This document shows, in pieces, positions 1 through 64,000 of a stretch of DNA of 64,000 nucleotides. Within the stretch, counting starts at the first letter, position 1, and the number at the start of each line of letters is the position of its first letter. The notes under the pieces are model-generated. The model saw only the letters and a program-made list of their open reading frames with translations. It searched no databases and had not been told where the DNA came from. This DNA comes from Sphingomonas sp. SORGH_AS_0950 (GTDB lineage: Bacteria; Pseudomonadota; Alphaproteobacteria; Sphingomonadales; Sphingomonadaceae), in NCBI RefSeq assembly GCF_030818415.1, contig NZ_JAUTAE010000001.1, positions 2,382,001 through 2,446,000 of the forward strand. Direction: 5' to 3'. The position numbers were made by a program, and so were the translations under genes.

Positions 1-1529
1 CCCGCCACCCGCTCGGGCGGCCGCTTGGCGAGCGCGGCGGCAAGGTCGGCGAGCGGAATCGCCTGCCGCTTCTCGAAGGCCGAGACGATGCCCCGCCCGC
101 GCACCCAGGTGTGGATGATGAGCCCGACGCCCACACCGACCAGCAGCGGCACCCAGCCCCCCTCGATCACGCGCAGGATGTTCGCGCCGAAGAAGACGAG
201 GTCGAGCGCCAGGAAGGGCAACAGCGCCGCCACCGCAACGCCGCGCGACCAGCCCCAGCGATGCCGCACCACCAGATAGGCCAGGCAGGTGGTCACGACC
301 ATCGTGCCCGTCACCGCGATGCCATAGGCCGCCGCCATCGCCGAGGAGGTCTTGAACTGGATCACCAGCACCAGCACGCCGAACAACAGCATCCAGTTGA
401 TCGCGGGCAGATAGATCTGCCCCCGGAAATCGGCCGAGGTCTGGCGGACGCGCAGGCGCGGCAACAGCCCCAGCTGGATCGCCTGCTGGGTCAGCGAGAA
501 GGCGCCGGTGATCACCGCCTGCGCCGCGATCACGGTGGCAAGGCCCGCCAGCACGATCAGCGCGGGGCGCAACGGCTCGGGCGCCATCAGGAAGAACCAG
601 TCCTGGTTGGCGAAGGGCTGGCCGCTCGCCGCCGCCTGTTCCAGCGTCGACAGCGCGAACGCCCCCTGCCCCAGATAGTTGAGCGCCAGCGCGGGCAGGA
701 CCAGCGAGAACCAGCCGATGCGGATGGGCAGCCGTCCGAAATGGCCCATATCGGCGGTCAGCGCCTCGGCCCCGGTCACGGTCAGGAACACCGCGCCCAG
801 CACGAACAGCCCGACCAGCCCGTGGCTCGCCAGGAAGCTGACGCCGTAGCCCGGCCAGACAACCCGCGCGATCGAGGGCTCGTCGGCGATATGCCAGACG
901 CCCAGCCCGCCGATGACCAGGAACCACAGGATGCAGATCGGGCCGAACAGCTTCGACACCTGCGCGGTCCCGCGCGACTGGATGCAGAAGAGCACGACCA
1001 GGATGACGATGGTGCACAGCCGGATGATATTCTCGTCGAAGATCGTCGCGGCGGCGGGAATGGTGCGCAGCCCCTCCATCGCCGACAGCACCGACAGCGC
1101 GGGCGTGATGATCGCGTCACCATAAAAGAGCGAAGCGCCCGCCGCGCCCAGCACCAGCGCGACGCGCGACCGCACGCCGGTCGCGCGCCGGGCGAGCGCG
1201 GCCAGCGCCAGCACCCCGCCCTCGCCCTGATTGTCGGCGCGCATCAGGAAGACGACATATTTGATCGTCACGACCAGGATCAGCGACCAGAGCGCCAGGC
1301 TGAGCACGCCCAGAATCTCGCTGGGGTCGATGCCGTCGCCCGCCGACTGGCCCAGCGCCTCGCGAAAGGCGTAGAGCGGGCTGGTGCCGATATCGCCGAA
1401 GACGACGCCGATCGCGCCGATGGTCAGCGCGACCAGCGCGGGATGGGGCGCATGCGACGATGCGCCGCTCTCCGCCGACTCTACGGATGCGGTCTGGATG
1501 CCCGTCATATCGGTCGCCGTCCCCGTCAT
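1..1529 (-). CDS. kup: KUP-family potassium uptake protein (3' end cut by window edge)
   Basis: Low-affinity K+/H+ symporter of the inner membrane. The frame is open from the window edge to an ATG at 1529, giving about 509 residues. KUP proteins are usually 620-650 residues, so the cytoplasmic C-terminus is missing here. After a short polar N-terminus comes a hydrophobic helix, then the family signature GDIGTSPLYAFREAL near residues 45-60, followed by many hydrophobic segments. The last visible residues (IPLADLAAAL, then PPERVAG) match the conserved start of the C-terminal domain. A second ATG seven codons downstream is possible. The gene stands alone and is divergent from pdeM. Family assignment is secure; transport properties are inferred. 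Confidence 0.95.
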   Translation of the reverse strand, partial: MTGTATDMTGIQTASVESAESGASSHAPHPALVALTIGAIGVVFGDIGTSPLYAFREALGQSAGDGIDPSEILGVLSLALWSLILVVTIKYVVFLMRADNQGEGGVLALAALARRATGVRSRVALVLGAAGASLFYGDAIITPALSVLSAMEGLRTIPAAATIFDENIIRLCTIVILVVLFCIQSRGTAQVSKLFGPICILWFLVIGGLGVWHIADEPSIARVVWPGYGVSFLASHGLVGLFVLGAVFLTVTGAEALTADMGHFGRLPIRIGWFSLVLPALALNYLGQGAFALSTLEQAAASGQPFANQDWFFLMAPEPLRPALIVLAGLATVIAAQAVITGAFSLTQQAIQLGLLPRLRVRQTSADFRGQIYLPAINWMLLFGVLVLVIQFKTSSAMAAAYGIAVTGTMVVTTCLAYLVVRHRWGWSRGVAVAALLPFLALDLVFFGANILRVIEGGWVPLLVGVGVGLIIHTWVRGRGIVSAFEKRQAIPLADLAAALAKRPPERVA

Positions 1530-1654
1530 GTCCGCCGGAACCCCCTGTGCCAAAAGGACGGCGCGCTTTACGCTTCTGCGCGCCCGACGCAAGGGCTTTC
1601 CCATAGCCGCTGCAATCGCTTGATCTTGCCAGGCGTCAAGCGCATGGACAGGAA

Positions 1655-2317
1655 ATGGTTCCCTTTTCGTTCGGCGGCCAGGCGTTCAAGGCCCTGGCCG
1701 ATGGCGCGCTGTTCTGGCCCGCGCGGGGAGCGCTGCTGGTCGCCGATCTCCATCTGGAGAAGGCGAGCTGGTATGCCGGGGGCGGGCAGATGCTGCCGCC
1801 CTATGATTCGCTCGCCACACTGACCGAGCTGACCGCGCTGGTCCGCCAGACCGGCGCGCGCGAGGTCTGGTGTCTGGGCGACAGCTTTCACGATGCGGAG
1901 GGGTGCGACCGCCTGCTGCCCGAGGCGCGCGCGATGCTGCTGTCGCTGACCGGCGCGACGCGGTGGATGTGGATCACCGGCAATCACGATCCTGTGCTGC
2001 GCGATCGCTGCGGCGGCGCGGTGATGGACGAAGCGGTGGTCGACGGGCTGATCCTGCGCCACGAGGCCGATCCCGCCGAGACGCGGCCCGAACTGTCGGG
2101 GCATTTCCATCCCAAGCTGCGCCTGCGCGTCCGGGGCAAGATGGTCGCGCGCCGCTGTTTCGTCGGCACCGCGCGCAAGCTGGTCCTGCCCGCCTTCGGG
2201 GCGCTGACCGGGGGGCTGGACGTCGACCACCCCGCGCTCGTCCAGGCGGTCGGTCGCCCGGCCGAGGCGCTGGTGCCCGTGCGCGACCGGATGCTGCGCT
2301 TTCCGGTCGCGGCCTGA
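1655..2317 (+). CDS. pdeM: Ligase-associated DNA damage response endonuclease PdeM (calcineurin-like phosphoesterase)
   Basis: 220-residue metallophosphoesterase. Metal-binding motifs are visible in order: ADLHLEKAS near residue 30, GDSFHD near 75, TGNHDP near 108 and SGHFHPK near 147, the standard calcineurin-like series. The N-terminus MVPFSF and the ADLHLEKAS motif are typical of PdeM, which in many alphaproteobacteria sits beside an Lhr-type helicase and LigD in a DNA repair cluster. No such partners are visible here; the neighbours are kup and msrA. The start is the ATG preceded at close range by AGGAA; an ATG at 1644 is out of frame. The nuclease role is inferred from family membership. 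Confidence 0.88.
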   Translation: MVPFSFGGQAFKALADGALFWPARGALLVADLHLEKASWYAGGGQMLPPYDSLATLTELTALVRQTGAREVWCLGDSFHDAEGCDRLLPEARAMLLSLTGATRWMWITGNHDPVLRDRCGGAVMDEAVVDGLILRHEADPAETRPELSGHFHPKLRLRVRGKMVARRCFVGTARKLVLPAFGALTGGLDVDHPALVQAVGRPAEALVPVRDRMLRFPVAA

Positions 2318-2320
2318 AGC

Positions 2321-2986
2321 CTATCCCGCGCGCGCCAGATCGGGGAAGCCCGCGCGGAAGCCCGCCACCTTGGGCTTGTCCCAGCGGACGATATAGGGAT
2401 GGCCGGGATTGCGGTCGTAGAAATTCTGGTGATCCGCCTCGGCGGGGAAGAAACGCCCCTGCTCGATCCGCGTGGTGATCGGCCGGGCAAAGGCATGGGC
2501 CTGGCTCAGCTGCGCGATATAGGCGCGTGCCACCCGCGCCTGTTCGGGCGACTGGGCGAAGATCGCCGAGCGATAGCTGGGACCGCGATCGGGCCCCTGT
2601 CCGCCGACCTGGGTCGGGTCGTGCGCGATCGAGAAATAGACGCGCAGCAGCGTGGCATAGGAGACCTGCGCGGGGTCGTAGGTGATCCGGATCGCCTCGG
2701 CATGGCGGGTCCGCTCGGTCGAGACGGCGGCATAATTGGCATCGGCCGCCCCGCCCCCGGCATAGCCCGCGGTGACGCCGCGCACGCCCTTCACCCGCTC
2801 GAACACCGCCTCCATGCCCCAGAAACAGCCGCCCGCCAGGACCGCCACCTGCGGACGCCGTGCGGCGGGCAGGTCGAGCGTCGCCTTGGGCAAGGGCACG
2901 GCACGCTCGGCGTGCGCGGGAAGCGAGGACAAGGCGACCGCTCCGAACGCGGTCGCGGCCAGGGCGATGCAGAGGCTATTGCGCAT
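2321..2986 (-). CDS. msrA: Peptide-methionine (S)-S-oxide reductase MsrA, exported form
   Basis: Reduces methionine-S-sulfoxide in proteins. The first 26 residues form a signal peptide (hydrophobic core, then LPAHA before the mature part), so the enzyme should act in the periplasm. The catalytic motif GGCFWG puts the active cysteine at residue 54. The rest of the MsrA fold follows (the TAGYAGG segment, the HDPTQ segment, a C-terminal HQNFYDRNPG region). The mature protein has no second cysteine, so no internal resolving cysteine is available and reduction must come from an external partner. It converges with pdeM, with only three bases between the two stop codons. At 221 residues the length is normal for a secreted MsrA. 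Confidence 0.95.
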   Translation of the reverse strand: MRNSLCIALAATAFGAVALSSLPAHAERAVPLPKATLDLPAARRPQVAVLAGGCFWGMEAVFERVKGVRGVTAGYAGGGAADANYAAVSTERTRHAEAIRITYDPAQVSYATLLRVYFSIAHDPTQVGGQGPDRGPSYRSAIFAQSPEQARVARAYIAQLSQAHAFARPITTRIEQGRFFPAEADHQNFYDRNPGHPYIVRWDKPKVAGFRAGFPDLARAG

Positions 2987-3037
2987 CGCCGGGATATGGG
3001 GTGTTTTTGGGGTTCGGCCAGGGGCTGGCGTTGTAGC

Positions 3038-3122
3038 GTGGGCTTTGACTTCGCTCAGCCTGAACGGCTGATTGCGTCATGCTTTCCCGGCCTCCGTTCC
3101 GCCTGCGCGAAGTCGAAGGCCA
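3038..3122. repeat. Dispersed palindrome, family A, copy 1 (diverged)
   Basis: The left arm (about 3040-3070) carries a diverged CTTCGACTTCGCTCAG core followed by CTGAACGG. The right arm (about 3091-3121) carries its near reverse complement, with about 20 bases between. Related copies lie at 7328-7414, 12652-12741, 32491-32580 and (condensed) 45309-45350. It sits between msrA and the small ORF at 3133. Confidence 0.8.
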
Positions 3123-3132
3123 GGCCCGTCGC

Positions 3133-3270
3133 TTAGCGAACCGCCTCGACCGGGGCCGAACCGTAACGGCTGGGCGCCTCGGCGGGGTGAAGCACGATGA
3201 GGCCCAGAGCACCCAGCGCAAATCCGCCGGCGAACTGCCACACGAAGCTGGACTTGAGGAGGGCACGCAT
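3133..3270 (-). CDS. 45-residue predicted membrane miniprotein
   Basis: Not recognised as a named family. The frame runs from an ATG at 3270 to a TAA at 3133-3135. An AGGTGA lies six bases upstream of the ATG, a good ribosome-binding site. The peptide has a basic start (MRALLKSS), one hydrophobic helix at about residues 8-29 (FVWQF through LIVLHP) and a polar tail ending in EAVR, consistent with a single-pass inner-membrane peptide. It stands alone, followed by a family A palindrome that could act as terminator. The good ribosome-binding site and clean membrane topology argue that it is real, but no homologue was checked. Confidence 0.65.
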   Translation of the reverse strand: MRALLKSSFVWQFAGGFALGALGLIVLHPAEAPSRYGSAPVEAVR

Positions 3271-3447
3271 TCGTCTTCACCTGTCTAAAACGGGTCGCCC
3301 CCAAATGGGCGGCGATCTTCCGGGCGCCATCTGGTCGATCCGCGTCCTTCCGACAATGGCATTTATAGAAACACAGCATTAACGGCACGTGGACGTGTCG
3401 TTCATGCCACAGTTAGGCCTTATTGCTGCGGCGCACATGGGGATAGG

Positions 3448-3491
3448 AAAAAGCCCGCAGGTACAGCCTTTTGGCCATACCCACGGGCTTT
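3448..3491 (-). terminator. Intrinsic terminator after the aspartate-type aminotransferase gene
   Basis: Read on the minus strand, an outer stem AAAGCCCG/CGGGCTTT encloses a small inner stem (GGCC AAAA GGCT) and ends in a run of five T. It lies 24 bases past the stop codon at 3515. Confidence 0.8.
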
Positions 3492-3514
3492 CGCACCGCC
3501 GCAAGGGCGGGAAA

Positions 3515-4768
<1,254 letters not shown>

Positions 4769-6517
4769 TCAATCCGCAACCATCTGTGCACGAAACAATC
4801 CGCGAAGCGCGTTGCCAAGCAAGAATCCGTCTTGCAGATCGGCACGGGTCAACGGCCCCTCGACCGCGCGACCGCTCTCGATCAGATGGCCGCGCAGCAC
4901 GCCCGGCAGCAGCCCCTGCGCCAGCGGCGGCGTCACCAGCTTGTCGCCGCGCGCGACGAACAGCGAGGTATAGCTGCCCTCGGTCAGATAGCCGTCGGGC
5001 GTCTCGAACACGACCTCGGCCGTGCCCGCCGCCGCCCGCGCCGAGTCGTAGAAGCCGCGCGCGCTGGTCTTGTGGCGCAGCCGCAGGTCGGACGTGGCGA
5101 CGGGCAACGGCACGATCCGCACCGGCACCACCCCGTCGAACGGCGCCGGACGCGGCGCGACCTCGACCACCACCGCGCCGCTGCGCGCCAGCAACAGCCG
5201 GATGCGCCGGGTATCGCGCAGTCGGAAGGTCGCCGCCTGCAACTCGTTGCGCGCGTCATGCCGGTCGAAGGTGAAGCCCAGCGCCGCCGCGCTCGCCTTC
5301 ATCCGGGCGAGATGCTCCTCCAGATGCTGGATCCCGTCGACGGGATCGAAGGCCATGGTCTCGATCAGATCGACATCGCTGCGCCCGCCGTCCAGGAAGG
5401 CGGCCTTGGCGAGGCATTCGTCCCACTCGTCCGTCGCCACCGAGTCGGCGACCACCCCCGATCCCAGCCCCAGCGTCGCATGGTCGGCGCCGTGCGGCCA
5501 GGTCAGGGTGCGGATCGCGACGTTGAACATCGCATCGCCATCCGCATCGAGTCGCCCGATCGCGCCGGTATAGAGGCCGCGGGGCGAATCCTCGATCTCC
5601 GCGATCGCCTGCATCGCGCGGATCTTGGGCGCGCCGGTGATCGAACCGCAGGGGAAAAGCGCGGACAGCACGTCCAGCGCGTCCTGCCCCTCGGCCAGAT
5701 CGGCGGTGACGGTCGACACCATCTGGTGGACGGTCGGATAGGGTTCGACCGCGAAAAGCGCGGGCACCGCGACGCTGCCCGGCCGCGCGACTCGCGACAG
5801 GTCGTTGCGCATCAGGTCCACGATCATCAGATTCTCGGCGCGCTGCTTGGGGTCGTCGCGCAGTTCCTGCGCCGCGCGCGCATCGGCGGCGGGGTCGTCG
5901 TCGCGCCGTGCGGTCCCCTTCATCGGCCGCGCGGTCAGGCGGCCGTCCTCCAGCGCGAAGAACAGCTCGGGCGACAGCGACAGGATGGTCGCCTCCTCCG
6001 TCGCCACCACCGCGCCCCAGCCCGCGCGCGACCGGGCGCGCAGCCCCGCATAGAGCGCCAGCGGATCGCCCGCGACCGGCACCTGCGCGCGAAAGGTCAG
6101 ATTGACCTGATAGAGATCGCCTGCCGCGATCAGCGCCTGCACCTCGGCGAATTGCCGGGCATGACGCTGCGCATCGCCCTCGGGAATCAGATCGCCCGCC
6201 CAGGCGCCGGCGGGGTCGGGCAGCAGCGCCGCGACATCGACCGTCGCATGATCGCGGAACAGCCCGAACCACAGCAGCGGCCCGTCGACCGCGCGGGCCG
6301 CCACCCCCGGCTCGAACGCCGCTCCCGCCTCATAGGCCAGATAGCCGGCGGCATGCAGCCCCTGTCGCTGCGCGCGGCGTAGCGCAGCCAGCGCGGGGGC
6401 GACCTGTTCGGGGCGATGCGCGGTGACGATGTCGACCGGCGCGGTATAGAGACGCGCGGCCGCTCCCCCGTGGCGGGCATCGTCCAGCAGGACGAACGGA
6501 GGGGGGTTCACGATCAT
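4769..6517 (-). CDS. pabB: Bifunctional aminodeoxychorismate synthase component I / class IV aminotransferase (4-amino-4-deoxychorismate lyase)
   Basis: 582-residue fusion for p-aminobenzoate synthesis in the folate pathway. Residues about 1-380 are the chorismate-binding domain: GDLYQVNLTF, SLSPELFF, the MKGTARR loop, the LMRNDLSRVA segment, and the PCGSITGAPKIRAM motif with GLYTGAIG. Residues about 385-582 are a class IV aminotransferase/lyase domain, with LIETMAFDP at its start, the RHKTSARGFYDSAR lysine loop and TEGSYTSLFV. The frame stays open much further upstream, but that part overlaps the opposite-strand MBL gene; the ATG at 6517 begins the conserved region (PPFVLLDDAR). It is divergent from the MBL hydrolase across an 81-base gap. 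Confidence 0.93.
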   Translation of the reverse strand: MIVNPPPFVLLDDARHGGAAARLYTAPVDIVTAHRPEQVAPALAALRRAQRQGLHAAGYLAYEAGAAFEPGVAARAVDGPLLWFGLFRDHATVDVAALLPDPAGAWAGDLIPEGDAQRHARQFAEVQALIAAGDLYQVNLTFRAQVPVAGDPLALYAGLRARSRAGWGAVVATEEATILSLSPELFFALEDGRLTARPMKGTARRDDDPAADARAAQELRDDPKQRAENLMIVDLMRNDLSRVARPGSVAVPALFAVEPYPTVHQMVSTVTADLAEGQDALDVLSALFPCGSITGAPKIRAMQAIAEIEDSPRGLYTGAIGRLDADGDAMFNVAIRTLTWPHGADHATLGLGSGVVADSVATDEWDECLAKAAFLDGGRSDVDLIETMAFDPVDGIQHLEEHLARMKASAAALGFTFDRHDARNELQAATFRLRDTRRIRLLLARSGAVVVEVAPRPAPFDGVVPVRIVPLPVATSDLRLRHKTSARGFYDSARAAAGTAEVVFETPDGYLTEGSYTSLFVARGDKLVTPPLAQGLLPGVLRGHLIESGRAVEGPLTRADLQDGFLLGNALRGLFRAQMVAD

Positions 6518-6598
6518 GAAGGGCCATGCATGCACGGCCCGCCCCCGCACATGCAAGTATCGATTGGCCGATCCTGTGCCATTGCCTATCTCGGGGGG

Positions 6599-7270
6599 AT
6601 GACCGACCCCTTGCAAAATCCGCCGCTGCGCGCCGCGATCGTCCCCGTCACCCCGCTTCAGCAGAATTGCTCGATCGTCTGGTGCACCGCGACGATGAAG
6701 GCGGCGGTGGTCGATCCCGGCGGCGACCTGCCGCGCATCCGGGATGCCATCGCCAAGACCGGCGTGACGGTGGAAAAAATCCTGCTGACCCATGGCCATA
6801 TCGACCATGCGGGCGGTGCCAAGGCGCTGTCCGATATGCTGGGCGTGCCCGTGGAGGGTCCGCAGGAGGAAGATCGCTTCTGGCTGGCGCGGCTGGACGA
6901 GGACGGCCAGGCTTATGGCATCCCCGCCCAAGTGCTGGAGCCGACCCGCTGGCTGTCGGAGGGCGACACGGTGACGATCGGCGACCTGACGCTCGATGTG
7001 TACGAGACGCCGGGGCATACGCGCGGGCATGTGATCTTCCACCATGCGCCGTCGCATTTCGCGCTGGTCGGCGACGTGCTGTTCCAGGGCTCGGTCGGGC
7101 GCTCGGACCTGCCCGGCGGGGATCACGACACGCTGATCCGCTCGATCGTCGAGAAGCTCTGGCCGCTGGGCAACGAGACCGCCTTCATTCCCGGCCATGG
7201 CCAGCCCAGCACCTTCGGGCATGAGCGGCAGAGCAATGCCTTCGTGGCGGACCGGGTCCTGGGGCTTTGA
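6599..7270 (+). CDS. MBL-fold metallo-hydrolase (YcbL / glyoxalase II-like)
   Basis: 223 residues. The metallo-beta-lactamase zinc motif appears as THGHIDHAGG near residue 65. Further ligands lie in YETPGHTRGHVIFHH near 140, the GDVLFQGSVGRSDLPGGD segment near 160 and the FIPGHGQPST histidine near 200. The PLQQNCSIVWCT start is typical of the YcbL-like small glyoxalase II subgroup, which hydrolyses thioesters such as S-lactoylglutathione; that activity is inferred. The start is the ATG at 6599, after a G-rich ribosome-binding site; in-frame extensions further upstream run into the divergent pabB start region. Confidence 0.88.
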   Translation: MTDPLQNPPLRAAIVPVTPLQQNCSIVWCTATMKAAVVDPGGDLPRIRDAIAKTGVTVEKILLTHGHIDHAGGAKALSDMLGVPVEGPQEEDRFWLARLDEDGQAYGIPAQVLEPTRWLSEGDTVTIGDLTLDVYETPGHTRGHVIFHHAPSHFALVGDVLFQGSVGRSDLPGGDHDTLIRSIVEKLWPLGNETAFIPGHGQPSTFGHERQSNAFVADRVLGL

Positions 7271-7276
7271 CCCGTC

Positions 7277-7300
7277 GCCCCAGCGCAGGCTGGGGCCTTT
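7277..7300 (+). terminator. Hairpin after the MBL hydrolase gene
   Basis: Perfect 8-bp stem GCCCCAGC/GCTGGGGC with a four-base loop, followed by CCTTTGT, six bases after the stop codon. The T-tract is short, so this may be a weak terminator or a small dispersed palindrome. Confidence 0.55.
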
Positions 7301-7327
7301 GTCATCTGGGGTGAGGTGAGGTGGGGC

Positions 7328-7414
7328 GTGGGCTTCGACTACGCTCAGCCTGAACGGAGGTTGAGAAGAGAACCCACTCCCTACCCCCGTTCAGCCTGAG
7401 TGACGTCGAAGGCC
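7328..7414. repeat. Dispersed palindrome, family A, copy 2
   Basis: The left arm at 7328-7357 contains CTTCGACTACGCTCAG followed by CTGAACGG. The right arm at 7387-7414 is its approximate reverse complement, with a 29-base non-conserved loop. It lies between the convergent MBL and M28 peptidase genes and ends 12 bases before the peptidase stop codon. Confidence 0.85.
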
Positions 7415-7426
7415 AAGGGAATCACC

Positions 7427-9055
7427 TCACCGCCGGGCTGACTCACTCTCCGCCCGAATCGCCTTGAACTCGGACCCCGCGCGCCATTCCGGCCAGTCCC
7501 GCCCATCCGCCAGATCGCGCCCGATCCGGTAGAACAGGCCGACATCCGCCGCCGCGCCGCGCAGGTCCCAGGCCGAATCCCAGGCGTCGCAGGTCTGGTG
7601 GTAGCAACGCATATAGCCGTCGAGCCATGCCTGCCCTGCCGGGCGTCCCCCGGCCACCAGATCGGGCGCGCCGCTGATCGCCATCAGCAACAGCGTCGGC
7701 ACGCCGCGCCGCGCGACCGAGAAGTGATCGGCGCGGTAGAACAGCCCGCGCTCGGGCAGCGCCTCGGGCGTCACCGTGCGCCCTTGCGCGGCGGCGGCGA
7801 CCTTCAGCCGGTCCTCCAGGTCGTTCTGCCCGTCCCCGACCAGCATCACGTCCCGCGACGGTCCCGCCGTCTGGAGGATGTCCAGCGTCAGGTTCGCGAC
7901 TGTCTTGGCCAGCGGCGTGACCGGATTGACCGCATAGGTCTCGGACCCCAGCAGGCCGCGCTCCTCGCCGGTCCACAGCGCGAAGACGAGGCTGCGGTCG
8001 GTGCGCGGCGCCGCCTTGTACGCGCGCGCCAGTTCCAGCACGCCCGCCACGCCCAGCGCATCGTCATTGGCGCCCGGCCGGATCACCCGGCCCTGCGCGT
8101 CCGGCGCGCCCTTGCCATAGGCGTCCCAATGCGCGCCGAACATCACCACCTCGTCGGGGCGCGTCCTGCCGGGCAGCCTGGCCAGCACGTTGCGGCTCTC
8201 CGCGCGCACCGTCTTGACCGGCAGATCGGCGGAGAATCGCTGCCCCTCCAGCGTGACGGGGCGGAAATCGGCCCGCCGCGCGCGGGCGCGCTGCTGCGCC
8301 AGGTCGAGCCCGGCGGCGGCGAACAGCTTCGTCGCCGCCTCACCCGACAGCCAGCCCTGAAGCAGCACGCGCGAGCTCGGATCGGCGCGGACGATATCGT
8401 AATTCTCGCCCGCCGGAGCCGTCACCGTCGCCCAGCCATAGCCGGCGCCCGGCGTGTCGTGGACGATCAGCGCGCCGATCGCGCCCTGTCGCGCGGCCTC
8501 CTCATATTTATAGGTCCAGCGGCCATAATAGGTCATCCGCCGGTCGCCGAACTTCCCCTTGGCGTCGTCGCCCGGAGCAGCCTCGAAATCGGGATCGTTG
8601 ACCAGGAAGACGGCGATCTTGCCCTTCAGGTCGACGCCCTTGAAATCGTCCCAGCCGCGCTCGGGCGCATGGACGCCGTACCCGACGAACACCATCGGCG
8701 CGTTCGCGATCGCCACCCGGTCGACGGGCCGCACGGTCGAGACATAGACGCCCTGCCCCTGGACGAGCGGCATCGTGCCCGCGCGCATCGTCCCCTGCCC
8801 GATCTGAGTGCGGATCAGCGGCACCGGCTGGGTCCATTGTCCGTTCGGACCGCCGGGTTGCAGCCCCATTGCCTTGAACTGCGCGACCAGCCAGTTGACG
8901 GTCTTCGCCTCGCCGGGGGTGCCCGGCGCGCGCCCCTCAAAGGCGTCGGAGGCGAGCGTCTTCACATCCGCCGACAGCCGCGCGGGCGAGATGGGGTCGG
9001 GGGCGGCGGCGGTCAGCGCGACGGCGGCCAGGCCGATCAGGGGAAGGCGAATCAT
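7427..9055 (-). CDS. Exported M28-family metallopeptidase
   Basis: 542 residues with an N-terminal signal peptide (MIRLPLIGLAAVALTAAAP). A PA-type inserted domain (about residues 130-260, including GVDLKGKIAVFL) precedes the M28 zinc-peptidase core. The zinc motifs are AHWDAYG near residue 300, GANDDALGVAG near 327, the WTGEERGLLGS glutamates near 360 and a YRADHFS histidine near 450. Members are secreted or periplasmic aminopeptidases. Its start codon shares one base with the stop of the upstream MAPEG gene (TGATG), so the two are probably translated together. Substrate unknown. Confidence 0.9.
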   Translation of the reverse strand: MIRLPLIGLAAVALTAAAPDPISPARLSADVKTLASDAFEGRAPGTPGEAKTVNWLVAQFKAMGLQPGGPNGQWTQPVPLIRTQIGQGTMRAGTMPLVQGQGVYVSTVRPVDRVAIANAPMVFVGYGVHAPERGWDDFKGVDLKGKIAVFLVNDPDFEAAPGDDAKGKFGDRRMTYYGRWTYKYEEAARQGAIGALIVHDTPGAGYGWATVTAPAGENYDIVRADPSSRVLLQGWLSGEAATKLFAAAGLDLAQQRARARRADFRPVTLEGQRFSADLPVKTVRAESRNVLARLPGRTRPDEVVMFGAHWDAYGKGAPDAQGRVIRPGANDDALGVAGVLELARAYKAAPRTDRSLVFALWTGEERGLLGSETYAVNPVTPLAKTVANLTLDILQTAGPSRDVMLVGDGQNDLEDRLKVAAAAQGRTVTPEALPERGLFYRADHFSVARRGVPTLLLMAISGAPDLVAGGRPAGQAWLDGYMRCYHQTCDAWDSAWDLRGAAADVGLFYRIGRDLADGRDWPEWRAGSEFKAIRAESESARR

Positions 9056-9498
9056 CAGCGGTCGATCCTCACGACGGTGGTGGTAGCGACAGGCACGGCC
9101 TGCGCGGTATAGACGATCCCGATCGCCCAGCCGGCCAACAAGGCCAGGATCGCCCAGGTTCCGATCGCCCCGCCCGCGCGACCGACATTGGGCGCGGGCC
9201 GCGTCATGCCCCAGCCATGGCCGATCCGCGCGACGATGAACGCGCCGCCCAGCACCCACAGCCAGAAGCGCGCGCCGCCCGCCAACTCGATCAGCCCCAT
9301 CAGGATCAGGACGAAGGGCGCATATTCGACGAAATTGGCCTGGGCCCGCATCCCCGCCACGAGTCGCGAATCGCCCCCGTCGCCGATCAGGATCTTGCCG
9401 CGAAACCGCCCGACGACGATTCGCAGCGCGAGCCACAGATTGACCAGCGCGGCGGCCGCCGCGATGCTGAGCGTGACCGGCAGGACCATAAGCGCCAT
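9055..9498 (-). CDS. MAPEG-family membrane protein
   Basis: 147 residues with four predicted membrane helices: about 3-25 (LPVTLSIAAAAALVNLWLAL), 60-80, 82-102 and 115-137. The segments GDGGDSRLVAGMRAQANFVEYAPF and WVLGGAFIVARIGHG match bacterial MAPEG proteins (membrane-associated eicosanoid/glutathione metabolism), including the RAQANFxEY signature. The ATG at 9498 is chosen because it begins the first membrane helix; the frame is open upstream but carries no family residues there. The stop overlaps the M28 peptidase start. Biochemical role unknown. Confidence 0.85.
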   Translation of the reverse strand: MALMVLPVTLSIAAAAALVNLWLALRIVVGRFRGKILIGDGGDSRLVAGMRAQANFVEYAPFVLILMGLIELAGGARFWLWVLGGAFIVARIGHGWGMTRPAPNVGRAGGAIGTWAILALLAGWAIGIVYTAQAVPVATTTVVRIDR

Positions 9499-9694
9499 AT
9501 TCTCCGTCGATTGAACCCGAACACCGCGTGCCATTCTGCGGCGATGCTTGCAACATCGGCAAAACTCGCTATAGGCGCGGGGCTTCGCGATGCGTCCGGC
9601 TGGGTGCTCACGCGGCCGGGTCTTCGATCCGGGCGCGCAATGGGTGCTGACCGTGGCGTATTCCACCCATTGTTCGAATTGATAAGGTGCCGCA

Positions 9695-9874
9695 ATGGCC
9701 GTCCCCAAGAGAAAGACTTCGCCCTCCAAGCGCGGCATGCGCCGTGGCCACGACTCGCTGTCGATCGCCGCGTTCCAGGAATGCCCGAACTGCGGCGAGC
9801 TGAAGCGTCCGCACAATCTGTGCACCGCTTGCGGCCACTATAACGGCCGTGAGGTCGTGTCGGTCGAGGGCTGA
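9695..9874 (+). CDS. rpmF: 50S ribosomal protein L32
   Basis: 59-residue ribosomal protein beginning [20 protein letters not shown]. Its zinc-ribbon cysteines CPNC and CTACG at about residues 31-48 are intact, so this is the zinc-binding L32 form. An AAGGTG lies five bases before the ATG. It is followed after 38 bases by plsX and fabH, the widely conserved rpmF-plsX-fabH arrangement linking ribosome and fatty-acid gene expression. The 196 bases upstream, between it and the MAPEG gene, hold the promoter and no further gene that I can see. Confidence 0.97.
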
Positions 9875-9912
9875 TCCCCTCTTCCTGGCAATAACGACCG
9901 TTAGAGGAACGC

Positions 9913-10941
9913 ATGGCCGATAACGCCTGGATCGCCGTCGATGCGATGGGCGGCGACGACGGGCTGGCCGTGATGCTGGCCGGTGTCGCCAGAGCGCGAC
10001 GCCGCTTCGAAGGCATGCGCTTCCTGCTGGTCGGGGACGAGACGCAGATTGCGGAGGGGCTGAAGTCCCATCCCAACCTGTCCGCCGCGTCCGAGATCGT
10101 GCACGCACCCGAGGTCGTCGGCTCGAGCGACAAGCCGAGCCAGGCGATCCGGCGCGCGCGCGTCACGTCGATGGGCATCGCCATCGATTTGGTGAAGCGC
10201 GGCCGCGCCGCCGCCGCCGTCTCGTCGGGTAACACCGGCGCGCTGATGGCGATGGCCAAGCTGTCGCTGCGCACCCTGCCCGGCATCGACCGGCCCGCAC
10301 TGGCCGCCCCCTTGCCCACGCTCGGCGACAATGACGTCGTCATGCTCGACCTCGGCGCCAATACCGAGTGCGATGCGCGCAACCTCGTCCAGTTCGCGGT
10401 GATGGGCGCGGCCTATGCCCGCACGCTGCTCGAACTCGACAATCCGCGCGTCGCGCTGCTGAACATCGGGTCCGAGGACCAGAAGGGCACCGACGAGATT
10501 CGCGACGCCGCCGCCGTGTTGCGCGGGCAGAGCCATCTCCCGCTCAACTTCACCGGCTTCATCGAGGGCAACCAGCTTGCCCGTGGCGAGGTCGATGTGA
10601 TCGTGTGCGACGGCTTTGCGGGCAATATCGCGCTCAAGACCGCCGAGGGCACCGCGCGATTCGTCGGCGACCTGCTCAAGCGCGCCTTCCGCTCCTCGAC
10701 CCGGTCGAAGATCGGCTTCCTGATCTCGCGCCCCGCCACCCAGCTGCTGCGCGACCATCTCGACCCCAACAACCATAATGGCGCGGTCTTCCTCGGCCTG
10801 AACGGGCTGGTGGTGAAGAGCCATGGCGGCGCGACCGAAGTGGGCGTCGCCACCGCGATCGGCAATGCGGCCAAGATGGTCCGCGCCGACCTGACCCGGC
10901 GGATCGCCGAGGATCTCCTGAACTTCGAGGCTGCGGCATGA
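9913..10941 (+). CDS. plsX: Phosphate acyltransferase PlsX
   Basis: 342 residues. Makes acyl-phosphate from acyl-ACP for membrane phospholipid synthesis, acting peripherally at the inner membrane. Family landmarks: [11 protein letters not shown] at residue 7, [10 protein letters not shown] near 103, LDLGANTEC near 145, and the [29 protein letters not shown] stretch near 216-245. Length is normal. Its stop overlaps the fabH start by four bases (ATGA), indicating coupled translation. The operon order rpmF-plsX-fabH supports the call. Confidence 0.97.
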
Positions 10942-11906
10942 TACGCTCGATCGTCACCGGCACGGGCTCGGCGCTTCCCACCCGGCGGGTGTCGAACGCG
11001 GAACTGGCGCAGGAGATCGACACTTCAGACGAATGGATTGTCGAGCGGACCGGCATCCGCTTCCGCCATATCGCAGGCCCCGAGGAGACGACCGCGACGC
11101 TGGCCGCCGACGCCGCCAAGGCCGCGATCGCCGCCGCCGGCCTGTCGGCGCAGGACATCGACTTGATCGTCCTGGCCACCGCCACCCCCGACCAGACCTT
11201 CCCCGCCACCGCGACCAAGGTCCAGGCGATGCTGGGCATCAACGACTGCGTCGCGTTCGACGTCGCCGCGGTCTGCTCGGGCTTTCTCTATGCGGTGCAG
11301 GTCGCCGACGCGATGCTGCGCAGCGGCGTGCAGCGTCGCGCGCTGGTGATCGGCGCGGAAACCTTCAGCCGCATCCTCGACTGGGAGGATCGCACCACCT
11401 GCGTCCTGTTCGGCGACGGCGCGGGCGCGATGGTGCTGGAGGCGCGCGAGAGCGACGACGCCCAGGGCCGCGGCATCCTGGCGACCCGGCTCCATGCCGA
11501 CGGCCGCCACAACGGCCTGCTCTATGTCGATGGCGGTCCCTCGACCACCGGCACGGTCGGCAAGTTGCGGATGAAGGGTCGCGAAGTCTTTCGCCACGCC
11601 GTCGTCAATCTGGCGCAAGTCATGGAAGAAGCACTGGGTCTTGCCGGTCTGTCGTCGTCCGATGTCGACTGGGTCGTGCCGCACCAAGCCAATGCCCGCA
11701 TCCTCGATGCGACCGCGCGCAAGTTGGACCTTCCCGCCGGAAAGGTTGTCGTCACGGTCGACCAACATGCCAACACCTCCGCCGCCTCGGTTCCGCTGGC
11801 GCTGGATACGGCGGTCCGGGACGGACGAATCAAGGAAAATGATCTGATCGTTCTGGAGGCAATGGGCGGCGGCTTTACCTGGGGGGCAGCGGTAATCCGC
11901 TTCTGA
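10938..11906 (+). CDS. fabH: Beta-ketoacyl-ACP synthase III (FabH)
   Basis: 322 residues. Condenses an acyl-CoA primer with malonyl-ACP to start fatty-acid synthesis. The catalytic triad can be placed as C113 (AAVCSGFL), H249 (VPHQANARI) and N279 (HANTSAAS), matching the Cys-His-Asn triad of the family. [18 protein letters not shown] and a GGGFTWGA C-terminus are also typical. It starts inside the plsX stop codon. The 90 bases after it hold the ihfA promoter region; no strong terminator is seen between them. Confidence 0.97.
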
Positions 11907-11996
11907 ACAATCGATTTTGCTTAACCGAGATAAATCCCTTTCGGTCGCATATTGCGCTGTGTTAGGCGCAATCTGAGACACCATTGGGGGATGGAC

Positions 11997-12296
11997 ATGA
12001 CTAAAACCGGAACTTTGACCCGCGCCGATCTTGCCGAGTCGCTTCATCAGGAAGTGGGGCTCTCGCGCTCCGATTCCGCCGAAGTGGTCGAACAGATCCT
12101 CGTCGAGATGTGCGACGCCCTGTCGCGCGGCGAGAATGTCAAGATTTCCGGTTTTGGCACCTTCGTGCTGCGTGACAAGGGAGAGCGGATCGGCCGCAAT
12201 CCCAAGACCGGGATCGAGGTGCCGATCGCACCCCGCCGCGTCCTGACCTTCCGCGCCAGCCAAATGATGCGCGATCGCATTGTCGCGGCGGGATAG
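11997..12296 (+). CDS. ihfA: Integration host factor subunit alpha
   Basis: 99-residue DNA-bending HU/IHF-family protein; forms a heterodimer with IhfB. The alpha-subunit pattern is clear: LTRADLAE near residue 7, [29 protein letters not shown] in the DNA-binding arm, and RVLTFRASQ near the end. An ATG at 11991 is in frame, but the G-rich ribosome-binding site (11986-11991) is correctly spaced only for the ATG at 11997. It is followed by an overlapping MerR gene, a common arrangement in alphaproteobacteria. IHF is relevant to the sigma-54 promoter at 62057-62175, which carries a consensus IHF site. Confidence 0.95.
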
Positions 12297-12645
12297 ACCC
12301 GAGCGTCCTTCCGACGGCGGAAAGGCCGATGGTGCCCTGCGCACCATCGGTGAGGCGTCGCGTGAGACCGGCGTGGCGCAGCATGTGCTGCGCTATTGGG
12401 AAGGCCGCTTCCCACAGCTCAAGCCGGTGCAGCGGGCGGGCAATCGCCGCTATTATCGCCCCGACGACCTGACGCTGATCCGCCGGATCGACCGGCTGCT
12501 CAACCAGCAGGGCTATACCGTGCGCGGCGTCCAGCAGCTGTTCGAGGGCGAGGCCAAGGCGAAGGACGATCCCGCGACGATGCTGCGTGCGATTCGCGAC
12601 TCGCTGGCCGAGGGATTGGCCTGGGACGACCGGGCGGAGCGCTAG
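12280..12645 (+). CDS. MerR-family transcriptional regulator
   Basis: 121 residues. The helix-turn-helix of MerR proteins is at residues about 22-60 ([26 protein letters not shown]), followed by the wing region [30 protein letters not shown]. The effector part is short, as in the MerR proteins that commonly follow ihfA. The only initiation codon before the domain is a TTG at 12280 overlapping the last 17 bases of ihfA, so a non-ATG start and coupled translation are likely; the exact start is uncertain. Target genes unknown. Confidence 0.88.
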
Positions 12646-12651
12646 GCGTGA

Positions 12652-12741
12652 GGGCGTGGCCTTCGACTTCGCTCAGGCTGAACGGATAATCGTACCTTAT
12701 CCGAAACCCCGTTCAGGCTGAGCGAAGTCGAAGCCCACGCC
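12652..12741. repeat. Dispersed palindrome, family A, copy 3 (best conserved)
   Basis: Arms of about 33 bases at 12652-12685 and 12709-12741 with core CTTCGACTTCGCTCAGG and CTGAACGG, nearly perfect inverted repeats around a 23-base A/T-richer loop. It lies between the convergent MerR and 12753 genes, where it could form a bidirectional terminator-like hairpin. Confidence 0.9.
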
Positions 12742-12752
12742 CTGCCCTCGCC

Positions 12753-13274
12753 TCAAGCGGAGACGACCACCCCGCCCTGCTCGCCTAGCAGCAGATCCCG
12801 GCAGGCCCGGTTATAGGCGTGCGCCCGCCACCAGAACCATCCGCCATTGCCCACGCCCCAGGCCGCGACGCCCAGCGCCGCCCAGGGCACCGCGCGCGCC
12901 ACGCGGCCGCCGCGCGCCGCGACCCGGCCCGCCGCCAGCCCGCCCTGGCCGATCCGCCGCGCCGTCTTGGCAAGCTTCCCGGCTGCTCGCGCCTGCGACA
13001 ACAGCCCCGATCCGCCGCGCAGGTCGCCCAGGATCGCGGCCGGGCCGACAAAGCCCTTGAGCTTGCCGACGATCTCCTGCGCCTCGATCGCCATGCCGGG
13101 TTCCAGCTGGCGCCGCTGCGCGCCGGTCAGGGCATAGGCGTCGGCGATCTGGTCGATCGTCTCGGCCAGGCTTTCGGTGCCGATGGTCAGCGCCTTGGCC
13201 CCCGCCTTCAACGCGCGGCGGCGGATCAGCTTCTCATTGGCCTCGAAGGTCGCTTCGATCGCGGTACGGTCCAT
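12753..13274 (-). CDS. Hypothetical membrane-associated protein
   Basis: Not recognised. 173 residues. The N-terminal half is charged and helical, with an EAIDQ-like amphipathic region rich in E, K and R. The middle is Ala/Gly/Arg-rich (RAAGKLAKTARRIGQGG), and the C-terminus has one hydrophobic segment (AVPWAALGVAAWGVGNGGWFWW) at about 130-152 before a polar tail. The ATG at 13274 is preferred over one at 13295 because AGGGA sits six bases before it. Downstream lies a family A palindrome and upstream prfC, 57 bases away on the same strand. No function is proposed. Confidence 0.7.
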   Translation of the reverse strand: MDRTAIEATFEANEKLIRRRALKAGAKALTIGTESLAETIDQIADAYALTGAQRRQLEPGMAIEAQEIVGKLKGFVGPAAILGDLRGGSGLLSQARAAGKLAKTARRIGQGGLAAGRVAARGGRVARAVPWAALGVAAWGVGNGGWFWWRAHAYNRACRDLLLGEQGGVVVSA

Positions 13275-13331
13275 GATGGGTCCCTGTTCGTGCATGGACC
13301 GTTGAAGCCGCGAAACGGCCCGCCGGTTCCC

Positions 13332-14858
13332 TTATCGTTCACGCGTCGCGAGGAAACGGACCTTGGGATAGCGATCGGCGACATAGCCGACCTCCCAGGC
13401 GCTCTTGGCGAGGAAGACGGGGTTGTCGTCGCGATCCTTGGCCATGGCCGAGCGGTTCAGGTCCATGAACGCCTTGAGGTCGGCGGGGTCCTCGGCGGTG
13501 ATCCAGCGCGCGGTGTCGAACGGCGCGGGCTCCAGCCCGGCCGCGACCTTATATTCCGCATCCAGCCGCGACAGCAGCACGTCGAGCTGGAGCTGGCCGA
13601 CCACGCCGATGATCCAGTTCGACCCGATCTCGGGATAGAAGACCTGGGTCACCCCCTCCTCGGCCATGTCGTCCAGGGCTTTCCGAAGCTGCTTGGTCTT
13701 GGTCGGGTCCTTCAGCGCGACGCGGCGCAGGATTTCGGGCGCAAAATTGGGCAGGCCGGTGAAGCGGACGTCTGCCCGTTCCGACAGCGTGTCCCCGACG
13801 CGCAGCGTGCCGTGATTGGGGATGCCGATGATGTCGCCCGGAAACGCCTCGTCCGCGACTTCGCGATTCTGCGCGAAGAACAGGATCGGCGAGTGGACCG
13901 CGATTGGCTTGCCATGGCCCGTCGGGGTCAGCTTCATGCCGCGCTTGAAGGTGCCCGAGCAGAGCCGCATGAACGCGATCCGGTCGCGATGCTGCGGGTC
14001 CATGTTCGCCTGCACCTTGAAGACGAAGCCGGTGACTTCCTTATTCTCCGGCGCGACGGGCGCGGGCTCGGCAGGCTGGGGCCGGGGCGGCGGCGCGTGG
14101 CGGCTGAGCGCGTCGATCAGCTCGGCGACGCCGAAGTCCTTCAGCGCCGATCCGAAATACACGGGCGTCAGGTCGCCGTTGCGATAGGCTTCGCCATCGA
14201 ATGCGGCATAGCCCGCCTGGGCGAGTTCGACCTCCTCGGCGATCTCGGCGGGCAGGGTCGGCGCGTCGTCGACCTTGCCCAGGAACGCCCGGCTGTCGCC
14301 CTCGGGACGGCTGACCTTGCCGGTGGTCAGGTCGAGAATGCCCTCGAACAGCCCGCCCATGCCGACCGGCCAGCTCATCGGCGCGACGTCGAGCGCCAGG
14401 ATGTCGGCGATCTCGTCGAGCAGTTCGAAGGGCGGACGGCCCTCGCGGTCGACCTTGTTGACGAAGGTGATGATCGGCACCGAGCGCAGGCGGCACACCT
14501 CGAAGAGTTTGCGCGTCTGCGCCTCGATACCGCGTGCCGCGTCGATGACCATCACGGCCGAGTCGACCGCGGTCAGCGTGCGATAGGTATCCTCCGAGAA
14601 ATCCTCGTGGCCCGGCGTGTCGAGCAGGTTGAAGGTCACGCCGTCCTTCTCGAACGTCATGACCGACGACGTGACCGAGATGCCGCGCTGCTGCTCGATC
14701 TTCATCCAGTCCGACCGCGCGCGACGATTCTGGCCCCGCGCCTTGACCTCGCCCGCCAGATGGATCGCGCCGCCGAAATAGAGCAGCTTTTCGGTCAGCG
14801 TCGTCTTGCCGGCGTCAGGGTGCGAGATGATCGCGAAGGTACGGCGGGGGGAAGTCAT
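13332..14858 (-). CDS. prfC: Peptide chain release factor 3
   Basis: 508-residue translational GTPase that recycles RF1/RF2 from the ribosome. GTPase motifs: G1 SHPDAGKTTLTEKLL near residue 12, G2 region QQRGISVTSS near 58, G3 DTPGHEDFSEDT near 80, G4 FVNKVDREGR near 134. RF3-specific regions follow, including FVFKVQANMDPQHRDRIAFMR and the C-terminal QLQLDVLLSRLDAEY. Distinguished from EF-G by length and the RF3-type G1/G3 context. Slightly shorter than the roughly 525-530 of enterobacterial RF3 but without internal gaps that I can see. Confidence 0.96.
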   Translation of the reverse strand: MTSPRRTFAIISHPDAGKTTLTEKLLYFGGAIHLAGEVKARGQNRRARSDWMKIEQQRGISVTSSVMTFEKDGVTFNLLDTPGHEDFSEDTYRTLTAVDSAVMVIDAARGIEAQTRKLFEVCRLRSVPIITFVNKVDREGRPPFELLDEIADILALDVAPMSWPVGMGGLFEGILDLTTGKVSRPEGDSRAFLGKVDDAPTLPAEIAEEVELAQAGYAAFDGEAYRNGDLTPVYFGSALKDFGVAELIDALSRHAPPPRPQPAEPAPVAPENKEVTGFVFKVQANMDPQHRDRIAFMRLCSGTFKRGMKLTPTGHGKPIAVHSPILFFAQNREVADEAFPGDIIGIPNHGTLRVGDTLSERADVRFTGLPNFAPEILRRVALKDPTKTKQLRKALDDMAEEGVTQVFYPEIGSNWIIGVVGQLQLDVLLSRLDAEYKVAAGLEPAPFDTARWITAEDPADLKAFMDLNRSAMAKDRDDNPVFLAKSAWEVGYVADRYPKVRFLATRER

Positions 14859-14981
14859 GGGCGGCTCTGTCGAATAGGGAATTGGCGCATCCGAGCGCCC
14901 GAGATGATCCGCCTGTTACAGCAAATTGTGGCACAAGACAGGCCCCGGATTTTGGGGGTCGATCATGCCGCCCCTCCCCAT

Positions 14982-15094
14982 CAGCCTCACCCCGGCGAAG
15001 GCCGGGGTCCAGTTGCCAAGCGGGTCATGATAGGACGTGAAACTTCGCCACGGACGTCATAGCAACTGGACCCCGGCCTCCGCCGGGGTGGGGG
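14982..15094. repeat. Dispersed palindrome, family D
   Basis: The arms at 14982-15016 and 15061-15094 share CACCCCGGC..GCCGGGGTCCAGTTGC-type sequence in inverted orientation, each arm itself containing a small CCCCGGC/GCCGGGG hairpin. The loop is about 44 bases. It occupies most of the 256-base gap between prfC and the aldose epimerase gene; no coding signal is seen there. Confidence 0.8.
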
Positions 15095-15114
15095 CCAAGC
15101 GGTTGAGCGAGCCC

Positions 15115-15996
15115 TTACCCCGCCAACGTCACCGTCATCTGCATGACCTTTTCGCCGCCCACGGGCACGACGAAGACGCCGGGCTTGTCGACGAACTCGC
15201 CATCGAATCCTTCCGGATCGGCGATGCCGTGCCAGGGCTCAACGCAGACATAGGCGGCGCCCGGCTTGGTCCAGATGCCCAGCTTGTCGGTGTCGGGGAA
15301 GGCGATGCGCAGCTGCGGCGCGCCGTCCGCGCCGTAGGTGACGTGGCGGCTCTCAACCGGGTCCCAGACCAGCGCGTCGTTGGCGAACAGATCGTCCGCC
15401 AGATGCAGCACGCGCCCGTCGAGCGGGCTGTCGCGGAGCGGCTTCGCAATCAGGCCGTCGGGTGCGATTTCCCGCAGCCGGGCGGGCTCTTCCTTCTCGA
15501 AGACGATCCGGTGCTCGGCACGTGCCTGGCCATAGGGCAGCGGCCAGGCAAAGGCGGGGTGGAAGCCGAAGCTGGCGGGCATCGCCACCTCGCCCCGGTT
15601 GAGGACGCGGACCTCCATCACCAGCGTCGCCCCCTCCAGCCGGAACTCCGCCTCCAGCCGGAAGGCGAAAGGATAGGAGGCGCGGGTTTCCTCGCTGTCG
15701 CCCAGCGAGAAGACCGCGCGGGTGGCCTCGTGCGTCACCAGCTCGAACATGGAATGGCGGGCAAAGCCATGCTTGGCCATCGGATAATGTCGCCCGTTCA
15801 GGCGGATGCCGTCGCGGGTCACGCCGATCACCGGGAACAGCAGCGGCGCGCGGCCGGTCCAGAAGGCCGGGTCCGCATTGGTCATCAACTCGCGGCCCGC
15901 TGCGTCCTTCAGCGAGGACAGCTCCGCGCCAAACGGATTGATCGCCGCCGACAGATGGTCGTTGCCGATCCGGACCCAGTTTTCCTCATTAGCCAC
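15115..15996 (-). CDS. Aldose 1-epimerase family protein
   Basis: 293 residues of the galactose mutarotase-like beta-sandwich fold. Visible family pieces: GAELSSL near residue 24, ADPAFWTGRAPLLFPVIG near 42, KHGFARHSMFEL near 75, GFHPAFAWPL near 145 and CVEPWHGIADPEGF near 248. The conserved His and Glu of the mutarotase site are present. The start is a GTG at 15996 overlapping the pheT stop by eight bases; no ATG fits better. It is the last gene of a pheS-pheT-epimerase transcription unit. Sugar substrate unknown; closest in style to YeaD/LacX-type proteins. Confidence 0.87.
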   Translation of the reverse strand: MANEENWVRIGNDHLSAAINPFGAELSSLKDAAGRELMTNADPAFWTGRAPLLFPVIGVTRDGIRLNGRHYPMAKHGFARHSMFELVTHEATRAVFSLGDSEETRASYPFAFRLEAEFRLEGATLVMEVRVLNRGEVAMPASFGFHPAFAWPLPYGQARAEHRIVFEKEEPARLREIAPDGLIAKPLRDSPLDGRVLHLADDLFANDALVWDPVESRHVTYGADGAPQLRIAFPDTDKLGIWTKPGAAYVCVEPWHGIADPEGFDGEFVDKPGVFVVPVGGEKVMQMTVTLAG

Positions 15997-18352
15997 GGAG
16001 TTGCGCTCCCTGCTTGGCGGCCGCCGCGACGATCTTGTCGGCGATGGCCTTGAGTTCCTCGTCGGTGAAGCTCTTCTGCGACGGTTGCAGCAGCACTTCG
16101 ACCGCGACCGACTTGTGGCCCTCGGGCACGCCCTGTCCGGCGAACACGTCGAAGACGCGCGCAGCGGTGATCGCGGCCTTGTCCGCGCCGCGCACCGCAC
16201 GGATCAGCTGGTCGGCCGCCAGATCGGTGGGCACCAGGAAGGCGAAGTCGCGGCGGACCGATTGCAGCGCGGGCGGGGTGTAGGCCGGGCGCATGAAGCC
16301 AGTGGCCCGCTTGGGCGGAATGGCGTCGAGATAGAGTTCGACCGCCGCCACCGCGCCGTCGAGATCGAACGCCTTGAGGACCGACGGGTGGACCATGCCG
16401 AACGCCGCCAGCACCGTCTTCGGCCCCAGCCGCAGCGTGCCCGACTGGCCGGGATGCCAGGCCTCGCCCGCTTCGCCCATCACCTGGAGATTGTCGACCG
16501 GGGCCCCTGCATGCGCCAGCAGCGCGATCGCCTCGGCCTTGGCGTCATAGGCGTCGAAGCCCTGCGCCTTGCCCGAGCGCCAGTTGCGGGGCGCCTTGTC
16601 GCCCGCCAGCACCACGCCCAAAGTCGGCCGCTCGGCCTCTTCCAGGTAGCGACGGCCAATCTCGAACAGCCGCACGCTGGTCGCGCCGCGCTTGATGTTG
16701 CGCTCGGTCGCGGCGAGCAGGCCGGGGAGGAGCGAGGGCCGCATGACCTTCAGATCCTCGCTGATCGGGTTGGCGAGCGTGAAGGCGCCGCCACCGAAGG
16801 GCGCGGCCTGCGCCTCGCTGATGAAGCTCCACGTCACCGCTTCGTCGAGCCCACGCGCGGCGGCGGCGCGGCGGGCGCGACGCTCCAGCTTCTGCTGCGG
16901 CGTGGCGGTGGGACGCGCGACGCCGGGGGTGCGGGGCAGCGCCACCGGGGGAACATGGTCGATCCCCTCGATGCGGATCACTTCCTCGACCAGATCGGCA
17001 GGGCCGTCCACGTCGCGACGCCAGCTCGGCGCCGTGACCTGCCAGTCGGCGGTGACGGTGAAGCCCAGCGACTCGAGGATCGCCTTTTGCCGGTCGGGCG
17101 CGATGGCCAGGCCGCCCAGCGTCTCGGCGAGATTGGGGTCATAGGCGATCGTCTTCGTCACGACCGGCGGCTGGCCCGCGCGGGTCACGCCGCTGGCCGT
17201 GCCGCCGCAATATTCCAGGACCAGGAAGGTCGCGATGGCGAGGCCGTCGTCCAGGAACGCCGGGTCCACCCCGCGCTCGAACCGCGTCCGCGCGTCGGAG
17301 GTCAGGCCGAGTTTCTGGCCCGTCCGTGCGATCGCCTCGGGCGCGAAATAGGCGCATTCGATGATGACGTCGGTGGTCGTCTCCGACACGCCCGAATGCT
17401 CGCCACCCATGATGCCGCCGATGTCGTGGACACCTGCGTCGTCGGCGATGACGGTCATGCCTTCCGACAGGGTATAGGTCTTGCCGTTGAGCGCCTCGAC
17501 CGTCTCGCCGTCCTTGGCCTTGCGCGCGACCAGCGCGCCCGACAGCTTGGCCTTGTCATAGACGTGCAGCGGGCGGCCGAGATCGACCGTCATGTAATTG
17601 GTGATGTCGACCAAGGCCGAGATCGGCTTCTGCCCGATCGCGGTCAGCCGCTGGCGCATCCATTCGGGGGCGTCGCCATTGGTCAGGCCCGACACGCCCT
17701 GCGCATAGAAGGCCGGGCAGCCCTCCGCATCCTCGATCCGCACATCGGGACCGGCGCCCTCGCCCGCGACCGACGGCACGGTCGGCGCAATCAGCGTGCC
17801 GAGACCGGCGGCGGCGAGGTCGCGCGCGATGCCGTGGACGCCCATACAGTCCTGGCGGTTGGGCGTGATCGACACGTCGATGACCGGATCGTTGAGGCCC
17901 GCATAATCCGGGAAGGACGTGCCGATGGCTGCATCCTCGGGCAGTTCGATGATGCCGTCATGGCCCTCGCCGATCTGCAACTCGCGCGCCGAGCACATCA
18001 TGCCGTTCGACTCGACACCACGGATCGCCGCGACCTTCAGCGTGACGTCCAGGCCGGGGACATAGGCCCCCGGCGCGCCGAACACGCCGACCAGCCCTGC
18101 GCGGGCGTTGGGCGCGCCGCACACGACCTGCATCGGGCCGTCACCGGCATCGACCGACAGGACCTGCAACTTGTCCGCCTGCGGATGCCGCTCGGCCGAC
18201 AGGATGCGCGCGACGCGGAACGAGGACAGCGCCTCGCCCGGATTGTGCACGCCCTCAACCTCCAGGCCGATACGGGTCAGCCCCTCGACAATGGCGTCGA
18301 GCGAGGCGTCGGTGTCCAGATGGCTCTTCAGCCAGCCCAGGGTGAACTTCAT
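15989..18352 (-). CDS. pheT: Phenylalanine--tRNA ligase beta subunit
   Basis: 787 residues; forms the alpha2beta2 enzyme with PheS. Domains in order: a tRNA-binding OB domain (about 40-150, with [22 protein letters not shown]), B3/B4 editing domain ([13 protein letters not shown], near 200), B5 (near 400-475), a catalytic-like core (TWSFIS near 500) and a C-terminal ferredoxin-like anticodon-binding domain ([19 protein letters not shown]). Full length. The ATG at 18352 overlaps the pheS stop by four bases. Confidence 0.97.
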
Positions 18353-19446
18353 GCGCCGACTCCTCCCGACAGCGTGGGTACGTCGAGGCTCGCGAACCCG
18401 TAATGCTTCAACCAGCGGATATCGCCGTCGAAAAAGGCGCGCAGATCGTCCATGCCGTATTTCAGCATGGCGAGGCGATCGATGCCGCAACCGAAGGCGA
18501 AGCCCTGCCACTCATTGGGGTCCAGCCCGCATGCCTCGATGACCTTCGGGTGCGCCATGCCGGAGCCGAGCACCTCCATCCAGCCGCCGCCCGAGCCGCC
18601 GATGACGCGCTTGCCCTTCTCGATGGTGTAGCCGACATCGACCTCGGCCGAGGGTTCGGTGAAGGGAAAATAGCTGGGGCGCAGGCGCAGCACGATGTCG
18701 TCGCGCTCGAAGAAGGCCTTGAGGAAGGTCTCCAGCGTCCATTTGAGGTGGCCGAGCGTGATGCCCTTGTCGATCACCAGCCCCTCGACCTGGTGGAACA
18801 TCGGCGTGTGGGTCGCATCCGAGTCGGAGCGATAGGTGCGGCCCGGCGCGATGATGCGGATCGGCGGCTTCTGGTCCAGCATGGTGCGGATCTGCACCGG
18901 CGAGGTGTGGGTGCGCAGCACGCGGCGCACCGTACGCTCGTCGCCGCCCGCCTCGACTCCGGCCAGATAGAAGGTGTCGTGCATCGCGCGCGCCGGATGC
19001 GTCTCCGGAATGTTGAGCGCGGTGAAGTTGTGCCAGTCGGTCTCGACCTCCGGACCCGTCGCGACCGCGAAGCCCAGATCGGCGAAGATCTCGGCCAGTT
19101 CGTCCATCACCTGGCTGACCGGGTGGACGGTGCCGAAGCCGCTTCCCTCGACCGGCAGGGTCATGTCCAGCCGCTCCGAGGCGAGGCGCGCGTCGAGCGC
19201 GGCCTGCTCCAGCGCCGCCTTGCGGGTGCCGAGCGCCTCGGTCACCGCCTCGCGCAGGCCATGGATCTTCGGCCCTTCGACCTGGCGTTCCTCGGGGCTC
19301 ATCTTGCCCAGCGTCTTCAACAGCTGGGTGATGCGACCCTGCTTGCCCAGCGCGTCGACGCGGATCGCCTCCAGCGCGTCGAGCGCGGGCGCATCGGCGA
19401 TGGCGGCGAGCAGGGGCTCACGCATTTGTTCGAGTTCGTTGCTCAC
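18349..19446 (-). CDS. pheS: Phenylalanine--tRNA ligase alpha subunit
   Basis: 365-residue class II aminoacyl-tRNA synthetase catalytic subunit. An N-terminal coiled-coil (residues 1-90, with [18 protein letters not shown]) precedes motif 1 ([10 protein letters not shown] near 113), motif 2 ([20 protein letters not shown] near 205-225) and motif 3 ([21 protein letters not shown] near 325). Transcribed ahead of pheT. The 250 bases upstream, between it and the divergent GGDEF gene, hold the promoter region; I looked for a T-box or a Phe-rich leader peptide and saw neither. Confidence 0.97.
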
Positions 19447-19696
19447 TCTTCACTCCGTCGGCCCCATCGGCCGCGCTGACGGGGCATCATCCGCCCCTTT
19501 GCGATATCGCGCCCGCCGTAGCGGCTGGGGGCGGCCGGGATCAATCCTTCGTGACGAATCGCGTGCGATCGGATCGTCCACGGCCCAGAAAATCCGATGC
19601 GGCCCCAATGGACCGAGGAGCGAAATGATTTTCTAAGCTCTGTCGTGCTAGGCCCCGGTCGCAACGGCCCGACATGTCGATCGCGCCAGCCATGAG

Positions 19697-20875
19697 ATGG
19701 GAATGCTCGCGCTCGATATCGCCAGTCTGCAGGTCGTGGGGGCGTTCAGCAATCTGCTGTCCGGGGCGATCCATCTGATTCCCGGCGTGACCGGGTCCGA
19801 ACGCCGCAAATGGGCGCTGTACTGGGGCAGCGGCAAGCTGCTGATCGGGGCGTCCAACGTGCTGATCCTGGCGATCGGCAACGGCAATACCGCGTTCTTC
19901 GAGCGGCTTCTCAACATCGTGATGATGATCGGCCTGTGCCTGAGCCTGCACAGCGTCGCGGTGTTCGGCGAACGCGCCGTACCGCGCCTGCTGGTCGCGA
20001 TACTCGCCGCGCTGATGCTGGCCGCGGTCGCGCTGACGATCGGCGATGCCGAGGAATTCCGCTGGACCTTCGTCACGCTCGGGCTGACGCGCGGCCTGAG
20101 CTATCTGGGAATCATGGCGCTGGCGATCGGCATCGCGCGGCGCGAGCGGTTGCGGACCGGATGGATCATGGCCACCCTGTTCGCCGCGGTCGCGCCGATC
20201 TTCCTGCTGCGTGCGGGCACGTTGATGGTCACGCTGATCGTGCCGTCCTGGTCGATCGAGGGCCAGCTGGTCGAGGAATGGATGATCGGCGTCGGGCTGA
20301 TCCTGCTGACGCTTACCCATTTCTCGCTGCTGCTGATGGAATCGGAACGGACCCAGGCCCTGTTGCGCGAGCAGGCCAGCCGCGACAGCCTGACCGGCGC
20401 GCGCAACCGGTTCGCATTGGGCCGGATTGAGGCGGGGTTGCAGGGCCCCTGCGCGCTGGCGCTGATCGACATCGATCATTTCAAGGCGCTCAACGACGGA
20501 CAGGGGCATGCCACGGGCGACGCGGTGCTGCGCCTGCTCGCCGATCTGGCGCAGCGCGAGCTGGGCGAGCGGGGCATGGTGATCCGGCTCGGCGGGGACG
20601 AGTTCGCCTGTATCCTGCCGGGGGCCTCGCAGGCGGCGGCGCAATCCCTCGCCGCGCGGCTGTCGGCCCGGTTCGACCGGGCGGTGGCGGCGACCGTCGA
20701 CGGGCCGCTCTACCCCTCGCTCAGCATCGGGGTGGTCGCAGGCGTGGTCGACCGCGACCTGGACCGGCTGATGGCCGAAGCGGACCGCGCGATGTACGCC
20801 GTCAAGCGCGCCCGCCATCCTGCCCACCATTCCGCCCGCCAGCCCGAATGCCGGCGGATGGCGGCGGCGGGCTGA
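19697..20875 (+). CDS. Membrane-bound diguanylate cyclase (GGDEF)
   Basis: 392 residues. Residues 1-215 form an integral-membrane sensor of about six or seven helices, followed by the linker MESERTQALLREQASRDSLTGARNRFAL. The GGDEF domain contains the intact GGDEF motif at 299-303 and DIDHFKALND near 257, so cyclic-di-GMP synthesis is expected. The RxxD product-inhibition site that normally lies just before GGDEF is absent (GERGMVIRLGGDEF), so feedback control by that site is not expected. ATG codons at 19697 and 19703 are both possible starts. Signal unknown. Confidence 0.88.
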   Translation: MGMLALDIASLQVVGAFSNLLSGAIHLIPGVTGSERRKWALYWGSGKLLIGASNVLILAIGNGNTAFFERLLNIVMMIGLCLSLHSVAVFGERAVPRLLVAILAALMLAAVALTIGDAEEFRWTFVTLGLTRGLSYLGIMALAIGIARRERLRTGWIMATLFAAVAPIFLLRAGTLMVTLIVPSWSIEGQLVEEWMIGVGLILLTLTHFSLLLMESERTQALLREQASRDSLTGARNRFALGRIEAGLQGPCALALIDIDHFKALNDGQGHATGDAVLRLLADLAQRELGERGMVIRLGGDEFACILPGASQAAAQSLAARLSARFDRAVAATVDGPLYPSLSIGVVAGVVDRDLDRLMAEADRAMYAVKRARHPAHHSARQPECRRMAAAG

Positions 20876-20897
20876 TCGATCCGCCGCCGCCAAGACA

Positions 20898-22109
20898 TCA
20901 CACCGCCTTGGCCGAACCCGGCGTGTTGACGCCCATGGATTGCAGATAGCGCTTGATATTGCGCGCCGCCTGGCGAAGCCGCTGCTCGTTCTCGACCATG
21001 GCGATGCGCACGAAGCCTTCGCCATTCTCGCCATAACCGACGCCCGGCGCGACCGCGACCTTGGCCTCGGTCAGCAGCTGCTTGGAGAATTCCAGGCTGC
21101 CCAGATGCGCGAGCGCCGGGGGCAGCGGGGCCCAGGCGAACATCGAGGCGCGGGGAGAAGGAATGTCCCAGCCTGCGCGGCCGAAGCTCTCGACCATCAC
21201 GTCGCGGCGCTTGTGATAGAGCTGGCGGTTCTTCTCGACGATATCCTGCGGCCCGTTGAGCGCCGCGCAGGCCGCCGCCTGGATCGGCGTGAAGGCGCCG
21301 TAGTCGAGATAGGACTTCACCCGCGTCATCGCCGCGATCAGCTTGCGGTTGCCGACCGCGAAACCGATTCGCCAGCCCGCCATCGAATAGGTCTTGGACA
21401 GCGAGGTGAACTCGACCGCGACGTCCTTGCCGCCCTTGACCTGAAGGATCGACGGCGTCGGATTGCCGTCATAGTAAAGCTCGGAATAGGCCAGGTCGCT
21501 CAGCACCCACAGCTCGTGCTTCTTCGCGAACGCCACGAGGCGCTCGTAAAAGGCCAGGTCCACCGTCTCGGCGGTCGGGTTGGACGGATAGTTCACGACC
21601 AGCACCGAGGGACGCGGCACGGTGAAGTGCATCGCGCGCTCGAGGCTCTCGAAATAGGCTTCGTCGGGCGTGGTCGGCACCGCGCGGATCGTCGCGCCCG
21701 CGATGATGAAGCCGAAGGTGTGGATCGGATAGGAGGGATTGGGCGCCAGGATCACGTCGCCCGGCGCGGTGATTGCGGTCGCCAGCGACGCCAGCCCTTC
21801 CTTCGAGCCCATGGTCACGACCACCTCGGTCTCGGGATCGAGATCGACGCCGAAGCGGCGACCATAATAGTTCGCCTGGGCACGGCGCAGGCCGGGAATC
21901 CCCTTGGACTGGGAATAGCCGTGCGCGTCGGGCTTCTTGGCGACCTCGACCAGCTTGTCGAGGACATGGTCGGGCGGCGGCAGGTCGGGGTTGCCCATGC
22001 CCAGGTCGATAATGTCCTCGCCGCCCGCGCGCGCCGCGGCCCGCATCGCGTTGACTTCGGCGATGACATAGGGCGGCAGGCGCTTGATGCGGTAGAACTC
22101 TTCGGACAT
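20898..22109 (-). CDS. Class I/II aminotransferase of the AlaC / LL-diaminopimelate aminotransferase type
   Basis: 403-residue PLP enzyme. Landmarks: DLGMGNPDLPPP near residue 35, HGYSQSKGIPGLRRA near 63, the NYPSNPTA loop near 173, DLAYSELYYDG near 205 and the PLP lysine K239 in SLSKTYSMAGWRIGFAVG. Proteins of this branch are labelled either glutamate-pyruvate aminotransferase (AlaC) or LL-diaminopimelate aminotransferase; sequence alone does not decide. The start is the ATG at 22109, preceded by AGAGGGA. Divergent from phaC across 120 bases. Confidence 0.88.
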   Translation of the reverse strand: MSEEFYRIKRLPPYVIAEVNAMRAAARAGGEDIIDLGMGNPDLPPPDHVLDKLVEVAKKPDAHGYSQSKGIPGLRRAQANYYGRRFGVDLDPETEVVVTMGSKEGLASLATAITAPGDVILAPNPSYPIHTFGFIIAGATIRAVPTTPDEAYFESLERAMHFTVPRPSVLVVNYPSNPTAETVDLAFYERLVAFAKKHELWVLSDLAYSELYYDGNPTPSILQVKGGKDVAVEFTSLSKTYSMAGWRIGFAVGNRKLIAAMTRVKSYLDYGAFTPIQAAACAALNGPQDIVEKNRQLYHKRRDVMVESFGRAGWDIPSPRASMFAWAPLPPALAHLGSLEFSKQLLTEAKVAVAPGVGYGENGEGFVRIAMVENEQRLRQAARNIKRYLQSMGVNTPGSAKAV

Positions 22110-22229
22110 GGGTCCCTCTGTGTAACGATTTGGGACCCGGACCTTAGCGTCTTTCGTTTCCCGACGCGACCCGACATGACGGCGCAATATCCTGACGCTA
22201 AGACGGGGTCATACGAACGAGAGGATGCG

Positions 22230-23945
22230 ATGACGGCCCGCCCCGCGACAGCCCCCACCCTTCCCACGCTGGAGGAGTTGCAACACTGGACCTGGGTGAT
22301 GGGCCGGGCGCAGCAGATGATGATGGAGGCCGCTCTCTCGCCCCCCCCGCAGGGGGTGCCGGTGGTGCCCGGCTTCAACGATCCCGCGACGATGGGCCGG
22401 GTGCGCGACTTCTGGTCCGATTCGATGAAGCTGTGGCAGCGATTCGTCGACCCCGCCGCCGAGCCGAGCGTCGCCCCCAGGCCCGACCGCCGGTTCAAGG
22501 CCGAGCAATGGCAATCGCCGCTCTTCGACTGGATCCGGCAAAGCTATCAGGTCATCTCCGACCATATGCTGCGCGGCGTCGATGCGATCGAGGGCGTCGA
22601 GCCGAAGCAGAAGGAGCAGATCCGCTTCGCCGCGCAAGGGTTCATCGACGCGATGAGCCCGACCAACTTTCCCGCGACCAATCCGGAGGTGCTCGACAAG
22701 ATAGTCGAGACGCGCGGCGAGAATCTGCTGAAGGGCCTGCAGAACATGCTCGCCGATCTGGGGCGCGGGCAGCTGACCCATAGCGACGCGCGGGCGTTCG
22801 AGGTCGGGCGCAATCTCGCCGCGACGCCGGGCAAGGTGGTGAAGCGGACCCCGCTCTACGAACTGATCCAGTACGCCCCCACCACCGACCGGGTGGCGGC
22901 GGTGCCGATCCTGATCTTTCCGCCCTGGATCAACCGCTTCTACATCCTCGACCTCGCGCCCGAGAAGAGTCTGATCAAATGGCTGGTCGACCAGGGGTTC
23001 AGCGTCTTCATGGTGTCGTGGAAATCGGCCGACGCGACGATGAAGGACGTGATCTGGGACGATTACGTCACCGCCCAGGTCGATGCGATCGACACGGTGC
23101 GCGATCTGCTGGACGTCGAGTCGGTCCACACGGTCGGCTATTGCGTGGCGGGCACGACGCTGGCTGCGACGCTCGCCTGGCTCGCCGCCAGGGGCGAGGC
23201 GGAGAAGGTCGCCAGCGCCACCTTCTTCACCGCGCAGGTCGATTTCTCGAAGGCGGGCGAGCTGCTCCACTTCGTCGATGACGAGCAGCTGAAGCTGATC
23301 GGCACGCTGTCGCCCGAGGGGTATCTGGACGGGCGCTATCTGGCGATGACGTTCAACCTGCTGCGCGGGCGCGACCTGATCTGGAACTACGTCACCAACA
23401 ACTATCTGCTGGGGCGCGATTATGTGCCGTTCGACCTGCTCCACTGGAATGGCGACGTCACCAACCTGCCCGCCAAATGGCATCTGAGCTATCTGACCGA
23501 CCTGTACCGCGACAATCTGCTGGTGAAGCCCGGCGCGATGGCGGTGGCGGGGGTGCCGCTCGACCTGAGCCGGGTCACGACCCCCGCCTATGTCCAGGCG
23601 GGGCGCGAGGATCATATCGCCCCGCCCGAAAGCGTGTGGAAGATCACCGACGCCTTTGCCGGCCCCTTGCGCTTCGTGCTCGCCGGGTCGGGGCATATCG
23701 CAGGCGTGGTCAACCCGCCGGCGGCGGGCAAATATCAATATTGGACCAACGACCAGCCCGCCGCGACGCTCGCCGAGTTCGTGGCGGGGGCCCGCGAGAC
23801 CAAGGGGAGCTGGTGGCCGGACTGGGCCGGATGGCTGCGCGAGCGCGACTCGGCGACGGTCGATGCCACCGGCGCGCGCATACCCGGCCAAGGCCCCCTG
23901 CCCGCACTGGACGACGCACCGGGACGCTACGTCCGACAGCGCTAA
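22230..23945 (+). CDS. phaC: Class I poly(3-hydroxyalkanoate) synthase
   Basis: 571 residues. Polymerises 3-hydroxyacyl-CoA into PHA storage granules. The catalytic triad can be placed: C305 in the lipase-box variant GYCVAGT, D461 in GREDHIAP and H489 in GSGHIAG. The N-terminal domain (SDSMKLWQRF, RFKAEQWQ) and PPWINRFYILDL are typical of class I enzymes. The frame is open far upstream, but that part lies antisense to the divergent aminotransferase; the ATG at 22230 has GAGAGG upstream. An 8-C run at 22341-22348 lies inside the gene and would be prone to sequencing slips, but the frame is intact. A phasin gene follows after 81 bases. Confidence 0.95.
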   Translation: MTARPATAPTLPTLEELQHWTWVMGRAQQMMMEAALSPPPQGVPVVPGFNDPATMGRVRDFWSDSMKLWQRFVDPAAEPSVAPRPDRRFKAEQWQSPLFDWIRQSYQVISDHMLRGVDAIEGVEPKQKEQIRFAAQGFIDAMSPTNFPATNPEVLDKIVETRGENLLKGLQNMLADLGRGQLTHSDARAFEVGRNLAATPGKVVKRTPLYELIQYAPTTDRVAAVPILIFPPWINRFYILDLAPEKSLIKWLVDQGFSVFMVSWKSADATMKDVIWDDYVTAQVDAIDTVRDLLDVESVHTVGYCVAGTTLAATLAWLAARGEAEKVASATFFTAQVDFSKAGELLHFVDDEQLKLIGTLSPEGYLDGRYLAMTFNLLRGRDLIWNYVTNNYLLGRDYVPFDLLHWNGDVTNLPAKWHLSYLTDLYRDNLLVKPGAMAVAGVPLDLSRVTTPAYVQAGREDHIAPPESVWKITDAFAGPLRFVLAGSGHIAGVVNPPAAGKYQYWTNDQPAATLAEFVAGARETKGSWWPDWAGWLRERDSATVDATGARIPGQGPLPALDDAPGRYVRQR

Positions 23946-23951
23946 AATCGA

Positions 23952-24014
23952 TTGCTGCGCTGCACAAAGGCTGTTGATAACTTCGGTCGAAACCATTATT
24001 GTGCAGCGCAGCAA
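23952..24014 (+). promoter_or_regulatory. Phasin gene promoter framed by a 16-bp inverted repeat (PhaR-like operator)
   Basis: TTGCTGCGCTGCACAA at 23952-23967 and its exact reverse complement at 23999-24014 enclose a sigma-70-like promoter: TTGATA at 23974-23979, a 17-base spacer, and TATTGT at 23997-24002. The downstream copy overlaps the -10 box and the likely transcription start. PhaR repressors of PHA-producing alphaproteobacteria are known to bind TGC-rich sites near phasin genes, so this is a plausible PhaR operator (inference). The upstream copy begins six bases after the phaC stop codon. Confidence 0.75.
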
Positions 24015-24026
24015 ATCGGGAGAGTG

Positions 24027-24842
24027 GTGTTGGATAAAAGCAAGCCGACCGTTCCCGCCGCCAAGGCGGCGGCAAAGCCGCGTCGCACGACCAAGCCGGT
24101 CGCGGCCAAGACACTGCCCGGCCTTCCCTCCGACACCGCTGTCGACGCCCCCGCCGCCAAGCCGGTGGTCGCCGCCCCCAAGGTCGCGGTTCGGGCGCCC
24201 AAGGCTCCGACGGTCGCCCAGGCGCCCGAGCCTGTTCCGGTGACGCCCGAACCGGCGCCCGCAGCGGTCGCGCTCGAGGCTCCGGCCGAAGCGCCCGCCC
24301 CCGCCCCGGCGGAGCCCGCGCCCGACGCCGCGCCGACCGCTTCTGTTTCTTCCCCGACCGCCGCGGTTTCGGCGGACTCAAAGCCCAAGGAAATCATCAT
24401 GGACGCCACGAGCACCATCGAAAACGCGACTGCCAAGACCCAGGCGATGTTCGGCGACGCCCAGGCCCGCACCCAGGCCACCGTGGAGAAGAGCGCCAAG
24501 CTGTTCGAGGACATGGTCGCCTTCAACAAGGGCAATCTGGAAGCGGTCGTCGAATCGTCGAAGATCGCCGCCAAGGGCGCCGAGACGCTGGGCCAGGGCG
24601 CGGCCGACTATGCCAAGCGCGCGTTCGAGACCGCGACCCAGACGCTGCAGACGCTGTCGTCGGTCAAGTCGCCGACCGAGTTCATGAAGCTTCAGTCGGA
24701 CTTCGCCCGCTCGTCCTTCGACTCGCTGGTCGCCGAGACCTCGCGCTCGACCGAGCACATGATCAAGCTGGCCGGCGAGATCGCCCAGCCGCTGAGCAAC
24801 CGCTTCGCGGTCGCCGCCGAGAAGATGAAGACCGTCGCGTAA
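24027..24842 (+). CDS. phaP: Phasin family protein with long Ala/Pro-rich N-terminal extension
   Basis: Granule-coating protein, 271 residues from a GTG at 24027 (GTG 24024 or TTG 24030 are also possible; GGGAGA lies just upstream). Residues 1-124 are low-complexity Ala/Pro/Lys (AAKAAAKPRRTTKP and similar). Residues 125-271 are a canonical amphipathic phasin (NATAKTQAMFGDAQ, EDMVAFNKGNLEAVVESSK, SVKSPTEFMKLQSDFARSSFD). An internal ATG at 24399 begins exactly at the phasin domain and has an AAGGAA ribosome-binding site seven bases before it, so a 147-residue short form of ordinary phasin length may also be made. Controlled by the promoter at 23952-24014. Follows phaC on the same strand. Confidence 0.88.
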   Translation: MLDKSKPTVPAAKAAAKPRRTTKPVAAKTLPGLPSDTAVDAPAAKPVVAAPKVAVRAPKAPTVAQAPEPVPVTPEPAPAAVALEAPAEAPAPAPAEPAPDAAPTASVSSPTAAVSADSKPKEIIMDATSTIENATAKTQAMFGDAQARTQATVEKSAKLFEDMVAFNKGNLEAVVESSKIAAKGAETLGQGAADYAKRAFETATQTLQTLSSVKSPTEFMKLQSDFARSSFDSLVAETSRSTEHMIKLAGEIAQPLSNRFAVAAEKMKTVA

Positions 24843-24873
24843 ACGCTGCGGTTTCCTTTGCGGAATGGAAGGG

Positions 24874-24902
24874 GGCGGTCGCTGCGGTGGCCGCCCTTTT
24901 TC
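24874..24902 (+). terminator. Intrinsic terminator after the phasin gene
   Basis: Stem GGGCGG/CCGCCC (with further partial pairing inside) followed by five T at 24898-24902, about 30 bases after the stop codon. Confidence 0.8.
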
Positions 24903-24934
24903 GTGCTGTTCGAGGCGGCATGGCCCGGGGCCTT

Positions 24935-25078
24935 CCCTCCCCCACCCCCTCCCGCCTGCGGGAGGGGCGTGCCCAGTTCGACCCATGAGCGCCTCCGCGA
25001 GCACCCGCTTCTTTGCTTATGCGGAGCGCCCGCCCCACAACGCTCCCCTCCCGCAGGCGGGAGGGGATGGGGGAGGGC
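24935..25078. repeat. Dispersed palindrome, family C
   Basis: The arms at about 24935-24967 and 25043-25078 are inverted copies built on CTCCCGCCTGCGGGAG with flanking CCTCCCCCACCCC. Together with the preceding terminator it fills the 304-base gap between the phasin and the riboflavin operon. No gene is seen here and no FMN riboswitch precedes the operon. Confidence 0.8.
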
Positions 25079-25146
25079 AACGGGTCTCACCGAGACCGCC
25101 CCGTCCCCACTGGCGTCCCAGGCCCGCAACGCCTATCTTCCCCCGC

Positions 25147-25494
25147 ATGTCGTTCTTCGGCCGCTTCTCGCCCGTCCGCGCCATTCGCGACCTGCGCCTG
25201 TTCCTGTCGCAACGGCATCCCTATGAACTCGTCTTCCTGATGATCGCGGTCGGCATCACCGGCTTCTTCATCTATGCCTTTGCGCGCGACGATTATGTGC
25301 CGGTTCCGTACAAGCCCGACATCATCTATGTCGAACAATGGCCCGCCGACCGCACCGATGTGCAGATCAAGGCGCAGCAGAAGATCGACTATGTGAAGAA
25401 GAAACAGCGGATCGCCGAGGAAAAGGCCGCCAGGGATCAGCGGCAGGCCGAGTTCAAGAAGGTCGACGACGCGCTGAACAAGTGGGGCATCTGA
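25147..25494 (+). CDS. Hypothetical membrane-anchored protein at the head of the riboflavin operon
   Basis: 115 residues, no named family recognised. A basic cytoplasmic start (FGRFSPVRAIRDLRLFLSQRHPY) leads into one membrane helix at about residues 28-48 (LVFLMIAVGITGFFIYAF). A periplasmic part follows (VPYKPDIIYVEQWPADRTD) and then a charged helical tail (KKKQRIAEEKAARDQRQAEFKKV). This single-pass topology suggests a small membrane-anchored accessory protein. Its stop codon lies inside the likely ribD start region, so it is probably co-transcribed with the riboflavin genes; no functional link is known to me. Confidence 0.82.
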   Translation: MSFFGRFSPVRAIRDLRLFLSQRHPYELVFLMIAVGITGFFIYAFARDDYVPVPYKPDIIYVEQWPADRTDVQIKAQQKIDYVKKKQRIAEEKAARDQRQAEFKKVDDALNKWGI

Positions 25495-26450
25495 CCGATC
25501 ATCGCTGGATGGGGGCGGCGCTGGCACTGGCGGATCGCGGTGTCGGACGGACCGCGCCCAATCCCAATGTCGGCTGCGTGCTGGTTCGCGACGGGCAGGT
25601 CGTCGGGCGCGGCTGGACCCAGCCGGGCGGCCGCCCCCATGCCGAGGCGATGGCGCTGGCACAGGCGGGCGCGGCCGCAAGGGGCGCGACGGCCTATGTC
25701 ACGCTGGAGCCCTGCGCGCATGTCTCGACCCGTGGCCCCGCCTGCACCGACCTGCTGATCGCCGCCGGAGTCGCGCGGATCGTGGCGGCGATGGGCGACC
25801 CCGATCCGCGCACCGACGGAATCGGCTTTGCCCGCGCCCGCGCCGCCGGGATCGCCGTCACGACGGGCGTGCGCGAGGCGGAGGCACGGGGCATGATCGC
25901 GGGCTTCCTGACCCGCCGCGCGAAACGCCGCCCCTTCGTCACGCTCAAGCTCGCCACCTCGCTCGATGGCCGGATCGCCCGCCCCGATGGCGAGAGCCGC
26001 TGGATCACCGGGCCGCAGGCGCGTGCGCATACCCATCTGGAACGCAGCCGCCATGAGGCGATCCTGGTCGGGCGCGGCACGCTGGAGGCCGATTCGCCCC
26101 GGCTCGACGTCCGCCTGCCCGGCCTGGAGCCGCGCAGTCCGCGCCGCATCCTGTTGTCGCGCACGCCCGCGCCGGGTTGGGAGACCATCCCCTCCCCCCA
26201 TGCCATCGCCGGTCTGGCGGGTGTCGACCGGCTGATGGTCGAGGGGGGCGCGCAGACCGCATCCGCCTTCCTCGCCGCCGATCTGGTCGACCGGCTGCTC
26301 CTGTACCGCGCACCGATCCTGATCGGCGAGGGCCGCGCGGCGATCGGCGCGATCGGGCTGGCCCGGCTGGCCGACGCGCATGGCCGCTGGCGCATGGCCG
26401 ACTCGCGGATGCTTGGCAGCGACCGGTTGGAGGTCTACGAGCGCGACTGA
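25482..26450 (+). CDS. ribD: Bifunctional riboflavin biosynthesis deaminase/reductase
   Basis: Second and third steps of riboflavin synthesis. The deaminase domain (about 1-145) has the zinc motifs HAEAMAL near residue 50 and [13 protein letters not shown] near 76, plus [12 protein letters not shown] near 24. The reductase domain (about 150-322) has [20 protein letters not shown] and [12 protein letters not shown]. The first ATG (25509) would remove residues before WMGAALAL that most RibD proteins keep; a GTG at 25482, overlapping the upstream gene by 13 bases, gives the expected N-terminus, so I chose it with moderate certainty. Confidence 0.93.
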
Positions 26451-26451
26451 T

Positions 26452-27054
26452 ATGTTTACCGGGATCGTCACCGACATCGGCTCCGTCACCGCCGTCGAGG
26501 CGCGCGGCGACACGCGAGTCGTCATCGCCACCGCCTATGATACGGCGACCATCGACCTGGGCGCGTCGATCGCCTGTTCGGGCGTCTGCCTGACCGTGGT
26601 CGAGAAGGGCCCCGACTGGTTCGCGGTCGACGTCTCGGCCGAGACGATCGGGCGCACCGCCGACCAGTGGACGCGCGGCCGGCGGCTGAACCTGGAACGC
26701 GCGATGAAACTGGGCGACGAACTGGGCGGCCATATCGTCACCGGCCATGTCGACGGCGTGGGCACCGTGGTATCGGTGGCGGAGGAAGGCGGATCGCACC
26801 GCGTCTTCGTGACCGTTCCGTCCGACCTCGCCCCCTTCATGGCGACCAAGGGATCGGTGACGGTCGACGGCGTCTCGCTGACCGTCAACAGTGTCGAGGA
26901 CGGCTCCGACGGCACGGTCATCGGCCTGAACATCATCCCGCACACCGCCGCCGTCACCACCCTGGGCGGCATCGCCGAAGGCCAGCGCGTCAATATCGAG
27001 ATCGACGTGCTCGCCCGTTACCTGCAGCGCATGGAGCATTATCGTGGCCGCTGA
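26452..27054 (+). CDS. ribE: Riboflavin synthase alpha chain
   Basis: 200 residues. Dismutates two lumazine molecules to riboflavin. The two lumazine-binding beta-barrels are visible: residues 1-95 ([20 protein letters not shown]) and 96-195 ([31 protein letters not shown]). It starts two bases after the ribD stop and its end overlaps the next gene by 11 bases. Sometimes named ribC in other bacteria. Confidence 0.96.
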
Positions 27055-28195
27055 TCCCGACGCCTTGGCCGGTCTGCGGCGTGGGTTCCTCTCCAGCCCC
27101 GAAGAGATCATCGACGAGGCGCGCAACGGCCGGATGTTCATCCTGGTCGATGACGAGGACCGCGAGAATGAAGGCGATCTGGTCATCCCCGCGCAGATGG
27201 CGACGCCCGAGAAGGTCAACTTCATGGCGCGGCACGGGCGCGGGCTGATCTGCCTGGCGATGACGCGCGAGCGGGTCGACACGCTCGGCCTGCCGCTGAT
27301 GAGCCCCAAGAACGGGACGCGGCACGAAACCGCCTTCACCATCTCGATCGAGGCGAAGGAAGGCGTGACCACCGGCATCTCCGCCGCCGACCGCGCGCGG
27401 ACCATCGCCGTGGCGATCGACGCGAGCCAAGGCCCTGAGTCGCTGGTGACGCCGGGCCATGTCTTCCCGCTGGTCGCGCGCGACGGCGGCGTGCTGGTGC
27501 GCGCCGGGCATACCGAGGCGGCGGTCGATGTCGCGCGGCTTGCCGGGCTGAACCCCTCGGGCGTGATCTGCGAGATCATGAACGAGGACGGGACGATGGC
27601 GCGGATGGACGACCTCGTCTCCTTCGCGCAGCTCCACAACCTGAAGATCGGCACGATCCGCGACCTGATCGCCTATCGCCGTCGCTACGACCATCTGGTC
27701 GAATTGCAGTCCGAAGCCACGTTCGAGAGCGAATGGGGCGGCACCTGGACCGCGCGCGCCTATCGCAACAAGGCGACGGGCACCGAGCAGGTGGCGCTGG
27801 TCAAGGGCAAGCTCAATACCGACCAGCCCGTGCTGGTGCGGATGCACGCCCTGTCGCCCTTTGCCGATGTGTTCGGCGAGGCAGGGTCGCGCGGCGCGCT
27901 GCTCGCCAAGTCGATGCGGATGATCGCCGAGGAAGGCTCGGGCGTGATCGTCGTCATCAACCGCCCGCGCACCGACGCCTTCACCACCGCCGTCCGCCTG
28001 AAAGCGGGCGAGGAAGTGCAGATCGACATGGAGGAACTGCGCGATTACGGCGTCGGCGCGATGATCCTGGCCGAAATGGGCGTGCAGGACATGGTGCTGC
28101 TGACCAACACCCATCACACGCTGATCGGGCTCGACGGCTATGGCCTGTCGATCGTCGGCGAACGTCGCATCGCAGATTTTGAGGGAGACGCCTGA
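27044..28195 (+). CDS. ribB: 3,4-dihydroxy-2-butanone-4-phosphate synthase with degenerate GTP cyclohydrolase II-like domain
   Basis: 383 residues, RibBA architecture. Residues about 15-215 are the DHBP synthase domain with the active acidic loop [11 protein letters not shown] at 36-46, [14 protein letters not shown] near 92 and [16 protein letters not shown] near 153. Residues about 225-383 resemble GTP cyclohydrolase II, but the zinc-binding cysteine motif is gone: where the family has three cysteines, this protein reads [19 protein letters not shown] (266-284). The only cysteines are C70 and C176 in the first domain. The second activity is therefore not expected; a separate GTP cyclohydrolase II is probably encoded elsewhere. 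GTG start overlapping ribE by 11 bases. Confidence 0.93.
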
Positions 28196-28614
28196 TGGCG
28201 CATGTGTTGATCGTCGAGGCACGCTTCTACGAGCATCTGAACGACCTGCTCCTGTCGGGCGCGCGCGCCGCGATCGAGGAGGCTGGCCATAGCCATGAGA
28301 CGATCACCGTCCCCGGCGCGCTGGAGATTCCCGGCGCGGTGGCGATGGCGGCGGACACGGGCCGCTACGACGCCTTCGTCGCGATCGGCGTGGTGATCCG
28401 CGGCGAAACCTATCATTTCGAGATCGTGTCGAACGAGAGCGCGCGCGGCCTGATGGCGCTGACCATGGACGGGCTGCCGATCGGCAACGGCATCATCACC
28501 ACCGAGAACGAGGCGCAGGCCCTGACCCGCGCCAAGCCGACCGAAAAGAACAAGGGCGGCGAGGCGGCCAAGGCGGCGCTCGCCATGCTGGCGCTGAAGG
28601 GTCGGTTCGGGTGA
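28195..28614 (+). CDS. ribH: 6,7-dimethyl-8-ribityllumazine synthase
   Basis: 139 residues. Joins the DHBP product with the pyrimidine intermediate to form lumazine. Motifs: [15 protein letters not shown] near residue 38, [18 protein letters not shown] near 63 with the catalytic histidine, and [17 protein letters not shown] near 88. The ATG shares one base with the ribB stop. The short length and lack of an N-terminal extension are typical of alphaproteobacterial RibH. Confidence 0.96.
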
Positions 28615-29159
28615 CGTCGCCCGTCCTCCAGACCGAGCGGCTGACCCTGCGGCTCCCCTCGGCGGAGGATTTCGAGGCCTGGGCGGCCTTTCATGCCGAG
28701 GAGGACACGATGCGCTTCCTGGGCGGCGTGCAGGCGCGCGGCGCGGCGTGGCGAAGCCTGTGCACCATGGTCGGCGCGTGGAGCGTGCGCGGCTTCGCGA
28801 TGTTCTCGGTGATCGAACGCGACACCGGCCGCTGGGTCGGGCGGATCGGGCCATGGCAGCCCGAGGGCTGGCCGGGGCGCGAAGTGGCCTGGGGCGTGGC
28901 GCGGGAATTCGCCGGGCGCGGCTATGCCCATGAGGCGGCGGTCGCGGCGATCGACTATGCGGTCGACGTGCTGGGCTGGGACCATGTGATCCACACCATC
29001 GACCCGGAGAATATGGGCTCGATCAAGCTGGCGCAGCGACTGGGCGCGGTGAATGAGGGGCCGGTCCGGCTGCCCGCACCGCTGGAGAGTTTCCGGGTGG
29101 ACGCCTGGGGCCAGAGTGCCGACCAGTGGCGCGCCCGGCGGGGTACAGCCACCGCATGA
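28611..29159 (+). CDS. GNAT-family N-acetyltransferase
   Basis: 182 residues of the RimJ/RimL-like branch: [23 protein letters not shown] at the start, the acetyl-CoA loop region [22 protein letters not shown] near residue 100, and the [22 protein letters not shown] segment near 128. Acceptor unknown. It overlaps the ribH stop by four bases and the next gene by four bases, so it is translated as part of the riboflavin operon; whether it has a role there is not known. Confidence 0.85.
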
Positions 29160-29581
29160 CCGACATGCCGCCCACCCGCTTTCGCGTCGTCGAGCGGGGC
29201 TGGCGGCTGGAGGTGATCGACACGCAAGGCGGCAAGCCGTCCCCTGTGCGCAGGACCGGAACGCCACGTCCGGCCACCATAGCGGGAAAACCGCGCTTCC
29301 GGCTGCCGCAGAAGTTGCGCTTCGATGGCGGGGGAAGCTGGGCGACCGATAGCTTCTATGACGCCAAGGGACCGCGCACGCTGACTCTGGATTCGGATGC
29401 CATGCAGAAGCTGCGCTATGCCGGGGCCGGGTTGGTGGCGCTGGTGGTCATCTGGGTGGGGCTGGCATTCGCCATTCCCATAGTCTGGGGAGCGCCGCTG
29501 CTGCTGTTCAATCCCAAGACCCGCGAGACGGTGCGCGATCAGGTGACCGTTTTTCTCGACGGGCTGGACTCGTCCGAATAA
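29156..29581 (+). CDS. Hypothetical single-helix membrane protein
   Basis: 141 residues, no recognised family. The N-terminal 85 residues are polar and basic (RFRVVERGWRLEVIDTQGG, then KPRFRLPQKLRFDGGG). One membrane helix at about 94-118 (AGAGLVALVVIWVGLAFAIPIVWG) leads into a short tail ending GLDSSE. The ATG overlaps the acetyltransferase stop (ATGA), making this the last gene of the riboflavin transcription unit. An 11-C run (29638-29648) lies in the 78-base gap after it. Confidence 0.75.
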   Translation: MTDMPPTRFRVVERGWRLEVIDTQGGKPSPVRRTGTPRPATIAGKPRFRLPQKLRFDGGGSWATDSFYDAKGPRTLTLDSDAMQKLRYAGAGLVALVVIWVGLAFAIPIVWGAPLLLFNPKTRETVRDQVTVFLDGLDSSE

Positions 29582-29659
29582 CCCCCACCTCCGTTCGCGC
29601 TGAGCGGAGCAGGGATGCTGCGGGGGCGGGAGGATTGCCCCCCCCCCCGCCCTCGTCCA

Positions 29660-30754
29660 TCACGCCGCCCGTGCGGTCTCTTCGAGCGTGGGGTAATCGA
29701 TATACCCCTCCGGCCCCTGGCTGTACCAGGTCTTCATGTCGCTCTCGTTCAACGGCGCATCGGTGCGCAGCCGTTCGGGCAGGTCGGGATTGGCCAGGAA
29801 GGTGCGGCCGAACGCGATCCCGTCCGCCACACCCGAATCGAGCGCGGCTTGCGCCTTTTCCCGGCTGTCGAAATCGCTGTTGAGGATCAGCGGACCCTGG
29901 AACACCTGACGGATCTGCGGCGACAGCTTGGGCACGTCGGTGCTGCCATAGGTGCCGTCCGGGCCGATCTCGCGCAGTTCGAGGAAGGCGATGCCGAGGT
30001 CCGACAGCATTTTCGCCGCAGGCACGAAGACCGAGGCCGGATCGCTGTCGTCCACGCCCTGGCTGTCGCCATTGGGCGACAGGCGGACGCCGACGCGCTC
30101 CTTGCCAGCAACCGCGATCACCCGCTCGGTGATCTCGCGGAGCAGGCGGATGCGGTTCTCCGGACTGCCGCCATATTCGTCCTCGCGATGGTTCGCACCG
30201 TCGCGCAGGAATTCGTCGATCAGATAGCCGTTGGCGGCATGGATCTGCACCCCGTCGAACCCGGCGGCCAGCGCATTGCGGGTCGCATGTTCATAATCCT
30301 CGAGCAGATGCGGAATCTCGGACAGTTCGAGCGGCCGGGCGGTCTCGAAATCCTGCTTGCCCTCGAAGGTATGCGCCTGCCCCTCGGTCCGGGTCGCGGA
30401 GGAAGAAACCGGCTGCATCCCCGTCACCGAGCTGTGCACCTGGCGACCCATATGCCAGAGCTGCGCGACGATCCGGCCGCCCGCCTTGTGCACCGCCTCG
30501 GTCACCGGCTTCCAGGCCGCAACCTGCTCGTCGGTCCACAGGCCCGGCGCATAGGGCCAGCCCAGGCCTTCGCGGCTGATGCCGGTCGCTTCGGAGATGA
30601 TGAGGCCCGCGCTCGCGCGCTGGGCATAATATTGCGCCATGATCGGCGTCGGCACCGCCTGGCGGGTGGCACGGGCGCGGGTGAGCGGCGCCATCAGAAT
30701 ACGGTTGGGGGCGTGGATCGCCCCGAGATCGATGGGATCGAACAGCGTTGGCAT
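29660..30754 (-). CDS. Old yellow enzyme-family alkene reductase (NemA-like)
   Basis: 364-residue FMN-dependent ene-reductase. Motifs: LFDPIDLGAIHAPNRILMAPLTRARA at the start, the active-site QLWHMGRQVH near residue 97, VQIHAANGYLIDEFLRDGANHREDEYGGSPENR near 175-205 (substrate-binding His/Asn pair HAAN), and the GVADGIAFGRTFLANPDLP phosphate-binding end near 312. Reduces activated C=C bonds and nitro or maleimide compounds using NAD(P)H. Physiological substrate unknown. Divergent from the DMT exporter across 65 bases. Confidence 0.92.
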   Translation of the reverse strand: MPTLFDPIDLGAIHAPNRILMAPLTRARATRQAVPTPIMAQYYAQRASAGLIISEATGISREGLGWPYAPGLWTDEQVAAWKPVTEAVHKAGGRIVAQLWHMGRQVHSSVTGMQPVSSSATRTEGQAHTFEGKQDFETARPLELSEIPHLLEDYEHATRNALAAGFDGVQIHAANGYLIDEFLRDGANHREDEYGGSPENRIRLLREITERVIAVAGKERVGVRLSPNGDSQGVDDSDPASVFVPAAKMLSDLGIAFLELREIGPDGTYGSTDVPKLSPQIRQVFQGPLILNSDFDSREKAQAALDSGVADGIAFGRTFLANPDLPERLRTDAPLNESDMKTWYSQGPEGYIDYPTLEETARAA

Positions 30755-30819
30755 CAAAATGCAATCCTTCTGCGGCCTTTCCGGCCTGACGCAACGCAGA
30801 TAGGGCGTTAAGAGAGCCC

Positions 30820-31800
30820 ATGCCCGTGTCCGCCCCCGCAAGAAAAAGTGAACAGACTGAAAGCGATCGTCTGTCGGACCGGTCCGGAACCAATGCGCCC
30901 GCGCCGCTGGCCTTCGCCGCCGTCATCCTGGCCAATGTCGCGCTCGCCTTCGGCCCGCTGCTGGTGCGGATGGCCGATACCGGGCCGGTCGCCTCCGCCT
31001 TCTGGCGCATCACCCTGGCCGCGCCGGTGCTGGCGCTGGTCGCGCTGATCGGCCCTGCCCGCCCCCGTATGCCGGGAAAGACGCAGGCGGGGCTTTGGGG
31101 GCTGCTGCTGATCGGCGGCATCGCCTTTGCGGGCGATCTGGGCGCCTGGCATATCGGCATCCGCCAGACGACGATGGCCAACGCCACGCTGTTCGGCAAT
31201 TCGGCGACCTTCATCTTCCCGCTCTACGGCTTTCTGGTCGCGCGCGCCTGGCCGTCGCGGAGCCAGGGGATCGCGCTGATCCTGGCGGCGGCGGGGGCGG
31301 GATTGCTGATGGGGCGCAGCTATCAGGTCGATCCGCGCCATCTGGTCGGCGATCTGCTGTGCGTGCTCGCGGGGGTGCTCTATGCGGTCTATTTCATCCT
31401 GATGTCGCGGGTGCGGGTCGCGATGCCGCCGATGCCCGCGCTCGCCTGGTCGACCATGGCCAGCATCGTGCCGCTGTTCGTCTTCGCGGTCCTGCTGGGC
31501 GAGCGGGTATGGCCCGATCATTGGAGCCCGCTGATCCTGCTGGCGCTGGGGAGCCAGATCATCGGCCAGGGGTTGATGATCTATGCGCTGGGGCTGCTGA
31601 GCCCGCTGGTCGTCGGCCTGGCGCTGCTGGTCCAGCCGATGGTGGCGACGGCGATCGGCTGGATCGTCTATGGCGAGACGCTGGCGCTGCCCGATCTGGC
31701 GGGTGTGGCGATGGTGGCGGCCGCTCTGGTATTGGTGCGGCGTGGATCGGCCAGGGCGGTTGCCCGGCCGGACGATAGGAACGACGGGAAACGCATATGA
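30820..31800 (+). CDS. EamA/DMT-superfamily transporter
   Basis: 326 residues with about ten predicted membrane helices arranged as two EamA repeats (about 32-155 and 165-305). The first helix contains AVILANVALAFGPLLVRMA and the second repeat has GDLLCVLAGVLYAVYFILMSR. The N-terminal 28 residues are polar. Drug/metabolite exporters of this type move small organic molecules out of the cell; substrate unknown. The stop overlaps the COQ9-like gene by four bases. Confidence 0.88.
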   Translation: MPVSAPARKSEQTESDRLSDRSGTNAPAPLAFAAVILANVALAFGPLLVRMADTGPVASAFWRITLAAPVLALVALIGPARPRMPGKTQAGLWGLLLIGGIAFAGDLGAWHIGIRQTTMANATLFGNSATFIFPLYGFLVARAWPSRSQGIALILAAAGAGLLMGRSYQVDPRHLVGDLLCVLAGVLYAVYFILMSRVRVAMPPMPALAWSTMASIVPLFVFAVLLGERVWPDHWSPLILLALGSQIIGQGLMIYALGLLSPLVVGLALLVQPMVATAIGWIVYGETLALPDLAGVAMVAAALVLVRRGSARAVARPDDRNDGKRI

Positions 31801-32471
31801 CCGAGGCTGCCATGACCGATGTTCAGGACCTGACTCTCGACGAGGTGCGCGTCGCTCTGGCGGAGGGCATCGCGTCCAATGCCGCGTTCGACGGATGGGG
31901 CGACGAGGCGCGCGACATGGCGGCGGATGCGGCGGGTATCGACCGCGACATCGCCCGCCTCGCCTTCAAGGACGGCGCGGTCGCGATGATCGACGCCTGG
32001 TTCGCCCGGATCGACCAGGCGATGATCGAGGCCGTCCCCACCGAACAGGCCGCCGCGATGAAGATCCGCCAGCGCATCACCGCGCTGGTCGAGGCGCGGC
32101 TGGCGGCGGTCGCCCCAAATCGCGAGGCGCTGCGCCGCGCGCTGACGATCCTCGCCATGCCGCAAAACGCCGCGAGCGGGGCGCGACTCGGCTGGCGGAC
32201 GGTGGATGCCATCTGGGCGCAGGCGGGCGACACCGCCACCGACTATAACCACTATACCAAGCGCGCGACGCTGTTCGCGGTCTATGGATCGACCATCGCG
32301 GTGTTCCTGAACGACGATAGCGAGGATCATGCCGACACCCGCGCCTTCCTGGCCCGCCGGATCGAGGGGATCATGCGGTTCGAGAAATGGAAGGCGGGCG
32401 TCGCCAAGCGGGGCGAGAATATGCCCAGCCTGTCGCGCTTTATCGGGCGGCTGCGCTATCCGGCGGTGTGA
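31797..32471 (+). CDS. COQ9 family protein (ubiquinone biosynthesis accessory)
   Basis: 224 residues. The N-terminal half resembles a TetR-like helical bundle (DLTLDEVRVALAEGIASNAAFDGW). The COQ9 core follows: LRRALTILAMPQNAASGARLGWRTVDAIWAQAGDTATDYNHYTKRATLFAVY at about 120-175, the strongest family signature. COQ9 binds ubiquinone precursors and supports COQ7 hydroxylation in mitochondria; alphaproteobacterial forms are thought to be the ancestral version. An ATG at 31812 is a second possible start. Translationally coupled to the DMT gene. Confidence 0.9.
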   Translation: MTEAAMTDVQDLTLDEVRVALAEGIASNAAFDGWGDEARDMAADAAGIDRDIARLAFKDGAVAMIDAWFARIDQAMIEAVPTEQAAAMKIRQRITALVEARLAAVAPNREALRRALTILAMPQNAASGARLGWRTVDAIWAQAGDTATDYNHYTKRATLFAVYGSTIAVFLNDDSEDHADTRAFLARRIEGIMRFEKWKAGVAKRGENMPSLSRFIGRLRYPAV

Positions 32472-32490
32472 TGTGTCGGGGGGGGGATTC

Positions 32491-32580
32491 CCTTGGCCTT
32501 CGACTTCGCTCAGGCTGAACGGAGGTGGGGGGTGCCAAGCTTCCAAACCTCCGTTCACACTGAGCGAAGTCGAAGTGCAC
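32491..32580. repeat. Dispersed palindrome, family A, copy 4
   Basis: Arms at 32491-32525 (CTTCGACTTCGCTCAGG, CTGAACGGAGG) and 32548-32580 (CCTCCGTTCA, CTGAGCGAAGTCGAAG) separated by about 22 bases, preceded by a 9-G run. Lies between the COQ9-like gene and the feoAB promoter. Confidence 0.9.
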
Positions 32581-32635
32581 GCCCCGAACCCCGCCTCAAG
32601 CCTGCCCCCCGACCAAACACCCATTTCATCAACGG

Positions 32636-32655
32636 GTAATTGATAATCAATCGCA
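32636..32655 (+). promoter_or_regulatory. Fur-like operator upstream of feoAB
   Basis: The sequence GTAATTGATAATCAATCGCA contains the palindrome TTGATAATCAA, which resembles Fur boxes (GATAATGATAATC-type). It lies about 20-40 bases before the feoA ATG, a location suited to iron-dependent repression. This is a pattern match only; no clear -35/-10 pair could be assigned with confidence. Confidence 0.5.
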
Positions 32656-32674
32656 TGGCGGTTATGTATCGTCC

Positions 32675-32926
32675 ATGGCGATGCTCAGCAGTCTCGAAAC
32701 CCTTCCCCGGCGGCAACCGGCGACCGTGGCCGCGATCGACTGGACCCAGCTGGCGCTGCCCGAGGCGCGCCGCCTGCGCGAACTGGGCTTTGACGAGGGC
32801 GTGGGGGTCGAGGTGCTGCACCGCGCCTCGCTGGGCGGTGGTCCCATCGCCTGCCGGATCGGCCGGATGACGGTGGCGCTGCGTCGCCGGGTCGCCGCCT
32901 CGATCCGTGTCGCGACCGGCGCCTGA
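32675..32926 (+). CDS. feoA: FeoA ferrous iron transport accessory protein
   Basis: 83-residue SH3-like cytosolic protein that works with FeoB. The pattern EARRLRELGFDEGVGVEVLHRA, then GGPIACRIGRMTVALRRRVAASIRV, is typical of FeoA. Two in-frame ATGs (32675, 32681) are possible. It lies 23 bases upstream of feoB on the same strand and behind a Fur-like palindrome, consistent with an iron-responsive feoAB operon. Confidence 0.9.
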   Translation: MAMLSSLETLPRRQPATVAAIDWTQLALPEARRLRELGFDEGVGVEVLHRASLGGGPIACRIGRMTVALRRRVAASIRVATGA

Positions 32927-32949
32927 ATTTTTGAGGTTCGCCTGATCTG

Positions 32950-34809
32950 ATGAACGCCGCACCGCTGGTCGCGCTCGTCGGCAATCCCAATGCCGGCAAA
33001 AGCGCCTTGTTCAACGCGCTCACCGGCGCGCGGCAAAAGGTCGGCAATTATCCCGGCGTCACCGTCGAGCGGCATTCGGGCCGCCTCGTCCTGGACGATG
33101 GCCGCCCGATCGAACTGGTCGACCTGCCCGGCGCCTATAGCCTGGACCCCGGCAGCCTGGACGAACAGGTCACGCGCAACGTCGTGATGGGGTCGCAGGC
33201 GGGCGAGCGGCGTCCCGACGCGCTGGTCGTGGTGGTCGATGCCGCCAATCTCGACAATCACCTGCGCTTCGCATTGCAGCTGATCGCGCTGGGCCTGCCG
33301 GTGGTGGTCGCGCTCAACATGGTCGATCTGGCCGAGCGCGACGGCCTGACGCTGGATGCCGACATACTGGCGCGCGAGCTGGGCGTGACGGTGATCCCGA
33401 CCGTGGCGGTGCGCCGCCGTGGGCTTGATACGCTGAAGGCCGAGATCGACCGGCTGGTAACGCAGGAACGCGCGCACGCCGTCGCCGCCCCCGACCGGAT
33501 CGACGACATCGTCACGCTGCAACGCCGCGCCCGCCAGATCGCCGCAGCCGCGACCGTCGCGGAGACGCCGACCCGTCGCTGGACGCACATGCTCGACTCG
33601 GTCGCGCTGCATCCGATCTTCGGCCCCGTCCTGCTGGTCGGCCTGCTCTTCATCATGTTCCAGGCGGTCTTCGCCTGGTCCGAAGCCCCCATAGGCTGGA
33701 TCGAGCAGGGCTTCGTCTGGCTGGAGGCACAGGTCGGTGCCGCCTTGCCGGAAGGCTGGTTGCGCAGCCTCATCACCGACGGCCTGATCGCCGGTGTCGG
33801 CGCGGTCATCGTCTTCCTGCCGCAGATCCTGATCCTGTTCCTGTTCATCCTGGTGCTGGAGGCGAGCGGCTATATGGTCCGCGCCGCCTTCCTGATGGAC
33901 CGGCTGATGGCGCAGGTGGGGCTGTCGGGCCGCGCCTTCATCCCGCTGCTGTCCTCCTTCGCCTGTGCGGTGCCGGGCATCATGGCGACGCGGACGATCG
34001 ATGACGAGAAGGACCGGCTGACCACCATCCTGATCGCGCCGCTGATGACCTGTTCGGCGCGGTTGCCGGTCTATACCATCATCATCGGCGCGTTCATCCC
34101 GGACCGGCAGGTGCTGCCCTTTGTCGGGCTGCAGGGGCTGGTGCTGCTGGGCCTGTATCTGATGGGCATCGTCGGCGCGTTCGTCGCCGCGCTGCTGCTG
34201 CGCCGCACCGTCACCAAGGGCGCGTCCTCGGGCTTCATGATGGAGATGCCCAAATATCAGTGGCCGCATATCCGCGACGTGCTGCTGGGGCTGTGGAGCC
34301 GCGCGCTGATCTTCCTGAAGCGGGCAGGCACCACCATCGCGCTGACCACCGTGATCCTGTGGGCGCTGCTCTCCTTCCCCAAGCCGCCCGAGGGGTCGGG
34401 CATCTCGCCGGTCGACTATTCGATCGCGGGCCGCATCGCCAATGGCATCGAGGTGGCGGTCCGCCCGATCGGCTTCAACCGCGACATCGCGCTGGCCCTC
34501 GTCCCGGCCATGGCGGCGCGCGAGGTGGCGGTGGCCGCCATCGGCACCGTCTATGCCATCGACGATACCGAGCATGAGGGCGGGCAGAAGGCGATGACCG
34601 AGAAGCTGAAGCGCAACTGGTCGCTGCCCACCGCGCTCGCCTTCCTGATGTGGTTCGTCTTCGCGCCCCAGTGCATCTCGACCATCGCGGTGACGCGCAG
34701 GGAAACCAATGGCTGGAAGTGGCCCGCCTTCATGGTGGCGTACTTGTTCATCACCGCCTATGTGATGGCAGGCATCACATATTGGCTGGCCGTTTTCGCC
34801 GGCCTCTGA
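32950..34809 (+). CDS. feoB: Ferrous iron transport protein B
   Basis: 619 residues. The N-terminal G-domain has G1 GNPNAGKSALFNALTG at residue 11, G3 DLPGAYSL near 58 and G4 NMVDLAE near 121, followed by a helical spacer. The membrane part (from about 215) contains two Gate motifs, including PLLSSFACAVPGIMATRTI near 335 and a second gate-type region MAAREVAVAAIGTVYAI near 520. The C-terminus ends in a membrane helix (VAYLFITAYVMAGITYWLAVF). Imports Fe2+ across the inner membrane. At 619 it is at the short end of the family, as common in alphaproteobacteria. Confidence 0.95.
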   Translation: MNAAPLVALVGNPNAGKSALFNALTGARQKVGNYPGVTVERHSGRLVLDDGRPIELVDLPGAYSLDPGSLDEQVTRNVVMGSQAGERRPDALVVVVDAANLDNHLRFALQLIALGLPVVVALNMVDLAERDGLTLDADILARELGVTVIPTVAVRRRGLDTLKAEIDRLVTQERAHAVAAPDRIDDIVTLQRRARQIAAAATVAETPTRRWTHMLDSVALHPIFGPVLLVGLLFIMFQAVFAWSEAPIGWIEQGFVWLEAQVGAALPEGWLRSLITDGLIAGVGAVIVFLPQILILFLFILVLEASGYMVRAAFLMDRLMAQVGLSGRAFIPLLSSFACAVPGIMATRTIDDEKDRLTTILIAPLMTCSARLPVYTIIIGAFIPDRQVLPFVGLQGLVLLGLYLMGIVGAFVAALLLRRTVTKGASSGFMMEMPKYQWPHIRDVLLGLWSRALIFLKRAGTTIALTTVILWALLSFPKPPEGSGISPVDYSIAGRIANGIEVAVRPIGFNRDIALALVPAMAAREVAVAAIGTVYAIDDTEHEGGQKAMTEKLKRNWSLPTALAFLMWFVFAPQCISTIAVTRRETNGWKWPAFMVAYLFITAYVMAGITYWLAVFAGL

Positions 34810-34830
34810 ACCAAGCACGGGACTGAATAC

Positions 34831-35427
34831 ATGGCGGGCAGCGTCAACAAGGTGATTCTCGTCGGCAATCTGGGACGCGATCCCGAGAGCCGCTCCTTCC
34901 AGAATGGCGGCAAGGTGGTCGAACTGCGCATCGCCACGTCCGAATCGTGGAAGGACCGCAACAGCGGCGAGCGCAAGGAAAAGACCGAGTGGCACACGGT
35001 CAAGATCTTCAACGAGGGCCTCGCCAACGTCGCCGAGCGTTTCCTGCGCAAGGGTTCGAAGGTCTATATCGAAGGCGCGCTGACCACCCGCAAGTGGCAG
35101 GACCAGCAGGGTAACGACCGTTACTCGACCGAAGTGACGCTGCAGGGCTTCAATTCGGTGCTGACCATGCTCGACGGCCCCGGCGGCGGTCAGGGCGGCG
35201 GCGGCGGCCGTGGCGGCAGCGACTTCGGCGGTGGCGATGATTTCGGCGGCGGCGACTTCGGTGGCGGGTCGAGCGGCTTTGGCGGCGGTTCGTCGGGCGG
35301 CGGCTATGGCGGCGGTGCGCGCGGCGGCGCCTCTGGCAATCAGGGCGGCGGGAACGGCGGCAATCGTGGTGGGTTCGGACAGGGCGGCGGCTTTGCCGAC
35401 GATCTGGATGACGACGTGCCGTTCTGA
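34831..35427 (+). CDS. ssb: Single-stranded DNA-binding protein
   Basis: 198 residues. An OB-fold (residues 1-110) starts [22 protein letters not shown] and includes [31 protein letters not shown]. The linker (about 112-185) is almost entirely Gly with Ser/Phe/Asp. The acidic tip ends DDDVPF, the docking tail for repair and replication partners. The Gly-rich linker makes shadow reading frames on the opposite strand look long. It starts 21 bases after feoB, but the functions are unrelated. Confidence 0.97.
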
Positions 35428-35458
35428 TCGGTCGCGTCCATGAGCCACGGTGCGAGGA

Positions 35459-37042
35459 ATGGACGAACAGGAGTTTAGGACCAGCGCGTTCACGGCCCAG
35501 GAGGATGGCGAGACCCGAATGCTCCATCCCCTGGCCTGTACGGAGACGCAGCGCACCGAAGTGATCGGGGCCTATGACCTCGCCGGCTATCGCGAAAGCG
35601 GTGGGCTGGACGATCTGGCCGCCTTTGCCGCCGAGTTGTGCGATACCCCCGTGGCGCTGGTCAGTCTGGTCGAAGCCGACCACCAGCAGTTTCTGGCGGC
35701 GGTCGGCTTCGACCAGCCGCAAACGGGGCGCGACACGTCCTTTTGCGCCCAGGCGATGATGGCCGCCGATCCGGTGACGGTGGTCCCCGACGCGCGCGAG
35801 GATGCGCGGTTCGCCGGTTTCTCGCTGGTGGTCGGCGCCCCCCATATCCGTTTCTATGCCGGTGCGCGGCTGCTGTCGCACGAAGGCGTGCCGCTGGGCG
35901 CGATCTGCGTCATCTCGCCCGAGCCGCGTCCACAGGGCCTGACCGATTTCCAGCGGCGCGGACTGGAAATACTGGCGACCGCCGTGATGGGCCGGTTGCA
36001 GGATCGCCGGGCGCAGCGCGAACATCTCCAAACGGTCGAGGAATCGGACGCGCGCATCGCCGACAGCGAGCGGCGCTTCCGCACCCTGGCCGACACCATG
36101 CCGCAAATGGTGTGGTCGACGCTGCCCGACGGCTATCACGATTATTACAATGCCCGCTGGTACGATTTCACCGGCATGCCCGACGGATCGACCGATGGCG
36201 CGGCATGGAGCGGCGTGTTCCATCCCGAGGATCAGGACCGGGCGCGGGCGCGGTGGCAGCACAGCCTGGCCACCGGCGAGCCCTATCAGATCGAATATCG
36301 GCTCCGGCACCGGGACGGCACCTATCGCTGGGTGCTGGGTCGCGCGCTGCCGATCCGCGACGCCCAGGGGCAGATCACCCGCTGGTTCGGCACCTGCACC
36401 GATATTCACGAACAGAAGCTGGCGCTCGAGGAACGCGAGATCGTCAGCCAGGAACTCAGCCACCGGATCAAGAACATCTTCGCGGTGATCTCCGGCCTGA
36501 TCGGTTTCGCCGCGCGCAGCCATCCGGGCTTTGCGGGCATCGCCAGCGACCTGCGTGACCGGATCACTGCACTGGGCCGCGCGCATGACTTCGTCCGGCC
36601 GCACAGCGAACAGTCGCGCCCCCGATCGCGGCAGGATTCGCTCCACGGCCTGCTGGACGATCTGTTCGAGCCCTATCGTGGCCGGAGCGAGACGCGCATC
36701 CGCGTGTCGGGCGACGATGTGCTGGTCGACGACCGGTCGGCGACGCCGCTGGCGCTGCTGTTCCACGAACTGGCGACCAACGCCGCCAAATATGGCGCGC
36801 TGTCGGTGATGACAGGCATGGTCGACCTTCAGGTCCAGCGGCAGGGCGACATGGTGCAGATCTGCTGGATCGAGCGCGACGGCCCGGTGCTGGAGGCCGC
36901 GCCGGTCCATGCGGGCTTCGGGTCGCAGCTGGTCGAGCTGTCGGCGGTGCGCCAGCTAGGTGGCGAGGTCGAACGCGACTGGAACCCGACCGGGCTGGTC
37001 GTCACGATCCGGGTGCCGCTGGCCTCCTTTCGCCGTCCGTAG
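35459..37042 (+). CDS. GAF-PAS sensor histidine kinase of the HWE family
   Basis: About 527 residues. A GAF domain (about 25-165: LAAFAAELCDTPVALVSLVEADHQQFLA, GRDTSFCAQAM, YAGARLLSHEGVPLGAICVI) is followed by a PAS domain with PAC (about 195-315: PQMVWSTLPDGYHDYYNARWYDFTG, EDQDRARARWQ, YRWVLGRALPIRD). The HWE-type transmitter has its phospho-accepting H335 in QELSHRIKNIFAVISG and an ATP-binding region with LLFHELATNAAKYGAL. No membrane segment, so cytosolic. A GTG at 35450 and an ATG at 35519 are other possible starts. It converges with a lone receiver gene at 37123, its most likely local partner. Confidence 0.88.
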   Translation: MDEQEFRTSAFTAQEDGETRMLHPLACTETQRTEVIGAYDLAGYRESGGLDDLAAFAAELCDTPVALVSLVEADHQQFLAAVGFDQPQTGRDTSFCAQAMMAADPVTVVPDAREDARFAGFSLVVGAPHIRFYAGARLLSHEGVPLGAICVISPEPRPQGLTDFQRRGLEILATAVMGRLQDRRAQREHLQTVEESDARIADSERRFRTLADTMPQMVWSTLPDGYHDYYNARWYDFTGMPDGSTDGAAWSGVFHPEDQDRARARWQHSLATGEPYQIEYRLRHRDGTYRWVLGRALPIRDAQGQITRWFGTCTDIHEQKLALEEREIVSQELSHRIKNIFAVISGLIGFAARSHPGFAGIASDLRDRITALGRAHDFVRPHSEQSRPRSRQDSLHGLLDDLFEPYRGRSETRIRVSGDDVLVDDRSATPLALLFHELATNAAKYGALSVMTGMVDLQVQRQGDMVQICWIERDGPVLEAAPVHAGFGSQLVELSAVRQLGGEVERDWNPTGLVVTIRVPLASFRRP

Positions 37043-37067
37043 GGGACGGGGCCGTGCCGTTTACGGC

Positions 37068-37100
37068 AAAAGGGCTGCCCGACCCTGGTCGCGGCAGCCC
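37068..37100 (-). terminator. Intrinsic terminator of the response-regulator gene
   Basis: Minus-strand hairpin GGGCTGCCGCGACC/GGTCGGGCAGCCC (one offset G) followed by TTTTG, 23 bases past the receiver gene stop. On the plus strand a smaller GCCGT/ACGGC hairpin followed by AAAA lies just before it, after the kinase gene. Confidence 0.75.
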
Positions 37101-37122
37101 CCTGATCGTCAGACCGGCCTGG

Positions 37123-37515
37123 TCAGCCGACCATCCCCAGCGGAATGACCTCCTCGCGCGCCTCGGCCTGTCCGCCGGTCGCCATGGCCGCCGCCGCCAG
37201 GATCGCGCGTTCGCTGAACGGCTTGCGAATATAGCCCAACGCCTCGACACCGGCATCGATCTGCGAAGGGTTGGCGGTGACGAAGACGACCTTCACCCCG
37301 TAATCGGCGGCGATCCGGCGCGCGATCTCGGGGCCGGTCGCGCCGTCGCGCAGGTTCACGTCGACAAAGGCGAAGGCGCAGCCGGGTGCGGTCTCCATGG
37401 CGGTGCGGCTATCTGCCGCTATGCCGGCCACGTGGTAACCAGCGTCGGTCAGGATGCGCTCCAGATCAAGAGCCACGAATATCTCGTCTTCCACGATCAG
37501 CGCGGTTCGGCTCAT
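37123..37515 (-). CDS. Single-domain response regulator (receiver only)
   Basis: 130 residues, a stand-alone CheY-like receiver. The acidic pocket is E9/D10/E11 (IVEDEIF), phospho-acceptor D52 (FAFVDVNLRDG), signalling T80 (VFVTAN) and K98 (GYIRKPF). No output domain. Receivers of this kind often act with HWE/HisKA_2 kinases in alphaproteobacteria, and this gene converges on such a kinase (35459-37042), with 80 bases between stop codons. Partnership is inferred from position. Confidence 0.88.
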   Translation of the reverse strand: MSRTALIVEDEIFVALDLERILTDAGYHVAGIAADSRTAMETAPGCAFAFVDVNLRDGATGPEIARRIAADYGVKVVFVTANPSQIDAGVEALGYIRKPFSERAILAAAAMATGGQAEAREEVIPLGMVG

Positions 37516-37588
37516 GTCAAAATCCCGTCACTTTCCCGCACAACAGCCTTGATCCAGATAAAGTTCCGAAATGGATACGATATTGTCG

Positions 37589-38185
37589 TCAGCGCCGTAA
37601 CAGAAATACGGCATGCTCGGCCCGGAAGTTCGCCGCCGCCGCGCTGGTCGGACGGCCGCGCGAGAGGAACCAGCTGCCCTCCACGGTGATCCGCCGTTCG
37701 CGGACGAAGGCGCGGAAATCGTCGATCGTCACATGGTGGATGTTGGGGGTGTCATACCATTGTTCGGGCAACAGCCCCGTTACCGGCATCCGCCCGCCCC
37801 ACAGCAGCGACAGCCGCACCCGCCAATGCGCGAAATTGGGAAAGGAGACGAAGGCGCGCTTGCCGATCCGCAACAGATGGTCGAGCACCTGGTCGGGCGC
37901 GCGCGCGGTCTGCAGCGTCTGGCTGAGGATCGCATAGTCGAAGCCCTTGTCGGGATAGCCCGCCAGATCGACATCGGCGTCACCCTGCACCACCGCCAGC
38001 CCGCGCGCGACGGCGGCGGCGACATTGGCGGGATCGATCTCCAGCCCGCGCCCGTCGACCGCCGCCCGGTCGCGCAGCGCCGCCATCAGCTGCCCGTCGC
38101 CGCATCCGACATCCAGCACGCGCGCGCCGCGCGCGACATGGTTCGCGATGATCGCCAGATCGGGGCGCAACGTCGTGTCGGTCAT
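37589..38185 (-). CDS. metW: Methionine biosynthesis protein MetW
   Basis: 198-residue SAM-methyltransferase-like protein. The Rossmann motif [15 protein letters not shown] is at residue 24, followed by the MetW-typical [44 protein letters not shown] and [19 protein letters not shown]. It overlaps the metX stop by four bases. MetW is known to partner MetX in making O-acyl-homoserine; the conserved metX-metW pair supports this. Confidence 0.95.
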
Positions 38186-39342
38186 GGCTCGGCCCGCAGG
38201 AAGCCGTCGATCACCCGGTTCATCTCGGGCGCTTCGAGCAGGAAGGCGTCATGGCCATAGGGGCTGGACAGCTCGACGAAGCTCGCCGCCGCGCCCGCTG
38301 CGTTCAGCGCCTGGACCACGGCACGCGACTCGGCGGTGGGATAGAGCCAGTCGGTGTCGAAGCTGACGATGCAGAAGCGCGTCCTCGTCCCCCGAAAGGC
38401 GTTGGCGAGCAGCCCGCCATGCTCCTCGGCCAGATCGAAATAGTCGAGCGCGCGGGTGATGTAGAGATAGGAATTGGCATCGAACCGGTCGACGAACGCC
38501 AGCCCCTGGTGCCGCAAATAGCTTTCGACCTGGAAATCGGCGTCGAAGCCGAAGCTCTTGGCCCCGTCCGGCCGGTCGGGCCGCGCCTGGAGGCGGCGCC
38601 CGAACTTCTCGGTCAGCCCCGCCTCGGACAGATAGGTGATGTGCGCCGCCATCCGCGCCACCGCCAGCCCGGCGGCGGGAGGGTCGTTCGCCTCATAATA
38701 GGCGCCGCCGCGCCATTTCGGGTCGGCCATGATCGCCTGGCGCCCGACCTCGTGAAAGGCGATATTCTGCGCCGAATGCCTGGCGGTCGAGGCGACCATG
38801 ACGCAGGCGCGGACGCGGTCGGGGCAGGTCGCGGCCCAGCTGATCGCCTGCATCCCGCCCATCGACCCGCCGACCACCGCCTTCAGCTGTCCGACGCCCA
38901 GATGGTCGAGCAGCATGGCCTGCGCGCGCACCATGTCGCGGATGGTGAGGACCGGGAAGCGCATCCCCCAGGGCTCGGCGGTGGAGGGGTCGATCGTCGC
39001 GGGGCCCGACGACCCCATGCAGCTGCCGATGACGTTGGAACAGATGATGAAGTGCCGGGCCGGGTCGATCGGCTTGCCCTCGCCCACCAGCCGGGTCCAC
39101 CAGCCTGGCTTGCCGGTGCGGGGATGGGGCGAGGCGACATGCTGGTCGCCGGTCAGCGCATGGCAGATCAGGATCGCATTCGACCCCTCGGCATTCAGCG
39201 TGCCATAGGTTTCATAGCCGATCTCGACCGGCGACAAGAGGCCGCCGCCGTCGAGCCGCAGCGGCCCCGGCAGCACGACATGGCGCGACAGACCGAAACG
39301 CCGGTCGTCGCTGGGGGGAGAAGCGGAAACGGAAGCGGCCAT
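38182..39342 (-). CDS. metX: Homoserine O-acyltransferase MetX
   Basis: 386-residue alpha/beta-hydrolase-fold acyltransferase for methionine synthesis. The nucleophile is S160 in GGSMGGMQA; the acid and histidine lie in SFDTDWLYP and [10 protein letters not shown] near the C-terminus. The N-terminal [12 protein letters not shown] and the [12 protein letters not shown] oxyanion region are typical. MetX family members use acetyl-CoA or succinyl-CoA and I cannot decide which here. Start at 39342 (AGAGGG upstream); the frame is open further up but enters the divergent hisC region. I looked for SAM riboswitches in the 64-base gap and saw none. Confidence 0.95.
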
Positions 39343-39406
39343 GGAGCCCTCTCCGCTAGGCCGCGATGCTTGGCAACGCAAGGCCATGGCCGCTATGGCG
39401 TTCGCC

Positions 39407-40525
39407 ATGACCGAGCTTACCGCCCCCGAACCGATCTCCTGGGTCAAGGCGATCGCGCCTTACGTCCCCGGCCGCGCGACGACCGATGACGGTCGCAAGG
39501 TCGTCAAACTGTCGTCCAACGAAAATCCGCTGGGCACCAGCGACAAGGCGCGCGCCGCCTTCGCCGCCGCCGCCAACCATCTGGAGCGTTACCCGGACGC
39601 GGGCGCGACCGCGCTGCGCCAGGCGATCGGCGAGGTCCATGGGCTGGATCCGGCGCGAATCATCTATGGCACCGGCTCGGACGAGATCCTGCATTTGGCG
39701 GCGGGCGCGTTCGCCGGACCGGGGGACGAGGTCATCCATGTCCGCTACGGCTTTGCGGTCTATGAGATCGCGACCCGGCGGGTGGGCGCGGAGCCGGTGG
39801 TGGTCGCCGACCATGACTATGCCACCGATGTCGACGCGATCCTGGCGGCGGTGACCGAAAAGACCAAGCTCGTCTTCGTCGCCAATCCCAACAATCCGAC
39901 CGGCACCTATGCGGGCGCGGACGAGATTGCGCGGCTCCATGCCGGGCTGCCCCCGCATGTCCTGCTGGTGCTCGACCAGGCCTATGCCGAATATCTGGCC
40001 GAGGGCGAGGACGATGGTGGGCTGGCGCTGGCCGAGCGCGCGCCGAACGTGCTGGTCTCGCGCACCTTTTCCAAAATCCACGGCCTGGCCGCCGAGCGGA
40101 TCGGCTGGGGCTATGCCGCCGCCCCGATCATCGACGCGCTGCACCGCATCCGCGCGCCGTTCAACGTGACGATCGCCGGACAGAATGCCGCGATCGAGGC
40201 GATCCGCGACCGCGCCTTCGTCGAGTCGTCGCGCGCGCACAATGCGACGTGGCTGGCCTGGTTCGAGGCGCAGATCGCGGCGCTGGGCAATGGGGGGCTG
40301 CGCTGCGTGCCGTCGCACGCCAATTTCTCGCTGGTGCTGTTCGAAGGGCCGCTGACCGCCGAGCGCGCCTATCACGGGCTGATGGACGCCGGGTACATCG
40401 TCCGCTGGCTGCCGGGCCAGGGGCTGGGCCAGGCCCTGCGCATCACCATCGGCACCGAGGACGAGGTGAAGGGCGTCGTCGCCGCGCTGCGCCAGATGGT
40501 CGAGTCCGAGGCAAAGGGGGCCTGA
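39407..40525 (+). CDS. hisC: Histidinol-phosphate aminotransferase
   Basis: 372-residue PLP enzyme of histidine synthesis, often also used for phenylalanine/tyrosine transamination. Landmarks: [10 protein letters not shown] at residue 34, [10 protein letters not shown] near 87, [11 protein letters not shown] near 158, DQAYAEYL near 190, PLP lysine K223 in [17 protein letters not shown], and the C-terminal [12 protein letters not shown]. ATGs at 39386 and 39395 are also in frame, but 39407 gives the usual N-terminus. Coupled to tyrC by a TGATG overlap and divergent from metX; hisC next to tyrC suggests a joint role in aromatic amino acid synthesis. Confidence 0.93.
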
Positions 40526-41436
40526 TGCTGCCCTTTGCGCGGATCACCATCATCGGGCTCGGCCTGATCGGCTCCTCGGTCGCGCGCGCGGTGCGCAAGG
40601 CGATGCCGACCGCGCGGATCACCGCCTATGATGCCGACCCGCAGGTGCGCGAGACGGTGCGCGCGCTCGACCTGGCCGATGACGTCGCCGACACGGCGGG
40701 CGCGAGCGTGATCGACGCCGATCTGGTGATCCTGTGCGTGCCGGTCGGCGCGATGGGCGCGGTGGCGGCCGAATTCGCCGACGACCTGCCCGCCGAGGCG
40801 ATCGTCTCCGACGTGGGCAGCTGCAAGGCTTCGGTGCTGGCCGCGCTGAGCGAGGCGCTGCCCGGTGCCACCATCATCCCGGCGCATCCGGTCGCGGGCA
40901 CCGAGCGCAGCGGGCCGGAGGCGGGCTTCGCCACCCTGTTCCAGAAACGCTGGTGCATCGTCACCCCGCCCGAGGGCGCGGACGCGCTGGCGGTCGAGCG
41001 GGTGGCCGAATTCTGGCGAAGGCTGGGCGCCGATGTCGAGCAGATGGCACCCGACCATCACGACCGGGTGCTGGCCGTCACCAGCCATTTGCCGCACCTG
41101 ATCGCCTATACGATCGTCGGCACCGCCAGCGACCTGGAGGAAGTGACCCAGTCCGAGGTCATCAAATATTCGGCCGGTGGCTTCCGCGACTTCACCCGCA
41201 TCGCCGCATCGGACCCGACCATGTGGCGCGACGTGTTCCTGACCAATCGCGAAGCGGTGCTGGAAATGCTCCAGCGCTTCTCCGAGGATTTGAGCCAGCT
41301 TCAGCGCGCGATCCGCTGGGGCAAGGGGGACGAGCTGTTCGACCTGTTCAGCCGCACCCGCGCCATCCGCCGCTCGATCATCGATCAGGGCCAGGACGAC
41401 GCGCGCGAGGATTTCGGGCGGAGCCACGAGGGCTGA
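40525..41436 (+). CDS. tyrC: Prephenate/arogenate (cyclohexadienyl) dehydrogenase
   Basis: 303 residues. NAD(P) Rossmann motif IIGLGLIGSSVARAV at residue 9, then DLVILCVPVGAMGAV near 65, the catalytic region SDVGSCKASV near 96, IIPAHPVAGTERSGPEAGFATLF near 115, and the helical dehydrogenase domain with DHHDRVLAVTSHLPHLIAYTIVG near 172. Acts last in tyrosine synthesis. Starts inside the hisC stop codon. It is followed immediately by repeat copy B1. Confidence 0.94.
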   Translation: MLPFARITIIGLGLIGSSVARAVRKAMPTARITAYDADPQVRETVRALDLADDVADTAGASVIDADLVILCVPVGAMGAVAAEFADDLPAEAIVSDVGSCKASVLAALSEALPGATIIPAHPVAGTERSGPEAGFATLFQKRWCIVTPPEGADALAVERVAEFWRRLGADVEQMAPDHHDRVLAVTSHLPHLIAYTIVGTASDLEEVTQSEVIKYSAGGFRDFTRIAASDPTMWRDVFLTNREAVLEMLQRFSEDLSQLQRAIRWGKGDELFDLFSRTRAIRRSIIDQGQDDAREDFGRSHEG

Positions 41437-41437
41437 C

Positions 41438-41571
41438 GATCCTCCCCGGCACGGGGAGGGGGACCATGGCGATAGCCATGGTGGAGGGGGATCGCCACAG
41501 GGGACACACCTTGCGGAAGCCCCCCTCCGTCAGGGCTTACGCCCTGCCACCTCCCCGTGCCGGGGAGGATT
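41438..41571. repeat. Multi-hairpin dispersed repeat, family B, copy 1
   Basis: About 134 bases. Outer arms CCTCCCCGGCACGGGGAGG (left) and CTCCCCGTGCCGGGGAGG (right), an internal hairpin CCATGGC-GATA-GCCATGG, and a right-half hairpin CAGGGC-TTAC-GCCCTG. Same layout as 52611-52746 and 56292-56427 but with changed and re-paired stem bases. The right part overlaps the last codons and TAA stop of the plsC gene. Confidence 0.9.
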
Positions 41572-42247
41572 CCAGCGCATTCATCGCCGCATGGACCCGC
41601 GCCTCCGCCTCGGCGCGCGGCAGGCCCGGCGGGATCACCTCGCCGAAGCGCAGCGTCACCACCCCCGGCCGCTTCAGGCCCTTGCGCGGCCAGACCAGCC
41701 CCGAATCGGTCGCCACCGGCACCACCGGCAGGCCCAGCATCCGGTAGAGCCCCGCGAAACCGGGCTTGAGCGGCGGCGTCTCGCCGGGCTTCACCCGCGT
41801 ACCTTCGGGAAAGATCATGATCGCGCGGCCCTGCTCCACCGCCACCTTGGCGTCGCGCATCATGCCGCGCATCGCCCTGGCCGAAGCATTGCGGTCGACC
41901 ACGATCGCGCCGTACTTGCGCACCGCCCAGCCCCAGATGGGGATATTGGCCAGCTCGCGCTTCAGGACCATGGCGGGCGCGCCCAGGATGCGTTGCAGCT
42001 CCATCGTCTCGAACATCGCCTGATGCTTGGCCGGATAGAGCGCCGGCGTCGTCGGCCGCGTCCCCTCCACCACCACGCGGATGCCCAGCAGATAGCGGGT
42101 GCAGATCCGGTGGAGCCGGGTCCAGCTCGTCGCCCAGTGGATCACCGCGCGCCGCCCGCTCAGCGCGATGACCGGCGACAGCAGCGCCATGATCGCCGAC
42201 AGCGGATAGAAGATCGCCACGAACACGATGTTGCGAAGAAGAATCAC
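41537..42247 (-). CDS. plsC: Lysophospholipid acyltransferase family protein (PlsC-like)
   Basis: 236 residues; transfers an acyl chain to lysophosphatidate at the inner membrane. An N-terminal hydrophobic segment ([24 protein letters not shown]) precedes the acyltransferase motifs: [10 protein letters not shown] (HX4D-like block in which the usual aspartate position reads E), [12 protein letters not shown], and [14 protein letters not shown] (the PEGTR motif), then [12 protein letters not shown]. The GTG at 42247 overlaps the ydcF stop by four bases and has GGGGA upstream; an ATG at 42265 is possible. The last residues ([10 protein letters not shown]) and the stop are encoded by repeat B1. 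Last gene of the ftsE-ftsX-ydcF-plsC unit. Confidence 0.88.
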
Positions 42248-42777
42248 GCGCCAATCCCCGTCCAAAGCGCGATCCGTCGCAGGATCAGCTTGTTATATTC
42301 ATTGACCAGCGTGCCCAGCCGGGGCTCCGACGGCACGCCGTCGCCCAGCACCAGCACCTGTTTGCCCAGCGCCGCGGTCAGCTCCATCCGGGCGCGCGGC
42401 AGATGCCAATCGGAGGTGACGAGCCGCACCGTGCGATAGCCATGGGCGCGCACCCAGTTCGCCGTTTCCTCGGCATTGGAGCGCGTGTCGACCGCCTCGC
42501 CCCCCAGATCGATGCAGCAGGCAAAGAGTGCGGGCGAGGTGCGATAGGTGCGCGCCAGGTCGATCGGCCGCACGCCGGGCGCGACCCCGGTGACCAGCAT
42601 CCGCTTGGCCTGGTGCGCCTGGAGCAGCGCGATGCCGCGATCGATGCGCCCCGGCCCGCCGGTCGGCACCACGATCGCATCGGTGGTGTTGTGCGCCAGC
42701 GGGTGCGGCAGGGTCAGCATGAAGGCCGCGAAACCCAGGCACCAGCTCAGCGCCGCCAGTCCGATCAGTCGCACCAT
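42244..42777 (-). CDS. YdcF family protein (DUF218)
   Basis: 177 residues. One N-terminal membrane helix ([20 protein letters not shown]) leads into the DUF218 domain: [20 protein letters not shown] near residue 33, [10 protein letters not shown] near 60, [11 protein letters not shown] near 99 and [18 protein letters not shown] near 114. DUF218 proteins act in envelope metabolism (for example ElyC/SanA-like roles). It starts with TGATG overlap at the ftsX stop and is commonly found between ftsX and plsC in alphaproteobacteria. Confidence 0.88.
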
Positions 42778-43667
42778 CACAGCATCCGCCGCATCTGCGC
42801 CAGCACCGCCGCGCGCGCCGCCACCACCGCCAGCAGGACGAAGGCGAAGGGCAGCAGGACCAGCATCCCCATATCCCCCGCCCCCAGCCGCAAATTGCCG
42901 AGCAATTCGGATTCGAGCGCGCCGACCTGTCGCGCGATCAGCAGGATCGCCCCCGCCGCCGCGATGCCGCCCACGGCCGCGCCGATCCCCGCGTCCAGCG
43001 CGATCCGCCGCTGGAACAGCCGCGCGACCTGCCGATCGGTCGCGCCCAGCATATGGATGACCTCGATCGTGCCGCGATGCGCCTCCAGCCCAGCGCGCGC
43101 CGCCAGCATGACGACCGCCGTGGTCGCCCCCAGCATCAGCAGGATGATCGCCCCGGCCAGCCAGGCGGCGGTGTCGAGCAGCCGCCCGACCGGCCCCAGC
43201 CAGGTCGCATGCGCATCCACCCGCGCCGCCGGGCTGGCCCGCGTCACCGCGGCCCCGACGCGGGCGACCGCGCCCGAATCGTCGCTGGTCAGGTCGACAT
43301 CGATCAGCGCGGGCACGGGCAGCCCCGCCGCCTCGGCATCGGTGCCCAGCCAGGGTTGCAGCATCCGCGCGAGTTCGGCCTGCGGCACCGGCGTCGCGCG
43401 CGCGACATCGGGCAGCCGGCGCAGCACCGCCAGCACGCGCGCGGCGGCGGCATCGCGGCGTCCGGCCTCGCCCTCGACGATCTGCACGGTCAGCCGCCCC
43501 GCCATCTGGCGGTCGGAGCGACCCCGCCGCGCGCGCCGTCGCCAGCCCCGCCGCGCCCGCCAGCAGGGTCAGGAACAGCATGATCGCGATGACCCAGCTC
43601 ATGACATGCGCGCCGCCGACATCGTCCAGCGCCCGCGCCTCCGCGCCCCCGCGCCCCCGCGCCCGCG

Positions 43668-43671
<4 letters not shown>
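42777..43671 (-). pseudogene. ftsX: Cell division protein FtsX, interrupted by a frameshift
   Basis: FtsX is the membrane half of FtsEX, which controls septal peptidoglycan hydrolases. From a GTG at 43671 (overlapping the ftsE stop as GTGA) the frame encodes the cytoplasmic start and first membrane helix ([21 protein letters not shown]), then leaves the family. The rest of FtsX ([11 protein letters not shown], a periplasmic part, three more helices, and [26 protein letters not shown]) continues in another frame from about 43505. Removing one C from the CCGCC at about 43507-43511 would restore one reading frame of about 297 residues, normal for FtsX. Either a recent mutation or a sequencing error. 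An internal ATG at 43505 would give 242 residues lacking helix 1. Confidence 0.85.
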
Positions 43672-44405
<734 letters not shown>

Positions 44406-44560
44406 GCCCGCATGGCCTTGGCATGGCCCGCCGCGCGCTTCAAGTTCCACGCTTCAAGCTTGCCACGGCCATGGGCGGCGTGCTTACTGGCCTTTCATGG
44501 GGACCTGAACCGGATGGTCCCGTCCACCGACCCTTTCCATCCGTTGAAGTGCCGTTCCGC

Positions 44561-45295
44561 ATGATCCTCGAATGCCCTGAATGCCGCACCCGCTATCTGG
44601 TGCCCGACAGCGCGATCGGGCTGGAGGGGCGCACCGTGCGCTGCGCCAATTGCCGGCACAGCTGGTTCCAGTCGCCGCCCGATCCCGACGAGGTCGCCGC
44701 GCCGGAGCCGGACGTTGCGGTGGAACGCGACAGGGCCGAGGAGCCGGTCGCCGAACCGCCGCCCCCGCCGCCGCCCGTCATCGCTCCGCCACCCGCGCCG
44801 CCGATCCTGAAGGCGGACGAGCCCGAATTCGACGCCTTCGCGCACCGCCCGCCCTTTCGCGCGCGGCGCAATCCGGTGCGTCGCTGGACGATCGGCGCGG
44901 TCGCCGCGTGCCTGGCGCTGCTAGCGGCGACGGCGGCGATCCTGTGGACCGGCATGCCGGGCATCGGCGGCTGGCTGGGGTTCGGCACCACCGAATCGCC
45001 GCTGGAGCTGCGCTCCAACCCGATCGAGCGGCGCGAGCTGGAGAACGGGTCGGAACTGTTCGCCATTTCGGGGCAGATCATCAACCCGTCCTCGGGCGCG
45101 CAGCGGGTTCCCGACCTGCGTGCCGAGTTGAAGGATGCGCAGGGTCGCGTCGTCTTTTCCTGGGCGATCGCGCCGCAGCAGCGGACGCTGGGCCCCGGCG
45201 CGTCGATGGACTTCAACTCGGCCAAGCTCGACGTGCCGCCCAGTTCCAAGCGGCTGGACCTGAGCTTTGCGGGCGAGGCCAACCCGGCGAACTGA
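44561..45295 (+). CDS. Zinc-ribbon (MJ0042-type) membrane protein with DUF3426-like domain
   Basis: 244 residues. The N-terminal zinc ribbon has CPECRTRY and CANCRHSWF at residues 5-36. A Pro/Glu-rich linker with a run of seven prolines follows (about 45-85), then one membrane helix (about 111-132, [19 protein letters not shown]). The C-terminal domain (about 150-240, with [38 protein letters not shown]) resembles DUF3426. Widespread in alphaproteobacteria, often next to ftsEX as here. Function not established. Confidence 0.88.
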
Positions 45296-45308
45296 TTGCC
45301 GACGTGTC

Positions 45309-45350
45309 CGCGTGGCCTTCGACTTCGCTCCGTTCAGCCTGAGCGAAGAA
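45309..45350. repeat. Condensed family A palindrome, copy 5
   Basis: GTGGCCTTCGACTTCGCTC is followed directly by CGTTCAGCCTGAGCGAAG: the two arms have lost the central loop and part of the left arm. The stop codon of the MATE gene (45334-45336) lies inside it. Confidence 0.75.
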
Positions 45351-46725
45351 TGCCATGCGATGCCCGCAACCGCTGCGCGACGATCGCGAAGCGCGATCCG
45401 TGCAGGACGGCGGCGACCAGCATCCCCGCGCCCGACGCCCAGGCGAGCGCCGGGGCGCCCCATCCGGCGTCGACCAGCCACCAGCCGACCCCGCCGGTGA
45501 CGATGAAATAGGCGATGATGCTGTTGATCCCCGCCGCCACCTGGTCGCCCAGCGAACGCAGCGCATAGACCAGCACCACCTGCATCCCGTCGAACAGGAT
45601 GAAGGGCGCCCAGATCACCAGCATCGCCACCGCCACCGCTTTCGCCTCGGGCAAGGCCGGGAACAGCCCGACGACCGCACCGGGCCAGAGCGACAGCGCC
45701 AGGCCGCACGCCCCCATGGCCAGCGCGGCGAGCCCGACCGCGACCAGCGTGCGCGGGACCGCGGCCCATGCCGCCCCCTCGCCCACCGCATTGCCCGCGC
45801 GCACCCCCGCCGCCGATCCCAGTCCGAGCGCCAGCGCGAAGGTGACATTGTGGAGCGAGAAGACGATCTGGAAGCTATGCGCGGTCGCATCGCCCAGCCG
45901 GGTCGACAGCGCGATCAGGATGGCGAACCCCGCCAGCTCCAGCCCCGAGGCGATGGCGGGGACGAAGCCGAATCGCGCCAGTTCCACCGCCCCCGCCAGC
46001 GTGGGGGCCCAGGCGGCCCGGTCCAGCCGCCGCACGCCACGCGCCGCACCGCGCGGCAGCGTCACCGCGCTCGCGACCATCGCGACCGCTCCCAATGCCG
46101 AGGCGATCACGGTGGCCAGCGCCGCCCCGACCGCCCCCAGCGCGGGTAGTCCCATCTCACCACCCGCCAGCCCCCAGGCGAGCAGCGCGTTGATCGGCAG
46201 GATCGACAGATTGACCATCGTCACGCGGCGCGGCCGGCTGATCCCCTCCAGGAAGAAGCTGGCGGCGATCAGCACCATCTGGAACGGATAGCCCAGGGCC
46301 ATCACCGTCACGACCCGCGCGCCGGGTACGACCAGCCCCGGCGCCACGCCGATCCCGCGCAGCAGCGCCGCACCGCCCAGCCCCAGGATCAGCATCGCCG
46401 CGACGCCCAGCACGACACCCAGCACCAGCCCGTCGCGCAGCGCCTGGCCGGTGGCGGGCAGGTCCCCCGCGCCATCGGCCCGCGACGCACGCACCAGCAC
46501 GCCCGACAGCCAGGCCAGCCCGGTGACGATCGCGACATAGGTCAGCGACCGGCTGGCCGAGAGCGCCGCCACCTCATGCTCGCCGTCCCGGCCGACGACG
46601 ATCACGTCGGTGACGTGCAGGATCGTCCAGTTGAGGCTGGTCAGCATCACCGGCCAGCCCAGCGCCAGCAGGCGACGCACCTCGTCACGGTCGAGGATCG
46701 GGGCGTGGCGGGGGAAAAGCGTCAT
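45334..46725 (-). CDS. MATE-family efflux transporter
   Basis: 463 residues with twelve predicted membrane helices in two bundles. Typical MATE elements include LGWPVMLTSLNWTILHVTDVIVVGRDGE at the start, the long first-bundle region near 50-230 and the second bundle beginning near 245 (ELARFGFVPAIASGLELAGFAILI). Na+- or H+-driven export of cationic drugs or metabolites is the family role; substrate unknown. The ATG at 46725 is preceded by a GGGAGGGA ribosome-binding site. The last residues (LRSG) and stop derive from a family A repeat. Confidence 0.92.
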   Translation of the reverse strand: MTLFPRHAPILDRDEVRRLLALGWPVMLTSLNWTILHVTDVIVVGRDGEHEVAALSASRSLTYVAIVTGLAWLSGVLVRASRADGAGDLPATGQALRDGLVLGVVLGVAAMLILGLGGAALLRGIGVAPGLVVPGARVVTVMALGYPFQMVLIAASFFLEGISRPRRVTMVNLSILPINALLAWGLAGGEMGLPALGAVGAALATVIASALGAVAMVASAVTLPRGAARGVRRLDRAAWAPTLAGAVELARFGFVPAIASGLELAGFAILIALSTRLGDATAHSFQIVFSLHNVTFALALGLGSAAGVRAGNAVGEGAAWAAVPRTLVAVGLAALAMGACGLALSLWPGAVVGLFPALPEAKAVAVAMLVIWAPFILFDGMQVVLVYALRSLGDQVAAGINSIIAYFIVTGGVGWWLVDAGWGAPALAWASGAGMLVAAVLHGSRFAIVAQRLRASHGILRSG

Positions 46726-46860
46726 GGTCCCTCCCCTATTCGCGATGAATGTCGCGCGATAGCACCGCATCCCGCCAAAAAGGCCATTGCGCAGTCCCCG
46801 GCGCTTTGCTAGGGGCACCCGCCTACCAGCCCTCCGGCTTGCCGGTGGTGACTATCGAGT

Positions 46861-46947
46861 GCGGTCGTGGCGGAATTGGTAGACGCGCAACGTTGAGGTC
46901 GTTGTGGCCGAAAGGCCGTGGAAGTTCGAGTCTTCTCGACCGCACCA
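46861..46947 (+). tRNA. tRNA-Leu (anticodon GAG)
   Basis: 87-nucleotide tRNA. Acceptor stem GCGGTCG (46861-46867) pairs with CGACCGC (46937-46943), followed by discriminator A and an encoded CCA (46945-46947). D-arm GGCGGAATTGGTAGACGC is leucine-like, the anticodon loop TTGAGGT in the AACG/CGTT stem reads GAG (CUC codons), a long variable arm (GGCCGAAAGGCC) marks a class II tRNA, and the T-arm contains GTTCGAGTC. Confidence 0.96.
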
Positions 46948-47032
46948 GATTTTCCCAGGCGTCCCGATCGGTCGACGCCCTCACCCCCATCCGAAGCACC
47001 CCAGGGTCGATCGCCATTCAGCGATCCCTTTC

Positions 47033-47220
47033 CTCCCCTCGCCCCTCGCAGAGGGGAGAGGGTTGCGCAGACTTGGCCTTTGCGAAAGCAAAGGCTTAGT
47101 CGGAGCTGGGTGAGGGGTGGGCGCTCGCTTGGCGAGCGCGCGAGCCTTTGGGCTCGCTCAAGCTGCGCTAGCCAGCAAGCTGGCAAGCTTCTTCCCCTGT
47201 CCAGGGGAGAGGGGAAGAAG
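47033..47220. repeat. Mosaic of hairpins downstream of tRNA-Leu, family E
   Basis: Successive small palindromes: CCCCTC-GCA-GAGGGG-type at the left, CCTTTGC-GAAA-GCAAAGG (47078-47095), CGCTCGC-TTG-GCGAGCG (near 47122-47138), GAGCC-TTTG-GGCTC, GCCAGC-AA-GCTGGC and CCCCTG-TC-CAGGGG at the right. It fills most of the 314-base gap between the tRNA and the PilZ gene; no coding signal is seen. Confidence 0.65.
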
Positions 47221-47261
47221 AAGCAATACCGAATGTTGGCCGGCCGAAGGCCCGACGCGGC

Positions 47262-47852
47262 TCAGCGCCGCGCGACGATCGCCGCGAGCGTGTCGATGGG
47301 CAGCGGCGAGACGAAGCGGAAGCCGAAACGGCCCTCCTTCACCCAGCAGATCGTGCCGAAGATCGGCGTGCCCATCGGCCGCAGGATGATCTGCCCCGCC
47401 AGCCCCGGCTGGACCGGATGCGCGGCGGCCAGCTTGGCGCCGCCCGCCGACACGTCGACCATCTCGGCGGCGAACTTGCGGTCGCCCAACCGGACATCGG
47501 CGGTCAGCGTCACCGGAAAGCGCGGCGGGCGCGGGATCGTGCCGTCGGCATTTTCGGTCGAGAAGATCTGCTCATAGGGCTGGGGCGAATCGAACTGGAC
47601 GCCCGCCTTCTTGCCGCGCACCCAGCGGACCGTGCCGCGCGCCGGGGCCAGCCCGCGCACCTCGACACAGATCGAGTCGCCGACCTGCGGCGGATCGACG
47701 AACCGCGCCATCAGGCCATGGGTGGAGATATTATGGACCAGACACACGCCGGGCACCTCGCCGCACAGCTTGCCCAGGAGGAGGACGGCCGAATGCCGCT
47801 TGCCCACCCGCCGTTCGGCGGTCGCGCCCTGCTGCTGCTCGACCTGTTCCAT
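47262..47852 (-). CDS. Tandem PilZ-domain protein (putative c-di-GMP effector)
   Basis: 196 residues with two PilZ-like beta-barrels: about 14-95 (RRVGKRHSAVLLLG, LVHNISTHGLMARF, VGDSICVEVRGL, GTVRWVRGKKAGVQFD) and about 105-190 (PRPPRFPVTLTADVRLGDR, AEMVDVSAGGAKLAAA, GTICWVKEGRFGFRF). PilZ domains bind c-di-GMP through RxxxR and D/NxSxxG; the first half has RRVGKR with NISTHG, the second has VSAGG with a weaker RxxxR. The ATG at 47852 has AAGGA upstream. Two GGDEF proteins are encoded in this window but not adjacent. Confidence 0.87.
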   Translation of the reverse strand: MEQVEQQQGATAERRVGKRHSAVLLLGKLCGEVPGVCLVHNISTHGLMARFVDPPQVGDSICVEVRGLAPARGTVRWVRGKKAGVQFDSPQPYEQIFSTENADGTIPRPPRFPVTLTADVRLGDRKFAAEMVDVSAGGAKLAAAHPVQPGLAGQIILRPMGTPIFGTICWVKEGRFGFRFVSPLPIDTLAAIVARR

Positions 47853-48056
47853 CGTCGTCCTTTCCGCCACCTTCTCCCCCGAGGATGGCCATCCCGCCCT
47901 ACTACCGGAAGCGGTATAAAAAATTAAGACCGGCATTTCAGGCCGAACCACATCGACGCGACGCCTTCGGCCGGGGCGTTCAGCGGCGCGCAAGCCACCA
48001 TCGGGCATCGGCGGCTTGTGGTCATGTTCAAAGCCCTGTAATTCGCGATCCGTCCC

Positions 48057-50267
48057 ATGCCTCGCGCGTCGTCTTCCCGGTCCCCCCGGCCCCGCTCGTC
48101 CAAGCCCCGCTCTCCCTGGCGGCGCCGGATCGTCGTAACCCTGCAGATCCTGATCGGCCTGGCCGTGCTGGCGGTCGGCGCGCTGGCGATCGCGGTGTTC
48201 GTCGCCAAGTCGCAACTGCCCAGCTTCGACGAACTGAAATCCTCGCCCAACGGCCAGATGATCCGCGTCCATGCCGCCGACGGCACGGTGATCGTGTCGC
48301 TCGGGCCGAGCTATGGCGAATGGCTGCCCTATGACCGGATTCCCGAGGTCATGCGCGACGCGACGATCGCGGTCGAGGATCGCCGTTTCCGGCAGCATCC
48401 CGGCGTCGATCCGATCGGCATCGCCCGCTCGGTCGAGGTCCGGCTGGAAAAGGGACGCTGGAAACAGGGCGGCTCGACCATCACCCAGCAGATCACGCGC
48501 ACCATCTTCCTGAACAACCAGAAGAAGTTCGGGCGCAAGTTCCGCGAGGCGATCCTGGCGCTGGCGATGGAGCTGAAATTCTCGAAGGATCAGATCCTCG
48601 AGCTGTATCTGAACAAGGTCTATTATGGCGGCGGCGCCTATGGCATCGACGCGGCCAGCCGGAAATTCTTCGGGCACGGCGCGGACCATCTGAGCCTGTC
48701 CGAGGCGGCGGTGATCGCCGGGCTGGTCAAGGCGCCCTCCAACTATTCGCCGACCGCCGATGCCGCCGCCGCGGTCGGCCGCGCGGGCGTGGTGATCGAC
48801 CAGATGAAGCGCAACGGCTTCATCACCGCCGACCAGGCCGCGAATGCCGACCCGCAGACGCTGAAGCTGGCGCCCGAGCCCAGGCAGAATTCGGTCCGCT
48901 ACTTCACCGACTGGGCGCTGCCCCAGCTCGACCTGCTGATCGACGAGCAGACCGCGCCGCTCGACGTGTGGACCACGCTCGACCTCAACATGCAGCGGGC
49001 GGCCGACGCGGCGATCCGCGCCAACGCGCCCGAGGGGACTCAGGGCGCGCTGGTCAGCCTGGACCGCGACGGCGCGGTGCGCGCAATGGTGGGGGGCAAG
49101 GATTATGTCTCCACCAACTATAACCGCGCGGTGACGGCGGTCCGCCAGCCGGGTTCGGCGTTCAAGCTGTTCGTCTATCTCGCCGCGCTGGAGGCGGGTC
49201 ACAAGCCCGAGGACCAGGTCGTCGACGAACCGGTCACCATCGACGGCTGGAGCCCCCGCAACGATTCGCGCCGCAATTCGGGCAGCGTCAGCCTGCGCAC
49301 CGCCTTTGCCTATTCGCTCAACACCGTCGCGGCGAAGCTGGGGCAGGAAGTGGGCTTCCAGACGGTCGCTGACATGGCGCGCCGCTTCGGCATCACCACG
49401 CCGGTCAACACCCACCCCTCGATGGTGCTCGGCACTTCGGAAGTGCGGGTGATCGACATGACCAGCGCCTTTGCCAGCATCGCGAACAAGGGGGTGAAGG
49501 TGACGCCCTATGGCATCACCAAGGTCGTGGCGAACGGCCAGACCATCTATACCCATGAGGTCGACCGCAGCCATGTGCTGGTCGCCCCCTATATCGCCGC
49601 CGAGATGACCGACCTGCTCCAGACCACGGTCAACACCGGCACCGGCCGCGCCGCGCAGATCGGGCGGCCGGTCGCGGGCAAGACGGGCACGACGACCAGC
49701 CTGAAGGACGGCTGGTTCCTGGGCTTCTCCAGCGGGATCACCACCGGCGTGTGGATGGGCCGCGACAATGCCAAGCCGGTGGCGGGCCTGCATGGCGGCG
49801 CCGCGCCCGCCAAGGCCTTTGCCGACTATATGAAGGTCGCGGTCGCCGATCGCCCGATCGAGCAGTTCGACACCCAGGTCACGCTGCCCGAATGGCAGCT
49901 GGAGCCTGACGAGGAGAGCTATTTCGGCCAGCCCGACAATGGCACGGCCGGGGTCGATGCCGACGGCAACCCGCTGCCCGCCCCCGTTCCGGGCGAGTCG
50001 CAGCCGGGTGACGAGACGATGGAGATCCCGACCCGTCGCGATCCCGCCACGCCGCCGCAGCCGCTCCAGCAACCCGTGCCCGGCACGACCACGCCGCAGG
50101 CGCCCGCACCGGTGGTGCCGCAGCAGCGGCTGGATCAGGCGTGGATCGACCGGGTGACCGGACGCGGCGGCGCAGGCGCGGCGCGCGATCCCCGCGCCGC
50201 CGCTCCCCCGCCGCGTCCGTCAGCGCGCGACCGTCAGGACCGTCAGGACGACCGGCCGTACCAGTGA
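48057..50267 (+). CDS. Class A penicillin-binding protein (PBP1A family)
   Basis: 736-residue bifunctional peptidoglycan synthase anchored by one N-terminal helix (about 26-48). The GT51 transglycosylase domain (about 70-240) has VEDRRFRQHPGVDPIGIARS, KQGGSTITQQITR and KILELYLNKVYYGG-type motifs. The transpeptidase domain (about 310-620) has the active S367 in RQPGSAFKLF, the SxN region SLNT near 422 and KTGTTT near 542. The C-terminal 130 residues are Pro/Gln/Arg-rich and disordered. Convergent with the YgjP gene, overlapping by 25 bases. Confidence 0.94.
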   Translation: MPRASSSRSPRPRSSKPRSPWRRRIVVTLQILIGLAVLAVGALAIAVFVAKSQLPSFDELKSSPNGQMIRVHAADGTVIVSLGPSYGEWLPYDRIPEVMRDATIAVEDRRFRQHPGVDPIGIARSVEVRLEKGRWKQGGSTITQQITRTIFLNNQKKFGRKFREAILALAMELKFSKDQILELYLNKVYYGGGAYGIDAASRKFFGHGADHLSLSEAAVIAGLVKAPSNYSPTADAAAAVGRAGVVIDQMKRNGFITADQAANADPQTLKLAPEPRQNSVRYFTDWALPQLDLLIDEQTAPLDVWTTLDLNMQRAADAAIRANAPEGTQGALVSLDRDGAVRAMVGGKDYVSTNYNRAVTAVRQPGSAFKLFVYLAALEAGHKPEDQVVDEPVTIDGWSPRNDSRRNSGSVSLRTAFAYSLNTVAAKLGQEVGFQTVADMARRFGITTPVNTHPSMVLGTSEVRVIDMTSAFASIANKGVKVTPYGITKVVANGQTIYTHEVDRSHVLVAPYIAAEMTDLLQTTVNTGTGRAAQIGRPVAGKTGTTTSLKDGWFLGFSSGITTGVWMGRDNAKPVAGLHGGAAPAKAFADYMKVAVADRPIEQFDTQVTLPEWQLEPDEESYFGQPDNGTAGVDADGNPLPAPVPGESQPGDETMEIPTRRDPATPPQPLQQPVPGTTTPQAPAPVVPQQRLDQAWIDRVTGRGGAGAARDPRAAAPPPRPSARDRQDRQDDRPYQ

Positions 50268-50911
50268 AGCCCCGCGCCATGCTGCCGCAGCCAGGCGGTG
50301 GCGGGCGCGGGATCGGCCCCCAGCAGTTCGGCGACCAGCGCGTGGAAGGCGGGGGCGTGGTTCATATGGACCCGGTGCGCGACCTCATGCGCCACCGTCG
50401 CGCGGCGGACAAAGGCCGGGGCCAGGATCAGCCGCCAGCTATAGCGGATCGCCCCCGACGAGGCGCAGCTGCCCCAGCGCGCCTTGGGATCGGCGACGCT
50501 GACCCGCGATACCGCGACGCCTGCGGTCCGCGCGATCTCCGCCGTCTCGCGCGATAGCGTTTCCAGCGCCTGCCGTTTCAGCCAGGTCTCGACCCGGCGA
50601 TTCAGCGTCTCGATCGGGCCGGAGGCGGACAGGCGATCATGCTCGCACTGGATCACCCGGCGGCTGCCAGGCTCCCAGGCCAGGGTCAGCACCGTGTCGC
50701 CGAACGGGATCAGCGCGCCGGGGACGAAGGGGCGCGGTTCGGGCAGGCGCGCGCGCTGGTCGGCGATCCAGTCCTTCTTTTCCTCGGCCCAGGCCAGCGC
50801 GGTCTTCAGCGGCGCACGCTTGGGCACCACCAGCCGCGCGGTGCCGGTGGCGGGATCGACGCTCAGCCGGATGCGCTTGGCAGTCGGGTGACGCACCACC
50901 TCGTCGATCAC
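50243..50911 (-). CDS. YgjP-like zinc metallopeptidase (DUF45, M48-related)
   Basis: 222 residues. The zinc-binding HEVAHRVHMNHAPAF (HExxH near residue 175) and the preceding PKARWGSCASSGAIRYSWRLILAP are signatures of the YgjP/DUF45 family. An N-terminal region with KRIRLSVDPATGTARLVVPKRAPL is also typical. Probably a soluble metalloprotease of unknown target. The GTG at 50911 overlaps the YcgN-like stop by four bases; the end overlaps the PBP1A gene end on the other strand. Confidence 0.88.
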   Translation of the reverse strand: MIDEVVRHPTAKRIRLSVDPATGTARLVVPKRAPLKTALAWAEEKKDWIADQRARLPEPRPFVPGALIPFGDTVLTLAWEPGSRRVIQCEHDRLSASGPIETLNRRVETWLKRQALETLSRETAEIARTAGVAVSRVSVADPKARWGSCASSGAIRYSWRLILAPAFVRRATVAHEVAHRVHMNHAPAFHALVAELLGADPAPATAWLRQHGAGLHWYGRSS

Positions 50912-51336
50912 AATTCCCGCTCCACGATATGATTCTCGAAATCGCCCGCATCGTCCTCGCTGATCGTCCAGCCGCGGACCGATTGCCCGGCGCGGTGCAC
51001 CGCCTCGCGGTCGCCGCAGACCAGATAATGCCATTCGGGCAGCGCCTCGCCCGCCGCGCGCAGGCGATAGGCGCAGGTCGAGGGAAGCCAGTCGATCGAG
51101 CGGACATTGCCCATGGTCAGCCGCACGCACTCGCTGACAAAGGCGCGGCGGTGGCGATAGTTGGAACATTGCCCGCTGCGCCGGTCGAGCAGGCGGCAGG
51201 CAACGTTGGTCGGCACCAGCTCGCCCGTCTCCTCGTCCTCCAGCTTGTGGATGCAGCATTTGCCGCAGCCGTCGCACAGCGCCTCCCACTGGGCGCGGTC
51301 GAGGCTTTCGATCGGCTTTTCCCAGAAACGCTCCAT
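50908..51336 (-). CDS. YcgN family cysteine-cluster protein (UPF0260)
   Basis: 142 residues. Conserved cysteines in CDGCGKCCIHKLED near residue 22, NVACRLLDRRSGQCSNY near 45, SECVRLT near 68 and STCAYRL near 85 match the UPF0260/YkgJ-like cysteine cluster, probably binding zinc or iron. The segment LPEWHYLVCGDREAVHRAGQSVRGW follows. The ATG at 51336 makes TGATG with the Sco stop; an ATG at 51348 is also possible. Function not established. Confidence 0.88.
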   Translation of the reverse strand: MERFWEKPIESLDRAQWEALCDGCGKCCIHKLEDEETGELVPTNVACRLLDRRSGQCSNYRHRRAFVSECVRLTMGNVRSIDWLPSTCAYRLRAAGEALPEWHYLVCGDREAVHRAGQSVRGWTISEDDAGDFENHIVEREL

Positions 51337-51926
51337 CAGCGCACCCATTGGTCGAGCGTGGCGGCGACCGCCTGCGGCCCCTGGTCCGACGGCAACAGCG
51401 CCATCGGCTTGCCGTCCGGGTCCATCAGATAGGCCTGGTTGCTATGGTTGACGAGATAGCCGCCACCGGCCGACGGCGCGCCCTTCTGCGCCCAGACGGC
51501 ATAGGCCTTGCGCGCCGCATCGACCTGCGACGGGGTGCCGGTCAGCCCGACGAAGCGCGGGTGGAAGGTCGTGGCGAAGCGGCCGACGATGGCGGGCGTG
51601 TCGCGCTCGGGATCGACGGTGACGAAGATCGGCACGATCTTCGCGGCCTTGGCGGGGGCGCTCGCCTCCAGTGCCTTCAACCCCGCGCCGATCGCCTGCA
51701 TGTCGGTCGGGCAGATGTCGGGGCAGAAGGTGTAGCCGAAATAGACGATGCGGTAGCGCCCGGCGAAGTCGCGATCGGTGACGGTCTTGCCGGTGGCATC
51801 GACCAGCCGGAACGGGCCGCCGATCCGCGCCCCCGCCAGCGGGGGTTGCGCCTGGGGATCGGACGCGCCGCACCCGGCCAGCGCGACGGCCAGCGGAACC
51901 AGCAGGGACAGATATAATCGGGTCAT
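51336..51926 (-). CDS. SCO1/SenC family copper chaperone lipoprotein
   Basis: 196 residues. A lipoprotein signal with lipobox LAGC puts the lipidated Cys at residue 19. The copper motif is C68-x3-C72 (FCPDICP) with the partner histidine in YLVNHSNQAYL near 164, all intact. The thioredoxin-like fold includes RIVYFGYTFCP and IFVTVDPERDTP. Sco proteins deliver copper to the Cu-A site of cytochrome oxidase. First of three overlapping genes (sco-ycgN-ygjP). Confidence 0.92.
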   Translation of the reverse strand: MTRLYLSLLVPLAVALAGCGASDPQAQPPLAGARIGGPFRLVDATGKTVTDRDFAGRYRIVYFGYTFCPDICPTDMQAIGAGLKALEASAPAKAAKIVPIFVTVDPERDTPAIVGRFATTFHPRFVGLTGTPSQVDAARKAYAVWAQKGAPSAGGGYLVNHSNQAYLMDPDGKPMALLPSDQGPQAVAATLDQWVR

Positions 51927-51995
51927 GACGCCGACAGCCTTGCTGTGATAAATCGCCGGTTGCAAGCCATGCTCCATTGCTCAGGATCGATCCCC

Positions 51996-52595
51996 ATGTC
52001 CCTTCGCCCCCTGCTCGCCGCCGCGCTTCTGGGCGCCATCGCCACGCCGGTCGCGGCGCAGATGATGCAGTCGGAAAGCTACAAGTTTCTCCAGGCGGTG
52101 CGCGAGGCCAAGGGCAATGACGTCACCAACATGCTCGACCGGCCGGGTGCCAGCATCATCAACACCCGCGACGTGACCAGCGGCGAGGGCGCGCTGCACA
52201 TCGTCATCAAGCGCGGCGACGAGACCTATCTGCGCTTCCTGCTGCAAAAGGGCGCCGATCCGAACCTGCGCGACGGGCGCGGCAACACGCCGCTGCTGCT
52301 GGCGGTGGCGGGAGGACAGCCCGAGATGATCCGCATCCTGACCGCGGCCAAGGCCAATCCCAACCTGCCCAATGCGGCGGGCGAGACCCCGCTGATCCGC
52401 GCGGTGCAACGCCACGACATGGCGATGGTGCGCGAGCTGATGAATGCGGGCGCCGATCCCGACCAGCCCGACAATATCGCCGGCCTGTCGGCGCGCGACT
52501 ATGCGACGCAGGACAGCCGCAACGTCGCGATCGCCAAGCTGTTCGCCGAAACCCCCAAAAAGGCGCGCGCGGCGGTGGCCGGGCCGAAACTCTAA
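51996..52595 (+). CDS. Exported ankyrin-repeat protein
   Basis: 199 residues. The signal peptide (SLRPLLAAALLGAIATPVAA) is followed by about four ankyrin repeats: GEGALHIVIKRGDETYLRFLLQKGADPNLRD, GNTPLLLAVAGGQPEMIRILTAAKANPNL, GETPLIRAVQRHDMAMVRELMNAGADPD and a shorter fourth. Export plus ankyrin repeats suggests a periplasmic binding or scaffold protein; partner unknown. The ATG at 51996 begins the signal peptide; an in-frame ATG at 51945 would add a polar stretch before it and is less likely. Divergent from the Sco gene. Confidence 0.88.
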   Translation: MSLRPLLAAALLGAIATPVAAQMMQSESYKFLQAVREAKGNDVTNMLDRPGASIINTRDVTSGEGALHIVIKRGDETYLRFLLQKGADPNLRDGRGNTPLLLAVAGGQPEMIRILTAAKANPNLPNAAGETPLIRAVQRHDMAMVRELMNAGADPDQPDNIAGLSARDYATQDSRNVAIAKLFAETPKKARAAVAGPKL

Positions 52596-52610
52596 GCACT
52601 GGGCACGAAT

Positions 52611-52746
52611 CCCTCCCCTTGCAGGGGAGGGGGACCATGCGGAGCATGGTGGAGGGGTGTCCCCGGCGGCGGGCGTTGACCAACCTCTCCCACCGGGACA
52701 CCCCTCCGTCAGGCCTTCGGCCTGCCACCTCCCCTTGCAGGGGAGG
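52611..52746. repeat. Multi-hairpin dispersed repeat, family B, copy 2
   Basis: Outer arms CTCCCCTTGCAGGGGAG at both ends, internal hairpin CCATGC-GGA-GCATGG, long-range pairing GGAGGGGTGTCCC with GGGACACCCCTCC, and right-half hairpin CAGGCC-TTC-GGCCTG. Lies between the ankyrin gene and the convergent DUF1489 gene. Confidence 0.9.
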
Positions 52747-52763
52747 AAAATCATGAGCGCCCC

Positions 52764-53168
52764 CTAGATCAGCCCCAGCTCGACCAGCTTGCCGACCAGC
52801 ACCGGCGGCATCATCTCGATCCCCGTCGCGGCCCCGCTCAGGTCGGGCGGGGCATCCCCCGCCTCCAGATAGCGCCAGCCCTGATGCGCGCGGCGCGGCA
52901 GCGCCTGTACCAGCACCAGCGCGGGGTCGATATGGATGGCGCAGCGCCCGCCCTCCGCCTCGCCGAACGACAGGATCGGCGAGCGCGCCACCAGCTGGTG
53001 CTTCAGGATCCAGAACAGCGAGCCCTGCCCCGCCACCTCCTCATGCCGCTTGGGCAGATAGCGGGTGGTGAGGAAGACCGGCCCGTCCTGCGCCCGCATC
53101 GCCAGTCGTTCGGCCAGGTGATCGATACTGGCCGCCCCGAACGCGACCTTGGTCAGATGAAGCGCCAT
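52764..53168 (-). CDS. DUF1489 family protein
   Basis: 134 residues. The pattern LHLTKVAFGAASIDHLAERLAMRA at the start, FLTTRYLPKRHEEVAGQGSLFWILKHQLVARSPILSF in the middle, and CAIHIDPALVLVQALPRRAHQGWRYL is characteristic of DUF1489, a family found almost only in alphaproteobacteria. No membrane segment or signal; probably cytosolic. Function unknown. It is followed at its 3' side by repeat B2. Confidence 0.88.
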   Translation of the reverse strand: MALHLTKVAFGAASIDHLAERLAMRAQDGPVFLTTRYLPKRHEEVAGQGSLFWILKHQLVARSPILSFGEAEGGRCAIHIDPALVLVQALPRRAHQGWRYLEAGDAPPDLSGAATGIEMMPPVLVGKLVELGLI

Positions 53169-53343
53169 GTCGGGGGCCCATGTGGGGGCGCGCGGGCGGC
53201 ATGGCTAGGGCGGAGAGCCCCGAATTGCACCGCGTCGTCGATGGGCGAAGTCGCTGATCTTAAAAGCTCTTCCTGCTTTCGATACTGACTTGCAATAACA
53301 GACCGTCACTCCTAGGACGCGCCGCACAACAGGGAGTCCCCGA

Positions 53344-55488
53344 ATGCCGTTCTTGATGACGCTGGCCGCCAATGCCTTCGCCATGGCCGCCCCCTTGCCG
53401 TCCACCGTGCCGGTGGCGACCGATCCCCAGACCGCGCGCGACGATATCGTGGTCACCGGCCAGCGGACCGAGGGCTCCGACGACTATACGATCGGCGGCC
53501 AGACGACCGCGACGCGCATCCCGCTGACGCTGCGCGAGACGCCGCAGTCGGTGAGCATCGTCACCCGCCAGCAGATCCAGGATTTCCAGCTCAACGACGT
53601 CAACCAGCTGCTGACGACGGTGCCGGGCATCAACGTCCAGGCGAACGAGACCGACCGCGTCTATTATTCGGCGCGCGGCTTCGACATCCAGACCTTCCAG
53701 ATCGACGGCATCGGCATTCCCTTCGCCTTCGGAATCCAGACCGGGTCGATCGACACCGCCATCTACGATCATATCGAGGTGGTGCGCGGCGCGCCCGGCC
53801 TGTTGTCGCCGACGGGCAATCCGTCGGCCGTCATCAACTTCGTCCGCAAGCGCCCGACCAAGGACCTGCAGGCGACCGCCAGCGCGCAATATGGCTCGTT
53901 CAACAGCCTGCGCCTGGATGCCGATGTCAGCACGCCGCTGACCAGGGACGGCCATGTCCGCGCCCGCGTCGTGGGCGTCCTTTCCGATGCCGACAGCTAT
54001 CTCGACCGCTACAGCCTGCGCCGCTGGACCGGGTACGGCGTGGTCGAGGCCGATCTGGGCCCCGACACGGTGCTGAGCGGCGGCTATGGCCATCAGGATC
54101 ACCAGAGCCACGGCGCGATGTGGGGCGCACTGCCGCTGACCTATACCGACGGCACCCGCATCGACATGCCGCGATCGACCAATGTCGCACCCGAATGGGC
54201 GGGCTGGAACGTGATCGACCGGCAGATCTTCGGCGACCTGACCCATCATTTCGGCGACTGGGTCGCGCGGATCAGCGCGGTGCGGCGCGCGACCAGCGAG
54301 GCGGACGAGCTGTTCTACGTCTATGACAATCCGGTGCGCGGCGCGCCCAACGGCATCGCCCCCGACCCCACCAAGCCCGGCCAGTTCCTGGGCATCAAAA
54401 GCTATCCCGGCGCCTTCCGCGCGCAGACGCGCAACCTGACCATGGAGGCCTATGCCACCGGTCCCTTCTCGCTGTTCGGGCGCGAGCATCAGCTGATGTT
54501 CGGCGTCAACCGCAGCGCGCAGGATTACAAGCAGCAATCCTCTTACGACTATTCGCAGGTCGGCCTGACCCTGCCCTTCCCGGACCTGTTCCAGGGGACC
54601 TTCCCCAAGGTCAATTTCCCGACGACCTTCTCGACCGACTATGCGTCGAGCCAGAATACCCAGACCCGGCGCGAGACCGCCTATGGCCTGGTCCGCTTCA
54701 GCCTGGCCGATCCGTTGAAGCTGATGCTGGGCGGCAACGTCACCCATGCGCGCAGCGTCGGCTTTTCCTACGGCGTCGACACCAATTTCGACAATACGCG
54801 CTTCTCGCCCTTCGCGGGCGTTACCTATGACCTGAACCGCGCGCTCAGCCTCTATGCCAGCTATACGACGATCTTCAATCCGCAGGATGCGATCGGCCAG
54901 GACGGGCGCATCCTGGCCCCCATCAGCGGCAAGAATATCGAGGCGGGGATCAAGGGCGACTGGTTCGGCGGACGGCTGAACGCCAGCGCCGCGATCTTCC
55001 GCGTCCATCAGAACAACACCGCCGAGAGCATCGGCTTCTTCAACGGCCGTACCCTCTATCGCGGGGTGAACGCCCAATCGGAGGGGATCGAGCTGGAGAT
55101 CGGCGGACGCCTGGCCGAAGGAATGCAGGTGACCGGCGGCTATACGCTGATGCGGATCGAGGATCAGAAGGGCGACCCCGCGCGACTGTTCGTGCCGCGC
55201 AACACCGGGCGGCTGAACATCGTCTATGCCCCGCCCGCCCTGCCCGCGCTGAAGCTGGGTGCGTCGGCCCAGTATCAGAGCGTGATCTATACCCAAACCC
55301 GCTCGGTGCGGCAGGACGGCTATGCGCTGGTCGACCTGATGGCGAAATACGACATCACGCCGCGCGTCGCGGTGTCGGCGAATCTGCGCAACCTGACCAA
55401 CGCGAAATATCTGACCGCGCTGACCTTCGACGGCGGCTATTACGGCGCGCCCCGCTCGATCCTGGGGACGATCAGCGTTCGGTATTGA
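53344..55488 (+). CDS. TonB-dependent siderophore receptor
   Basis: 714-residue outer-membrane receptor. A short N-terminal export signal is followed by a TonB-box-like DDIVVTGQR near residue 33. The plug domain (about 55-170) includes RETPQSVSIVTRQQIQDFQLNDVNQLLTTVPGINV, YYSARGFDIQTFQIDGIGIP and VVRGAPGLLSPTGNPSAVINFVRKRP, which place it in the FhuE/FoxA-like ferric-siderophore group. A 22-strand barrel follows, ending in aromatic VRY, as expected. Start at 53344. I saw no convincing Fur box in the 175 bases upstream. Ligand unknown. Confidence 0.92.
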   Translation: MPFLMTLAANAFAMAAPLPSTVPVATDPQTARDDIVVTGQRTEGSDDYTIGGQTTATRIPLTLRETPQSVSIVTRQQIQDFQLNDVNQLLTTVPGINVQANETDRVYYSARGFDIQTFQIDGIGIPFAFGIQTGSIDTAIYDHIEVVRGAPGLLSPTGNPSAVINFVRKRPTKDLQATASAQYGSFNSLRLDADVSTPLTRDGHVRARVVGVLSDADSYLDRYSLRRWTGYGVVEADLGPDTVLSGGYGHQDHQSHGAMWGALPLTYTDGTRIDMPRSTNVAPEWAGWNVIDRQIFGDLTHHFGDWVARISAVRRATSEADELFYVYDNPVRGAPNGIAPDPTKPGQFLGIKSYPGAFRAQTRNLTMEAYATGPFSLFGREHQLMFGVNRSAQDYKQQSSYDYSQVGLTLPFPDLFQGTFPKVNFPTTFSTDYASSQNTQTRRETAYGLVRFSLADPLKLMLGGNVTHARSVGFSYGVDTNFDNTRFSPFAGVTYDLNRALSLYASYTTIFNPQDAIGQDGRILAPISGKNIEAGIKGDWFGGRLNASAAIFRVHQNNTAESIGFFNGRTLYRGVNAQSEGIELEIGGRLAEGMQVTGGYTLMRIEDQKGDPARLFVPRNTGRLNIVYAPPALPALKLGASAQYQSVIYTQTRSVRQDGYALVDLMAKYDITPRVAVSANLRNLTNAKYLTALTFDGGYYGAPRSILGTISVRY

Positions 55489-55581
55489 GGCCGCTGCGTT
55501 ACTCCCCTGCAAGGGCGACTGTTTACACCGGCCGCATTGTGGATTCTTGTCTGTTCCTGTGATTTGAGACGGGGGGATGGA

Positions 55582-55932
55582 ATGCGTTGCCCAAGGTGTG
55601 ATGGGACTGACCTGATCAAGCGGGGCCGGAAGGCGGGGCATCAACGCTATGTGTGCCGGGCGTGCGGTCGATACTGCACCGACAGCCAACCCCGGTTCAG
55701 TGCTGAGACCAAGGCGATGGCGATCGAGATGTACATGAACAGCATGGGTATCCGGGCGATCGGCCGGGTGCTGGGAGCATCACCGGCTGCGGTTCTCAAG
55801 TGGATCCGCAAGGAACATGCAGTGCTGCAGCAGAAACTGGCATATGCCGCTCCGGTCGACACCGGGGAGCCCGATGTCATCGAGATGGACGAGATCTACA
55901 CCTACATCCAAAAAAACGGCAGCGAGCGGTAA
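55582..55932 (+). CDS. insA: IS1-family InsA (upstream reading frame)
   Basis: 116 residues. A zinc finger (CPRCDGTDLIKRGRKAGHQRYVCRAC, residues 3-28) and a helix-turn-helix (MGIRAIGRVLGASPAAVLKWI near 55-75) match IS1 InsA, which binds the IS ends and represses transposition when made alone. The frame continues past the slippery heptamer at 55911-55917 to a TAA at 55930. The ATG follows a GGGGGGATGGA ribosome-binding region. Confidence 0.88.
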   Translation: MRCPRCDGTDLIKRGRKAGHQRYVCRACGRYCTDSQPRFSAETKAMAIEMYMNSMGIRAIGRVLGASPAAVLKWIRKEHAVLQQKLAYAAPVDTGEPDVIEMDEIYTYIQKNGSER

Positions 55933-56288
55933 TCTGGACGGCGTACAGCCGCCGGCATCGATGCGTCGTGGCCTATCATGTGGGCGATAACGGCGTCAGA
56001 AGTGCGACTGCCATCTACGCGCTGGCCAAGGCCGCCGTCGGTCAGATCAGCGCCATCTTCACCGACGCCAACTCCTGCTACCACCTCGCCTTCCAGCGGA
56101 TCGGCGCTCCCGAACCCCACCAGCAGACCAAGGCGCAGACGCATCTGATCGAAGCGTCCAACGCCTCGTTCCGCGACATGCTGGCCCGCTTCAACCGCCG
56201 AACCAAGCGCGCCTCCAAGACCCAAAACATGCTCGAGATCACCCTCGACATATTCCTCGCCAGAAAACGCCTGCAGAGTCCGGGGTGA
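55582..56288 (+). CDS. IS1-family transposase InsAB' (made by programmed -1 frameshift)
   Basis: DDE transposase formed when ribosomes slip back one base on A-AAA-AAC at 55911-55917, joining InsA residues to the downstream frame as TYIQKKRQRAVIW. The fused product is about 235 residues, against 232 for IS1. Catalytic acidic residues are visible: D in IEMDEIYTY, D in AIFTDANSCY and E in LIEASNASF. The downstream frame has no good start of its own. All expected parts are present, so the element may be active. Confidence 0.85.
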
Positions 56289-56291
56289 ACA

Positions 56292-56427
56292 CTCCCCCTG
56301 CAAGGGGAGGGGGACCGCCGCGAAGCGGTGGTGGAGGGGTGTCACCCGTGGTGAGGAGGCTGATCCTCGCCGACCGGGACACCCCTCCGTCAGGCCTTCG
56401 GCCTGCCACCTCCCCTTGCAGGGGAGG
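56292..56427. repeat. Multi-hairpin dispersed repeat, family B, copy 3
   Basis: Outer arms CTCCCCCTGCAAGGGGAGG and CCTCCCCTTGCAGGGGAGG, internal hairpin ACCGC-CGCGAA-GCGGT, long-range pairing GGAGGGGTGTC with GACACCCCTCC, and right-half hairpin CAGGCC-TTC-GGCCTG. It directly abuts the right end of the IS1 element. Confidence 0.9.
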
Positions 56428-56441
56428 AATATTCCCAAAGG

Positions 56442-56476
56442 AAAAGGGCGCCGGTGGAACTCCACCGACGCCCTTT
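56442..56476 (-). terminator. Intrinsic terminator of the rpmI-rplT operon
   Basis: On the minus strand AAAGGGCG and CGGTGG pair with CCACCG and CGCCCTTT around a four-base loop (one mismatch pair), ending in TTTTCC. Lies 33 bases after the rplT stop. Confidence 0.85.
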
Positions 56477-56509
56477 GCTGATTTCCGGCGCTAGTCCGTC
56501 AGTCGCGAA

Positions 56510-56875
56510 TTACGCGGCCTGCGGCAGAGCGGCCTTCGCCTGCGCGACGATCGCCGCAAAGGCTTCGCCCTCGTGCATCGCGATGTCGGCCAGGACCTTC
56601 CGGTCCAGTTCGACGCCCGCCAGCTTCAGGCCGTGCATGAACTGCGAATAGGTCAGGCCCTCGGCCCGGACACCGGCGTTGATGCGCTGGATCCACAGAC
56701 CACGGAAGGTCCGCTTCTTAACCTTGCGGTCGCGATACGCATATTGACCGGCCTTTTCGACGGCCTGGCGTGCGATGCGGATGGTGTTCTTGCGACGGCC
56801 ATAATAGCCCTTCGCCTGATCCAAAATCCGCTTATGCTTCGCCTTGGTGGTCGTGCCCCGCTTGACGCGTGCCAT
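56510..56875 (-). CDS. rplT: 50S ribosomal protein L20
   Basis: 121 residues starting [29 protein letters not shown], with the basic N-terminal helix that threads into 23S rRNA and the globular C-terminal domain ([27 protein letters not shown]). Follows rpmI by 21 bases on the same strand. Confidence 0.97.
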
Positions 56876-56896
56876 ATCTCTCTATCCTTCCAGAAA

Positions 56897-57100
56897 TCAG
56901 TTCAGGCCGTAAGGCGCCCAGGCCTTCACGGTCTTGGTGTCGGCATCGGACAGGACCGAGGTGCCGCGGTTCTGGCGGATATACTTGCCGTTATGGCTGA
57001 TCAGGCGGTGGCGCTTGCCGGCGACGCCGTGCTTGAGCTTGCCGGTCGCGGTGAGCTTGAAGCGCTTCTTGACGCCGCTCTTGGTCTTGAGCTTGGGCAT
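56897..57100 (-). CDS. rpmI: 50S ribosomal protein L35
   Basis: 67 residues: [33 protein letters not shown], then [17 protein letters not shown], as in all L35 proteins. The ATG at 57100 has AAAGGACC upstream. It heads the rpmI-rplT operon; infC, often the first gene of this operon, is not present (the neighbour is a divergent AsmA gene). The 176 bases before it hold the promoter region. Confidence 0.97.
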
Positions 57101-57276
57101 TTTGGTCCTTTCGCTGTGAGCAAGGCAGAAACGGCCGCGGCAGCCCTGATGGCCGGGCCGTTCGTGACACCTCGCTCGGGAAGCGGGCCGCTTAGACGAA
57201 CCGGGCGCGGATTGCAACCGAAGAGGGCGGACCGCCGCAAAGGAACAAGCGCCTCGCTCGGGCGATTGGGGATGCC

Positions 57277-59394
57277 ATGGATCAGGCGCCAGCGGCCGAC
57301 ACCTCCGCCAGCCCGACCGCCGCCCGTGCGGGCTGGCGGCGATGGGCGTTGCGGATCGCGATCGGGCTGCTGCTCGCCATCGCCGCGATCTGGCTCGTGC
57401 TGTTCGTCACCAAGGGGCGGTTCCTGCGCCACCCCTTCGAGTCGATCGCGGGCAGGCTGACCCACCGGACGGTGACGGTAGGCGGCGATTTCCAGCTTTA
57501 TTTCGCGCCGTGGCGGATCAAGTTCGTCGCCGAGCGGATCGCCATCTCCAACCCCGGCTGGGCCAGCCGTCCCTATCTGTTCACCGCCGACCGGATCGAT
57601 TCGCGAATCGCGCCGCTGTCGCTGTTGTTCGGCAAGCGGCGCTTCACCTGGCTGGCGCTGACCAACAGCGCGGTCGATCTGGAATGGACGCCCGACCACC
57701 GCACGAACAGCTGGACCTTCAGCGAGAAGAAGGGCGGCAAGCCGCTGGAGTTCCCGCGAATCGACACGGCCGAGATCAACGGCACGACGCTGCGCTATCG
57801 CGATCCCCGGATGCGCGTGACCGCCGACCTGGCGCTGGAGGATTTCCGGTCGCAGGATGCCCGGATCGGCAAGGCGGTCGGGCTACGCGGCAAGGGCGTG
57901 ATCCGCGCGACGCCCTTCACCTTGACCGGGCAGTTGCTGTCGCCCGACGCCACCGCCAATCGGGGCAGGAACGAACTGATCGCGCGGATGCGCGCGGCGG
58001 GCAATGTGGTTGATGTCGCGGGCACCCTGCCCTCGATCGCCGATATCGAGGATGTCCCGCTGCGCACCCGCGCGCGGGGCAAGGACCTGTCGACGCTGCT
58101 CGAGGTCATCGGCGTCGTCATCCCGCGCACCCGCACCTATGACCTGCGCGCGCAGCTGGTGAAGGACGGCGACGTCTATCGCTTCACCCGCATGAAGGGG
58201 ACGTTCGGCGACAGCGACCTGGCGGGGACGCTGACCGTCACCCATGGCGAGCGGCTGCATCTCGATTCGCAGCTGACCACCGGCAAGCTCGACATCGTCG
58301 ATGCCGCGCCCTTTATCGGCTATAATCCCGACATCGTCGCGACCAGGGGCGCGCAGGCCGCCGCCGCCGCGACCGGGGCGGGGGCGCAAAGGCTGTTGCC
58401 CGATGCCGCGCTGCCGGTGGCGACGATGCAGCGGTTCGACGCCAACCTGAAATGGACGATCCGTACCGTCCGCTCGCGCCGCGTGCCCATCTCCGATGTC
58501 GACCTGACGCTGGCGCTGGATCGCGGCAAGCTGACCCTGTCGCCGCTCCGCTTCGCGATGGCGCGCGGCGACGTCGCGTCCGACCTGCTGTTCGACACGC
58601 GCCAACGGCCCAGCCTGGTCCGTTACGACATCCGCCTGTCGCCGACGCCGCTCGGGCGGCTGCTGGCGGGATGGGGCGTGGCGGAGGCGGGGACGACCGG
58701 CACGGTCAAGGGTCGCATCCAGCTTCAGGGGCGCGGCGACACCATCCATGATTCGCTGGCCAGCGCGAACGGGCGGATGGCCTTCATCCTGCCCGCCGGC
58801 TCGCTATGGACCCGCAACGCGCAGCTGGCCGAGCTGGATCTCGGCACCTTCGTCCAGAAGATGTTCGAGGATCGCCTGAAGGAGCCGGTGCGGATCAATT
58901 GCGGGCTGATCGCCTTCACCGTGCGCGGCGGGATCGCGGCGGCGGATCCGATCCTGATCGACACGTCCAAGAACGTCATCGTCGGGCGCGGCGGCTTCAG
59001 CTTCCGCAACGAGGCCATCGACATGGCGATCCGCGCCGATGCCAAGAAGTTCAGCCTGTTTTCGGGCCAGTCCCCGGTCGGCCTGACCGGCAGCTTCGCC
59101 AATCCTGGTATCGATCCGATCAGCGGCGACTTGCTGGCGCGCGCCGGGGCCGGGCTGGGCCTGGCGGTGGTGGCGACGCCGCTGGCGGGGGTGCTGGCCT
59201 TTGTCGATGTCGGCGATGCCAAGGCGGCGGCCTGCGGCCCGGTCCTGTCGGGCGCCCGTGCCAGCGCGCAGCGGACCACCAAGGGGCAGCCCCGCCAGGA
59301 TGTCGGCAACGGCACCACCGCCAAGTCGAAGGACGGCCGTCAGAGCGAAGGCGAGGCCAAGAGCCAGCGCAAGAAGTTCCTGGGGATCTTCTAG
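57277..59394 (+). CDS. AsmA family protein
   Basis: 705 residues. An N-terminal membrane helix ([22 protein letters not shown], about 22-44) anchors a large periplasmic beta-rich body. AsmA signatures: [37 protein letters not shown] near residue 60-97, and the C-terminal domain with [26 protein letters not shown] and [46 protein letters not shown]. AsmA-like proteins are linked to phospholipid transport and outer-membrane assembly. The tail is Lys/Ser/Gln-rich. The middle contains an Ala-rich low-complexity stretch. Confidence 0.92.
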
Positions 59395-59433
59395 GCCTTG
59401 CCCACCCAGCGCGCTTTCATGACGGGCCTGCGA

Positions 59434-60255
59434 TCAGTGATCGTGATGATCATGCTCGTGCGGCACGTTGCGCAACGCCTCCAGCGCCTCTTCGGTCCGC
59501 GCCGGATCGCCGATCGCCAGCACATGTCCGGCGCTGTCGGCGGTCAGCGGATCGCCGTTCCAGTCGCACATCCGGCCCCCGGCCCCCTCGACCACCGGCA
59601 CCAGCGCCGCGAAGTCGTGGAGCTTCAGGCCCGATTCGCACACGATGTCGACATGGCCGCTGGCGAGCAGACCGTAATTATAACAGTCCCCGCCATAGAC
59701 CGGCCCCTGGCGCGGGCTGTCGCCGCTGATCGCCGCCACCAGCGCCATGAAATGCGGCACGTCGTCGTCCTCGAACAGATGCGGGCTGGTCGTCGCGATC
59801 GTCGCGCCTTCCAGCGCCGGACAGCGGCGCGTCCGCGCGGGCTGGCCGTTGAACAGCGTCGGGCGGCCCATCACGCCCAGCCAGCGTTCCTTCGCGATCG
59901 GCTGGTCGATGATGCCCAGCACCGGCCAGCCATTGTCGACCAGCGCGATGAGCGTGCCGAAGATCGGCCGCCCCACGGTGAAGCTGCGCGTGCCGTCGAT
60001 CGGGTCGAGCACCCATTGCCGCCCGGTGACGCCGTCCTTGACGCCATATTCCTCGCCGTGAATCCCGTCGCCCGAGCGTTCCGCCTCCAGGATGCGGCGC
60101 ATCGCCGCTTCGGCCTCGCGGTCGGCGAGCGTGACGGGGGAGCGATCCTCCTTGATCTCCAGCCCCATCTCGCGGCGAAAATAGGGTCGGATGGCGGCGC
60201 CGGCGGCGTCGGCCAGCTTCAACGCCAGATCGATATCGGCTGTATGAACGGACAT
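59434..60255 (-). CDS. hisN: Histidinol-phosphatase of the inositol monophosphatase family
   Basis: 273 residues. Metal-binding motifs of the IMPase family: HGEEYG near residue 66, WVLDPIDGTRSFTVGRPIFGTLIAL near 80-105, and YNYGLLASGHVDIVCESGLKLHDFAALVPVVEGAGG near 193-228. The DPIDGTRSF and GLKLHDFAAL forms point to the HisN branch (histidine synthesis) rather than inositol phosphatase. The C-terminus ends in a histidine/aspartate-rich tail (PHEHDHHDH), which could bind metal. The ATG at 60255 starts the conserved region. Confidence 0.9.
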   Translation of the reverse strand: MSVHTADIDLALKLADAAGAAIRPYFRREMGLEIKEDRSPVTLADREAEAAMRRILEAERSGDGIHGEEYGVKDGVTGRQWVLDPIDGTRSFTVGRPIFGTLIALVDNGWPVLGIIDQPIAKERWLGVMGRPTLFNGQPARTRRCPALEGATIATTSPHLFEDDDVPHFMALVAAISGDSPRQGPVYGGDCYNYGLLASGHVDIVCESGLKLHDFAALVPVVEGAGGRMCDWNGDPLTADSAGHVLAIGDPARTEEALEALRNVPHEHDHHDH

Positions 60256-60349
60256 GATGCAACCGATAGGATAGCGACGCACGATCAGCAATGGACGGCA
60301 TCCCGGCGACAGGATAGGCGTTAACCATATTACCGGAAGGATTGGGGTG

Positions 60350-60883
60350 ATGAAGGCAGTCTTGGGCGTTCTTCTTGCAATGGCGGCGTTTCCCGCCGCC
60401 GCGGCCTTGCGTCCCGGCGCCACCGCCCCCGATTTCACGACGCGCGGCGCGGTCGCGGGCAAGGTCTTCACGCTCAAGCTGAAGGATCAGCTGCGCCACG
60501 GCCCGGTCGTCCTGTATTTCTTCCCCGCCGCCTTCACCAGCGGATGCAGCGCCGAGGCGCGCGCCTTTGCCGAGAAGATCGACGCCTTCCGCGCGGCGGG
60601 CGCGCGGGTGATCGGCATGTCGGCCGATCCGGTGGACAAGCTCGCCGCCTTTTCCAAGGCCGAATGCGCGGGCAAGTTCCCGGTCGCCAGCGCGGGTCCC
60701 GCGATCGTCAAGGGCTATGACGTCGCGCTCGGCCGCCAGATGGAAGGCCGCGATATCACCTCGCGCACCAGCTATGTGATCGGTCGCGACGGGCGCATCC
60801 TGTTCGTCCATGATGACATGAACCCCGCCGAACATGTCGCCACGACGCTGGCGGCGGTCCGCGGTCTGGCGGCCAAGCGCTAA
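60350..60883 (+). CDS. Exported peroxiredoxin (BCP/AhpC-TSA type)
   Basis: 177 residues with a signal peptide (AVLGVLLAMAAFPAAAA). The peroxiredoxin core has the peroxidatic region YFFPAAFTSGCSAEARAF (Thr-x-x-Cys) near residue 60-75, and a second cysteine in KAECAGKFPVA near 105. RDITSRTSYVIGRDGRILFVHDDM is typical. A periplasmic thiol peroxidase is expected. GGAAGG lies nine bases before the ATG; a GTG at 60347 immediately precedes it. Divergent from hisN. Confidence 0.9.
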   Translation: MKAVLGVLLAMAAFPAAAALRPGATAPDFTTRGAVAGKVFTLKLKDQLRHGPVVLYFFPAAFTSGCSAEARAFAEKIDAFRAAGARVIGMSADPVDKLAAFSKAECAGKFPVASAGPAIVKGYDVALGRQMEGRDITSRTSYVIGRDGRILFVHDDMNPAEHVATTLAAVRGLAAKR

Positions 60884-61021
60884 GGCGCCGTACATGACAG
60901 GGGGCATGCCAGCAGGGCGCAGGACGATGACGGCACAGGGGTGCGCCGTCGATCGCCGTCTCGCGATGACGGAAAACGGGTCACACGCGGAACGGACATG
61001 CGACAGGTCGGGAGGGGGCGG

Positions 61022-62053
61022 ATGCCGATGAGCACCGACCTCTATCGACGGATCGGCCGGTTTCTCGACGATCATCGCCTGTCCCCCGATCCGTCGCATT
61101 ATGCGTTCGTCCACGCCATCCTGACCGATCCGAACGGCGGCCTGGCGCGCGCCGCCGCGTCGCTGATCGATGGTGGCGTGCGGTTGCACCAGGACGATAT
61201 CGTCCGGCTGGGAGGGGGCACTACGGCGGCCCGTCCGGAACCGGTCGAGCCGAAGGTCGAGGCCCCGCCCGTGCGCGATCATGCGGTGCCCACGGTCGAC
61301 AGCCAGTCCGATTCGCTGGCCGCGCAGACCCAGGGCCATGTCGAGACGTTCCTGGCCATCCTCCGCTCGGTCCAGGCCGACGCCACGGCCTTCGGCGCCG
61401 ACCTGGCCCGCAGCGCCGCGAAGATGAATCGTGCCGAAGCGATCGGGCTGTCGGCGCTGGCCGCGCTGACCGGCGAGATGCTGGAGCGGATCCACGCCAG
61501 CGAACGGCGGCTGCAACAGGCCACCGCCGAGGCGGACGCGCTGCGCGAAAAGCTGGCGGAGGCGCGGGCGGCCGCCCGGCGCGATCCGCTGACCGGGCTG
61601 GCGAACCGGCTGGCGTTCAACGAGTCGCTCGGCCAGTGCTTCGAAGCGGTCGATCCCTGCCATCTGGCGCTGTGCGATATCGACCGGTTCAAGCGGATCA
61701 ACGACGAGCATGGCCATGCGGTCGGCGACCGGGTGCTGACCGCGATCGGCCAGATCCTGGCCGAGGAAGGGCAGGGCCATCTGGTGTGCCGCCATGGCGG
61801 CGAGGAATTCGCCATCCTGATGTCGGGCATTTCCAAGCGGGACGCCACCGCCCTGGTCGAACGCGCCCGGCAGGCGGTGCGCGAGCGGCGGCTGCGCGTC
61901 CGCGAAACCGACCAGTCGATCGGCCAGATCACCATCTCGGCGGGGATCACGACCTTCCGTCCGGAGGATACGCAGGAGACGCTGTTCGCGCGCGCCGACG
62001 AGCTTTTGTACCGGGCCAAGAATGATGGCCGCGATCTGGCCTATGCGGATTGA
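61022..62053 (+). CDS. GGDEF-domain diguanylate cyclase, soluble
   Basis: 343 residues, no membrane helix. An N-terminal sensor-like part (residues 1-90: DLYRRIGRFLDDHRLSPDPSHYAFVHAILTDPNGGLARA), a long helical coiled coil (about 95-185, ending ASERRLQQATAEADALREKLAEARAAARRDPLTGLANR) and a GGDEF domain with DIDRFKRINDEHGHAVGDRVL and the active motif GGEEF near 260. No RxxD inhibition site precedes it. The ATG at 61022 is chosen for the GGAGGG five bases before it; 61028 is the alternative. Confidence 0.9.
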   Translation: MPMSTDLYRRIGRFLDDHRLSPDPSHYAFVHAILTDPNGGLARAAASLIDGGVRLHQDDIVRLGGGTTAARPEPVEPKVEAPPVRDHAVPTVDSQSDSLAAQTQGHVETFLAILRSVQADATAFGADLARSAAKMNRAEAIGLSALAALTGEMLERIHASERRLQQATAEADALREKLAEARAAARRDPLTGLANRLAFNESLGQCFEAVDPCHLALCDIDRFKRINDEHGHAVGDRVLTAIGQILAEEGQGHLVCRHGGEEFAILMSGISKRDATALVERARQAVRERRLRVRETDQSIGQITISAGITTFRPEDTQETLFARADELLYRAKNDGRDLAYAD

Positions 62054-62056
62054 CGG

Positions 62057-62175
62057 ATTGCGCCATCCGGTGGCGGATTTTCCGGTATCGGCTTGGCGCA
62101 ATTTGCCAGATTTTCTCGGGATGAATAATTATCTGTTGAATATCAACGCTTTATAAAACTGGCACGCTCTCTGCA
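62057..62175 (+). promoter_or_regulatory. Sigma-54-type promoter with upstream activator palindrome and IHF site
   Basis: -24/-12 elements TGGCAC-GCTCT-CTGCA at 62160-62175, keeping the GG-N10-GC spacing required by RpoN. Upstream, TATCAACGCTTTA (62141-62153) fits the IHF consensus WATCAANNNNTTR exactly. Further upstream, ATTGCGCCA (62057-62065) and its exact inverse TGGCGCAAT (62094-62102) form a split palindrome of the kind bound by enhancer-binding proteins. The order UAS-IHF-promoter is the classic sigma-54 layout. The expected transcription start is near 62187, about 47 bases before the ATG at 62234. Confidence 0.8.
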
Positions 62176-62233
62176 AAGCTCCCGGCATCGGTCGCCAAAG
62201 GGTTGGCGACCCGATCGAAAAGGGAGTTCCACC

Positions 62234-62341
62234 ATGTTCCAGACCATCCAGGCCCGCCAGTTCCTCGTCTCCTGCATCGGCGCGCTGCTGTTCGCCGGAC
62301 TGGCCATCACCTCGGCGACGCCGATCCTGCCGATCGCCTGA
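62234..62341 (+). CDS. 35-residue hydrophobic peptide under a sigma-54-type promoter
   Basis: Family not recognised. ATG at 62234, TGA at 62339-62341, with AAGGGAG about seven bases upstream. The peptide begins MFQTIQARQF, then has one hydrophobic stretch (LVSCIGALLFAGLAITSA, about 11-28) and ends PILPIA. It could be a membrane miniprotein or a cleaved export signal with a tiny mature part; the ITSA segment before TPILPIA resembles a signal-peptidase site. It is the only gene that the promoter at 62057-62175 can drive before the convergent PEBP gene. Stress or envelope regulons (PspF, PrsR-type activators) commonly use such promoters, but the link is conjecture. Confidence 0.75.
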   Translation: MFQTIQARQFLVSCIGALLFAGLAITSATPILPIA

Positions 62342-62445
62342 GGCGTGACGCGCGATCGCGTCGGGATCGACGCCGCCGCTCCTGTCATCCTCGTCCCGCG
62401 GCCGGATCGTCGCCTGTCGACGCCCGGCCGCCCGCTCTTCCCCGA

Positions 62446-63066
62446 TCAGGCGGGCGCGACCGCCCCGACCGGCCCCACCGGCGCCTCCTCCTCGCGCGAA
62501 TAGGTGCCGGTCAGCACCCCGGCGGCCAGCACATGCCCCGCCATCGCCTCGATCATCGCGCTGCGTCCGGGGCTTTGCCCGCCGATATCGACCGCCGAGT
62601 CGAGCGCGAACAGCTGAAAGACATAGCGATGCTCGCCATGACCGCGCGGCGGGTCGGGCGGCAGCCAGCCTTCGCCCAGATAGGAATTGCGCCCGACATC
62701 GCCCTGTCCGGGTGAGCCTGCGCCATCCGCGACGATCGCGCCCTCGGCCAGATCGCCCGCCCGGGGCGGCAGGTTCCAGACGATCGCATGGACCAGCGGC
62801 TGCGGCGTCGGTGCGTCGGCATCCTCGACCAGCAGCGCCAGCAGTGCGGTCCCCTCGGGCGGATCGCCCCAGACCAAAGGCGGCGACACGCCCGCACCAT
62901 CGGCGGTGAAACGCTCGGGCAGCCGCGCCTGGTCGGCAAAGGCCGGGCTGCTCAGCGCCAGGCTGGCGGGCGGGGCCAGTTCGGGGCGGACGAGCGCGAC
63001 CGACTCGACCCCGGCGCGCCACCCGCTCATCGCCTTGCCCAGCCAGGCGGGCAGATGTTCCAGCAT
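62446..63066 (-). CDS. YbhB/YbcL family Raf-kinase-inhibitor-like (PEBP) protein
   Basis: 206 residues. The PEBP fold is shown by LALSSPAFADQARLPERFTADGAGVSPPLVWGDPPEGTALLALLVEDADAP (about 37-88, including the ligand-site DxDAP-like VEDADAP) and PPDPPRGHGEHRYVFQLFALD near 140-160 (the GxHRY motif). An N-terminal region (LEHLPAWLGKAMSGWRAG) precedes it. No signal peptide; cytosolic. Ligand and function unknown in bacteria. Downstream of, and in the same direction as, the DUF1176 gene (19-base gap). Confidence 0.9.
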   Translation of the reverse strand: MLEHLPAWLGKAMSGWRAGVESVALVRPELAPPASLALSSPAFADQARLPERFTADGAGVSPPLVWGDPPEGTALLALLVEDADAPTPQPLVHAIVWNLPPRAGDLAEGAIVADGAGSPGQGDVGRNSYLGEGWLPPDPPRGHGEHRYVFQLFALDSAVDIGGQSPGRSAMIEAMAGHVLAAGVLTGTYSREEEAPVGPVGAVAPA

Positions 63067-63084
63067 GATCCTGTCTCCCTCGGC

Positions 63085-64000
63085 CTATCGCGCGGACACA
63101 GGACGCGCCCGCCAGACGTGCAGCGTGTCGATCGCGCCGCGACATTCGGTCATGCTCGCCGCCTCGATCAGCCGGAAGCGGGTGCCGTCCCAGCCGAAGC
63201 TCTGGCGATCGCCGCAATCGCCCAGCCCCCGGCCCTTGCCCCAGCTCGACAAGCGGCCAGCGGGCGACCACTGGGTGTTGACCAGCGTCACCGCGCCGCC
63301 CGGCTGCGGTTCGTCGGCAAAGGGAAAGGCATAGTCGAAGCGCGCGGGCGCCAGCCGCCCGTCGCGCCAGATCAGCGGCTTGACCAGATAATTATACGCC
63401 CCCGCCCCGCACGACAGCAGGACCAGAGTCGCGCGTCCGTCCAGCCGATAGGATTCGGCGCTGACCGGGCTGCCCAGGCTGTTCAGGCAGTCGAGCCGTC
63501 GCCGCATGTCGTTGATCGCCGCCGAGGGGATGGCGGGCGCGTCGCCCGGCGGCGGCGTCACCACCCGCACCAGGGGCAGTTCGGGCGGCTTGCCGCGATA
63601 GCGCGCCGCCCCCCTCGCAACGAAGGCGGCGGTGGTGCCCGCCCGTCGCTGCCGATCGTCCATATAGCGCAGCGTGGCGGCCACGCCGTTCAGCGAGACG
63701 GGCTTGGCATCGGGCGTCAGGATCGCGGCCCGCCGCCCCCGGACCAGCGCCGCGACCAGCCTGTCGGCTGCCGCCCCGCTGATCCGGCCCCGGGCTTCGC
63801 GGGCCAGCGGAACGGTGGCGACGGGGCGGCCATCGACCCGGATCGTGGCGACCCGCGCCTTGCCCGTCATGTCGGCCAGCTCGACCGCGACCATGCCGTC
63901 GGCGGTGCGCCGGATCAGCAATCCGGCATCCTGCAACATGCCGTCCTGCGGCGACAACGACGCCGCCTCGCACCCGCCGCCATTGTCGCAGGCGACGATC
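63085..64000 (-). CDS. DUF1176 family protein (5' end cut by window edge)
   Basis: At least 305 residues; the frame is open to the right edge, and the residues there (IVACDNGGGCEAASLSPQD) match the N-terminal cysteine region of DUF1176, so the true start lies outside. Other family pieces: RRLDCLNSLG, LVLLSCGAGAYNYLVKPLIWRDGRL near the middle and the C-terminal GRGLGDCGDRQSFGWDGTRFRLIEAASMTECRGAIDTLHVWRAR. Several paired cysteines suggest an exported, disulfide-bonded protein. Function unknown. Confidence 0.88.
   Translation of the reverse strand, partial: IVACDNGGGCEAASLSPQDGMLQDAGLLIRRTADGMVAVELADMTGKARVATIRVDGRPVATVPLAREARGRISGAAADRLVAALVRGRRAAILTPDAKPVSLNGVAATLRYMDDRQRRAGTTAAFVARGAARYRGKPPELPLVRVVTPPPGDAPAIPSAAINDMRRRLDCLNSLGSPVSAESYRLDGRATLVLLSCGAGAYNYLVKPLIWRDGRLAPARFDYAFPFADEPQPGGAVTLVNTQWSPAGRLSSWGKGRGLGDCGDRQSFGWDGTRFRLIEAASMTECRGAIDTLHVWRARPVSAR

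Follow-up and report, generated by a model that had tools for sequence, protein, structure and literature searches.

In the 64,000-nt stretch of Sphingomonas sp. SORGH_AS_0950 DNA analysed here (hereafter the window), a gene of only 35 codons is probably an orphan target of PspF and sigma-54 that belongs to the Sphingomonas psp regulon, and it would encode a conserved membrane micropeptide with an accessory part in the Psp response. The conservation of the peptide, the purifying selection on its gene, the promoter, the enhancer sites in common with psp and the presence of both PspF and RpoN in the genome were established by computation. Together with the psp operon itself and one further candidate, the gene gives a well-bounded predicted PspF regulon for an alphaproteobacterial genus. 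The features of the locus are collected in Table 1.

Table 1. Features of the peptide locus, in window coordinates.
Feature	Position	Strand	Basis or remark
GGDEF (diguanylate cyclase) gene, directly 5' and codirectional	60941..62053	+	Pfam PF00990, E 6.8e-38
Distal PspF-type site ATGGCGCAATCCGTCAA	62050..62066	-	Second-best psp-matrix match, 10.6 bits; -110 from the -24 box; holds the left palindrome arm
Left palindrome arm ATTGCGCCA	62057-62065		Read from sequence
Candidate middle PspF-type half-site GTGGCGGATTTTCCGGT	62070..62086	+	GTGGCGGATTTTCC common with psp sites of close relatives
Main PspF-type enhancer site TTGGCGCAATTTGCCAG	62093..62109	+	18.8 bits, psp-site matrix
Right palindrome arm TGGCGCAAT	62094-62102		Read from sequence
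IHF consensus TATCAACGCTTTA	62141-62153	+	Exact match; conservation in text
Sigma-54 -24/-12 promoter TGGCACGCTCTCTGC, GG-N10-GC	62160-62174	+	Sequence and conservation
Possible outer helix, left arm AGCTCCC	62177..62183	+	Fold; between -12 box and predicted start
Predicted transcription start	near 62186	+	Usual 12-nt spacing, prediction only
Inner 5'-UTR hairpin	62186..62217	+	Fold, pair counts
Possible outer helix, right arm GGGAGTT	62222..62228	+	Fold; covers Shine-Dalgarno GGGAG
Shine-Dalgarno AAGGGAG	ends 7 nt 5' of ATG		
35-residue peptide ORF MFQTIQARQFLVSCIGALLFAGLAITSATPILPIA	62234..62341	+	Profile conservation, pN<pS, predicted helix

An earlier note, made from the letters of this DNA, had proposed that a small hydrophobic ORF lies behind the promoter, and we found that this ORF is a real gene of 35 codons, which is conserved and under purifying selection. 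A search with the single sequence detected the peptide in 48/151 Sphingomonas genomes, and a 23-row profile matched in 117/151 (110 of the 136 genomes of good quality), leaving 34/151 genomes of the genus without a profile match. Peptide and promoter are both present in S. paucimobilis, S. pseudosanguinis and S. metalli. Conservation among sphingomonads, on which the earlier note had made its reading depend, thus holds for the peptide and also for the promoter, since the -24/-12 box was present in all of the 60 later (second-round) loci, which are profile matches that had not been used to build the profile and from which most of the weakest matches were left out. When the whole family was searched (genus included), the profile matched in 63/397 genomes, with many weak matches, and 28 of the 29 new loci fetched from this search (7 from the genus) have the promoter.

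We then compared the peptides of 90 loci, the 30 of the first round and the 60 of the second; all but one are 34-36 residues long, the exception having 41. The C-terminus reads P-[IVLF]-[AV] throughout, with Pro at -3 and a final Ala or Val in 90/90; residue -8 is Ala or Ser in 90/90, and charged residues beyond position 16 are absent from all 90. In pairwise comparisons, pN was lower than pS in 20/21 and 84/91 pairs (7 and 14 thinned sequences, respectively, the pairs not being independent), and AlphaFold predicts one helix over residues 2-28 (mean pLDDT 86.8). Compared with Pfam and NCBIfam, the window peptide matched 0 families at E up to 1, a relative matched DUF7472 below the cut-off, and the homologues that protein searches returned for a 41-residue relative, as well as for the psp leader described below, were unnamed or labelled 'hypothetical'. 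Such a gene is easily missed by ORF callers, as had been expected, and the two kinds of micropeptide are absent from the family libraries. As a separate observation, a second small hydrophobic ORF, MNRSILIGLIAFSTTILLIATQTGGALA-like, lies directly 3' of the peptide in 20/22 first-round loci outside the window clade (L010-L012 and L015-L031, by eye); it was not seen in L013 and L014, nor in the window clade L002-L009.

The -24/-12 box itself is present as the earlier note described it. The pattern TGGCACGN5TGC has 13 matches in the genome versus 27 for the reversed control, showing that the pattern alone is not above chance; the promoter is credible because it is conserved across loci, and not because of a single match. 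TGGCACGN5TGC is found in 29/30 first-round loci and TGGCATG in the remaining one (L022 belongs to a tandem pair as its second copy and has its promoter in common with the first). In the second-round loci, where no box is missing, TGGCAC is kept in 59, and the box lies 66-79 nt 5' of the ATG. A chance alignment of motifs in front of a spurious ORF, for which the frequency of the bare pattern could be taken to speak, is hence practically negligible, given the box in 60/60 later loci, the C-terminus constant in 90/90 and the low pN. Upstream of the peptide, a GGDEF orthologue is present in 29/30 first-round loci (tblastn) and in 52/60 second-round loci, and this gene is a possible source of read-through RNA into the peptide gene.

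Two other elements of the promoter region had been taken as part of its architecture, an exact IHF consensus and a split palindrome, and both stood only in part. The IHF consensus is where it was placed (1 occurrence in the window vs 0.15 expected), but an exact match is found in just 6/87 related promoters (0.3% expected from mononucleotide shuffles), so that it is not generally conserved and was rejected as a defining element. Likewise, the palindrome arms are both there, and a scan for the two arms with a gap of 10-40 nt found them at a single place in the 4.39-Mb genome (3 contigs), but the palindrome is not one operator and is not conserved as such: the relatives instead repeat a 17-mer at -67 with 23-bp phasing. 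As far as can be judged from the sequence, the palindrome is made up of the facing half-sites of two separate PspF-type 17-mers, namely the main site and, in reverse orientation, the distal site.

The enhancer sites of the peptide locus match those of the pspF-pspA gap in both sequence and position. When 57 peptide promoters were scored with a matrix derived from 18 distinct psp enhancer sites, their best matches averaged 13.9 bits, compared to 1.05 (sd 3.4) in mononucleotide shuffles, and the best match was at -66 to -69 in 25/57 and at -90 to -92 in 18/57 (43/57 together); the genome's own psp site is at -91. The consensus by which the psp sites were chosen had been noted by eye after both sets of sites had been seen. 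The candidate middle half-site of the window falls within the -90 to -92 band and is not among the two best matrix matches here. The enhancer core TGGCGNAANNTNCCA has three occurrences in the genome, at psp, at the peptide locus and at L139; the last has no sigma-54 box nearby, and we rejected it as a target and take it as a chance match. In other genera, the best matrix match is in many cases weak or at a different position (e.g., L096, L098, L103, L106 and L111), and in E. coli the matrix gave a weak match in the pspA gap (P 0.038 and 0.033) and did not find the pspG enhancer (P 0.64).

The genome contains seven strong Sigma54_activat matches, one of which is PspF (NCBIfam equivalog, 479.2 vs the cut-off of 443.6 bits; 49% identity to E. 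coli PspF). The AAA+ part of PspF was found with E below 1e-100 in 149/151 genomes of the genus, and RpoN is also encoded in the genome. From the nature of its enhancer sites, PspF is the likely activator of the peptide gene, and the link to envelope stress, which the earlier note had raised, is likely by the same route, as the sites are of the PspF type found between pspF and pspA. With seven strong activator matches in the genome, another enhancer-binding protein (of the NtrC/NtrX type, flagellar, or another of the remaining six strong AAA+ activators) might drive the promoter instead. We consider this improbable, since the promoter carries the enhancer sites of the pspF-pspA gap, and these are absent at the three other sigma-54-like sites of the same genome that were scored (L050, L051 and L054; 0.6, 3.7 and 3.7 bits). 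Of the three, we take two to neighbour genes of the flagellar type and the third to precede a glnB-like gene; the scoring did not extend to a further seven TGGCACGN5TGC sites.

The psp operon to which the peptide gene can be compared is like it in enhancer sites and promoter, and begins with a small leader ORF whose N-terminus is similar to that of the peptide. In the window genome, pspF is divergent from a sigma-54 promoter that is followed by a 48-codon ORF and pspA, and a small ORF lies between promoter and pspA in 28/30 psp loci of the genus (filtered). Family-wide, a leader profile matched in 90/249 genomes and 44/96 genera, with many weak matches, and for 25 leader loci fetched from the family, pspA is the next gene in 24 and the promoter is present in 23. 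Since leader-like ORFs precede pspA in many of the family's genera, Psp models that start at pspA may overlook the first gene of the operon in this family. No ORF is annotated in the pspF-pspA gap of E. coli, and the available portions of two Psp surveys do not mention a leader ORF before pspA (PMC11237479, PMC9239133). The N-terminus of the leader resembles that of the peptide, and a direct profile comparison (hhalign) gave a probability of 10.7 and an E of 0.0029, by which homology is not established; the peptide profile also matches one leader ahead of pspA (L110), and several loci of other genera are matched by both profiles. In five genomes of other genera (G383, G224, G291, G179 and G261), there are 4-5 leader-like matches each, some weak and some in tandem, which suggests that the leader-type peptide has expanded in these genomes.

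The similar ORF ahead of pspA, as well as the second small ORF that many relatives have just 3' of the peptide (by eye), could mean that both micropeptides are leader peptides, where the sensing step would be the translation of the nascent chain or its insertion into the membrane, perhaps with stalling at the proline-rich end, and the peptide itself would have no job. We see only a slim chance of this: no small ORF lies 3' of the peptide in the window or in its clade L002-L009, and the gene that comes next in the window has the opposite orientation.

An exported TonB_C-like protein (149-171 aa) with the same kind of promoter and N-terminus is encoded at four loci in other genera, L107, L111, L244 and L249, the TonB_C-like match of L111 being below the family cut-offs; in L244 and L249, this gene is directly before pspA. 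The presence of a similar N-terminus on an exported domain at these four loci points to the micropeptides being export sequences whose tail is very short. A related reading keeps the same control and makes the product a secreted micropeptide: the hydrophobic stretch would be a signal peptide that signal peptidase cuts after residue -8, and a heptapeptide such as TPILPIA would be released to work beyond the inner membrane, either as a signal or as the ligand of a protease that reads C-termini. The Ala or Ser at -8, the Pro at -3 and the uncharged stretch after residue 16, each constant in 90/90 loci, are consistent with this, as are the four TonB_C-like loci; the conserved tail, however, fits an uncut, anchored peptide too, and the structure model is a single helix over residues 2-28. 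We therefore regard secretion as unlikely, though it is the strongest of the alternatives, and favour an anchored membrane peptide.

For the anchored peptide under PspF control, the following course of events can be proposed, in which the activator, the start site, the topology and the role are all inferred. Upon damage to the inner membrane, PspF would be freed from PspA, as in enterobacteria, and would bind 17-bp sites that lie about 67 bp and, more distally, about 90-110 bp 5' of the -24 box. The DNA would bend back, with the help of IHF where a site exists, and sigma-54 polymerase would start near 62186, giving a short mRNA with a 5' hairpin from which the 35-residue peptide is translated. 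The peptide would then enter the inner membrane as one helix, with the N-terminus inside and the tail P-x-x-P-I-A outside, and most likely serve as an accessory of the Psp response, having the role of PspG but not belonging to its family. PspG of E. coli and Yersinia is likewise a small PspF/sigma-54 product encoded outside the psp operon, and its gene lies behind a codirectional one, which in E. coli is dusA. With 80 codons in E. coli, pspG is longer, whereas the window peptide has 35 residues and no match to a PspG profile (Pfam and NCBIfam, E up to 1). In the open-licence PMC literature, we found no paper on a Sphingomonas Psp system or on such a peptide.

We next looked at the RNA between the promoter and the ATG. 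In many loci, the region from -11 to the ATG folds as an inner hairpin and an outer helix over the Shine-Dalgarno. In 20 chosen sequences, two-sided changes were present in 6/7 outer pairs, and the whole structure had 44 two-sided cells compared to 16.6 (sd 4.1) in shuffles (0/500); the number of pair types in the same 20 sequences was not raised (20 vs 19.1 in shuffles). For the outer helix, there were 51 two-sided cells in the first 36 loci (vs 19.3, sd 6.7; 0/1000), 22 in the 60 later loci (vs 24.6, with 58.6% of cells paired vs 59.0% in shuffles) and 77 in all 96 loci (vs 49.1; 0/1000). Of the later loci, 58 could be compared with covariance models (L307 and L311 being excluded), and the model with the outer helix scored higher than the one without it in 20 and lower in 38. 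The alignment of the later loci is not structure-aware and their UTR lengths vary, which may hide a helix that shifts in position.

The duplex energy between the left arm and the Shine-Dalgarno region does not depend on such columns in the way it was compared, that is, between native and swapped arms. Native arms gave -7.88 vs -5.68 for swapped arms in 36 loci (0/2000), -8.28 vs -7.00 in the 60 later loci (0/5000) and -7.82 vs -6.67 when the later loci were thinned to 47 (0/5000). The longest Watson-Crick run in the 60 later loci was 4.53 for native, 4.11 for swapped and 3.46 for shuffled arms. Over 96 loci, the mean probability of pairing with the last 22 nt before the ATG was 0.47-0.83 at -8 to -1, which is the left arm if the start is predicted by the 12-nt rule, 0.50 and 0.31 at +1 and +2, and 0.59-0.69 at +3 to +5.

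The upstream ORF is codirectional in 94/96 loci of the genus (partly by a coding-bias heuristic), the exceptions being L089 and L305. In 21 loci of other genera, 15 of which have divergent neighbours (by the same kind of heuristic), native arms were not better than swapped ones (-5.92 vs -6.36), and the psp leaders, whose neighbour pspF is divergent, had a weak arm effect (72/2000; 191/2000 when thinned). Pairing is weaker in the other-genus loci with divergent neighbours and in the psp leaders. The idea that the helix depends on how the upstream gene is oriented was rejected all the same: the comparison is confounded with clade, the other-genus loci with codirectional neighbours showed no clear difference (P 0.37), and L089, with its divergent neighbour, pairs strongly. 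We also rejected an opening of the Shine-Dalgarno that is specific to the start site, since its unpaired probability in the transcript from this site rises from 0.23 to 0.40 in 36 loci of the genus and equally in the controls, from 0.28 to 0.50 (21 other-genus loci) and from 0.31 to 0.51 (28 psp leaders).

A sigma-54 start usually lies 12 nt after the C of the -12 box. With the start presumed there, the left arm lies upstream of it, so that a sigma-54 transcript would lack this arm and read-through RNA would carry it. The read-through RNA might then be silent and only PspF-activated transcripts be translated, which would confine the peptide to membrane stress. We had already thought this doubtful and now hold it to be more doubtful still, roughly one chance in a few, because the column counts of the later loci and the model scores did not confirm the helix. 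The reading nevertheless offers a clean test of a sigma-54 start site as a translation switch. In T4, late transcripts start past one hairpin arm. The T4 hairpins hide the Shine-Dalgarno by a helix, as proposed here, and the peptide locus differs in its bacterial sigma-54 promoter, in an arm 5' of a start that is predicted and in a helix partly supported by sequence. The T4 cases are I-TevI, soc and e, where hairpins hide the ribosome-binding site on early transcripts, according to the part of the source available (PMC2988022). By analogy, the codirectional read-through pattern possibly fits a gate of the T4 type, although orientation and clade are confounded, L089 pairs strongly and the predicted opening of the Shine-Dalgarno does not exceed that of the controls.

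A third PspF target may be a 73-codon exported ORF that follows the site C1:3490672 of the genome (L052/L223), a candidate with two PspF-like sites of 12.4 and 11.2 bits. Its product carries the motif TGSRIPRKICRT (L052/L223 and L225-L228), and homologues of the protein were found in 5/150 other genomes of the genus (6/151 with its own). A TGGCA-type box ending in TAATGC is located 62-195 nt before the match in 5/6 loci, its own genome included, and was not found at L224. In L223, L225, L227 and L228, a GTAACTC that adjoins the -12 box on its 3' side is complementary to a GAGTTAC at the Shine-Dalgarno (by eye), with the same arm geometry as at the peptide gene, these four loci being apparently close relatives and not independent evidence.

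Finally, the Rfam family RF03032 (narK RNA) resembles the peptide locus in that a sigma-54-like box is followed at once by a hairpin. RF03032 matched the window over its full length at 62161-62230 with 21.9 bits, below the gathering score of 43.2, and did not match any of the 14 other loci tried, of which 12 are peptide loci. Since the model starts with an apparent sigma-54 -24/-12 box and a hairpin, the family may partly consist of promoter DNA.
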